Shown piece by piece: positions 1 through 36,088 of a stretch of DNA of 36,088 nt; position 1 is the stretch's first letter, and every line of letters begins with the position of its first letter. The position numbers and the translations under genes are program-made. Source of the stretch: Chloroflexota bacterium (lineage in GTDB: Bacteria > Chloroflexota > Anaerolineae > Anaerolineales > Villigracilaceae); NCBI GenBank assembly GCA_016235425.1, contig JACRLC010000018.1:12127-48214 (forward strand). Direction: 5' to 3'. The notes beneath the pieces were generated by a model, which was not told the origin of the DNA, ran no database searches, and worked only from the letters and a program-made list of their open reading frames with translations.

Positions 1-10
1 AGAGTCCCAT
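1..10 (-). CDS. Start of a gene running off the left edge (3 codons)
   Basis: Only the first three codons (Met-Gly-Leu) lie in the window. The start is supported by a GGAG ribosome binding site six bases upstream of the ATG and by a TATAAT hexamer at 51-56 on the same strand. The product cannot be identified. No convincing -35 box is seen at the expected spacing, so the promoter is only partly supported. Confidence 0.4.
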
Positions 11-50
11 GGTGCTCTCCTGATTACATAGTTTTCGATTTTCTCAACCC

Positions 51-56
51 ATTATA
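51..56 (-). promoter_or_regulatory. Possible -10 box of the left-edge gene
   Basis: A perfect TATAAT on the minus strand lies about 40 bases upstream of the ATG at position 10. The expected -35 position holds no TTGACA-like hexamer, so this is a weak call resting on the -10 box and its location. Confidence 0.3.
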
Positions 57-96
57 CAACCAGTTCAGGGGACGCTTGGGTGGGAAGGGAACCCAC

Positions 97-114
97 AGCC
101 GCCTTGAGGCGGCT
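97..114. repeat. Short GC-rich hairpin downstream of the SRPBCC gene
   Basis: AGCCGCC and GGCGGCT form a perfect 7-bp stem with a TTGA loop, about 60 bases past the stop of the minus-strand SRPBCC gene. No T-run follows on the minus strand, so it is at best an imperfect terminator or an mRNA 3'-end stabiliser. Confidence 0.35.
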
Positions 115-171
115 TCCGCTTGCAGAAAGCGCAGATTTTTCCACCATGTCCTTGCTCGGGCAGGATTCAAG

Positions 172-621
172 TCAAGCCGCGACCGGGGTTTCGATCTCCA
201 TCCTGGCTTTCAGGTTCTCGAGCAGGGCTTGGGCTTCGTGTTCATTCTGCTTCACAATGATCGCCTCAGCGAGTTTACCCAGCAGGGGGATGGGCACGTT
301 ATATTCGATATCTACCGTTAATTTGGTATCGTTGTCCACCGTCTCAAACATCCACGTAAACTTGCTCTCGATCCCCTTTGTGCTTCTGGTAACAGTCCGC
401 TGGTTTTTCACAGATTCAATCGTCTCGGATGCGCCATCGAAGTGCATGCCTCCCATCTTGTATACCCAGCCAAAATTGAATCCGCCGGCGGGCGACGGAG
501 TTACGTCCTTGACCTCGACCATGCTGGGCCAGATTTCAGGCAGGTTGCAGGGGTCGTTAAGGAAGGTGAATACCTTCTCAACGGGTGCGTGGATTGTGAT
601 CGCCTTGTTTAATTTAACCAT
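172..621 (-). CDS. SRPBCC-fold (polyketide cyclase/START-like) protein
   Basis: The 149-aa product has the layout of small SRPBCC/Bet v 1-like proteins: an opening strand with the phrase APVEKVFTFLNDP (about residues 12-24), a central antiparallel sheet region, and a long C-terminal helix ending in EAQALLENLKARME. Such proteins bind hydrophobic ligands in a deep pocket; the ligand cannot be predicted here. The start is well fixed: an AGGAGGTGA ribosome binding site sits a few bases before the ATG. There is no signal peptide, so it is cytoplasmic. It stands alone, with no neighbour close enough to suggest an operon. Family assignment is firm; function is unknown. Confidence 0.85.
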   Translation of the reverse strand: MVKLNKAITIHAPVEKVFTFLNDPCNLPEIWPSMVEVKDVTPSPAGGFNFGWVYKMGGMHFDGASETIESVKNQRTVTRSTKGIESKFTWMFETVDNDTKLTVDIEYNVPIPLLGKLAEAIIVKQNEHEAQALLENLKARMEIETPVAA

Positions 622-955
622 TCATCTCACCTCCTTTCAATGGAAATGTGAATGGAACATTCCTCTCGAGAGTAATGTTGAGTCCTGGATGTCTATTCCT
701 CGGCTGTGCAGTAATGGTTTGATGACCCCGTGAGTCCATCGAAGAATGTTTCTCGAAAGCGCTATATCCCTGAATTCGTCACTGCAGATGAATCCCGCCC
801 GAGCACATTCATTGTATATCGGCGGCAGGTTAGATTCAATAGCGAATGATTGGATGACAGAAATAGGTCAGCAAGTTAATTCTTGCTGACCCTATTCTGT
901 GTCGAGCCATTACGAGTAACTATTTGACTTGAATTTCAGGCCTCGCGTGCGATCG
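622..955. other. Intergenic region, no gene seen
   Basis: This stretch holds the upstream region of the SRPBCC gene and the downstream region of the beta-propeller gene. I see a short inverted repeat GAATG-gaa-CATTC just upstream of the SRPBCC ribosome binding site and the hairpin at 866-891, and no convincing coding frame. Confidence 0.5.
866..891 (-). terminator. Hairpin, possible terminator of the beta-propeller gene
   Basis: GGTCAGCAAG and CTTGCTGACC make a perfect 10-bp stem with a 6-base loop, and the flanks AATA/CTATT nearly extend it. It lies about 65 bases downstream of the minus-strand beta-propeller stop. The following bases on the minus strand are only moderately T-rich, so it may be a weak terminator or a dispersed palindrome. 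Confidence 0.45.
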
Positions 956-2092
956 TTAGCGGGCGGCCAGACCGACAACCCCGGCAGGCACGCCGACGCC
1001 GCCCAACGATACGAGGCTTCCGTCCTCTTGTACTTGGAAAATGCTGATGGTGTGGCTTCCAGCGCCTAAAGCGTACAGGTGCTTCCCATTATTGCTCAAC
1101 GCCATGTCAATCGGGGTACTGCCATTGCCCGTCAAACCGGCCTGAGCCTCCAGCAGGGTCAGTGTACCGTTCTTCCCTATTCGATAACTTGAGATTGATC
1201 CGCTTCCGGCATTTGTGGTGTAGGCATACTTTCCGTTATTGGATATTACGACCCAGCAAGCCGCCGTCTGCGTGGTCCCGACCGAAGGGCTGATCACTTC
1301 GAATTCATCCTGCTCCACTTTGTAGGAGGAGAGTGCGCTGACCCCGGGGACGCCGCCGAATGCTTCTGAGACGATCAGGTGATCGCGTTTATCGAAGGCG
1401 AAGCCGAAAGGTGTGGCGCCTGCAGAAGCATGTGTGGCCGGGGCGCCTGCAATACCGTCTTCGACCTCATAGGTGTCGATGAGATTGGTCGCTTTTTCGG
1501 TGACGACCAGGAGATCACCATCCGGGCTGAAGGATATTTGCGCCGGTCCTGGGGCCGCTCCCACGCCTCCATTGCTGAGTGGTTGGGTGGAACCTGTCAA
1601 CGGCGCCAACAAGCCATCGTTTCCTACCTCGAAGCCGCTGATATTGCCGCTTTCCCCGGCGTTCACCACATAGAGCAGTTTGCCGTGAGTCGCCAGGCCG
1701 ACCGGTCGAATGCCGCCTGAATCGACCACGTCAACCAGCTCAAGGCCATCCCGCTTCACCGCGAAGGACGAGATCTGGTTACTGCCTGCATTTACGACGA
1801 ACAGCCAGTGTTGCTCATCGCTGAGAACCACAGCATCCTGCGAACCGAGGCCAGCGCCGCTCCCCAGCCCGTCAGTGGGATAAGAACCCTGGAAGGTGAG
1901 AGAGCCATCGGCTGAACGGTCATAAACCAGTACCTCGTTTCCGCTGGCCGCATTCGTGATCGTGTAGACCGCGCGTGGTGAGTCCTCCTCGGCCGCTGCT
2001 GGGCTGGTGAATCCAGCGGCCAATGGGAGTAAAAACGCCGCCGCTAAAAACAGGCGGGTGCCAAGATGCTTAACAAACTTTAAACTTTTCAT
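956..2092 (-). CDS. Secreted seven-bladed beta-propeller protein, lactonase (YncE/Pgl) type
   Basis: The 378-aa product starts with a Sec signal peptide (basic MKSLKFVKHLGTR, a hydrophobic stretch, then an AAA cleavage region near residue 34). The rest is a series of repeated blades, each with a pattern like VNAGSNQISSFAV followed by a Asp-Gly turn and a strand; at least six are readable. This matches the 6-phosphogluconolactonase/YVTN beta-propeller superfamily. Because the protein is exported, a cytoplasmic 6-phosphogluconolactonase role is unlikely; it may bind a surface or envelope ligand. I chose the ATG at 2092, which has AAGGAG eight bases upstream, instead of the in-frame ATG at 2116, which has no ribosome binding site and would put extra residues before the signal peptide. 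Exact function unknown. Confidence 0.8.
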   Translation of the reverse strand: MKSLKFVKHLGTRLFLAAAFLLPLAAGFTSPAAAEEDSPRAVYTITNAASGNEVLVYDRSADGSLTFQGSYPTDGLGSGAGLGSQDAVVLSDEQHWLFVVNAGSNQISSFAVKRDGLELVDVVDSGGIRPVGLATHGKLLYVVNAGESGNISGFEVGNDGLLAPLTGSTQPLSNGGVGAAPGPAQISFSPDGDLLVVTEKATNLIDTYEVEDGIAGAPATHASAGATPFGFAFDKRDHLIVSEAFGGVPGVSALSSYKVEQDEFEVISPSVGTTQTAACWVVISNNGKYAYTTNAGSGSISSYRIGKNGTLTLLEAQAGLTGNGSTPIDMALSNNGKHLYALGAGSHTISIFQVQEDGSLVSLGGVGVPAGVVGLAAR

Positions 2093-2403
2093 CCTCAAAT
2101 CTCCTTGATATGACATTCTATTCGGCCCGACATCTTTATCTTAACTTGTACATCTTATGAAAGTCTTACCTGAGGATGACCCCTTTCTTACAATATCTGC
2201 CATCTGGCGGCTGTGTGGAGCATTTCCGAAGCGAGATGCTTTGAGTTTGACTTTCTGTTACCTGCCATCCATGGCGAACATGATAATATTGTTTTCATAG
2301 TGCCGCGTAACGCGGAATTCATTCCGCAACCAAAGGCGATATAAATATCGCGCTGCAAAATCTTCGCGGTTGACGTAGTTTTCACAGGGTAATACTATAC
2401 GCG
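2093..2403. other. Upstream region with no confident gene
   Basis: The region holds the leader of the beta-propeller gene and about 280 bases of AT-richer sequence. A 65-codon minus-strand frame at 2188-2385 has no ribosome binding site and an implausible composition, so I do not call it. A plus-strand frame is open from 2374 and runs into the small membrane protein that follows. Confidence 0.4.
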
Positions 2404-2658
2404 GTGGTCATCATCCCTCATGGCCTCAGGTTTGAATATGATCTTGAAGTGGATGGCGCTTCCATTGCAACAGGCCAGTCCACGGATATGGATGAAATTC
2501 AAAAGCGTGAATTTGCGAAGTCGCGCTGGAGTGTCGGTATATTCCTCATCCTGCTTGGATTGGGGGCAGGCTGGATAAACTGGAACTGGGCGGCAATCCT
2601 GCTCGCGTTCCTGCTTGGGCTTGTTCATGCGTATTTGTTTGGGAAAGGCCTTTATTAA
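2404..2658 (+). CDS. Small two-helix membrane protein, possibly a truncated remnant
   Basis: This 84-aa frame begins at a GTG and ends in two hydrophobic stretches (about residues 44-60 and 63-78) that look like real membrane helices. The preceding part, with LRFEYDLEVDG and an Asp/Glu-rich segment, reads like a soluble N-terminal strand region. There is no good ribosome binding site, and the frame stays open upstream to a TGA at 2371 with plausible hydrophobic residues (VILYAVVII). It could be the 3' end of a longer gene that has lost its start, or a small gene with a weak start. I do not recognise the family. Confidence 0.45.
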   Translation: MVIIPHGLRFEYDLEVDGASIATGQSTDMDEIQKREFAKSRWSVGIFLILLGLGAGWINWNWAAILLAFLLGLVHAYLFGKGLY

Positions 2659-2661
2659 AGC

Positions 2662-3300
2662 CTAACCGATTTTTTCAGGCGATGCTGTGATCGTATGGAA
2701 TATTCCCAACAAGGCGCGTTCTGCGCGAATGATTTTTATCCCCGCCTCCCGGATCAATTCCTGCGGCTCCTGGTTCCAGCGGCAGCCGCCCTGTTCGATC
2801 ATCTGATGCGCGTGATGATCCTGGTATAAGCCGAGCAAATTCCAGGTACTGCGTCCGTGTTCGATCAACAGGATTTGCCCATCTGATTTGCAGACGCGCC
2901 GCATTTCCTGAAGAGCGGCAAGGGGATTGAAGAAGGAACAGGTGGAGAGCGAGGAAATTACCGTATCGAAGGAATTATCAGCAAAGTCAAGCGCCTCCGC
3001 GTCCCCTTCCCGCAACTCAACCGGGACCTTGGACCTGCGTGCCGTTTCATGGGCCTTCTCCAGCATGACAGGGCTGAAGTCAATGCCGGTAATGTGGGTT
3101 GCATTGATTAGATGAGGAAAATTGATGCCATATCCACAGCCCATATCCAGGACATTGCCGGTCGCCCGAGAAAAAAGTCTTTTGCGTTTATTGCCAACCC
3201 CAAACAAGACCTCCCTCGACCATTCGCTGGTGATGTAATCCCGCGCGGCCCGGTTGTGAATCTCCAGCCACTCCTTGTGTGATTTATTGTTGTTTATCAT
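2662..3300 (-). CDS. Class I SAM-dependent methyltransferase
   Basis: The 212-aa product has the class I methyltransferase fold. Motif I is VLDMGCGYG, followed by ITGIDFSPVML with the acidic residue that binds the SAM ribose, then REGDAEALDF (motif II/III) and FDTVISSLSTCSF (post-motif). The later part, with an HGRST segment and a Trp-rich tail, resembles ubiquinone/menaquinone-type or phospholipid N-methyltransferase relatives, but the substrate cannot be assigned. I set the start at 3300, where GGAG lies six bases upstream; the longer frame to 3372 lacks this. It converges on the small membrane protein with only three bases between the stops. Confidence 0.85.
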   Translation of the reverse strand: MINNNKSHKEWLEIHNRAARDYITSEWSREVLFGVGNKRKRLFSRATGNVLDMGCGYGINFPHLINATHITGIDFSPVMLEKAHETARRSKVPVELREGDAEALDFADNSFDTVISSLSTCSFFNPLAALQEMRRVCKSDGQILLIEHGRSTWNLLGLYQDHHAHQMIEQGGCRWNQEPQELIREAGIKIIRAERALLGIFHTITASPEKIG

Positions 3301-3509
3301 ATTCATCTCCTGCCGATAAAGTAAATCCAGATGCGGTGGTTTCAACACAGAGGAGACTTGATTTGAACGCAATCTCTTACCTTTGAGGGCGTATCAGAGG
3401 CGGAGTGAGTTCTGAGAAATTCCTCAACATATGTTCTGCTTTTGGGGATGCTGTGATATGATGTGCCAAAATTGTAAATGTCCAATCAACTCTCTATTGG
3501 TACATCAAT

Positions 3510-3590
3510 AGGACTTTCGCTTTCACGGAGTCCGAAGTCTCCCGACTTCGGCGCAAAATCAGGAGATTTTGCACTCCAGGCGAAAGCCCT
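3510..3590. repeat. Cloverleaf-like dispersed repeat, copy 1
   Basis: An 81-bp element that can fold as a multi-branch structure. The basal stem pairs AGGACTTTCGC (3510-3520) with GCGAAAGCCCT (3580-3590) with one mismatch. Inside it GGAGT (3527-3531) pairs with ACTCC (3573-3577). Two adjacent hairpins follow: CCGAAGTC/GACTTCGG (3532-3551) and GCAAAATC/GATTTTGC (3553-3572). The two hairpin tips contain TCTCC and GGAGA, which are complementary. Copy 2 at 10289-10369 is the same length and nearly identical; copy 3 at 35873-35923 keeps the inner fold with compensatory changes. It lies between genes, upstream of the secreted PLD-fold protein. Confidence 0.85.
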
Positions 3591-3652
3591 GATCAAGTGT
3601 AAATTGATTGTTTTATCAGTTGGAGAATTTTAATGGCCGAGTTAAAAACAGC

Positions 3653-3681
3653 CTTCCCTTTTAGCAATTTGCCAAGGGAAG
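3653..3681. repeat. Hairpin in the leader of the PLD-fold gene
   Basis: CTTCCCTT (3653-3660) and AAGGGAAG (3674-3681) make an 8-bp stem with a 13-base loop, between the two candidate start codons of the following gene. If translation starts at 3720 this is a leader hairpin; otherwise it is coding. Confidence 0.35.
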
Positions 3682-3719
3682 ACTGTCTTTTAAAACCAAA
3701 TCATTGTGAGGAGATGCTT

Positions 3720-6335
3720 ATGAAAAGATCGTTGAGTTCCATTGTTTTGCGGTTGACCGTGCTGTTGCTTGCGGCGATATTGGTCGCATCCACGGCGCTG
3801 GTTAATCGTCCCGCTTTTGCTTCGAGTTCCGATCCTGCAAGCGGACCGGTCCACGCGGTGCAGGTTTCCGCCCCGACGGGTGTCATCGTCTATGCCTTGT
3901 ATTATGACACCTACACAGCCAATGAGCCTGAAGAGGCCTTTGAGCTAATCAACATGGGAAGCACTGCCGTGGATCTATCCGGCTGGCATGTTACGGATGG
4001 AGAAGGAACAGTCACCTTTCCATCCTTTTCTTTTCAACCCGGCCAGCGCATCTGGATAACCAAAACCGCCACGACCTTCCGGCAGGAATTCGGCCTGTCG
4101 CCGGATTTCGAATACGGCGGCAACTCAGACCCAACGGTCCCGGATATGACCGGCACGTCCCCATCCTTCGCGAATACCGGCGATGAGATGCAATTGCTCG
4201 ACGCGTCCAACGCGGTCGTGGATGCCATCGTCTATGAAGGCGGTAACACAGCCACGGCCGGCTGGAGCGGCACGGCGATTTCCCCATATACCCAGGGCTT
4301 CTTTGGCGCAGAGGGACAGATCCTGTATCGCAAACTGGATGAGACCACAGGCCTGCCCGCCTCCGACACGAACGCGGCCGGCGATTGGGCACAGGCCACC
4401 GACGACAACGTGAATGGCAAGAAGGTAATGTATCCCGGCTGGGATTTGGAGCATTTCTTCTTCCCGCCCAAGGTGACGCAAAATGCGCGGCTGACCTACG
4501 TGGTCGCACCGGATAACGTCTACGCCGCGTACGTGAATGAACTGAATACCGCATCCACGTACATTTACATTGAGGGTTATACGTTCGATAATGCCGATAT
4601 TGCCAATGTTCTGCTGGCAAAGCTGCAGGCGGGCGTTCAGGTGAAGGTCCTTCTGGAAGGCGAGCCTGTCAATGGCGTTGGCGATCAGGATAACTGGATT
4701 TGCCAGCAGTTGGAAGCCAATGGCGGCGAGTGCTGGTTCATGTTCACCGATTCGGCCAGCGGCATCCATGACCGTTATGCCTACCAACACGCCAAGTTCA
4801 CAATCATTGATGGCGCAACCCTGATGACCGGCTCGGAGAATTTGAACTACTCGTCCATGCCTTCCGACAACAAGAGCGATGGCACGATGGGCAACCGCGG
4901 TGCGTATCTCATTACGGATGCCCCGGCGTTGATCAGCCACGCGCTCGATATCTTCGACCATGATCTTGATCCCGTCAACCATCGCGATGTCCGGCGCTGG
5001 AGCGCGGCCACCGACAGCCCGGCTCCCGGCTTCGTCCCTTCGTATGCTTCCGGGGGCACGATCTATCCCGTCCAATTCCCGAATCCGCTGACCCTCAATG
5101 GCAGTTTCGATTTCGAAGTCATCCAATCACCGGATACCGATCTTCGTGCCGGCGATGCCCTGCTTGGGATGGTCGCCCGCGCCGGGGCGGGAGGAACGGT
5201 TTTCGTCGAACAGCTTTATGAGCGAAAATTCTGGGGGCCGACCACGAGCGACCCGGCCACCGATCCAAACCTGCGGCTCGAAGCATATATTGACGCGGCG
5301 CGCCGCGGAGCAAAGGTTCGCCTCCTGCTCGACTCCTTCTACGATGATCCGCTCGACGTTCGCAGTAACACCGCCGCCTGCGCTTACGTCAACAGCGTTG
5401 CATCGTCCGAATCCCTTGACCTGCAATGCCTGATCGGCAACCCGACCGGCACGGGCATCCATAACAAGATGATTCTGATCTGGGATGGAACGCAGGGCTG
5501 GACGCACACCGGCTCGATCAACGGTTCTGAAAACTCCGTAAAGAATAATCGCGAACTGGCAGTGCAGGTGCGCTCAACCGATGGTTACAACTATCTCCTG
5601 CAGGTCTTCAATTATGACTGGGTCGTTTCGGGCGGTGGGCCGGTTTTGCCGACGCCCACTCCAACGGCCACCCTGACCAACACACCGACTCCCACTGCGA
5701 CCTTTACCCCGACTCCGTTACCGACGAATACGCCAACGCCGACACCTTTGCCGACCAGCACCCCCACAGCGACATTTACGGCCACGCCCTCCGGCCCGCA
5801 GTATCCGTTGATCAGCGAAGTGTTCTACGACACGCCCGGCACGGACTCGAACGAGGAGTGGATCGAGATTTACAACCCGACTTCGTCCGCGATTGATCTG
5901 AGCAATTACAAACTCGGCGATGAAGAGACGCGCAACGGCACGGAGGGCATGTACCGCTTCCCCGCCGGGGCCAGCATCGCGGCCGGAGCGAAGATCACGG
6001 TAGCCTTGAAGTCCACCGGCTTCTTCGCGCTGTATGGATTCAAGCCGACGTATGAAGTCATCAACACCGACGCGTCCGTGCCGAACATGAGCGTGTACTC
6101 GGCCTGGGCAACAGGCACCATCTCGCTCGGCAACACCGGCGACGAAGTGCTTCTGCTGAACGGTTCCGATGCCGCGGTTGATGTTGTCACTTACGAAGCC
6201 GGTGTGTATGCCGGTGTTACACCGCATCCCGGCGTGGCGGTGGGTCATTCCATCGAGCGTTCGCCCGCCAATCAGGACACCAATAATTGCAGTAATGACT
6301 TCGTGAACCGCGCAACGCCGACGCCGGGAAATTGA
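3720..6335 (+). CDS. Secreted PLD-fold protein with two lamin-tail domains
   Basis: The product is about 871 aa. It opens with a signal peptide (about residues 1-35), then a lamin-tail domain (about 52-175), then two phospholipase-D half-domains with HKD-type motifs: HAKFTIIDG (His at 357) and HNKMILIWDG (His at 581), each followed by the expected Gly-Ser and Asn/Glu segments (TGSENLNYSS, TGSINGSENS). A Pro/Thr linker (about 643-695) joins a second lamin-tail domain (about 697-840). Two HKD motifs in one chain make a complete PLD-type active site for hydrolysis of phosphodiester bonds; extracellular nuclease or phospholipase are both possible. I chose the ATG at 3720 (GAGGAG six bases upstream, directly before the signal peptide). 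An in-frame ATG at 3633 also has a GGAG site and would add 29 residues. Confidence 0.85.
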   Translation: MKRSLSSIVLRLTVLLLAAILVASTALVNRPAFASSSDPASGPVHAVQVSAPTGVIVYALYYDTYTANEPEEAFELINMGSTAVDLSGWHVTDGEGTVTFPSFSFQPGQRIWITKTATTFRQEFGLSPDFEYGGNSDPTVPDMTGTSPSFANTGDEMQLLDASNAVVDAIVYEGGNTATAGWSGTAISPYTQGFFGAEGQILYRKLDETTGLPASDTNAAGDWAQATDDNVNGKKVMYPGWDLEHFFFPPKVTQNARLTYVVAPDNVYAAYVNELNTASTYIYIEGYTFDNADIANVLLAKLQAGVQVKVLLEGEPVNGVGDQDNWICQQLEANGGECWFMFTDSASGIHDRYAYQHAKFTIIDGATLMTGSENLNYSSMPSDNKSDGTMGNRGAYLITDAPALISHALDIFDHDLDPVNHRDVRRWSAATDSPAPGFVPSYASGGTIYPVQFPNPLTLNGSFDFEVIQSPDTDLRAGDALLGMVARAGAGGTVFVEQLYERKFWGPTTSDPATDPNLRLEAYIDAARRGAKVRLLLDSFYDDPLDVRSNTAACAYVNSVASSESLDLQCLIGNPTGTGIHNKMILIWDGTQGWTHTGSINGSENSVKNNRELAVQVRSTDGYNYLLQVFNYDWVVSGGGPVLPTPTPTATLTNTPTPTATFTPTPLPTNTPTPTPLPTSTPTATFTATPSGPQYPLISEVFYDTPGTDSNEEWIEIYNPTSSAIDLSNYKLGDEETRNGTEGMYRFPAGASIAAGAKITVALKSTGFFALYGFKPTYEVINTDASVPNMSVYSAWATGTISLGNTGDEVLLLNGSDAAVDVVTYEAGVYAGVTPHPGVAVGHSIERSPANQDTNNCSNDFVNRATPTPGN

Positions 6336-6350
6336 AGCAGCCATGAAAAA

Positions 6351-6383
6351 AGGTGACGGTCACATCACGGGTGACCGTCACCT
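6351..6383. terminator. Strong palindrome after the PLD-fold gene
   Basis: AGGTGACGGTCAC (6351-6363) and its perfect 13-bp reverse complement (6371-6383) flank a 7-base loop, 15 bases past the stop at 6335. On the plus strand the stem is followed by G-rich sequence, not T; on the minus strand it is followed by a T-run. It could block transcription in both directions or be a member of a dispersed palindrome family. Confidence 0.5.
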
Positions 6384-6465
6384 GGGGGCAGTGAGTCCAG
6401 GTCACTTTCCTTTCAGCCGGCGCGGGGTAAAATGAGCCATCACCTACATGAAAGGAATACCCAAT

Positions 6466-6837
6466 ATGGACGCCAAAAAAATTCCCTTTTGGTGGGCAGC
6501 ATTGATCGGACTGGCATTTCCAATTCTGCAGGCGCTCATCTTCCTGATTCGATTCGGAGGGTTTGGCGCGGCTTCTTCCGTACTGGATTACGTGATGTTT
6601 TTCGCGGCCGGCGCGTTGGGCGGGTTGACCCTGATCTTCTTTTTACGACGCGGTAAGACGAATACTGCAAGGTGGATCATGGCCGGGGCTTATTTGCTGG
6701 CTGCTCCTGTGGCAGTTGCTGGAATGGTGGCGGGCGGTTTGCTGGGACCGGTTGGGATCGTCCTGTTCAGTTTTGTGCCGTGGGTGCTTTTTCTGTGGAT
6801 TGGATATTTCGCCGGGGGATTTTTTCGAGATAAGTAA
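6466..6837 (+). CDS. Small four-helix membrane protein, unknown function
   Basis: The 123-aa product is almost entirely hydrophobic, with about four membrane segments (near residues 7-27, 36-57, 65-88 and 90-115), the last region rich in Gly. No catalytic motif or known family is recognised. The ATG at 6466 has AAAGGA about ten bases upstream; the in-frame ATG at 6448 has no ribosome binding site. It stands between the palindrome at 6351 and the DUF4404 gene and may be transcribed with neither. Confidence 0.65.
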   Translation: MDAKKIPFWWAALIGLAFPILQALIFLIRFGGFGAASSVLDYVMFFAAGALGGLTLIFFLRRGKTNTARWIMAGAYLLAAPVAVAGMVAGGLLGPVGIVLFSFVPWVLFLWIGYFAGGFFRDK

Positions 6838-6952
6838 GATGTTCTTCCAGCAGTCCAACTGCTGAAAAACAAGCGACGGAAAAAGTTGTAAAATATAAGT
6901 AGAGATGTGTCCACACCCTCCAGCAGATTTAATATGAGAAAGAGGTGTCTCC

Positions 6953-7225
6953 ATGAACGATCAAGATTTTCGCAAACTTCTCGAAAAACTGCAAAATGAA
7001 ATCGAACAGACCGAGTCCGATGACGAAAAGGGACGTGAACTCCTGCACCATCTCTCGACCGACATTCGTGTATTTCTCAAACGCCCCGAAAGTGAAAAGG
7101 AACAACCGGAAGAATCGTTCGTCGAGCGTTTGAACGACGCGATTGACCATTTCGAGATCACGCATCCGGCACTGACGACGATGCTGTCGCAGATGTTGAA
7201 TATTCTAAATAATGCAGGGATCTAA
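6953..7225 (+). CDS. DUF4404 family protein
   Basis: The 90-aa acidic, helical product fits DUF4404 in length and pattern: an N-terminal helix (FRKLLEKLQNEIEQTES), a charged middle, and a conserved-looking C-terminus (DHFEITHPALTTMLSQMLNILNNAGI) with the FE-x-THP-x-LT signature of that family. It has no signal peptide or membrane helix. GAAAGAGG lies about ten bases before the ATG. The family has no established function. Confidence 0.75.
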   Translation: MNDQDFRKLLEKLQNEIEQTESDDEKGRELLHHLSTDIRVFLKRPESEKEQPEESFVERLNDAIDHFEITHPALTTMLSQMLNILNNAGI

Positions 7226-7246
7226 AGTCAAATCGGTTGACTCTTT
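7226..7246 (+). terminator. Weak hairpin between convergent genes
   Basis: AGTCAA (7226-7231) and TTGACT (7237-7242) form a 6-bp stem followed by CTTT, immediately after the DUF4404 stop and before the convergent HD-GYP stop. The stem is short, so this is only a possible terminator. Confidence 0.3.
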
Positions 7247-7273
7247 ATCGGTCGGAAAAAATGGATTTGGCTT

Positions 7274-8764
7274 CTAACGTTTCCCCTCGATCATTTTGAG
7301 GAATTCGCCGGTCGCGCGGGGGTCGAAGTGGCTTCCGCTTAATGACTTGATATGCTCGATGACTTTTTCCGTTGACCATGCCGCGCGGTAGGGGCGATCC
7401 GAAGTCAGCGCGTCGTACACGTCCACCACTGCAAAAATGCGCGCCGCGATTGGGATTTGCTCGCCTTTCAATCCGCGGGGATAACCGGAGCCATCCCATT
7501 TTTCGTGATGACAATAGGGGATATCCAGTGCATCGCGCAAATAAGCAATGTGAGAGAGCATGTCGTAGGCGTAGACCGGGTGCATTCGCATACGTCCCCA
7601 TTCCTCTTCCGTGAGCGCATCCGGCTTTAACAGGATTTGATCCGGCACACCCATTTTGCCAATATCGTGGAGGAGCGCACCGCGCCGGATTTGAACGAGC
7701 TGCGAATCGTTCATGCCCATTGCTTTTGCCAATTCCAGGGTCATGGCAGTGACGCGTTGTGTGTGGCCCTCGGTTTCTTTGTCACGCAGGTCGAGCGCCG
7801 CAGACCAGCCTTCCAATGTTGTCTCGTAAGCCAGCATCAATTCGGCATTACTGCGTTGAAGGTCGTTGAACAGCGTGGCGTTGTCAACCGCTATGGCTAC
7901 CTGCCCGGCGAGAACTTCGAGGAAGTTAAGCCATTCTGGATTTTGGGTGAGTAGGGTGCGGTGGAAGACTTCAAGCACTCCCCGTACTTGTCTTTTTACG
8001 ATTAGGGGCACGCCGTAATAGCTTATAAACCCCTCGCCTTCAATAAGCGCCGCTCGAAGAAACCCCTTTGTCTCTTTTAAATTTTGGATGTGGATTGTGC
8101 GTTGTTCCAGCGCCGCGCGTCCGGCGTGCCCCTCTCCCAAATTTAATTGGCAAAACTCAATCATCTGATGTCGAAAGCCGCGGCCTGCGGCGTATTTCAA
8201 AATATTGGTAGCGGGGTCCAACAGCATCACATTGGCAGCATCCACGTTTAGCCGCGCCATGACCTGGTTCAAGCCGACATCCAATGTGGTTTTCAACTCA
8301 AAGCTGGACAGGATGGCGAGGTCAATTTCGCGCAGGGCGATCACGTTGGCAAGTTGTTCCTGCGCTTTCTGTTCTGCCAGTTTGCGTTCGGTGATTTCGA
8401 TGGAAAGGATAAAGAGCCCCTCCGGCACGGGTTGAATGCTCAATTCGAACCAGCCTGTCGTACCGTCGGGATTATCGAATTTATTTTCCATTAGCCGCGG
8501 CACGCGCTCTTCCATGCACTGTTTGAGAACGGAAAACAGTTCCGTATTTTCGATTCCCGGATATGCCTCCATCATCGTACGTGTGAGAAGTTCCTCCGGT
8601 TTGCGGTGACCGTGCCGGGCGGCAGCATTGTTCACGTAAACATACCGCCAGTCACAATCTATGATCTGACAGCCTTCCAGCATGTTGTCGAGCGTGCTGC
8701 GGAAACGTTCTTTTGATTTTCTTGATTTGGCAGGAGCTTTTGTGGAATTCGATTTTTGTTTCAT
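7274..8764 (-). CDS. PAS-GAF-HD-GYP cyclic-di-GMP phosphodiesterase
   Basis: The 496-aa product is a soluble signalling protein. A PAS domain (about residues 20-128) ends in the usual IEITERK linker, a GAF domain (about 140-295) follows, and the C-terminal HD-GYP domain spans about 315-492. The HD-GYP signature is complete: HDIGK at 366-370, then HHEKWDGSGYP at 419-429 with a following GLKGEQIP, and DVYDALTSDRPYR at 448-460. This family hydrolyses c-di-GMP; the PAS and GAF parts presumably sense a small ligand or redox state. There is no membrane segment, GGDEF domain or receiver domain. A GGGAG site lies shortly before the ATG, and a good promoter lies at 8842-8870. Confidence 0.93.
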   Translation of the reverse strand: MKQKSNSTKAPAKSRKSKERFRSTLDNMLEGCQIIDCDWRYVYVNNAAARHGHRKPEELLTRTMMEAYPGIENTELFSVLKQCMEERVPRLMENKFDNPDGTTGWFELSIQPVPEGLFILSIEITERKLAEQKAQEQLANVIALREIDLAILSSFELKTTLDVGLNQVMARLNVDAANVMLLDPATNILKYAAGRGFRHQMIEFCQLNLGEGHAGRAALEQRTIHIQNLKETKGFLRAALIEGEGFISYYGVPLIVKRQVRGVLEVFHRTLLTQNPEWLNFLEVLAGQVAIAVDNATLFNDLQRSNAELMLAYETTLEGWSAALDLRDKETEGHTQRVTAMTLELAKAMGMNDSQLVQIRRGALLHDIGKMGVPDQILLKPDALTEEEWGRMRMHPVYAYDMLSHIAYLRDALDIPYCHHEKWDGSGYPRGLKGEQIPIAARIFAVVDVYDALTSDRPYRAAWSTEKVIEHIKSLSGSHFDPRATGEFLKMIEGKR

Positions 8765-8841
8765 TTTGGTATCTCCCGGTCATTACCAGGCGAAATCGTT
8801 TTTTCCTCCTTGTTCGCAGGCGATTTCTTCCTGATGATTTC

Positions 8842-8870
8842 ATTGTAATGAGTGGGAAACCCGTAGTCAA
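8842..8870 (-). promoter_or_regulatory. Sigma70-type promoter of the HD-GYP gene
   Basis: On the minus strand TTGACT (8870-8865) and TACAAT (8847-8842) are separated by exactly 17 bases, each one base from consensus. Transcription would start near 8835, giving a leader of about 70 bases before the ATG at 8764. Confidence 0.6.
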
Positions 8871-9054
8871 TCGGGAAATTTAGGGAACAATGGTATTGCA
8901 ATGGATGATTCGGGGAGAAGGGAAATTGGCGTTACATGGTACCGCATAAATAACCAAACCAGAATTATCATTTTTACTCGAAATTTCCGCCAATAAGTTT
9001 AGTGATTTATGCAACAAGCGGTAGAATCAAGGAACATCATTTTAAGGAGCCAGC

Positions 9055-9312
9055 ATGTCACGTCTCATCCCAGCCGCGGAACGCATCGTCCGTGCCGGAA
9101 AATTGATTCAACAAGCCCGTGAATTGCCCGTCCCTGCCGATGGCGGTAAAAATAATTTTTCATACATCGCGCAGGTCAAGGATTTGTTGCGGCAGGCGCG
9201 GGACATGGTCAAATTCATTTCGATGACGCCGAGCGCGACCGCCGGGATGAAGGCTGAAGTCAAAAAGATTTTTGAAGAGATAGAACAGGCAAACCGCGAA
9301 ATATTGTCTTGA
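9055..9312 (+). CDS. Small helical protein of unknown function
   Basis: The 85-aa product is predicted mostly helical and begins SRLIPAAERIVRAGKLIQQARELP, followed by a Gly-Lys-Asn turn and a second helical stretch (IAQVKDLLRQARDMVKFI), then EVKKIFEEIEQANREIL. The start is good: AAGGAG lies five to six bases before the ATG. A TAGAAT hexamer at 9022-9027 may be its -10 box. No domain is recognised. It is likely a real gene because composition, start signal and length agree, but the function is unknown. Confidence 0.6.
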   Translation: MSRLIPAAERIVRAGKLIQQARELPVPADGGKNNFSYIAQVKDLLRQARDMVKFISMTPSATAGMKAEVKKIFEEIEQANREILS

Positions 9313-9384
9313 AGGTTTGAAGAAACCCGGTGTGCGAAGAGATTGTTTACCCAATGTGCGAATCTTTTTCAGAGTCAGGCTTTT

Positions 9385-9457
9385 GGACGCAGAAAAACGC
9401 TGATTCCGCTGATTCAAAAAGAAAAAAATCTGCGTTTGTCAGCGTGAATCAGCGTCC
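9385..9457. repeat. Imperfect palindromic dispersed-type repeat
   Basis: A 73-bp segment begins GGACGC and ends GCGTCC, with ACGCTGATTC (9397-9406) matched by its reverse complement GAATCAGCGT (9446-9455) around an A-rich centre. It also holds tandem-like variants of the word GCTGATTC. The wording (alternating forms of CGCTGATTC and TCTGCGTTT) is typical of dispersed extragenic palindromes, but only one copy is in this window. Confidence 0.55.
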
Positions 9458-9500
9458 CGCCAAAGAAGATGACAGATGTTGTACGTTAGGTATTGTTTCT

Positions 9501-9547
9501 AACAAACCCGGGGCGGACTTTTTACGTCCGCCCCGGGTTTGTTTTGT
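9501..9547. terminator. Strong bidirectional hairpin
   Basis: AACAAACCCGGGGCGGAC (9501-9518) pairs perfectly over 18 bp with 9526-9543 around a TTTTTAC loop and is followed on the plus strand by TTTGT. It sits between the plus-strand small gene and the minus-strand hypothetical gene, where a terminator serving both would be expected. Confidence 0.6.
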
Positions 9548-9583
9548 ATCGGGCCTGTGCTTGAGGCTCGAACTACACCTCCG

Positions 9584-9928
9584 CTAACGCTGGATCATAT
9601 CGTTGCGGCTTTGTAACTGAATCTCACTGATGGGCGCCTCATAATTTGGTCTTTCGTTCGGCGCGGACGCCGGTTCCAAATACAAGGCGGTGAACTCCTG
9701 CATCTGCAAGCGGGACATTTCTTCATCCGTGGCTTCGCGGTCTGCCCACTGAATGAAATGATGTTTCCTGCATTGCTGGTGGTGGGCGCGTATCAAAGCG
9801 CCGGTCTCCAGGTTAAACGTGGAGTATTTGACTATCCATGGGCCAACCTCCTCGTCAACTCGTCTCAACTCCTTTTTGTATTCGTTAACGTAACCTTTGT
9901 TGGTGCTGACTTCACGTCGTTTTAACAT
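9584..9928 (-). CDS. Conserved-looking hypothetical protein
   Basis: The 114-aa product is charged and soluble. It contains a Lys/Arg-rich start (MLKRREVSTNKGYVNEYKKELRR begins it), a WIVKYSTF strand, a His-rich segment (AHHQQCRKHHF, about residues 48-58) and an acidic C-terminal half. The His/Cys cluster could bind metal, but there is no recognisable zinc-binding pattern. AGGAG lies nine bases upstream of the ATG at 9928; the ATG at 9934 is only three bases from that site and is less likely. Family not recognised. Confidence 0.55.
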   Translation of the reverse strand: MLKRREVSTNKGYVNEYKKELRRVDEEVGPWIVKYSTFNLETGALIRAHHQQCRKHHFIQWADREATDEEMSRLQMQEFTALYLEPASAPNERPNYEAPISEIQLQSRNDMIQR

Positions 9929-9934
9929 TCTCAT

Positions 9935-10460
9935 GCTCTCCTATATTTATTTGTAAATGGCCGGGTTGGAACATCGCTTACGATGTGCGATAACAGCTCC
10001 CAACAATGCCTCCTCATGGCATATTGGAAGTATGGACCCAGCCGCGCTTGTCTCAGGCTGTAATTTGTTATGGGTGTTGAAGGCCTACGTGGGGAAGGGG
10101 AAAGAGAAGCGGGATTTGCAAGACGGGTACATGATTTGTCTCCTTTCGTCAGGCAAAGGGTTAGTCTTACATCCGGATGCAAGACTGACATTCTACCTGA
10201 TGTGAAAGTGGATGAGCCCGACGACTCCCCTGCGATTTGCGTACCTTGATGAGCCGCGATTGAGAACAGACTTAGAATTGATTTAAGTAGGACTTTCGCT
10301 TTCACGGAGTCCGAAGTCTCCCGACTTCGGCGCAAAATCAGGAGATTTTGCGCTCCAGGTTAAAGCCCTGTTAAGTACACGCGGGAGGGTGCAGCTGACT
10401 TACCTGAAATTAAGGTGTCAGCCGCTTCAAATAGCTGTCCCCTTCCGTCATACGTTGAAA
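9935..10460. other. 526-bp intergenic region with repeat copy 2
   Basis: No coding frame is convincing: the plus frame at 9957-10205 and the minus frame at 9931-10335 have odd composition, and the latter runs through the repeat. The notable elements are the cloverleaf repeat at 10289-10369 and a near-perfect palindrome GTCTTACATCCGGATGCAAGAC-like element at 10164-10185 (arms GTCTT/AAGAC around CATCCGGATG). The rest may be decayed coding sequence; I cannot identify it. Confidence 0.45.
10289..10369. repeat. Cloverleaf-like dispersed repeat, copy 2
   Basis: The same 81-bp length as copy 1 at 3510-3590, differing at about three positions. The two inner hairpins are identical. One base of the middle stem differs (GCGCTCC in place of GCACTCC) and the basal stem is weakened (AGGTTAAAGCC in place of AGGCGAAAGCC), so selection may act on the inner hairpins more than on the basal stem. 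Same orientation as copy 1. Confidence 0.85.
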
Positions 10461-11681
10461 TTAATTTGCTTGTCTGCGTGCCTGGAGAAAGGCGATCAGG
10501 ATCATCACCAAACCGAGAATTGCCAACGCGAGTCCCTGCCAGATCACAGGCTTGACCAGTTGTCGGATTACCGCAGAGACCAGGTCATTCCCGCTCTCGA
10601 TAACGATGGCAGGCATCGTGGGAGGCATGCCTTCAACCATTTTATTCTGCACGATCAGGCTAATTGCAGACGCGCCGACCAGCCCGGCAAGCGAACCCAG
10701 CGCGCCCGAAACCAGCAACGGGATTCCCCACCAATTCAACCAGTCGTTTAAGCCGCGTACTGCGAAGAGCGTGACACCGAGCAGGAAGACCAGCGGAATG
10801 AGCGGACTAAGCCTCATGCCCAGCCGCACTGTGATCAATCCGCCGCGCGGGTCAGATTCTTCCGAGAGCGGCGCTGGGATAAGCACCGCTTCATCCGGGA
10901 TGCTGGCGCTTACCGTTTGGAGCTGTGACTGAATGACCGGCTTGATCAATTCCACGACCTCATCGGGAGGATTGCACATCGTTATCTCCCCTTCGGTAAG
11001 TATGGAAAGCCCCATCGCGATCAATTGCTCGTCCGTGCATTGTGGCTGCGCTTCCATCATCTTCAAAACCAGCGCGACGCCCGCTTCACCGTTGAGGCGA
11101 GCCTTGAGCGGCGCAAGGGAGAGCGTGGCTGAATCCGTCTTGTTGTTCAGGAATGACATGATCGAATCAAGCGCCTGGTCGGTCATGGCCTTGAGATCTT
11201 CCGGCGGCAGGAGGGTGGAGATGATGAATTCCCAGTCATCTGCGCCCAGGTTCGACATGTAAGCGGGCGCTCCGCCCTGGGGAGAACCCGGGTCGAGGCT
11301 GTATTGTTTCAGGCAGGCATCGGCGCGTTGCAATTCATCGGCGGTTGGGTTGCGTTGGTTCGAAGCGATTTCCTTGTAGACATCCGCGCCCAGCGCGTTC
11401 TCGAAACAGGCATTCGCCTCAGGCGATCTATCGCCTGCGCCGCAGGCAATCATATTGTAGTCACAGGTATTCAGGGAGGTGGAAGATGCAAGCGTCTGCC
11501 CAATGATCTCTGGCATACGTTCGTAGAAATTCTGGTTTGCCAGCGCCTGCTTGTAGGTCTGTGCGTTGAAGAGCTTGCGTTCCAGGTTGAACAACGCCAG
11601 CGCCAGCACTGCCGTTGCCGCGAACAGAATGGCGCAGATGACCGCAAATATCTTCCCCAGGATGTTGAAGAATTTACGCAT
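10461..11681 (-). CDS. Membrane-anchored protein of unknown function
   Basis: The 406-aa product has an N-terminal membrane helix (about residues 10-32), a long extracytoplasmic region (about 33-290) with several cysteines (NTCDYNMIACGAG, NACFENALG, ADACLKQY), and three or four C-terminal membrane helices ending in a short basic tail (QARRQAN). The paired cysteines suggest disulfides outside the membrane. No known catalytic motif is seen. The start is at 11681, where AAGGAG lies five bases upstream; the longer frame to 11723 adds residues with no start signal. It is followed by the repeat-bearing intergenic region, so it is probably transcribed alone. Confidence 0.75.
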   Translation of the reverse strand: MRKFFNILGKIFAVICAILFAATAVLALALFNLERKLFNAQTYKQALANQNFYERMPEIIGQTLASSTSLNTCDYNMIACGAGDRSPEANACFENALGADVYKEIASNQRNPTADELQRADACLKQYSLDPGSPQGGAPAYMSNLGADDWEFIISTLLPPEDLKAMTDQALDSIMSFLNNKTDSATLSLAPLKARLNGEAGVALVLKMMEAQPQCTDEQLIAMGLSILTEGEITMCNPPDEVVELIKPVIQSQLQTVSASIPDEAVLIPAPLSEESDPRGGLITVRLGMRLSPLIPLVFLLGVTLFAVRGLNDWLNWWGIPLLVSGALGSLAGLVGASAISLIVQNKMVEGMPPTMPAIVIESGNDLVSAVIRQLVKPVIWQGLALAILGLVMILIAFLQARRQAN

Positions 11682-11930
11682 GGAGTCTCCTTCGGCAAAG
11701 TGCCCTGTGTGAGTGCGGTGCACGCCTGAGCAGTTACGATAAACTTATCTTACATCCACAGACAGAGATTCCCCATTCCAAATTTGTTAGGCATATTTTT
11801 CCTCCCCGCTCCACAAAAATCATCCCGCAGGGTGCTTTGGCTCAAGCGCACCCCGCGGGATGGATATAAACTTGCATCTCACATCTCGTTATTTGTTTCT
11901 CATCTCTCGTTACTCATTTCTCACCACTTG

Positions 11931-13907
11931 TCACGAGCCGATAAATTCAATGTAATCCTGCGCCACGGTCTCCGCACTCGCCGCGCCGAGCAGTGACAGC
12001 AGTTCGCTTGCCATCACCGCTTTACGTTCGGCATCCTTGCGGCTCCACGTACGGCTCTTAATCTCAAGGAAATATCCCATCTTCGGCTCTTCCATGTGAT
12101 CGAGATTGACGAAGAACTCGGTCTCCTTGTAACGAATGTGCCAGCGCTGCCTGTCCTTCGTGATCGAGATTTCCTCCTTCGGCTTGAAGTATTCGCGGTA
12201 AAACCGCAGGGTGTGCGCGGCGGGCGCGAGGAAACGACTGCGCGAGAGCAATACATCCTCACCGATCTTCCCTTCGCGTTTTTGTCCCAACAACGTCAAC
12301 CGCGTGCGGACATTTTCGGCCTCACCCTTTGCATTGATCAAATCATCTTCGCGGAAACGCAGACGGCCCTGGGACGGATCGTCGAAGGAGAAATAATTAT
12401 CATACTGACGATAATGCTTAAACGCGGTGATCTCGATTTCGGGCCGCTTCATTTCCTGGACCACGAGGTCTGGTTCCGTTATTTTGACCTTGACCTGCAC
12501 CTCAAACGACTCCTGCTCCATCGAGCCGCCGAGTGCGATCAGCTTCGAAAGCACGGATTGCTCGCGTTCGATCAGGAACGTGTCTATCTTCTTTGCCATG
12601 GCGCGGGCCTCAACGAGCAGTTCTTCCTCGTTGAGCGTGAGCAGTTGGTGGTTTCGCATCAGCCACTTGCCGTTGACCATCACATCGCTCACGTCCGTGG
12701 ACCTGGACGCGTATACAAGCTGTGCATAGGCGTTGTTCGGGTCACGGCGGAAGCGCGGTGAGTTATGCACGGGGGAAGTGTCCACAATGATCAGGTCGGC
12801 GCGTTTGCCTGCTTCAACGGAACCAGTTAGATGTCCGATGTGAAGCGCTTGTGCTCCCATGCGCGTCGCCATCAGCAGGGCGGTCGCCGCGGGAACGACG
12901 GTCGGGTCATTGCTGGAGGCTTTCGCAACGAAGGAGGCTAGCCGCACTTCCTCGAACATGTCGAGGTCGTTGTTGGAGGCGGGACCGTCGGTGCCGATGC
13001 CCACGTTGAGTCCGGCCTCGAGCATTTTTTGAACGGGAGCGAACCCCGAAGCGAGCTTGAGATTCGACGATGGGTTGTGCGCCACGCCCGCGTTGACGTG
13101 CTGCAGGGTCCACATTTCCCCGGCGTCAATGTGGACGCAATGCGCCGCGATGATTTTCGCTTCGAGCAGGCCCTGCTTTTTTACATAAGGCACAACGGGC
13201 ATGTTATTCTCATTACGCATGGTCTCCACTTCAAAGGCCGTCTCAGAAATGTGGATGTGCAAAGGGACGTCGAACTCCTGGGCGAGATCGGCGGCGGCGC
13301 GCAGGATTTCGGGCGTGCAGGAGTAGGGCGCGTGCGGCGCAACTGCAGGGACGATGAGCGGGTGGTCTTTCCAATTCTTGATGAACTCGCGTGCCATCGC
13401 AAGTGAATCTTCAAAAGCGGGCGCATCGGGCGCGGGGTATTTCATCACGGTCTGCCCGCAGACCGCGCGCAGGCCGGCGTCTGCGGTGGCCTGCGCGATA
13501 TGACTCTCGAAATAATACATGTCATTGAATGTTGTCACCCCACTGCGGATTTGCTCCGCGCAGGCGAGTTGCGTGCCCAGCCGCACGAAATCCGGCGAGA
13601 CAAATTCGCGCTCCACGGGAAGCATGTAGCCCATGAGCCACACGTCGAGCCGCAGGTCATCGGCGAGGCCGCGCAGGAGGGTCATCGGCACGTGCGTGTG
13701 CGCGTTGACGAGGCCGGGCATCAGCACCTTGCCGCCGCAGTCAATCGTTTCGTTCGCGGTATATTTTTGTTTGATCTCCGCTTCGGGACCAACCGCGAGG
13801 ATCACGTCACCTTTGACGGCGACCGCGCCGGGATCGTACTGGTTCAATTTCCCGTCCATCGTGAGGACGAGGGCGTTGGTGAATAATGTATCTATTTGTT
13901 GTGTCAT
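11931..13907 (-). CDS. Amidohydrolase (MTA/SAH deaminase type) fused to a CYTH domain
   Basis: The 658-aa product joins two enzymes. Residues 1-445 are a complete metal-dependent amidohydrolase: AHTHVPMTLLRG (His 70 and 72), LHIHISET (217-223), HCVHID (256-261) and GTDGPASNN (305-313) match the 5-methylthioadenosine/S-adenosylhomocysteine deaminase (MtaD) group. Residues about 466-658 form a CYTH (class IV adenylate cyclase/triphosphate tunnel) domain: FEVQVKVKI replaces the usual ExExK start, followed by GRLRFRED, VRTRLTLLG, a YKETEFFVNLD strand and GYFLEIKSRTW. CYTH enzymes act on organic triphosphates or ATP. AAGGAG precedes the ATG. The reading frame is continuous and both halves look intact, so this is a real fusion as assembled. 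Which substrate each half uses is not known. Confidence 0.85.
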   Translation of the reverse strand: MTQQIDTLFTNALVLTMDGKLNQYDPGAVAVKGDVILAVGPEAEIKQKYTANETIDCGGKVLMPGLVNAHTHVPMTLLRGLADDLRLDVWLMGYMLPVEREFVSPDFVRLGTQLACAEQIRSGVTTFNDMYYFESHIAQATADAGLRAVCGQTVMKYPAPDAPAFEDSLAMAREFIKNWKDHPLIVPAVAPHAPYSCTPEILRAAADLAQEFDVPLHIHISETAFEVETMRNENNMPVVPYVKKQGLLEAKIIAAHCVHIDAGEMWTLQHVNAGVAHNPSSNLKLASGFAPVQKMLEAGLNVGIGTDGPASNNDLDMFEEVRLASFVAKASSNDPTVVPAATALLMATRMGAQALHIGHLTGSVEAGKRADLIIVDTSPVHNSPRFRRDPNNAYAQLVYASRSTDVSDVMVNGKWLMRNHQLLTLNEEELLVEARAMAKKIDTFLIEREQSVLSKLIALGGSMEQESFEVQVKVKITEPDLVVQEMKRPEIEITAFKHYRQYDNYFSFDDPSQGRLRFREDDLINAKGEAENVRTRLTLLGQKREGKIGEDVLLSRSRFLAPAAHTLRFYREYFKPKEEISITKDRQRWHIRYKETEFFVNLDHMEEPKMGYFLEIKSRTWSRKDAERKAVMASELLSLLGAASAETVAQDYIEFIGS

Positions 13908-13928
13908 TCATACTCCTTTGTTATTAAA

Positions 13929-14023
13929 GCTTCGCGCTGAGCGCAGTCGAAGCGTGGGACCTGGGAAGATTGTGTTTGCTTGCAGCCTACCCTTCGAGTG
14001 CGTTTCACTTCGCTCAGGACGGG
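13929..14023. repeat. Dispersed-type GC-rich repeat fragments
   Basis: Two fragments, 13929-13953 with inverted ends GCTTCG/CGAAGC, and 13990-14023 containing the word CTTCGCTCAGGACGGG, lie in the space between the amidohydrolase and the MNT/HEPN genes. The word CTTCGCTCAGG also occurs in the repeat inside cinA (16532-16545), suggesting a common family of dispersed repeats. Confidence 0.5.
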
Positions 14024-14045
14024 ATAATTGTTGAGCGAGTGTATT

Positions 14046-14076
14046 TTATAAAAAAGCGGCATTTGGGATGCCGCCT
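14046..14076 (-). terminator. Intrinsic terminator after the HEPN gene
   Basis: On the minus strand GCGGCAT and ATGCCGC form a perfect 7-bp stem (14074-14056, extended by one G-C) with a 5-base loop, followed directly by TTTTTTAT. It lies 15 bases past the HEPN stop and probably ends the long minus-strand gene train. Confidence 0.85.
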
Positions 14077-14089
14077 TGCAGAATGTAAA

Positions 14090-14506
14090 TTATTTTTCCG
14101 GGAGGAGCAGGCGAACCTGCTCTAGCAAAAATGAAGCCCGTTCCAAAGCCATTTTTGCATCCTCTGCGCCATAACTTTGGGCAGGTGTTAAATCAGGCAA
14201 ACCGTTTGGATAGCGTGTTGGGATGTAATATTTGTCCAGAAACGCGGCGTTTAACAACCATTGGTCGCGCGATTTTAGCCAATCCTGATTTGGGAATTCT
14301 GATACCAATTTCTGGATGGAATGTCCCCAGGGATCCGCTTCGATGAAAAACCATAATGCCTTTACCGCTTTTTCGCCGCTTTGCTGGCATTCAAAACAGG
14401 CATGTGAATACATCCCGGCTTTTTCGAGCGCCTGTGCCGCCAAATAATCTTCATGAGCGGTCTGCCACCAACGGTGAGCTTCGTGCGCGTTTTTTGTCAG
14501 ACTCAT
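14090..14506 (-). CDS. HEPN-domain protein of an MNT/HEPN pair
   Basis: The 138-aa product is an all-helical HEPN protein (PF05168-like), with the core pattern HEDYLAAQALEKAGMYSHACFECQQSGEKAVKALWF (about residues 18-53, a hydrophobic/charged helix pair) and the usual YYIPTRYPNGLPD segment near residues 91-103. HEPN proteins next to a minimal nucleotidyltransferase are usually RNase-type toxins whose activity is blocked by AMPylation. The Arg-x4-6-His ribonuclease motif is not evident in the C-terminal helix here, so nuclease activity is uncertain. The ATG at 14506 has AAGGAA ten bases upstream and lies inside the end of the MNT gene, with a 56-base overlap, so translation is probably coupled. 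It is followed by a terminator. Confidence 0.8.
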   Translation of the reverse strand: MSLTKNAHEAHRWWQTAHEDYLAAQALEKAGMYSHACFECQQSGEKAVKALWFFIEADPWGHSIQKLVSEFPNQDWLKSRDQWLLNAAFLDKYYIPTRYPNGLPDLTPAQSYGAEDAKMALERASFLLEQVRLLLPEK

Positions 14507-14810
14507 ATAGTGTAATTCCTTCGTTTAACGCCTGGCGGATGAATACGCGATCTTTAATTTGTTCCAACTCCTTGGGAGTGTAGATCAGGATGTCAACTGC
14601 GCGTCCTGAAATTGCCTGTCCCAGGTCAAGCAGGATTCCATCGTAGCGGTCCCAAAATCGCTTTTTCGTTTCCTGGATCAAAATCAAATCAACGTCACTA
14701 CGACGAGTGGCCTCACCGCGCGCCAGGGAACCGAACAGGATCGCTTTTTGAATGTGGTATTGTTTGAATAAAGGTGTAAGGCGAATTTTCAAATCAGCAA
14801 TAGTGTCCAT
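14451..14810 (-). CDS. Minimal nucleotidyltransferase (MNT) of an MNT/HEPN pair
   Basis: The 119-aa product has the nucleotidyltransferase signature GSLARGEATRRSDVDLILI (about residues 27-45, with Asp39 and Asp41 as metal ligands), the compact length of the MNT family and a C-terminal Asp (AVDILIY) strand. In known MNT/HEPN pairs this enzyme AMPylates the HEPN partner and acts as antitoxin. I take the ATG at 14810 and not the TTG six bases earlier. An extended -10 promoter ends seven bases before that ATG, so transcription may start on it and give a leaderless mRNA; no ribosome binding site is visible. The HEPN gene overlaps its 3' end. It lies 29 bases downstream of the M14 peptidase. Confidence 0.8.
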   Translation of the reverse strand: MDTIADLKIRLTPLFKQYHIQKAILFGSLARGEATRRSDVDLILIQETKKRFWDRYDGILLDLGQAISGRAVDILIYTPKELEQIKDRVFIRQALNEGITLYESDKKRARSSPLVADRS

Positions 14811-14817
14811 TTTCAAA

Positions 14818-14826
14818 ATTATAGCA
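14818..14826 (-). promoter_or_regulatory. Extended -10 promoter of the MNT/HEPN pair
   Basis: On the minus strand TGCTATAAT (14826-14818) is a perfect extended -10 element. The ATG of the MNT gene begins eight bases after it, at the expected transcription start. No -35 box is seen at 17 bases, which is usual for extended -10 promoters. Confidence 0.55.
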
Positions 14827-14839
14827 TGTTGAACCTGTT

Positions 14840-15808
14840 TTATGGCTGAAATTCCAGCAGCACATCCAGCGCTTTGAGGTTGATCTTAAAGTCGGTGTTG
14901 GTGTGTGTGGCGAGTTCCATGTCCACTGCGATTGTGCCGAGGGAGACGGCGTAATCGGCGAGGGTGCCGGTGAACTTGCAGCCCAGGTCAACCGGCGGGT
15001 AGGGATAGGGCGTAACGTCGGCGATCTCTTCGGCAAAGCGCACGGAGTTTTCCTCCCACGGTTCGCCGCCGGGGAAAATGCCGAGCGCGGCAGAGTGATA
15101 GCTGATCAGCGCCTCCACCCGATGCGATTGCAGGAAAGCCATCAGGGCGCGCGTCTCCGGTTCCGAGCCGGGGCCTGTGCCGCCGGTGCTTGGACCGTAA
15201 TCCCAGCAGCCGTCACGGTCCCATTCGGCGGACCAGTTGGTGGGGAAGTTGCGGTTCAGGTCCACGCCGTGATCGTTGACGCGGCCTTCGTAGCCGTGGT
15301 CGCGCGCGTCGCCGTCGGGGTTGAGGTTGCGGAGGATGTAGAGGGTCACGTCACTGGGGATGACTTCGGGATGCTCCGAGATGTAGGTGATGAGTTCATC
15401 CGCAAGGGCAATGGTGTTCCATTCATAGCCACCGTGAATCCCGGCGACGATCATGCGTTGTCTCTCGCCCTGGCCGAAGGTGTAGACTTCGATGGGACGC
15501 CGCGATACTGAAAAGCCGATGACCGCGGCGCGTTGTCCGCTGGCGAGGATGAATGGGGTGGGAGTCAACACCACGATCTCGGTTGAGCGCGGGTTGGGTG
15601 TGACGGTGGGCAGGTAATAAACGCCGGGGTAAGGGGTAAATGTGGCGGGTATTTCGGCGGCGGCCTGAACGGGCCGGATGGGGGTTTCGGTAATAACGGG
15701 TTGCAAAGCCCAGTATAGAACCAGTACCAGCACAATGCCGCCCAGCCCGGCGATGTTCAACAGCCAGACGATGGTGATCCAGCCTGAGTCATTTCGTCGC
15801 TTGGGCAT
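14840..15808 (-). CDS. Membrane-anchored M14-family metallocarboxypeptidase
   Basis: The 322-aa product has an N-terminal membrane anchor (about residues 10-36) and an M14 zinc peptidase domain (about 95-320). The zinc site is readable: HGGYEWN near residue 123 supplies the first His and Glu (with one extra residue between them compared with the common HxxE), and ISYHSAALG carries the third His. NLNPDG and GVDLNRNFPTNW are the substrate-binding Asn-Arg segment, and the catalytic Glu is in VDMELATH near the C-terminus. Such enzymes trim C-terminal residues, often of peptides or murein stem peptides; the substrate is unknown. Its ATG overlaps the cinA stop by a base gap only, so the two are co-transcribed and probably coupled. 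Confidence 0.85.
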   Translation of the reverse strand: MPKRRNDSGWITIVWLLNIAGLGGIVLVLVLYWALQPVITETPIRPVQAAAEIPATFTPYPGVYYLPTVTPNPRSTEIVVLTPTPFILASGQRAAVIGFSVSRRPIEVYTFGQGERQRMIVAGIHGGYEWNTIALADELITYISEHPEVIPSDVTLYILRNLNPDGDARDHGYEGRVNDHGVDLNRNFPTNWSAEWDRDGCWDYGPSTGGTGPGSEPETRALMAFLQSHRVEALISYHSAALGIFPGGEPWEENSVRFAEEIADVTPYPYPPVDLGCKFTGTLADYAVSLGTIAVDMELATHTNTDFKINLKALDVLLEFQP

Positions 15809-15809
15809 T

Positions 15810-17003
15810 TCAGGCTTTTCCTTCGGCTTTCAGGCGTAACATGTTCAAGCCCAAATTGACAGCCCAGCGCGCCAGGTTGCGCGGGTGGCCGCCGTAGGTG
15901 ATGCGATGTTTCTTTTCGCCGCGCGGCGTGATGACCATGATCTCGGCGGCCATTTCATCCACAAAGGAGGCGACTCCGAGGGCGCAGGCAGCGGAGTCTT
16001 TTTCCATCGCGGCGCGAAGCTCGTTGGGGAGTGAATCAGGTTTGAGGTCCGAAAGAGAGACGAGGCCGGGTAAACGGCGAATGATGCCGTCGCTGAGTCC
16101 GTATCCAAGCAGGGTCAGCTTCCAGCCGAGTTTTTCCACAGCGGCAAGCGTTACGCCTTCGAGCGTGTCTTCATCCACGCCGAAGATGACTTCGCCGAGG
16201 CGGGCGCGCAGGTCGTTTTCCACTTCTGCGATCATGCGGTTCGCTTCCGCTTCGGTGTTGGCTTTGGCCGCGATGCGGATGTCCACCACACCGTTGTGCG
16301 CGGCGAGGCCGACGGTGGGGTTGGAGAGCAGTTCGAGGTCGCCAATCTTTTCGTCAATCATGCCTTCGCCGATGCCGGAGGTGTGGACGAGGCGGACTTT
16401 GATGATGTGGCTCAAGTCGAATCTTTTTTGCAAATAGGGGATGACGGATTCGTGAAGCAGGTATTCCATTTCTTTTGGAACACCGGGGAGGGAGATGACG
16501 GCCCTCACTCCCGGCCCCTCTCCCAACCCTTCGGCTTCGCTCAGGGCAAGCTTGGGAGAGGGGGGCAGGGGTGAGGGATATTCGACGATAAATGATGGGG
16601 CGGAACCGACGGGGTTTTTGATGGCAATCGCGCCGCGCGGGACGTAGGCCTGCCGCTTCTGATTCTCGGAGGCATTGCGGCCATAACGGGAAATGACGGC
16701 CACAACCTGTTCCCACAGGTCTTCTCGAAATTCAACTTCCACCCCCATGGCGCGGGCCACAGCTTCGCGGGTGGGATCGTCCACGGTGGGGCCGAGCCCG
16801 CCGGTGGTGATGACGATCTCTGCGCGCTCCATTGATTCGCGGATGGCGGAGGCGATGCGGTCAACGTTGTCGCCGATGGTGATGGTGCGATAAATGTCCA
16901 CGCCCAGGTCGCGCAGGGTGAGGGCGATGTGACGTGTGTTCGTGTCTACGATTTCACCGAGTAATATTTCGGTTCCGATGGTGATGATCTCTGCTGATGT
17001 CAT
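15810..17003 (-). CDS. cinA: CinA-like protein with degenerate C-terminal amidase domain
   Basis: The 397-aa product has the CinA N-terminal molybdopterin-binding-like domain (about residues 1-175): IITIGTEILLGEIVDTN and TTGGLGPTVDDPTREA are its hallmarks, and LPGVPKEMEYL follows. CinA enzymes act on ADP-ribose and, through the C-terminal domain, deamidate nicotinamide mononucleotide. Here residues 143-168 are an inserted repeat translated in frame (see the repeat entry). The C-terminal domain (about 283-397) is short (about 115 aa) and lacks the AESCTGG catalytic motif and the TGIAGP segment, reading GYGLSDGIIRRLPG where the motif should be. NMN amidase activity is therefore unlikely. No clear ribosome binding site is seen at the ATG. 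The gene is otherwise intact. Confidence 0.85.
   Translation of the reverse strand: MTSAEIITIGTEILLGEIVDTNTRHIALTLRDLGVDIYRTITIGDNVDRIASAIRESMERAEIVITTGGLGPTVDDPTREAVARAMGVEVEFREDLWEQVVAVISRYGRNASENQKRQAYVPRGAIAIKNPVGSAPSFIVEYPSPLPPSPKLALSEAEGLGEGPGVRAVISLPGVPKEMEYLLHESVIPYLQKRFDLSHIIKVRLVHTSGIGEGMIDEKIGDLELLSNPTVGLAAHNGVVDIRIAAKANTEAEANRMIAEVENDLRARLGEVIFGVDEDTLEGVTLAAVEKLGWKLTLLGYGLSDGIIRRLPGLVSLSDLKPDSLPNELRAAMEKDSAACALGVASFVDEMAAEIMVITPRGEKKHRITYGGHPRNLARWAVNLGLNMLRLKAEGKA
16500..16577. repeat. GC-rich palindromic repeat inserted in frame in cinA
   Basis: CCTCTCCCAA (16517-16526) and TTGGGAGAGG (16552-16561) are a perfect inverted pair, and the outer words CCCTCAC/GTGAGGG (16502-16508/16570-16576) extend it, around a centre containing CTTCGCTCAGG. 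The segment is 78 bp, so it adds 26 residues (Pro-rich, then LALSEAEGLGEG) without changing frame. It falls at the loop between SFIVEY and VISLPGVPKEM where ordinary CinA has only a few residues. Confidence 0.8.
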
Positions 17004-17082
17004 GTGTAAGATGGTTGATAAAAAGGGTGATCAGGATTTCGTAATTCGTGTTGTGTATTCCGTTGGGTAAATGACGCAACGG

Positions 17083-18261
17083 TTACGGGTAAATCGGCAG
17101 GAATTCGTTGCCGCTGATTTGGAAGATTTGAATATCGGGCGTGGCGCAGTCGCCGGAAGGGGAACAGGTGATGACGCCGCTTTGGCCGTTCAACCCGCGC
17201 AGGTTGTAGAGCGCGTCGCGCAATGCCTGCCGCGGAATGTAAAGCGTCTCGCCGGAAAGTGTACCGGTTTCTTCCATGGCTGTCATGAGCATGAGGGCGG
17301 CGTCGTAGCCATAAAGATGATAGGTGGCAATTGGATCTTCGCCAAAACGCTCGGCGTAGGTCTCCAGGAAAGATTGCGTGCCTTCCACGGGAGCAGGCCC
17401 GGAAAGATACATTCCCTGTGAGGTTTTATAGGTTTGGGTAATGAAGTCCGAACTCAACAAGCCGTCCGAACTGATCAATGCCGCATTTCCCAATCCAGCC
17501 GCGCGCGCGCCGTTCGCGATCGCGACACCGTCCACGGTGTAGACGGGGAAATACAAAACGCCCGGGTCGAGGGCGGCGGCTTGATTAAGTGTCGTGGTCA
17601 CGTTTTCGCCGCTGGTGATTTGTAGTTGGGCGATGCACTTGCCGCCCATTTGCTCAAAGTTTTCGCAGGCAGCCTGTTGAAGTTGTTGCGGGTAAGCAGT
17701 GCCGTCGTGAATCGTAACCATGCTTTGCAGGCCGAGAACATTGTAGGCAAATTCGGCCACCGTTTTTCCCTGAACTTTGTCATTGTAGATCGAGCGCAGG
17801 AATCCCGGCTGGTGAAGGGCTGGGTCTGTCAGTGAAGGTGCGGTGCTGGAGGGCGAGATCAAAACCATCCCGGCCTCGGTGAGGATCTTTGCCGCAGGCA
17901 CTGACCCGCTCGAACACGTCGCGCCAATTACGCCCACCACCTGTGAATTGCCCGCCAGCGCGTTCGCACCGTCAATGCCGCCTGCCTCGGTGCACAGGTC
18001 ATCCTGCTCCACCAGTTTCAGTTTATGCCCGAACAAACTTCCCTTTTCCTCCACGGCAATTTGCGCGCCGCGCAGGGCGTCAATGCCGTATGGGGAGGCC
18101 GAGCCGCTCAACGTGAGCAATGCGGCGATCTGTATCTCATCGTTCGGCTCGATCTTTACGCAGCCAAACGGATCGGTGCAATTGTACGGTTTGCCCCCGC
18201 AGGCCGAAGCCAGCAGGGCAGTGGTCAAAAGAACGAGCGCGAGCAAAACAGGTTTTTTCAT
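17083..18261 (-). CDS. Amino-acid ABC transporter substrate-binding lipoprotein (second copy)
   Basis: The 392-aa product is a periplasmic-binding protein of the Leu/Ile/Val receptor family (Peripla_BP_6). The lipobox ends LLASAC with Cys at residue 21. The mature part begins with YNCTDPFGCVKIEP and an ITLSG-like strand, has the two-lobed pattern, and ends with YIPRQALRDALYNL and a CSPSGDC motif. It is clearly paralogous to the first binding protein at 25205-26521, which shares both motifs. I take the ATG at 18261 (GAGGTG five bases upstream) and not the TTG at 18282. It lies 27 bases downstream of the FAD oxidase, in the same operon, and may give the transporter a second ligand specificity. 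Confidence 0.87.
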   Translation of the reverse strand: MKKPVLLALVLLTTALLASACGGKPYNCTDPFGCVKIEPNDEIQIAALLTLSGSASPYGIDALRGAQIAVEEKGSLFGHKLKLVEQDDLCTEAGGIDGANALAGNSQVVGVIGATCSSGSVPAAKILTEAGMVLISPSSTAPSLTDPALHQPGFLRSIYNDKVQGKTVAEFAYNVLGLQSMVTIHDGTAYPQQLQQAACENFEQMGGKCIAQLQITSGENVTTTLNQAAALDPGVLYFPVYTVDGVAIANGARAAGLGNAALISSDGLLSSDFITQTYKTSQGMYLSGPAPVEGTQSFLETYAERFGEDPIATYHLYGYDAALMLMTAMEETGTLSGETLYIPRQALRDALYNLRGLNGQSGVITCSPSGDCATPDIQIFQISGNEFLPIYP

Positions 18262-18288
18262 CATCACCTCATTCAGTTGCAATACTTT

Positions 18289-19443
18289 CTAAACCACATT
18301 GTACTCTCGAATCAAACGGCCTTCTTCGAAGCGCGCCAGGTCGAGCATGGATACATCCAGCGTTTTGTATTCGCCGTCCAAAATGTATTCGGCCATCAAT
18401 TTCCCGGCGGCAGGCCCGTGCATGAATCCGTGGCCGGAGAACCCCGTCACCACGAAGAATCCATCCACAGGCGTCCTGCCAAAGATCGGGTGTGCGTCGG
18501 GCGTCACTTCGTACAGCCCGGCCCAATGCGAAACCCGTCCCGCCTTTTCCATCAACGGCAGGCGCGCCGCCGCGGCTTCCATATTGGTCAACTCGAAATC
18601 ATCATCCACGTTTTGGTCGTAGCCCGGCTTCTCGTTCGCGTTCGACATGCCGATCAACAGCCCGTCGCCTTCGCGGTGGAAATACAGCGACTGGGCGAAA
18701 TCAATCACGAACGGAAAGTCCGCGGGGATCTCCGGCATCGGCGTGGTCGTGTACATTTGTCTTCGGATGGGGATGACCGGGATTTGGACTCCCGCCATTT
18801 CACCGATCAGACTCGACCACGGGCCTGCCGCGTTTAATATCATGCGCGTCTTTATCGCCCCCTGAGTTGTCTCCACTGAATCAACCTTATCTCCGCTGAG
18901 AGTAATCCCGGTAACCTCCGCGCGGGTGACGGCTTTCACTCCCATCTTCTGCGCCGCGCCGACATATCCCGCCACCACGCTGTTTGGGTCAACCAGTCCA
19001 TCTTTCTGGTTGAACGTCCCGGCGATTGCATCCTCGAAGTGCATCAGCGGCAGGCGCGCACGGACTTCGTCTCTGCTGAGCAATTGGGTTGGCACACCGA
19101 GTCGGTTTTGAAGCTCAACGTTTTGCTTGAAAGTGTTCGCGTCCTTTTCATTTGTCGCCACGAGCAAATAGCCGCATTGGCGATAATTCACATCCTGCCC
19201 GATCTCATCCTTGAAACGCTCGATCATCGGCAGGCTTTCTTTGGACAGGTGAATGTTGATGTCGGTTGAAAATTGGTAACGCACGCCGCCCGCGCAGCGT
19301 CCCGTCGCGCCGGTTCCGAAGAATTCCTCCTTTTCGAGCAGGACGATATTCTTCATGCCGCGCTGTGCCAGATGATAGGCCGCACTGGCTCCCATAACCC
19401 CGCCCCCGATGATGACGATGTCTGCTGTGTTTGGTAGTTCCAT
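18289..19443 (-). CDS. FAD-dependent amine/amino-acid oxidase (DAO, sarcosine-oxidase-beta-like)
   Basis: The 384-aa product has the FAD-binding Rossmann motif IIGGGVMGASAAYHLAQRG (about residues 10-28), the dinucleotide-linked LLEKEEFFGTGATGR segment, and the C-terminal IFGRTPVDGFFVVTGFSGHGFMHGPAAGKLMAE (about 325-357) typical of the DAO family; sarcosine oxidase beta and glycine oxidase are the nearest named types. It oxidises a primary or secondary amine or amino acid to an imine, with release of ammonia and H2O2. It lies directly before the second binding-protein gene and after an ornithine-cyclodeaminase-like gene, fitting a catabolic operon. The electron acceptor and substrate are not determinable here. 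Confidence 0.88.
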   Translation of the reverse strand: MELPNTADIVIIGGGVMGASAAYHLAQRGMKNIVLLEKEEFFGTGATGRCAGGVRYQFSTDINIHLSKESLPMIERFKDEIGQDVNYRQCGYLLVATNEKDANTFKQNVELQNRLGVPTQLLSRDEVRARLPLMHFEDAIAGTFNQKDGLVDPNSVVAGYVGAAQKMGVKAVTRAEVTGITLSGDKVDSVETTQGAIKTRMILNAAGPWSSLIGEMAGVQIPVIPIRRQMYTTTPMPEIPADFPFVIDFAQSLYFHREGDGLLIGMSNANEKPGYDQNVDDDFELTNMEAAAARLPLMEKAGRVSHWAGLYEVTPDAHPIFGRTPVDGFFVVTGFSGHGFMHGPAAGKLMAEYILDGEYKTLDVSMLDLARFEEGRLIREYNVV

Positions 19444-19494
19444 GTTGTTCGATTTCCTTTGGTTGATTTTATCAAAAGCGATCTATGCTCAAAA

Positions 19495-19645
19495 ATCCCG
19501 AAGGGATGTGATGATTATGGAAACCGGGCAATTTGACCACAAATCCCGAAGGGATGATATAAGATAAGAGGAGAAAATCATGTCACCCCTGCGGGGTTGG
19601 GAACGATGATAATCTGATTCTAAAATCTTTCCACCCCTTCGGGGT
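19495..19645. repeat. Array of four short hairpins with regular spacing
   Basis: Four 13-bp palindromes occur: ATCCCGAAGGGAT at 19495-19507 and 19543-19555, ACCCCTGCGGGGT at 19585-19597 and ACCCCTTCGGGGT at 19633-19645. Each forms a 5-bp stem with a 3-base loop. Their starts are 48, 42 and 48 bases apart. They fill most of the gap between the DAO gene and the ornithine-cyclodeaminase-like gene. The fourth is a sequence-inverted relative of the others. Such hairpin words are common dispersed elements; the regular spacing is notable. Confidence 0.7.
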
Positions 19646-19671
19646 TTCGCTTCGTTATCTTGCTGTGAAGT

Positions 19672-20661
19672 CTAAAAATCCACATCACGCCCAAGATTTT
19701 TTGCTTTGGCATTCTTCAATGCAAGCTGCGCGGCCATGGCATCCTGCACAGCCACACCAACAGATTTGAAGTATGTGATCTCTTCATTTGATTCTCTGCC
19801 TGGTTTTCTGCCAAGCACGATCTCGCCCAATTCCGCGAAGACGTGGGATTCGGTTATCAAACCGTTCTTCATTGGCTGAATCAAGTCACCGGATTCGGCC
19901 AGGACTGCCGAGCGCGAGTCCACGACGACTTTGGCGCGCTGGATGGTTTCGGGCGGGACCTCCACCATTTCGGGTGTGTACGATCCCACGGCTGAGATGT
20001 GCGCGCCGGGCTTGAGGTCCTTGTCATTGAAAACGGGGGATGTTGAGGTGGTGGCTGTGCAGATAATGTCCGCGTTGCTGACTGCTGTTTGGGGTGTCGC
20101 GGCAGGCCTCAGGTCCCGCGGGATGCGGCCTTGTCCGGCCAGTTCTTTTGCGAAGGCGGCGGCTTTTTCAGCGTCCGAGTCGTAAATCCAGGCCTGGTCA
20201 ATTTTGCGGACGGTGCAGGCGGCTTCGAGTTGTGTGCGTCCCTGCGCTCCCGCGCCGAAGATGGCGACAACGCGGCTATCGAAGCGGGAGAGGATGTCAA
20301 TGGCGGCGCCGCTTCCCGCGCCGGTGCGAATGGCGGTGAGGGCGCTTCCTTCGAGCAGGGCAACCGCACGGCCGGTATCGGCTTCAAAAGCGATGACCGC
20401 GGCTTGGATGAAGGCGAGTCCGCGCGATGGGTTTTTGGGGAAGAGTGAAACGACTTTGACCGCAAGCGCTTCGGCTGTGTCGGTTTGCACGTAGGCGGGC
20501 ATGAACAGGCTGACCGCTTCGTGTGGGGGAATGGAGAGGCGGGTTCGGAGAGGCACGTCCGCTTTGCCAGCGGAGAGGGAAGCGTAGGCTTGCTTCATGG
20601 CTTCGATCGCCTCGTCCATTGGCAATGCTTTGCGAACGTCATCGGCATTGAGTATCAACAT
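19672..20661 (-). CDS. Ornithine cyclodeaminase/mu-crystallin family enzyme
   Basis: The 329-aa product has the two-domain layout of this family: an N-terminal LNADDVRKALPMDEAIEAM and a Rossmann domain whose glycine motif is IFGAGAQGRTQLEAA. Ornithine cyclodeaminases convert ornithine to proline and ammonia, but many members are other imine or ketimine reductases, or alanine/arginine-type dehydrogenases. The start at 20661 has GGAGGA about four bases upstream; the longer frame to 20733 has none. It lies between the LivF-like gene and the DAO gene on the same strand, so the local context is amino-acid breakdown. The specific substrate cannot be settled from the sequence. Confidence 0.87.
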   Translation of the reverse strand: MLILNADDVRKALPMDEAIEAMKQAYASLSAGKADVPLRTRLSIPPHEAVSLFMPAYVQTDTAEALAVKVVSLFPKNPSRGLAFIQAAVIAFEADTGRAVALLEGSALTAIRTGAGSGAAIDILSRFDSRVVAIFGAGAQGRTQLEAACTVRKIDQAWIYDSDAEKAAAFAKELAGQGRIPRDLRPAATPQTAVSNADIICTATTSTSPVFNDKDLKPGAHISAVGSYTPEMVEVPPETIQRAKVVVDSRSAVLAESGDLIQPMKNGLITESHVFAELGEIVLGRKPGRESNEEITYFKSVGVAVQDAMAAQLALKNAKAKNLGRDVDF

Positions 20662-20682
20662 GGATTCCTCCAGGTAAACAAA

Positions 20683-20739
20683 AGCGCAGAGGACATGATT
20701 GTACTCTGCGCTCAGTTTCATACCGCAGTGCAACTGCGG
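20683..20739 (-). terminator. Two tandem hairpins after the LivF-like gene
   Basis: First, CCGCAGT/ACTGCGG (20723-20739) is a 7-bp stem just past the stop. Second, AGCGCAGAG/CTCTGCGCT (20683-20712) is a 9-bp stem with a 12-base loop, followed on the minus strand by TTTGTTT. Together they fit a terminator or partial terminator between the transporter genes and the catabolic genes. Confidence 0.6.
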
Positions 20740-20751
20740 GATAACGCAAGG

Positions 20752-21465
20752 TTATTCCATGCCCAGGTAGGCTTTTTGAACCGTTGGGTTGTTCTTGAGG
20801 TTCTCAGCCGTATCGCTAATCACGATCTCGCCTGTTTGAAGGACGTATCCGCGATGCGCGATGGAGAGTGCCATGAGGGCGTTTTGCTCCACCAGAAGGA
20901 TCGTAGTGCCTGTCTTGTTGATCTGCTGGATGGTGTCGAAGATCAGCTCCACCAGCACTGGGGCGAGACCCATGGATGGTTCATCCATAAGGAGGATGGT
21001 TGGGTTTGCCATTAAAGCGCGGCCGGTTGCAAGCATTTGTTGCTCACCGCCAGAGAGTGTCCCCGCCACCTGGGTGCGTCGTTCTTTCAAGCGCGGAAAG
21101 AGGGTGAAAACTCTTTCCATGTTTTGTTGAAGTTCCTGTTTACTGGTGCGGCTGTACGCACCCATTTCCAGGTTTTCCGTGACGCTCAGACGGGCAAAAA
21201 TGCCGCGTCCCTCCGGCACCATGGAAATTCCTTTGTACACGATCTCGTGTGCCTTGAATTTGAGCAGATCCTGGCCGTCCAGTGAAACACTGCCCTCGCG
21301 CGGCTTGAGCAGGCCCGAGATGGTACGGAGTGTGGTAGTTTTTCCAGCGCCATTTCCACCTATCAAGGTAACAATCTCACCCTTGTCGATTTTGATGGAA
21401 ATTCCTTTGAGGGCGTGGATATTACCGTAGTAGGTATGGACATTTTCGACATTTAGTATGGACAT
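20752..21465 (-). CDS. livF: Branched-chain amino-acid ABC transporter ATPase, LivF type
   Basis: The 237-aa product is a compact ABC ATPase: Walker A GGNGAGKTT, the signature LSGGEQQMLATGRALM, and Walker B LLMDEPSMGLAPVL, with the following switch His in the LVEQN region. Length and the final segment (NLKNNPTVQKAYLGME) match LivF. It drives the LivH/LivM permease together with LivG. Its start lies six bases past the LivG stop, so the two are translationally linked. The final LGME tail is typical of LivF, which separates it from LivG. Confidence 0.93.
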   Translation of the reverse strand: MSILNVENVHTYYGNIHALKGISIKIDKGEIVTLIGGNGAGKTTTLRTISGLLKPREGSVSLDGQDLLKFKAHEIVYKGISMVPEGRGIFARLSVTENLEMGAYSRTSKQELQQNMERVFTLFPRLKERRTQVAGTLSGGEQQMLATGRALMANPTILLMDEPSMGLAPVLVELIFDTIQQINKTGTTILLVEQNALMALSIAHRGYVLQTGEIVISDTAENLKNNPTVQKAYLGME

Positions 21466-21471
21466 CTCTGC

Positions 21472-22302
21472 CTACCGTAACTTGGAATTTGTCTTGTCGG
21501 AGTGTCGTTCGTGGGCGGTGGCCATGCCCTCGGTCGCGGCGCCGCGTCCCAGGTAGGCTTCGATCACACGTGGATTCTTTTGGATTTCAGCCGGCGTGCC
21601 TTCCGCAATCTTTTCTCCATAATCAAGGACGGTGATGTGCTCTGAAATGCCCATAACCACGCGCATATGGTGCTCGATGAGAAAGATGGTAATACCGAGT
21701 TCATCGCGCAGCTGGCGGATGAAGGCAGTCAAGTCTTCAGTTTCACGCGGGTTCATACCTGCGCTGGGTTCATCCAAGAGGAGCAATTTTGGTTTGGTCG
21801 CAAGAGCACGGGCGATCTCAAGACGACGCTGCGCGCCGTAGGGCAGGTTGCGTGCCATCATATCGCCCTGGCCTTTCAGTCCCACGAAATCCAATAATCT
21901 TTGCGCTTCAGCAAGAGCGATCCTCTCCTCCTGGTGAACTTTAGGCGTACCGATGACAGCGCTCATCCAACTGGAGTGCAGAAAGATATGCTGGCCGACA
22001 AGAATGTTTTCGAGGGCGCTCATTTCGGCAAACAGCCGGATATTTTGGTAAGTGCGCGAAATGCCGAGACGTGAGATTTGGTCAGGGCGCAGGCGCTGGG
22101 TGGGTGTACCCTCGAAAATGATTTCACCCTCGTCGCATTTGCCAAAGCCCGTAATGCAGTTGAAGAAAGTGGTCTTCCCCGCGCCGTTTGGGCCGATCAT
22201 ACTAACGATGGATTTTTCCGGGATCTCAAAATCCACGGCGTTGACGGCCACAAGACCGCCGAAGCGTTTGGTCACTTTAGTTGCTGTCAGGAGAGTTGTC
22301 AT
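21472..22302 (-). CDS. livG: Branched-chain amino-acid ABC transporter ATPase, LivG type
   Basis: The 276-aa product has Walker A GPNGAGKTT, a LivG-type signature LPYGAQRRLEIARAL (in place of LSGGQ), Walker B LLLLDEPSAGMN and the His-switch EHHM. It pairs with the LivF-like ATPase on the cytoplasmic side of the permease. A GAGG site lies just before the ATG, only ten bases past the permease stop. The long Arg/Lys-containing tail after residue 260 (AHERHSDKTNSKLR) is slightly longer than usual for LivG; its role is unknown. Confidence 0.92.
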   Translation of the reverse strand: MTTLLTATKVTKRFGGLVAVNAVDFEIPEKSIVSMIGPNGAGKTTFFNCITGFGKCDEGEIIFEGTPTQRLRPDQISRLGISRTYQNIRLFAEMSALENILVGQHIFLHSSWMSAVIGTPKVHQEERIALAEAQRLLDFVGLKGQGDMMARNLPYGAQRRLEIARALATKPKLLLLDEPSAGMNPRETEDLTAFIRQLRDELGITIFLIEHHMRVVMGISEHITVLDYGEKIAEGTPAEIQKNPRVIEAYLGRGAATEGMATAHERHSDKTNSKLR

Positions 22303-22312
22303 GGTGACCTCG

Positions 22313-24040
22313 CTATGCCTTTACGCCCGCTTCGACTTCGGTATGGTGCAGTTCGCGGCGGGTAGCCTGGGAGGGCCACAAGCCTTCGGGCTTGGCAAGC
22401 ATCATGATGATTAATGTTGCACCATAAAGCAGGAATCGGAACTCCGATACCTCTCGCAAAAGTTCAGGTAAACCGATCAAGGCGATAGCACCCACGATCA
22501 CGCCGGGGATGCTTCCCATTCCACCCACGATAATGAGGGACACAACGTTGATGGAGACGATTAATTGCATACTGGTGGCGAAGATGGATCCAATCAGGGT
22601 TGCGAAGATTGCGCCTCCCAGCCCTGCAAAGGCCGCGCCGAGCATGTAGGCCAGCAGTTTGGTCTGGATCAGGTTGACGCCGAGGGCTTCCGCCACATCT
22701 TCATCCTCGCGGATGGCCATCCATGCGCGGCCAAGTCGGGATTCGCGCAGCCGCCAGGCAACGAACGCAATGATGACGGCACTGACCACTGCGATGTAAT
22801 AAATGTCTTGTGGCTTTCCAAGTTCCAGTCCGTTGCACACGCGGGGCACATCCACTCTGATGAACGGGCCCAACGTTCCCAGACAAGGTTTTTGGATGCC
22901 GATGATTCCCTGTGGGCCGCCAAAAAATGGAGCAAGGAAGTCGGAGCCAGCCAGCAGACGGACGATTTCACCAAATCCGAGAGTGGCAATGGCGAGGTAG
23001 TCGCCGCGTATTCCAAGTACCGGCAGGCCGAGCATTGCGCCAGAGGCCATGGCCACCAACACGGCGATTGGGACCGCCACCCAGAATGGAATATGTTGCA
23101 GGCCGAATGCCCCGTAGGAAGTCAATAATCCGACCGTATAGGCGCCAATGGCATAAAAAGCCACAAATCCCAGATCGAGCAATCCCGCAAAGCCGAGGGT
23201 GATGTTGAGGCCAAGACCCATCAAGACGAACAATGCCACGGTTACGATCACTTGCGCAATGAATGGTCCTGAAACCTGAGGAAGGCCGAGGGCGACATAA
23301 GCGATGAGGGCGTAGACGATCACGCGCAGGGATAGACGGCCAGCTTTGGGAAGCCGGGTAACGCCTGCTTGTATGTCCTTGCCTTTATAACTCCACAGCA
23401 TTGAGACTGCGATAACGCCAAGAAAGAAAATAAGAGTACCTTCCAGCGTCAGACCTGTTTGACCGAAGAGATATTTAGCCGCTTTTGACATATCTGAACC
23501 CTGGTTAATCATAACCACGCGGAACAGGCCGGAGAAGAAAGCCATGAAGATCACAAAGACGAGAGCCTGAGTGATTGGGCGACGGAGTATTTGAGGTAGG
23601 AGCAGGGAGGCCGCGCCGAGAAGGCCGGCCACAGCGCCGATCAATGGCAGGATCCAGACGTTTCCCACGCCTTTATCTAAGGTGAGAACATCGTATAAAG
23701 TCGTGGTTGCATTCAGGAAGACAGCACGCAGGTTGACTTCCGCGCCGACAACCACGAGCAGGGCGAGCACGAGTCCCGTGAATAGGCCGGCCACGAGTCC
23801 CGCGACAAGGTTGGAAACGGGTTTGTTTTTTTCGAGCAGGCTGGAGGTGTGACGTGATGCAATGAAGCCGGCAGAAAACATGGCTGCCAGCAGAACAAAC
23901 TGTCCAAGTGTGATGAGTTTTTCGATCACATCGCGTTTACTGAATACCTCCACCATACCTACGAAACAGATGAATATCGCAACGACGCCGACGATCAATC
24001 CGGTCTTGACAGCACTCCAGAGGAAGTTTTCTTTTTTCAT
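22313..24040 (-). CDS. livM: Branched-chain amino-acid ABC transporter permease, LivM type, with N-terminal extension
   Basis: The 575-aa product has the LivM permease in its last ~330 residues, including GLGLNITLGFAGLLDLGFVAFYAIGAYTVG and the cytoplasmic EAA-like loop around AWMAIREDEDVAEALGVN, then ATLIGSIFATSM and VIVGAIALIGLPELLREV. Ahead of it lies an extra membrane block of about 240 residues with six or so hydrophobic segments, which is absent from classic LivM (about 320-420 aa). Its role is unknown. I take the ATG at 24040, where GAGAGGGTG precedes it; the LivH stop at 24054 lies a few bases upstream, so the genes are coupled. Confidence 0.9.
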   Translation of the reverse strand: MKKENFLWSAVKTGLIVGVVAIFICFVGMVEVFSKRDVIEKLITLGQFVLLAAMFSAGFIASRHTSSLLEKNKPVSNLVAGLVAGLFTGLVLALLVVVGAEVNLRAVFLNATTTLYDVLTLDKGVGNVWILPLIGAVAGLLGAASLLLPQILRRPITQALVFVIFMAFFSGLFRVVMINQGSDMSKAAKYLFGQTGLTLEGTLIFFLGVIAVSMLWSYKGKDIQAGVTRLPKAGRLSLRVIVYALIAYVALGLPQVSGPFIAQVIVTVALFVLMGLGLNITLGFAGLLDLGFVAFYAIGAYTVGLLTSYGAFGLQHIPFWVAVPIAVLVAMASGAMLGLPVLGIRGDYLAIATLGFGEIVRLLAGSDFLAPFFGGPQGIIGIQKPCLGTLGPFIRVDVPRVCNGLELGKPQDIYYIAVVSAVIIAFVAWRLRESRLGRAWMAIREDEDVAEALGVNLIQTKLLAYMLGAAFAGLGGAIFATLIGSIFATSMQLIVSINVVSLIIVGGMGSIPGVIVGAIALIGLPELLREVSEFRFLLYGATLIIMMLAKPEGLWPSQATRRELHHTEVEAGVKA

Positions 24041-24053
24041 ATTCTTCACCCTC

Positions 24054-25121
24054 TCAGGCTTTCTTGGTTGTAATGCGCTCGCCAAGAATGCCCGATGGAC
24101 GGAACAGGAGGATCATGACGAGCATGGTGTAGGCAATGGCATCCTTGAGTTGGTAAGGACGGGTAATTCCTAGACCTTCAAGGAAGAGTGATGGGCCGAC
24201 CGATTCGAAAATGCCAAGCACGAGTCCTCCCACCATGGCGCCCGGTATGTTGCCGATGCCTCCGAGCACCGCGGCTGTGAAGGCCTTGATGCCCGGGGTG
24301 AAGCCCATGAAGAAGCCAACCTGGCGGAAGATGAGCGAATAGAGCACGCCGGCTGCGCCGGCCATGGCGGCACCCAATGCAAATGTCGAGACGATGATGC
24401 GATTAACATCAATACCCATCAGGGCAGCTGTGTCCTTGCTTTCGGAAACGGCGCGCATGGCCTTGCCGACCTTGGTGAACATGACGATGGAGTAAAGGAT
24501 TGCCATCATGATAAAGGCGGCAACCGCAACGACGACCTGAACTTTGAGAATGCCTATACCCAGAATATCCCATTCGCCCTCGAGAGCTTTGATGGGTGGG
24601 TAGGCGTACACGCCGGGGCCGAAGAACCCGCGAAAGGCATATTCCAAAAAGAAGGAAGCGCCGATGGCGCTGATGAGGGGCACGAGACGCGGCGCTCCAC
24701 GCAAGGGGCGATAGGCGATGCGCTCGACGAGCATGGCAATCCCCCCAGCCACGATCATGGCAAACAGGATTGGGATCAGAAGGCCAAGGATGGGGTAGCT
24801 GTCAATGAAGCCGGTACCATTCATCCAGGTTGCGAGAAAATAGGCGGCGAATGCCCCGGTCATGAAGATGTCGCCATGGGCGAAATTTATCATGCGCAGG
24901 ATACCATAAACCATTGTGTATCCCAGGGCGATTAGGGCGTAAATGCTCCCTTGTGAAATGCCGAAAACTACGAAATCAATCCATTGCTCGCTGGTATATT
25001 TGCCGGCACGGATTGTGGCAATGGTACCTATGAGAATGGCTGCGACCAACAGTATGCGGAACCCCCATAAAACACCACTGACCGCTAGGTCCAACAATCG
25101 TTCACCGGGACTTGTGCGCAT
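24054..25121 (-). CDS. livH: Branched-chain amino-acid ABC transporter permease, LivH type
   Basis: The 355-aa product is the LivH permease: an N-terminal membrane region, then GSIYALIALGYTMVYGILRMINFAHGD, the EAA-like cytoplasmic loop GKAMRAVSESKDTAALMGIDVNRI, and a C-terminal GIGNIPGAMVGGLVLGIFES segment. These phrases are the hallmarks of this subunit. It spans the membrane with LivM to move the amino acid. I start at the ATG at 25121, which has TTAGGAG seven bases upstream; the longer frame to 25181 would run through the hairpin in the upstream gap and has no start signal. Confidence 0.93.
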   Translation of the reverse strand: MRTSPGERLLDLAVSGVLWGFRILLVAAILIGTIATIRAGKYTSEQWIDFVVFGISQGSIYALIALGYTMVYGILRMINFAHGDIFMTGAFAAYFLATWMNGTGFIDSYPILGLLIPILFAMIVAGGIAMLVERIAYRPLRGAPRLVPLISAIGASFFLEYAFRGFFGPGVYAYPPIKALEGEWDILGIGILKVQVVVAVAAFIMMAILYSIVMFTKVGKAMRAVSESKDTAALMGIDVNRIIVSTFALGAAMAGAAGVLYSLIFRQVGFFMGFTPGIKAFTAAVLGGIGNIPGAMVGGLVLGIFESVGPSLFLEGLGITRPYQLKDAIAYTMLVMILLFRPSGILGERITTKKA

Positions 25122-25149
25122 GGGCTGTCTCCTAACGAAGAGAGTGTGA

Positions 25150-25179
25150 GGAGGGGGCAGGTATTTGCCTGCCCCCTCC
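25150..25179 (-). terminator. GC-rich hairpin between the binding-protein gene and livH
   Basis: GGAGGGGGCAGG (25150-25161) and its perfect 12-bp reverse complement (25168-25179) enclose a TATTTG loop, 25 bases past the binding-protein stop. It is followed on the minus strand by TCACACTC with no T-run. In ABC-transporter operons such hairpins commonly protect the upstream mRNA or cause partial termination, giving more binding protein than permease. Confidence 0.6.
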
Positions 25180-25204
25180 ATCTTGCCTTACTGAACGTAC
25201 AGGT

Positions 25205-26521
25205 TTACGGATAGATCTTCTTCGGATTCGGATTGGCTGTATCCGCCGGGTTCCAGGAAGCGGGATCAGAGTTCACAATCTGGTACACAGCGATGACGGG
25301 TGCGCCGCAGTCACCAGATGGGGAGCACGAGAGTGTACCGGTGATGCCTTGGAAGTCCTTGGTGGCATAGATAGCATCGCGGAGAGCCTGGCGCGGAACG
25401 TAAATTGTACCGTCCGCTTCTACAACAGCAACTTTCTCCAGAGCCGCAAAGAGGATGTTGGCGGCATCATATGCATGAGCGTGGAAAGTGGAGAGTGTTG
25501 AACCGCCATATTTGGCTTCGTGCTTCGCGATGAAACCGGCATAATCTCCAGTAAAGGCGCTGAAATCCGGGCTGGAAAGATACATGCCCTCAGTATTCGG
25601 GCCGCCGCCTTTGAGCAGGTCAGCTGTAAAGATGCCGTCCGAACCAGCCAACGCCACAGTCTCAAGGCCGGCAACATCGCGAACCTGAGCGGTAACGTAA
25701 CCGCCCACGGCAACGAAGACCGGGTAGTAGAGGAATTCCGGTTGGGCCGCGGCAATGGTCGTAAGCACAGGTTTCATGTCAGTGGCGTCTTTAGCAACAG
25801 CTTCCTGGGCGACGATTTCGCCTCCAAGAGCAATGAAGTTGTCTGCGAAGACCTGCTGAAGAGCCTGGGCATAGGATGAACCATCGTGGAGAGTCGCGGC
25901 CTTGCGGGCTCCAAGAACATTATACGCAAACTCGGCAACAGCCTTACCCTGGAACGCATCGCTGTGGGCGGTGCGGAGGTAGCCGGCATAGTCAGGACCG
26001 CGAGCGGGGTCGCTCAACACCGGGCGTGTATTCGACGGAGAGATGGTGGTCAGGCCGGCGTTGGTGAGCGTGGCAATGCCACCGACGGTTTCGTCGGAAC
26101 AGCTTGAGCCGATCAAGCCCACAATGGAGGTGTCAGTCGCGAGCTTGGTCGCGGCAGTGGCGCCACCTTCAGGGGTGCATCCTGCATCTTCAGTGGTCAG
26201 AAGGATGTCGTGATCGAGAATCTTGCCGCCTTTATCGTCAATGGCGATTTCGACACCACGCTTGGAGTCTTCACCAAGAGAGCTGTCAGGGCCGGAGAGC
26301 ACACCCCAGTAGGCGATGTGAACGGGTTCATCCGGGGCGATCGTGACGCATCCGAGCGCGTCAGTGCATTCATAGGCGGCGGCGGGCGCTTCGGTAGCCG
26401 GGGCCTCAGTGGCGGGGGCTTCCGTAGCGACGGGAGCTTCGGTAGCAGGTGTACCGCAGGCCGCAAGGGCCATGCTGGCGATAACAAGCACCGAAAGCAA
26501 AGCGAGCAAACGCTTAGTCAT
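25205..26521 (-). CDS. livK: Amino-acid ABC transporter substrate-binding lipoprotein (first copy)
   Basis: The 438-aa product is a Leu/Ile/Val-type binding protein with a lipobox ending LAAC (Cys at residue 22), followed by a TEAP-type linker (about residues 27-48) that holds it off the membrane, a feature common in Chloroflexota. The mature part contains YECTDALGCVTIAP, AYWGVLSGPDS, and near the C-terminus YVPRQALRDAIYATKDFQG and CSPSGDC, both shared with the second copy at 17083-18261. Three Cys residues sit in the YEC..GC and CSPSGDC segments and may form disulfides. GGAGGAG lies five bases before the ATG. It heads the transporter operon, with a promoter at 26733-26761. Confidence 0.9.
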   Translation of the reverse strand: MTKRLLALLSVLVIASMALAACGTPATEAPVATEAPATEAPATEAPAAAYECTDALGCVTIAPDEPVHIAYWGVLSGPDSSLGEDSKRGVEIAIDDKGGKILDHDILLTTEDAGCTPEGGATAATKLATDTSIVGLIGSSCSDETVGGIATLTNAGLTTISPSNTRPVLSDPARGPDYAGYLRTAHSDAFQGKAVAEFAYNVLGARKAATLHDGSSYAQALQQVFADNFIALGGEIVAQEAVAKDATDMKPVLTTIAAAQPEFLYYPVFVAVGGYVTAQVRDVAGLETVALAGSDGIFTADLLKGGGPNTEGMYLSSPDFSAFTGDYAGFIAKHEAKYGGSTLSTFHAHAYDAANILFAALEKVAVVEADGTIYVPRQALRDAIYATKDFQGITGTLSCSPSGDCGAPVIAVYQIVNSDPASWNPADTANPNPKKIYP

Positions 26522-26610
26522 TTCTTACTCCTCCGAATTATGGTTACGTGAATTTCCCGCAAAAATGCGGGTGTGCAACAACCAGGCTGACAACGCTCTT
26601 CTTTGTCGGC

Positions 26611-26622
26611 CTCACCTCCTTT
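26611..26622 (-). promoter_or_regulatory. Strong ribosome-binding-like sequence without an obvious gene
   Basis: AAAGGAGGTGAG lies in the leader of the binding-protein gene, with no start codon at a normal distance. The nearest in-frame TTG is about 17 bases away and could begin a 22-codon frame that ends at the TAA inside the next ribosome binding site. A leader peptide is possible but poorly supported. Confidence 0.3.
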
Positions 26623-26732
26623 GGGCGAAGTTTTTATCTTCCTTATTAAGATAAAGCCCGAGAAAAATCCCAGCATGGAGTTTCTCGAGGCTAATAAGAA
26701 AGGAACGCTAAATCGGAATTGTAATTTGTTAA

Positions 26733-26761
26733 ATGGTAAATCGAATTGGTGTATTGGTCAA
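26733..26761 (-). promoter_or_regulatory. Sigma70-type promoter of the transporter operon
   Basis: TTGACC (26761-26756) and TACCAT (26738-26733) on the minus strand are separated by 17 bases. It would give a leader of about 200 bases before the binding-protein ATG at 26521. The region between holds several hairpin-forming words (for example CCCGCATTTTTGCGGG near 26555-26571). Confidence 0.4.
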
Positions 26762-26782
26762 GTATCAGTGTATAGACTTTTA

Positions 26783-27274
26783 TCATTTTTTGTCTTGCGG
26801 CTTATATAACAGCTGCTCACGAATACGCAGATCGGTGTTGCGGATTTTCATGGCGAGGTCCGCGGCGAGATTATACATCAGACGGTACCCCAATTGCGGG
26901 TACGTTTCACATAGCATAATCAGCTTGTCGCGCGGAATGATCAGCAGGCGGGTATCTTTTTGGGCGGCGCGGGCGGAAGCGGACCGAAGTCCTTCGTCCA
27001 CCAATGCGACCTCACCAAATGACTGGCCGCGGCGCAGACGGGCCACCGGCGCTTCATTCTCGGCTTCACTGCCTGTCACGCCTGGATTGATCAAAATATC
27101 CACTTCCCCTTGAGCGATGATATAGAGTTCCTTGCTGCTGCTGTTCTCGCGGAAGACGGTATCCCCTGCATTGAAAATAATTTCCTGACAAAGGTTAGCC
27201 ACCAACTCCAATTGAGTGGGAGTAAATTGGTAAAAGATGTCGCTTTGTTTTAGGAAGTTGACAAGCGCAGGCAT
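26783..27274 (-). CDS. Cyclic-nucleotide-binding domain protein
   Basis: The 163-aa product is a single cNMP-binding domain (CRP/PKA-R type) covering about residues 10-135. Its phosphate-binding cassette reads SFGEVALVDEGLRSASARA, with the Glu and Arg that bind the cyclic nucleotide ribose and phosphate, preceded by GEVDILINPG. There is no helix-turn-helix, kinase, channel or transporter domain, so it is not a CRP-type regulator of DNA. The C-terminal helix (LGYRLMYNLAADLAMKIRNT) resembles the lid helix. It may regulate by protein contact. An AAGGA site precedes the ATG. It lies upstream of the transporter promoter and is probably not part of that operon. Confidence 0.85.
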   Translation of the reverse strand: MPALVNFLKQSDIFYQFTPTQLELVANLCQEIIFNAGDTVFRENSSSKELYIIAQGEVDILINPGVTGSEAENEAPVARLRRGQSFGEVALVDEGLRSASARAAQKDTRLLIIPRDKLIMLCETYPQLGYRLMYNLAADLAMKIRNTDLRIREQLLYKPQDKK

Positions 27275-27329
27275 ATGGAATTCCTTGCTGAAAGTTTAGC
27301 ATACTCGAGGATGAAGCGCAACGGTTTTC

Positions 27330-28763
27330 CTATGGATAGGTCTGATTTAGCCAATCGAGCGGGTCTACCTGAATGCCATTAACCCATAATTCCCAATGGA
27401 GATGCGGACCCGTAACGCGCCCGGTGCCTCCAATTTTGCCAATCAACGCACCTGTGTCTACAACTTGACCCGCTGTAACATAGCTTTCTTCCTGGTGCCA
27501 GAACCCGCTATAAATACCCCAACCATGGTCAATGATCGTTGCATTGCCGCGCACAGTGAGTGGGCCGCTAAAAACCACTGTCCCAGGTGCGGGGGCGTAA
27601 ATATCATAGGGGTTTGCTTCTGAGCAAATGCCATAATCCACTCCAGAATGAAAACCATTGAGTGTTATATCTGTTCCCTGTCCGTAGTAAGTGCGGCGAA
27701 TCCCGAACCAGTCTTTGATGCAGTACGGTAAAGCAACGGGAATATTAAATACTCCCTGCCAGTTCTTGGTCGTAGTGGTTGTAGAAATGATGGAGATGAT
27801 TTGCTGATTTTCGGGCTCGGTTACACTGGGATCAAGCGTTTCGGAAGGGACGGAGATTGAAATATCGTCATAGTAGCCCGAAACGATCAGCAGCATCTGC
27901 TCAAAGGATTGTTTTGTTCCATCTGAAAGAGTGGCATCAATCCGCAAGGGATAAACGCCCGGGTCCAGTAAGGCATGGACACCTTGAAGTGCAACTTGTG
28001 TACCATCCTCCATTGGAAAAAAATGCAATTCATGATCAACGAGAATGCCGCTGAGCGTTACGCCAGGGATGGTTTTGACTTTGATCACGCCAGTCCCGCC
28101 CTGCTTGATGGGGAGGTCGCGGATCTCCGCGCTAACGAAAGCCGATGGCAGGCCGCTTGCTGTCTGTTCTCCATTTCCTCCCGGAGCGAAGAGCGTGTCA
28201 CCGGGCAGGCCGTCCCATGAACCGTTTAGGGCGTTGATGTTTGTAAGAGTCCATACGTCAGTATTTTGCTTGACGGCCGTCTCCAAAAGCGACTCGCCTG
28301 AGCCGGGTGTGATTCTTGTGTTTAGGTTGGCGTCCCCCTCCTGCGCGGGGATGATCATGCTTACGCCTACATAAAACTCACTTGGACTTACAACGTGGTT
28401 GAGCTTGCGGAAAATGTCACCGGGGACTTGTGTGCGCCTCGTGAGACTGCGGTACGAATCGCCAAAGTTGATGACCTCCGTTTCGAGAACGCCGGTAATT
28501 CCCTCCAGGCCCGGGATGACCAGTTGTTGCCCCGCTGAGAGCACATTTGGATCGGTGATGCCATTTGCTTCCATTAATTCATTCAGTGAAATATCAAATC
28601 TTGCCGCGATGGACGAGAGGCTGTCGCCCGGTTGGACGATATAAACCGGCCCATCGCTTTGCGCTGCGACGGGATTAAATGAAAGGATGGCCGCCGAAAA
28701 CAGGGCTAGAATGAGGATGGCGTTTTTAGCCATGTTTGAATTCAACTTTGTCACCAATTTCAT
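27330..28763 (-). CDS. LysM-M23 peptidoglycan hydrolase (secreted)
   Basis: The product is about 477 aa: a signal peptide (about residues 12-34, AAILSFNPVAAQ), a clear LysM module (VYIVQPGDSLSSIAARFDIS, with LSAGQQLVIPG), two more LysM-like modules with degenerate cores, a beta-rich middle, and a C-terminal M23 metalloendopeptidase domain. The zinc site is complete: FHSGVDYG (His and Asp) and GPHLHWEL (HxH). M23 enzymes cleave murein cross-links, and LysM binds glycan, so it acts in the cell wall. I place the start at 28763 (GGGGAG three bases upstream) but 28733, which overlaps the previous stop (ATGGCTAA), is also possible. It is translated downstream of the DUF192 gene. Confidence 0.85.
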   Translation of the reverse strand: MKLVTKLNSNMAKNAILILALFSAAILSFNPVAAQSDGPVYIVQPGDSLSSIAARFDISLNELMEANGITDPNVLSAGQQLVIPGLEGITGVLETEVINFGDSYRSLTRRTQVPGDIFRKLNHVVSPSEFYVGVSMIIPAQEGDANLNTRITPGSGESLLETAVKQNTDVWTLTNINALNGSWDGLPGDTLFAPGGNGEQTASGLPSAFVSAEIRDLPIKQGGTGVIKVKTIPGVTLSGILVDHELHFFPMEDGTQVALQGVHALLDPGVYPLRIDATLSDGTKQSFEQMLLIVSGYYDDISISVPSETLDPSVTEPENQQIISIISTTTTTKNWQGVFNIPVALPYCIKDWFGIRRTYYGQGTDITLNGFHSGVDYGICSEANPYDIYAPAPGTVVFSGPLTVRGNATIIDHGWGIYSGFWHQEESYVTAGQVVDTGALIGKIGGTGRVTGPHLHWELWVNGIQVDPLDWLNQTYP

Positions 28764-29097
28764 AATCTCCCCATCGGTCGGGATGGATTTCGAGAGTGTA
28801 TCTTGCTTCTGCTTTTGGAAAGTAGGCCGGATGCCACGATTTGGCGATGACCTTGTCAACGACCGTCATCCCGGAGTTGATCCAGATAACGGCCAGGTCA
28901 AAGTTGACGAAGAGCATGTGGATGGAAGTGTCGAGGCGGGAATCACGCTTTTCGACCAGAAGCAGGCCCTCGTCACGCGGGAGGCGGGGGCGGAACATCA
29001 GTCCGCGTAATCGGCAAAGGAATGAATCGCAGTATCCCACGCGGATGGGTGGGTCAATCCTTCTGTTCAGGTTTTGTACGATAACGGGATGTGGCAT
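28726..29097 (-). CDS. DUF192 family protein
   Basis: The 123-aa product matches DUF192: RLRGLMFRPRLPRDEGLLLV, the conserved HMLFVNFDLAVIWIN core and a terminal EIGDKVEF strand. DUF192 proteins are small and mostly of unknown role; some are fused to or near envelope proteins. There is no signal peptide, although many relatives are secreted. No strong ribosome binding site precedes the ATG; it lies just past the terminator-like hairpin of the response regulator. Its 3' end overlaps the start of the LysM-M23 gene, so the two are probably coupled. Confidence 0.8.
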   Translation of the reverse strand: MPHPVIVQNLNRRIDPPIRVGYCDSFLCRLRGLMFRPRLPRDEGLLLVEKRDSRLDTSIHMLFVNFDLAVIWINSGMTVVDKVIAKSWHPAYFPKAEARYTLEIHPDRWGDYEIGDKVEFKHG

Positions 29098-29104
29098 TGT
29101 CTAA

Positions 29105-29140
29105 TTGAAAAATGGGGCGGCTCTTTTTTGAAGCCGCCCC
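29105..29140 (-). terminator. Intrinsic terminator after the response regulator
   Basis: On the minus strand GGGGCGGCT (29140-29132) and AGCCGCCCC (29122-29114) form a perfect 9-bp stem with a 9-base loop, followed by ATTTTTC. It is immediately downstream of the response-regulator stop at 29159 and about 8 bases before the DUF192 start. Confidence 0.85.
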
Positions 29141-29158
29141 GTTCAGTAAACCGATTTT

Positions 29159-29542
29159 TCAAGACTCAAAAATTTTTTCCACGCTGTTGAGCAATTCCTG
29201 CGGGCTGAAAGGTTTGGCGATGTAATCATCCACCTTGGCGATGTGCAGGCCGAGCACTTTATCAATGTTTTGCGCTTTGGCCGTTACAACAATGACGGGG
29301 ATGCCGCGGGTGGCTTCGTCCGCTTTCATTTGCTGGTATACTTCCCAACCGTCCATATCCGGCATCATGAGATCAAGGAGCACGAGATCGGGATGAGTCT
29401 CGCGGATCATCTTTAATCCTTCCATGCCGCCAGTCGCGCCATGCACATCGAACCCGCGACGACCTAGAATGAGCCGGATCAAATCGATCATCTCCGGTTC
29501 ATCTTCAATACAAAGAATGCGTTTGACATTTTTGTCACTCAT
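29159..29542 (-). CDS. Stand-alone response regulator (receiver domain only)
   Basis: The 127-aa product is a single CheY-like receiver. The acidic pair is at residues 13-14 (CIEDEPE), the phosphoacceptor is Asp57 in LVLLDLMMPDMDGW, the conserved Thr is in VIVVTAKAQ and the conserved Lys is in YIAKPFSPQE. No output domain is attached. It is likely to relay signals to another protein by contact. A GGTGG site is near the ATG. It is divergent from the exonuclease gene, with 50 bases between the two starts, and no histidine kinase is adjacent. Confidence 0.9.
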   Translation of the reverse strand: MSDKNVKRILCIEDEPEMIDLIRLILGRRGFDVHGATGGMEGLKMIRETHPDLVLLDLMMPDMDGWEVYQQMKADEATRGIPVIVVTAKAQNIDKVLGLHIAKVDDYIAKPFSPQELLNSVEKIFES

Positions 29543-29592
29543 GCTTCCACCTACCCGAAAACAAGTTTACCATAAAAGCCCTTCGACCAATT

Positions 29593-30357
29593 ATGAAAAT
29601 CATTACGTGGAATGTAAACGGGATTCGCGCGGCATTGAATAAAAGTGCGCTTGATTGGGCGTTTGCTCAATCGCCGGACGTATTATGCCTCCAGGAATTG
29701 AAGGCCCGTGAAGATCAATTGAAGGACGAACAGCGCGGGAGACTGCGATTGCCTTATTTGTGGAATGCGGCAATGCGCCCCGGTTATAGCGGTGTGGCAA
29801 CATTTTATCAGGATGAAGCGATGGACGCGCAGTTTGGAATGGCCGCCCCGAAATTTGACGTGGAAGGCCGCATCATTCAGACGCTTCATCCTGGTTTCCG
29901 TTTAATGAACATTTACTTTCCGAACGGCCAACGCGGCAAGGACCGCGTGGATTATAAGCTCGAGTTCTATTCCCATTTGCTTGACTTGTGCGATGAGCTC
30001 CACAAGAAGGGCGAAAACATCGTCATCGCCGGCGACTTCAACACCGCCCACATGCCCATTGACTTGAAGAACCCGAAGGCGAATGAAATGACCTCCGGTT
30101 TTTTGCTTGAGGAACGCCAGTGCGTCCAGAAATTTCTCGATCATGGTTTCGCGGATATTTATCGCCGTCTCTATCCTGACAGGGTGCAATACACATGGTG
30201 GACGTATCGTTTTACTGCACGCGCCCGCGGCGTTGGCTGGCGAATTGACTATTTTCTGGTTTCCGAAGCGCTTGTACCGCTCGTACGGGATGCGATCATT
30301 CACGAGGATGTGCCTGGCTCGGATCATTGCCCTGTGGAACTTCTACTTGAACTCTGA
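29593..30357 (+). CDS. xthA: Exodeoxyribonuclease III
   Basis: The 254-aa product begins MKIITWNVNGIRAA, typical of the family, and contains the ordered catalytic residues: LCLQELKA (Glu), NIYFPNGQRG, VIAGDFNTAHMPID (Asp and Asn), WWTYRFTARARGVGWRIDYFLVS and the C-terminal SDHCPV (Asp-His). It cleaves DNA at AP sites and removes 3' blocks in base excision repair. Its length matches the Xth/ExoA group. The gene is divergent from the response regulator and is followed by the FtsH promoter region. No clear ribosome binding site is visible at the ATG. Confidence 0.93.
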   Translation: MKIITWNVNGIRAALNKSALDWAFAQSPDVLCLQELKAREDQLKDEQRGRLRLPYLWNAAMRPGYSGVATFYQDEAMDAQFGMAAPKFDVEGRIIQTLHPGFRLMNIYFPNGQRGKDRVDYKLEFYSHLLDLCDELHKKGENIVIAGDFNTAHMPIDLKNPKANEMTSGFLLEERQCVQKFLDHGFADIYRRLYPDRVQYTWWTYRFTARARGVGWRIDYFLVSEALVPLVRDAIIHEDVPGSDHCPVELLLEL

Positions 30358-30401
30358 CAGGCTTTTGGCTTTATTAGAAAATCATATAAAAAATCCCCCT
30401 T

Positions 30402-30433
30402 TTGAGGCGTCTAAAGGGGTGACTTGGTATAAT
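30402..30433 (+). promoter_or_regulatory. Extended -10 promoter of ftsH
   Basis: TGGTATAAT (30425-30433) is an extended -10 element. A TTGAGG hexamer lies 20 bases upstream (30402-30407), which is too far for an ordinary -35, so the extended -10 is the main signal. Transcription would start near 30440, leaving a leader of only about 17 bases before the GTG at 30457. Confidence 0.6.
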
Positions 30434-30456
30434 GTAATGAAATTTTGGAGGATTCC

Positions 30457-32319
30457 GTGAATTCACGAAGCCAATCGTTTTTCGTATATTTCCTGCTGAT
30501 CGTAGCGATCGGCGCGATGCTTTATATGGGTTTTCGAGATAGTGGAACAACCACAGAGCCCCTGACCATTAATGAGGTATCGCAAGCTGTACAGAACGGA
30601 GAATTAGCCCGTATTATTGTCGAGACTGATGACCGCATCCGTGTTGTATACAAAAATGGGGCGGAGGAAGGCGTTGAGTCTCGCAAGGAGCCGAATGCCA
30701 CACTGGTGGATCAGCTTCTTGGCTTTGGCGTTACTCCCGAACAACTTACTCCCGATAATGTGGTGATCGAAGTCAAACCGCCGTCTGTGTGGGGCGGAGT
30801 GCTAAGCAGTGCGCTCTACATCCTGCCGGTGTTGTTCATGGCGGGGGTACTGTGGTTCATCTTCCGCCAGGCACAGGGATCGAACAACGCGGCCATGTCA
30901 TTCGGCAAGTCGCGGGCGCGCATGTTCAGCGGCGAGCATCCCACCGTCACCTTTTCGGATGTGGCCGGGGTGGAAGAGCCGAAAGTGGAACTGGCCGAAG
31001 TGGTTGAGTTCCTGAAGGAACCGCAAAAGTTCATCCAACTGGGCGCTCGCATTCCGAAGGGTGTTTTATTGGTAGGCCCTCCAGGCACGGGCAAGACCCT
31101 GCTTGCCAAAGCCGTTTCCGGTGAAGCTGGCGTGCCTTTCTTCTCCATTTCCGGTTCTGAATTCGTTGAAATGTTCGTCGGCGTGGGTGCCAGCCGCGTG
31201 CGCGACCTGTTCGACCAGGCCAAACGTCATTCGCCTTGTATCGTCTTTGTAGATGAAATTGACGCCGTAGGCCGCCAACGCGGTGCAGGACTCGGCGGTT
31301 CGCACGATGAGCGCGAGCAGACTCTCAACCAGATGCTCGTCGAAATGGATGGTTTCGATACCGATACTAATGTCATCATCATTGCCGCCACAAACCGCCC
31401 TGACATCCTCGATCCTGCGCTCCTGCGCCCCGGTCGCTTTGACCGCCGTGTCACCCTGGATCGCCCCGATATGAAGGGACGCGAGGCCATCCTGCGGGTG
31501 CATGTCAAGGGCAAGCCCCTCGATCCTCAAGTTGACCTTGGAACGTTGGCACGCGGCACACCCGGATTCGTCGGCGCGGACCTTGAAAACATGGTCAACG
31601 AAGGCGCGATCCTTGCCGCCCGCCGCAACAAGAAATCCATCGGTCAAACCGATCTCGAAGAGGCGATTGAACGCGTTGTGATGGGACCCGAACGCAAGTC
31701 CCGCCTGATCTCGGACGAAGAGAAGCGCATCATTGCCTACCATGAAGCCGGTCACGCTGTTGTGATGAACGCCATCGCTGAGGCGGACCCCGTTCAAAAG
31801 ATCACCATCGTCGGGCGCGGACAAGCCGGCGGCCTGACGTGGTATCGCCCTGAAGATGACCGCATTTTGACCTCCCGCAAGAAGATGACCGCCGCTTTGG
31901 TTGGCTTGCTTGGCGGGCGCGTTGCCGAAGAACTCGTCTTTGACGATATAACATCCGGCGCATCCAATGACATCGAGCGCGTGACTCAAATGGCGCGTAT
32001 GATGGTGACCCGCATGGGCATGTCCAATGAATTGGGACTGATGACATACGGTCAAAAGGAAGAACTCATCTTCCTCGGGCGCGAGATTTCTGAACAGCGC
32101 GATTATTCGGAAGCGGTTGCAGAGAAGATTGATGCCGAAGTCCGCAAGCTGGTGGACGAATCGTACAAGATGACGAAAAAACTGCTTACCAAATACCGCA
32201 GGGAATTGGACGCGGTGGCGCAAAAACTGCTCGAGGTGGAAACACTCACGCGCGAAGAATTTGAAAAAATCTTCCCGCCGCCGTTCCCCAAGAAGAGCGG
32301 CACGCCGCAGATAGCATAA
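30457..32319 (+). CDS. ftsH: ATP-dependent zinc metalloprotease FtsH
   Basis: The 620-aa product is a full-length FtsH. It has an N-terminal membrane helix, a periplasmic region, a second membrane helix (about residues 111-137), then the AAA+ domain with Walker A GPPGTGKT at about 207-214, Walker [12 protein letters not shown], the second region of homology ([22 protein letters not shown]) and the zinc-protease motif HEAGH at about 429-433 with the third ligand Asp downstream. FtsH degrades membrane and short-lived soluble proteins at the inner membrane. The start is a GTG with GGAGGA four bases upstream; the longer frame begins with a TTG inside that site and is not used. An intrinsic terminator follows. 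Confidence 0.95.
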
Positions 32320-32335
32320 TTTTAAACTGATGAAA

Positions 32336-32368
32336 AAAGGTCTCCTTTTCGAGGGAGACCTTTTTCTT
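32336..32368 (+). terminator. Intrinsic terminator after ftsH
   Basis: AAAGGTCTCC (32336-32345) and GGAGACCTTT (32354-32363) form a 10-bp stem with an 8-base loop, followed by TTCTTT. It lies 17 bases past the ftsH stop. A-runs on the other side make it usable for the convergent gene as well. Confidence 0.85.
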
Positions 32369-32372
32369 TAAC

Positions 32373-32849
32373 TCATTTTATCCAAATCTTGCATGAGAGC
32401 AGCATTTTATCGAGAAGGATATAAGGGATGTTTTCGGATGATAGTTGAATAATCCCCGTGGCGTAGACGCATTCGCCCTTCGATACATTATAGCCATGTG
32501 ACCCGCTTGCCAGGAAAAAGGATTGGCGGCCGTTCTCGAACCGAATGCGAAACCCGCCGGAATCCTGTTCGATCCTGTAGATGATTCCATACACACATTG
32601 CTCAGCGCCTGCCATCGTTGAGTCCACCTGTGACCAGAGCAGGCAGGAATCAAGCGGGTTGGTTGGCACCGCCTGAGGCAATGGGGAAGTGATCTCTGCC
32701 GTAGCGAAAACCTCCGGCGGCGGGGTCGTTATTTGAGATGTCAATACCGTCTTGAGGACATTGGAATAGAGAGCAAACACCACGCTAAACGTAAAAATCC
32801 CGAAGACGATAAGGAGGATGCTGGATATTCGCTTGTTAAAATTGCCCAT
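32373..32849 (-). CDS. Small membrane-anchored extracytoplasmic protein, unknown function
   Basis: The 158-aa product has one N-terminal membrane helix (about residues 8-34), then a Pro-rich stretch (about 40-62) and a beta-rich domain with four Cys residues (DSCLLW, EQCVYG, GECVYATG, LLSCKIW) that could form two disulfides. AGGAGAAAG lies just before the ATG. No family is recognised. It converges on ftsH, sharing the terminator, and is followed by the ligase terminator on the other side, so it is probably a single-gene unit. Confidence 0.65.
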   Translation of the reverse strand: MGNFNKRISSILLIVFGIFTFSVVFALYSNVLKTVLTSQITTPPPEVFATAEITSPLPQAVPTNPLDSCLLWSQVDSTMAGAEQCVYGIIYRIEQDSGGFRIRFENGRQSFFLASGSHGYNVSKGECVYATGIIQLSSENIPYILLDKMLLSCKIWIK

Positions 32850-32966
32850 AATCTTTCTCCTGATTTTGAATGGACAAGACCGGGAAGGATATTTTCAAGT
32901 CTCTTGCAACGCGGCGGGCAACCCGCCGGAATATTTTGTGAAGTGCTGATATATTGCCGGAAATAA

Positions 32967-33015
32967 AATTCGCCCGGCGGTCCTCTGTTCTTGAGAGAAA
33001 ACCGTCAGGCGAATT
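32967..33015 (-). terminator. Terminator-like inverted repeat after the acyl-CoA ligase
   Basis: AATTCGCCCGGCGGT (32967-32981) is mirrored by ACCGTCAGGCGAATT (33001-33015) with one G-U pair and one mismatch, around a 19-base loop. On the minus strand the stem is followed by TTTATTT. It lies just past the ligase stop at 33031. Confidence 0.7.
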
Positions 33016-33030
33016 CTTATTTACAGCCTG

Positions 33031-34737
33031 CTACTTCGCTTCTGCTTCCTTGTGCTGTCTCACCAGTTCGCGGCGCAGTATCTTGCCGACGGTCGTCTTC
33101 GGCAGTTCACTTCTGAACTCGTAGTGGGTAGGCACTTTATACGGGGCCAGGCGCTCCTTGCAAAAGGCTTTGAGCTCCTCTTCGGTGGCTGTCTCTCCGG
33201 GCTTCAGCACGATCCATGCCTTGACCGTCTCCCCGCGATATGGATCAGGGATGCCTGCCACACCGGCCTCCAAAACTTTCGGATACGCGGCGAGTGCCTC
33301 TTCAACCTCGCGCGGCCAAACCTGGAAGCCGCCGGGTTTGATCAGTTCCTTCTTGCGGTCAACGATGTAGAAATAGCCATCCTCATCCATGCGGGCAATG
33401 TCACCGGTGAACAGCCAGGTCTTGCCGTCCTTTAACTTGCGGAGAGTATTGGCTGTTTCCGTCGGCATGTTGTGATAGCCCTTCATCACCTGTGGGCCAT
33501 GAACTGCAATCTCGCCGATCTCGCCCATCGGCAGTTCGGTTTCTCCATCGTCGAGGCTGATGACCTTTATATCCACGTCTGGGAGAGGCATACCGATGGA
33601 GCCGGTCTTGTTCACGCCGTTCATGGGATTACAGTGCGTCGCAGTGGGCGCTTCGGAAAGCCCGTATCCTTCAAAGACCTTGCCGCCCGTGAGACGTTCA
33701 AATTCCTCCTTCGTTTCGCGCATCAAGGGAGCCGAACCGGAGATACATGCCTTGATGGAGGAAAGGTTGAATTTGCCCGCTTTCACATCAGGGTGATTGT
33801 TGATGCCATTATAAAGCGCGGGCACACCGGGAAAAATTGTGGCCTTGTATTTGGTGATGGTATCAAGCACATCTTTCAGATCCCGCACGTTCGGAACCAT
33901 GGCCATGCTCGCACCCGAAGCCATGGCGAAGTTCATGCCTGCCACCATGCCATACACATGGAAAAGCGGGATGCCCATCAACACCACTTCCTTGCCTTCA
34001 TCCAATCCGCTCATCCAATTCTTGATTTGCAGGGTGTTCGCAACCACGTTGCGGTGCATGGCAACCGCGCCTTTTGAGACGCCCGTGGTTCCGCCTGAAT
34101 ATTGGAACAAAGCCGTATCATCGGGACCAATTTCGAGGGCGGGTCGAGGCGCATCTTTATATTTGGCGATCAAATCCTGCATCCAAACTTCCCCTTCGGC
34201 GAGTCCGCCTTCGATCCTGAATCCGCCTTTCTTCTCTTTCGCGAGCGTGAACAGCACGCGCAGGAGCGGCGGCAATGCTTCCTTCAAATTCGTCACGATC
34301 AACTTCTTGATCTTGGTATTTGGCTGCGCCTTTTTGATCGTCTTGTAGAAGTTCGTCATCACGAACATCACTTCGATGCCCGCGTCGCTGGCTTGATGTT
34401 CGATTTCAGGAGGAGTGTAAAGCGGGTTGGTCGCCACCACCACGCCGCCCGCTTTCAAGATGCCGAAGTATGCCATTACGAATTGCGGTGTATTCGGCAT
34501 AAAGATGCCCACGCGGTCGCCCTTCTTCACGCCCATGTCCACCAGCGCGGCCGCAATGCTATCGGTGATGGCGTTCATCTCCTTGTAAGTAACAACCGCG
34601 CCCTTGAAGATGGTACAGGCGCGGTCTGGATACTTTCGCGCCGACTCTTCCAGGAAGTGGAACAGCGGCGCCTTTGGATACTCGATTTTCTGAGGCACAC
34701 CCTTATCATAATGGGTCAGCCAGGGCATATCAGACAT
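33031..34737 (-). CDS. Long-chain fatty-acid-CoA ligase (AMP-binding), FadD-like
   Basis: The 568-aa product is an adenylate-forming ligase. The phosphate-binding loop is YSGGTTGVSKGA at 213-224, the A5 motif is GYGLSEAPT, the A7/A8 hinge and FACS-like region is WLFTGDIARMDEDGYFYIVDRKKELIK with PGGFQVWPREVE, and the catalytic Lys is in PKTTVGKILRREL near the C-terminus. It turns fatty acid, ATP and CoA into acyl-CoA and AMP, most likely for medium to long chains. GGAGGAAGAG precedes the ATG. The miaA gene lies 62 bases upstream on the same strand. Confidence 0.9.
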   Translation of the reverse strand: MSDMPWLTHYDKGVPQKIEYPKAPLFHFLEESARKYPDRACTIFKGAVVTYKEMNAITDSIAAALVDMGVKKGDRVGIFMPNTPQFVMAYFGILKAGGVVVATNPLYTPPEIEHQASDAGIEVMFVMTNFYKTIKKAQPNTKIKKLIVTNLKEALPPLLRVLFTLAKEKKGGFRIEGGLAEGEVWMQDLIAKYKDAPRPALEIGPDDTALFQYSGGTTGVSKGAVAMHRNVVANTLQIKNWMSGLDEGKEVVLMGIPLFHVYGMVAGMNFAMASGASMAMVPNVRDLKDVLDTITKYKATIFPGVPALYNGINNHPDVKAGKFNLSSIKACISGSAPLMRETKEEFERLTGGKVFEGYGLSEAPTATHCNPMNGVNKTGSIGMPLPDVDIKVISLDDGETELPMGEIGEIAVHGPQVMKGYHNMPTETANTLRKLKDGKTWLFTGDIARMDEDGYFYIVDRKKELIKPGGFQVWPREVEEALAAYPKVLEAGVAGIPDPYRGETVKAWIVLKPGETATEEELKAFCKERLAPYKVPTHYEFRSELPKTTVGKILRRELVRQHKEAEAK

Positions 34738-34799
34738 CTCTTCCTCCTTTAGCGGGTTGGGTATGCAATTAGTATATACGTGAAAATATTAAAAGTCAA

Positions 34800-35735
34800 T
34801 TACAACACCAAATTTTGTATCCAGTTGCGGATGAGATTCTCGATCTCTTCTTTGACTCCAACCCGGCTTGCCTCGAACCAATGGATATTTTCATCCGACT
34901 CTTTGAACCAATTTGCCTGCCTGCGGACGAAAACCCGGGTCACGCGTCTCATCTCGACTTTGGCCTGCTCGACGCTCAATTGGCCTTTCACCACCCTGAC
35001 GCATTCGCGATACCCAATCGCGGACATCGTTGGCAGATCCTCCGAATAACCTTTCGCCAGCAGGCCTTTGACCTCTTCAACGAATCCATTTGCAAACATG
35101 GACTCGATGCGCTCGTCAATGCGCGCGTATAACTCAGGCCGCGGGCGTTTGAGTCCGATGGTGAGCAGGGAGTAGGGCGAGTCACTTTGACCGCGTTGCT
35201 CGGAGAATTTTCTGCCTGTTGTAAAAATCACTTCCAGCGCGCGGATGGTTCGCCTCACATTGCGTGCATCAATTTTGGCGGCCGCATCGGGATCAAGAAG
35301 GTTGAGTTTTGCGTATAGCCACTCTTTGCCTCTTTCTTCTTTCATTCTTTCCAACGCGGCCCTAAGCTTTTCATCAGGTCGGACTTCAGGCGGCATCCAT
35401 CCCTGAGTAACCGCGCGGACATATTGTCCCGTGCCGCCAACAAGGAACGGCATTTTATTGCGTGCATGAATATCGGCAATTGCCTCATGTGCTTTCTGTT
35501 GAAAGACCGCGAGGCTCAGGATTTCATCCGGGTTGGCAATGTTAATCAAATGATGTGGCACACGCGCCCGCTCCTCGCGTGTGGGTTTGGCTGTGCCAAT
35601 GTCCATGCCGCGATAGAAGAGACGTGAATCCGAAGACACGATCTCGCCATTCAAAGTTTCCGCGAGACGAATGGCGAGTTCCGTCTTGCCCACGGCTGTC
35701 GGGCCGATGAGGAGGATGAGAGGATGAGGAGGCAT
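34800..35735 (-). CDS. miaA: tRNA dimethylallyltransferase (MiaA)
   Basis: The 311-aa product has the MiaA P-loop GPTAVGKTELAI (about residues 11-22), then IVSSDSRLFYRGMDIGTAKPT, PHHLINIANP, FLVGGTGQYVRAV and IGYRECVRVVKGQL. These are standard for the enzyme that adds a dimethylallyl group to A37 of tRNAs reading UNN codons. The DSR segment replaces the more common DSxQ wording at the catalytic region, but the family is otherwise clear. No ribosome binding site is visible before the ATG, and the next gene downstream is the acyl-CoA ligase. A remnant gene tail and mobile DNA lie just upstream. Confidence 0.92.
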   Translation of the reverse strand: MPPHPLILLIGPTAVGKTELAIRLAETLNGEIVSSDSRLFYRGMDIGTAKPTREERARVPHHLINIANPDEILSLAVFQQKAHEAIADIHARNKMPFLVGGTGQYVRAVTQGWMPPEVRPDEKLRAALERMKEERGKEWLYAKLNLLDPDAAAKIDARNVRRTIRALEVIFTTGRKFSEQRGQSDSPYSLLTIGLKRPRPELYARIDERIESMFANGFVEEVKGLLAKGYSEDLPTMSAIGYRECVRVVKGQLSVEQAKVEMRRVTRVFVRRQANWFKESDENIHWFEASRVGVKEEIENLIRNWIQNLVL

Positions 35736-35748
35736 TGGCGATGAAATT

Positions 35749-35865
35749 CTATGATTTGGCTTTTTCCTGAGGCTTTGACCATTTCAACGTGACTTCGTAA
35801 TTCACACCAACACTGGCTTTACCATCGGGTTTACTTTATTTTAGCCTCAAATTTACTTTACGATA
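35749..35865 (-). pseudogene. Degenerate 3' end of an unknown gene
   Basis: On the minus strand a frame reads KPDGKASVGVNYEVTLKW followed by SKPQEKAKS and a TAG at 35751-35749, a plausible protein C-terminus of beta-strand type. The same frame is closed by a TAA at 35838-35836. The sequence just upstream continues in the other frame as FEAKIK, so one inserted base in the A-rich stretch would explain the break. No full gene is present. The word TAAAGTAAA is repeated about 27 bases apart here. I cannot name the family. Confidence 0.35.
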
Positions 35866-35872
35866 TGAAAAT

Positions 35873-35923
35873 GGAGTCCAAAGTCTCCGACTTTGGCGCA
35901 AACGTCAGGAGACGTTTGACTCC
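35873..35923. repeat. Cloverleaf-like dispersed repeat, copy 3 (inner part only)
   Basis: GGAGT (35873-35877) pairs with ACTCC (35919-35923) around two hairpins: CCAAAGTC/GACTTTGG (35878-35896) and GCAAACGTC with its near-complement GACGTTTG (35898-35918). Relative to copies 1 and 2 both hairpins have changed on both sides so the pairing is kept. The tips still contain TCTCC and GGAGA. The basal stem seen in copy 1 is absent. The repeat lies 29 bases from the end of the ISL3 element. Confidence 0.8.
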
Positions 35924-35951
35924 CGTCCTGCAAAAATCACTTTGAAATTTT

Positions 35952-36088
35952 GGCTCTCCCGTTTTTGCTGTAAGAACTAGCCAAAACTGACTAGGACATG
36001 CAAACGGAAGGAGTCGAAATTGCGATAGCCATAGCCGCGTCGGTTGAGCATCTTGATTTTCAGATTGACACCTTCGGCAAAGCCGTTG
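35952..36088 (-). mobile_element. Right end of an ISL3-family insertion sequence (partial)
   Basis: The element begins at 35952 with GGCTCTCCCGTTTTTGCTG, which fits the GGCTCT start of ISL3 terminal inverted repeats, and continues off the window. It encloses the C-terminal end of a transposase. The eight bases outside the end are candidates for a target duplication, but the other end is not in the window. Confidence 0.75.
35977..36087 (-). CDS. ISL3-family transposase, C-terminal fragment
   Basis: Thirty-six residues and a stop are visible. The segment NGFAEGVNLKIKMLNRRGYG, followed by YRNFDSFRLHVL, is the conserved end of the ISL3 DDE transposase family, with the Glu of the catalytic triad (GFAEG). 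The rest of the gene lies beyond the right edge, so intactness cannot be judged. The stop lies 25 bases inside the element's terminal repeat. The element is in the minus-strand direction, like miaA. Confidence 0.8.
   Translation of the reverse strand, partial: NGFAEGVNLKIKMLNRRGYGYRNFDSFRLHVLVSFG

Follow-up and report, generated by a model that had tools for sequence, protein, structure and literature searches.

Architecture of the repeats in the window

The window analysed here is a stretch of 36,088 nucleotides from a Chloroflexota draft genome (5.0 Mb, 109 contigs), and it carries one short repeat at three places (Table 1). Copy 1 (3509-3591) and copy 2 (10288-10370) are 83 nt long each and 96% identical, in agreement with the original prediction that they are equal in length and nearly identical. 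Copy 3, whose core lies at 35873-35923, retains the same fold with paired changes on both sides of the stems, as had also been noticed. A 16-nt pattern allowed up to 3 mismatches gave 7 matches in the window versus 0.63 expected, 6 of them within the three copies. Copy 1 has an intact outer stem; in copy 2 this stem is weakened and damaged, and copy 3 lacks it. This gradation had been described correctly, but the outer stem belongs to one sub-type of the repeat only. The inner stem formed by the feet is present in all three copies, copy 2 having a T opposite G.

Table 1. Components of the three repeat copies in the window
Feature	Position	Strand	Sequence elements
Left outer arm, copy 1 (extended sub-type)	3510..3520	+	AGGACTTTCGC
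REP unit 1, copy 1	3527..3551	+	foot GGAGT, stem CCGAAGTC/GACTTCGG, loop TCCC
REP unit 2, copy 1 (inverted)	3553..3577	-	foot GGAGT, stem GCAAAATC/GATTTTGC, loop TCCT
Right outer arm, copy 1	3579..3590	+	GGCGAAAGCCCT, pairs with left arm of copy 1
Left outer arm, copy 2	10289..10299	+	
REP unit 1, copy 2	10306..10330	+	identical to unit 1 of copy 1
REP unit 2, copy 2	10332..10356	-	foot GGAGC
Right outer arm, copy 2 (decayed)	10358..10369	+	GGTTAAAGCCCT
REP unit 1, copy 3	35873..35896	+	stem CCAAAGTC/GACTTTGG, loop shortened to TCC
REP unit 2, copy 3	35899..35923	-	foot GGAGT, stem CAAACGTC/GACGTTTG, loop TCCT

The unit consists of a GGAGT foot, an 8-bp stem and a TCCN loop, with a conserved tip C-TCCN-G. 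Bases 1 to 6 of the stem are variable, pair 7 is either T-A or A-T (TCTCCYGA or ACTCCYGT) and pair 8 is C-G. What had been described as a cloverleaf-like repeat is indeed a folded structure, not one cloverleaf but two such units in opposite orientation with their feet outside. The tips TCTCC and GGAGA are complementary, but a separate function for them is not needed, because they are one loop read on the two strands of inverted units.

Folded as single-stranded DNA, the three cores form two hairpins closed by pairing of the feet (for copy 2, on the + strand only), with z-scores of -5.20 to -7.15, and 0 of 200 shuffled sequences were equally stable. With RNA parameters the two-hairpin fold was obtained for copy 1 on both strands and for copy 3 on the - strand, and the minimum-energy fold differed for copy 2 on both strands and for copy 3 on the + strand. 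These folds bear on the idea that the repeats owe their retention mainly to a role in RNA, as terminator, mRNA stabiliser or attenuator, and that their mobility is only apparent. The stable RNA fold of copy 1 is in keeping with such a role, and a role at the RNA level as well has been proposed for REPs elsewhere (PMC3733652, available text), but the RNA-parameter minima of copies 2 and 3 just mentioned lose a fold that the strands folded with DNA parameters keep. The one terminator-like site between 3300 and 3800 lies at 3748-3761, outside the repeat. No Rfam family matched within the window at its gathering score, and a weak mir-680 match at copy 1 (17.9 bits for a gathering score of 104, E 0.53) lends no support. 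We consider a mainly RNA-level explanation very improbable.

A genome-wide family of units with compensatory changes

The genome was searched with the pattern GGAGTN6WCTCCHGW, which gave 66 + 66 matches, a few of which overlap or look like chance, compared to 0 + 2 for the reversed control. The similarity is therefore not a random one confined to the window: the family is dispersed through the genome. The stricter pattern GGAGTN{5,9}TCTCCYGA gave 46 + 47 matches (reversed control 0 + 1). Since the stem is left unspecified in this pattern, these 93 matches, minus 2 with another stem length, were used to examine covariation. Over 6 bp, 75 of the 91 units pair perfectly; one mismatch is seen in 13 and two in 3. 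Watson-Crick pairs make up 527 of the 546 stem pairs, compared to 385 ± 8.5 and at most 414 when the 3' arms were re-dealt among units (2000 trials), and both-sided changes occur at 5 of the 6 stem positions, in a table whose cells count copies that share descent. The stem changes are thus compensatory, and together with the depletion of units in ORFs they support the earlier proposal of selection on a folded structure.

Under relaxed rules that still require stem pairing, the loci fetched from this genome yielded 136 units in 85 clusters, namely 51 pairs and 34 single recognised units. The feet point outwards in 50 of the 51 neighbouring pairs, with spacers of 1-30 nt; the sole exception is a tandem pair beside a transposase gene, C63, described below. 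Only 28 of the 85 clusters lie mostly inside ORFs of at least 110 aa, compared to 83% under random placement, which leaves 57 outside. Because the ORF rule is crude, with the longest start taken, the extragenic enrichment is probably understated. Such a preponderance of extragenic clusters would also suit RNA elements. The partner stems of one pair tend to differ: they are alike in 1 of 50 pairs versus 5.6 expected and, with copies removed, in 1 of 42 versus 4.3 (P ~0.05), which is suggestive only.

The extended sub-type with outer arms is represented by nine near-full-length copies, 92-100% identical, on eight contigs, with flanks that look unlike by eye; this near-identity suggests fairly recent copying. 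We considered the outer arms as a target palindrome of which empty copies should exist, and rejected this idea. The arm pattern gave 9 + 6 matches (control 1 + 3), of which L259-L261 and L263-L271 carry units. Of the others, L258 and L272 resemble chance matches, and one, L262, has an arm but no unit; the control would account for as many. The arms are taken here as part of an extended sub-type of the repeat. The genus mate G240, whose gene content differs at the position of copy 1, showed no clean empty site for this copy, and no target-site signature of the units was identified.

Several other repeats were seen in the same genome. One of them, CYTGAGCYTGYCGAAGG, has 33 + 32 matches (control 0 + 0) and often interrupts the GGAGT unit at one and the same point, which lies between the 5' stem arm and TCTCC. 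Of 30 copies of this second repeat inspected by eye, 7 are placed in this way. It was noted at L274, L275, L279, L285, L292, L295 and L298, and also at L010, L012, L015, L016, L018 and L025, which are partly the same places. At L271 the CCTGAGC repeat stands within a copy of the extended sub-type and is in turn split by a further short sequence, apparently through nested insertions; a reading of the nested CCTGAGCYTGYCGAAGG repeat as a CGTC-tagged REP was dropped. In the window, positions 2305-2399 (~94 bp) recur with 95-99% identity at six other places of the genome and represent another repeat family, positions 8931-9034 (~100 bp) recur with 81-93% identity at eight other places, and the hairpin at 9495-9550, whose 18-bp stem surrounds CCCGGGGCGGAC, is perhaps a terminator.

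The units flank one clade of RAYT genes

Four Y1 transposase-like genes were found in the genome with Pfam, and a model of REP-associated tyrosine transposases (RAYTs) likewise found four, two of which (C39 and C4) are outside the Pfam list. C63 (G000:C63) encodes a RAYT (TnpA_REP) of 176 aa. The protein scores 106.5 bits against the NCBIfam model REP_Tyr_transpos NF047646 (cut-off 80), matches E. coli TnpA_REP 4er8 with E=9.6e-11, and contains the motifs NHYH (HUH) and Y---NP. GGAGT- or GGACT-footed units stand on both sides of its gene. The mobile or REP-like origin that had been suggested is thereby supported, down to the co-occurring RAYT gene sitting between copies of the unit.

The same enzyme superfamily includes an IS200-like TnpA of this genome (C75), of which the repeats might be passengers instead. 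We found no unit in the 6 kb surrounding C75, and it is the C63 RAYT that the units flank, so this possibility deserves hardly any credence. L036:1428-3065 is an ORF of 545 aa with a C-terminal Y1 transposase domain (Pfam). By eye only, its long N-terminal part resembles a response-regulator receiver, and no HUH motif was seen by eye; a GGAAT-footed unit lies ~130 nt behind it.

RAYT relatives were taken from the order and the family. Units are found near 12 of 12 close RAYT loci (53-100% identity, including one 72-aa fragment), on both sides in 10. At L174 they stand on one side, ~275 nt away, and at L384 they stand beside the fragment, a 72-aa match of 69% identity placed by identity and not on the tree. 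In contrast, none was found at 50 RAYT loci of at most 49% identity (L190-L202, L385-L393 and 28 others), some of which are cut by contig ends, nor in 632 kb of letter-shuffled loci. The clade of the C63 RAYT is supported at 99/96. Flanking of the close RAYT loci and its absence from the distant ones identify the repeats as REPINs, and a function in RNA would not predict the flanking of one RAYT clade.

At the level of genomes the link is only partial. Match counts range from 1 to 132 (median 27.5) in the 10 family genomes that have a full-length close RAYT, and their median is 2 in the other 142. The Mann-Whitney P is 4e-5, and 1.6e-4 when the genome of the window is left out, relatedness not being corrected for. 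At least 10 matches nevertheless occur in 26 of these 142 genomes, up to 72 in G267, 63 in G183 and 52 in G271. Together with G314, these three genomes (45-72 matches) showed no RAYT match to P0001 at E≤1e-30, nor did the genus mate G240 (22 matches). In G224, which has a close RAYT with one stop breaking its frame, the pattern matches only once. Loss of the RAYT, gaps in draft assemblies or another enzyme could account for the unit-rich genomes without a close RAYT; we tentatively favour the first two. The link between units and RAYT is strong at the level of the gene.

These same unit-rich genomes would also fit the view that the repeats, although derived from a RAYT, have ceased to spread and are at present retained by the host, for instance as sites for protein binding. 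In the available text of the respective papers, TnpA_REP is termed a domesticated transposase (PMC8266576) and REPs and BIMEs act as binding sites (PMC2817692). The fairly recent copying suggested by the near-identical extended copies on eight contigs points the other way, and we regard this view as unlikely. It concerns the present use of the repeats and is compatible with the proposed RAYT origin.

Distribution of the units and comparison with described REPs

With the strict pattern, a match was present in 36 of the 201 genomes of the order survey, but 17 genomes had one control match, so that single matches are close to noise. At least 10 matches were found in 4 of the 201: the genome of the window (91), G183 (43), G197 (13) and G186 (10). 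The wider pattern GGAGTN6WCTCCHGW gave a match in 104 of the 152 genomes of the family survey, with at least 10 in 34. A stem-specified pattern matched at least 104 stretches in named genomes. Among the matches listed, 77 of 80 are titled Chloroflexota, mostly Anaerolineales or Anaerolineae, the remaining 3 being two contigs of one Nitrospirae MAG and one Calditrichota MAG.

The repeats resemble the GTAG REPs and REPINs of E. coli, Pseudomonas and Stenotrophomonas in being short hairpins with a 5' tetranucleotide foot, arranged in inverted pairs, mostly extragenic, and in flanking a RAYT gene. As with REPs and REPINs, a short palindrome recurs many times and lies mainly in extragenic places, the units are inverted, and a cognate RAYT gene is flanked by them (a REPtron). 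They differ by a GGAG foot in place of GTAG or GTGG and by the tip C-TCCN-G. GTAG repeats have been reported mainly from gamma-Proteobacteria, whereas the GGAG units, among the matches listed, come mostly from Chloroflexota MAGs. IS200/IS605 palindromic ends likewise combine an HUH/Y1 enzyme with a hairpin and a 5' guide tetranucleotide, but they bound a complete insertion sequence, while most units here are free of an enzyme gene.

T. roseum belongs to the Chloroflexi. Its GTAG-23 repeats are also tagged palindromic repeats, and the GTAG list includes this phylum, but they have a GTAG foot and form blocks at few loci, and are set apart from the present units by this description (PMC3733652, available text).

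Most REPs have been sorted into GTAG and CGTC super-families, and the degenerate GTAG forms given in the available text of Di Nocera et al. (PMC3733652) are without GGAG. The GGAG foot of the present units falls outside the first super-family (GTAG, or the listed GYAG, GYRG, GTRG, GTMG and GTGG) and, being GGAG-like, outside the second (CGTC, TGTC or CCTC). Flank scans that allowed two changes in the foot returned GGAGT, GGACT, GGATT, GGAAT and one weak GACGT. The C63 protein is a TnpA_REP by its curated family score and its HUH and Y---NP motifs. It shares NHYH and the class 2 Y---NP with TnpA_Y1 subclass 2.8, as described in the available text of Quentin et al. 2018 (PMC6006769), and has 176 aa for a median of 199, but motif comparison places it outside this subclass: it has WW instead of W[YH] and YVFWNP instead of YIHYNP. 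Subclass 2.8 was reported there from Cyanobacteria with GT[AG]G feet. The search of these authors was for GT[AG]G, with atypical structures in subclass 2.6 and class 3. No word starting with GGAG occurs in the available main text of PMC3733652, PMC6006769, PMC2817692, PMC12306157, PMC8266576 and PMC3686654, the last two being judged by word counts. A literature search by title, abstract start or counts, with most subscription papers outside its scope, gave no description of GGAG-footed REPs. The GGAG foot is a difference from the described GT[AG]G REPs and is new as far as this literature goes.

Feet, tips and residue 101

The hairpins beside more distant RAYTs are of other kinds, often with a GGAG(T)-like foot and the tips CTTG, TCT, GCGGACTTCAGTCCGC or GCGGCGACTCGTCGCCGC; the feet of single loci were read by eye. 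One RAYT clade, including C39, has mostly the classical GTAGT foot, L196 having GTTG. C39 itself (L256) is flanked by classical GTAG-footed hairpins and C63 by GGAG-footed ones; both systems therefore stand side by side in one genome. A third RAYT of this genome (C14, at L037) has hairpins with GGATT, GGACT or GGAGC feet and the tip GCGGACTTCAGTCCGC, which resembles the tip of the GTAG clade.

On a tree of 53 RAYTs, the three tip types together need 2 changes, compared to a mean of 14.4 after shuffling. Labels for this count were assigned by eye; 23 rows had none, and CTTG tips were later seen in a few of these (L178, L179). A branch supported at 99/96 separates off the CTCC group. Two changes are needed for the CTTG group, and support for the TCT group is weak (42/54). 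Pairing of the GGAG foot with the CTCC loop was considered as a general mechanism and rejected because related clades with a GGAG foot carry other loops (CTTG or TCT).

The E. coli TnpA_REP residues discussed for GTAG recognition include Q95, E100, H101 and R104 (Quentin et al., PMC6006769, available text). At residue 101, in E. coli TnpA_REP numbering, R is present in 7 of 7 members of the GTAG clade, and T or S in 44 and F in 1 of 45 rows labelled GGAG by clade, some of whose feet are degenerate (GGAAC/GGATT at L191, GGACT at L216 and L219). A phylum survey covered 123 loci, 122 of which have a RAYT ORF (118 genes after 4 repeats, L321, L325, L326 and L342); the 61 rows with a clear foot (60 different) were kept and the other 61 dropped. 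With T or S at 101, the foot was GGAG in 32 rows (31 different) and GTAG in 1 (L378). With H or R it was GTAG in 20 and GGAG in 4 (L334, L341, L366, L383), and with other residues GGAG in 1 and GTAG in 3. In these counts GTGG is taken as GTAG, and the hairpin scan may include chance hairpins. The association is strong by number but has the exceptions just listed, and we claim no significance for it because the tree offers only 2-3 independent contrasts. Residue 101 is a candidate specificity residue for the foot, a hypothesis drawn from these alignments. A tentative and on balance rather doubtful scenario is that within the Chloroflexota RAYT lineage the guide changed from GTAG to GGAG, with the foot tracking residue 101, a site of contact with GTAG in the E. 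coli enzyme, and the tips (CTCC, CTTG, TCT and others) diversified clade by clade. If true, foot and tip would be two separately evolving recognition codes within one enzyme family.

Proposed mechanism and implications

The three repeats are very probably REPINs, non-autonomous inverted pairs of REPs whose cognate enzyme is the C63 RAYT, an HUH/Y1 single-strand transposase. Unit anatomy, copy number, arrangement in dimers, compensatory change and association with one RAYT clade are observed in the genomes. By analogy with the systems treated in the available text of PMC8266576 and PMC6006769, the C63 RAYT may bind, cleave and move the units, with the foot as a guide. In the available text of Corneloup et al. 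(PMC8266576), loop positions of two REPs (Sm and Mb) were required by their enzymes, and with the Mb enzyme changes in the foot altered the dinucleotide that was cut. Each unit would fold once the strand is single-stranded, the RAYT would bind the tip of the hairpin and the foot, and the foot would act as guide for the cleavage dinucleotide. The pair of units would then be excised or copied and inserted elsewhere. Applied to GGAG, the guide rule proposed in that text (PMC8266576) would select CT (A3G4) and perhaps CC (G2G4).

REPs are commonly identified by their GT[AG]G foot, and searches that require it would miss GGAG-footed REPs. In the Chloroflexota set, which forms a natural series, feet and tips vary separately and the enzymes remain alignable, so that the way in which a RAYT reads its hairpin, and the choice of the cut by the foot, can be tested by swapping feet, tips and one residue.
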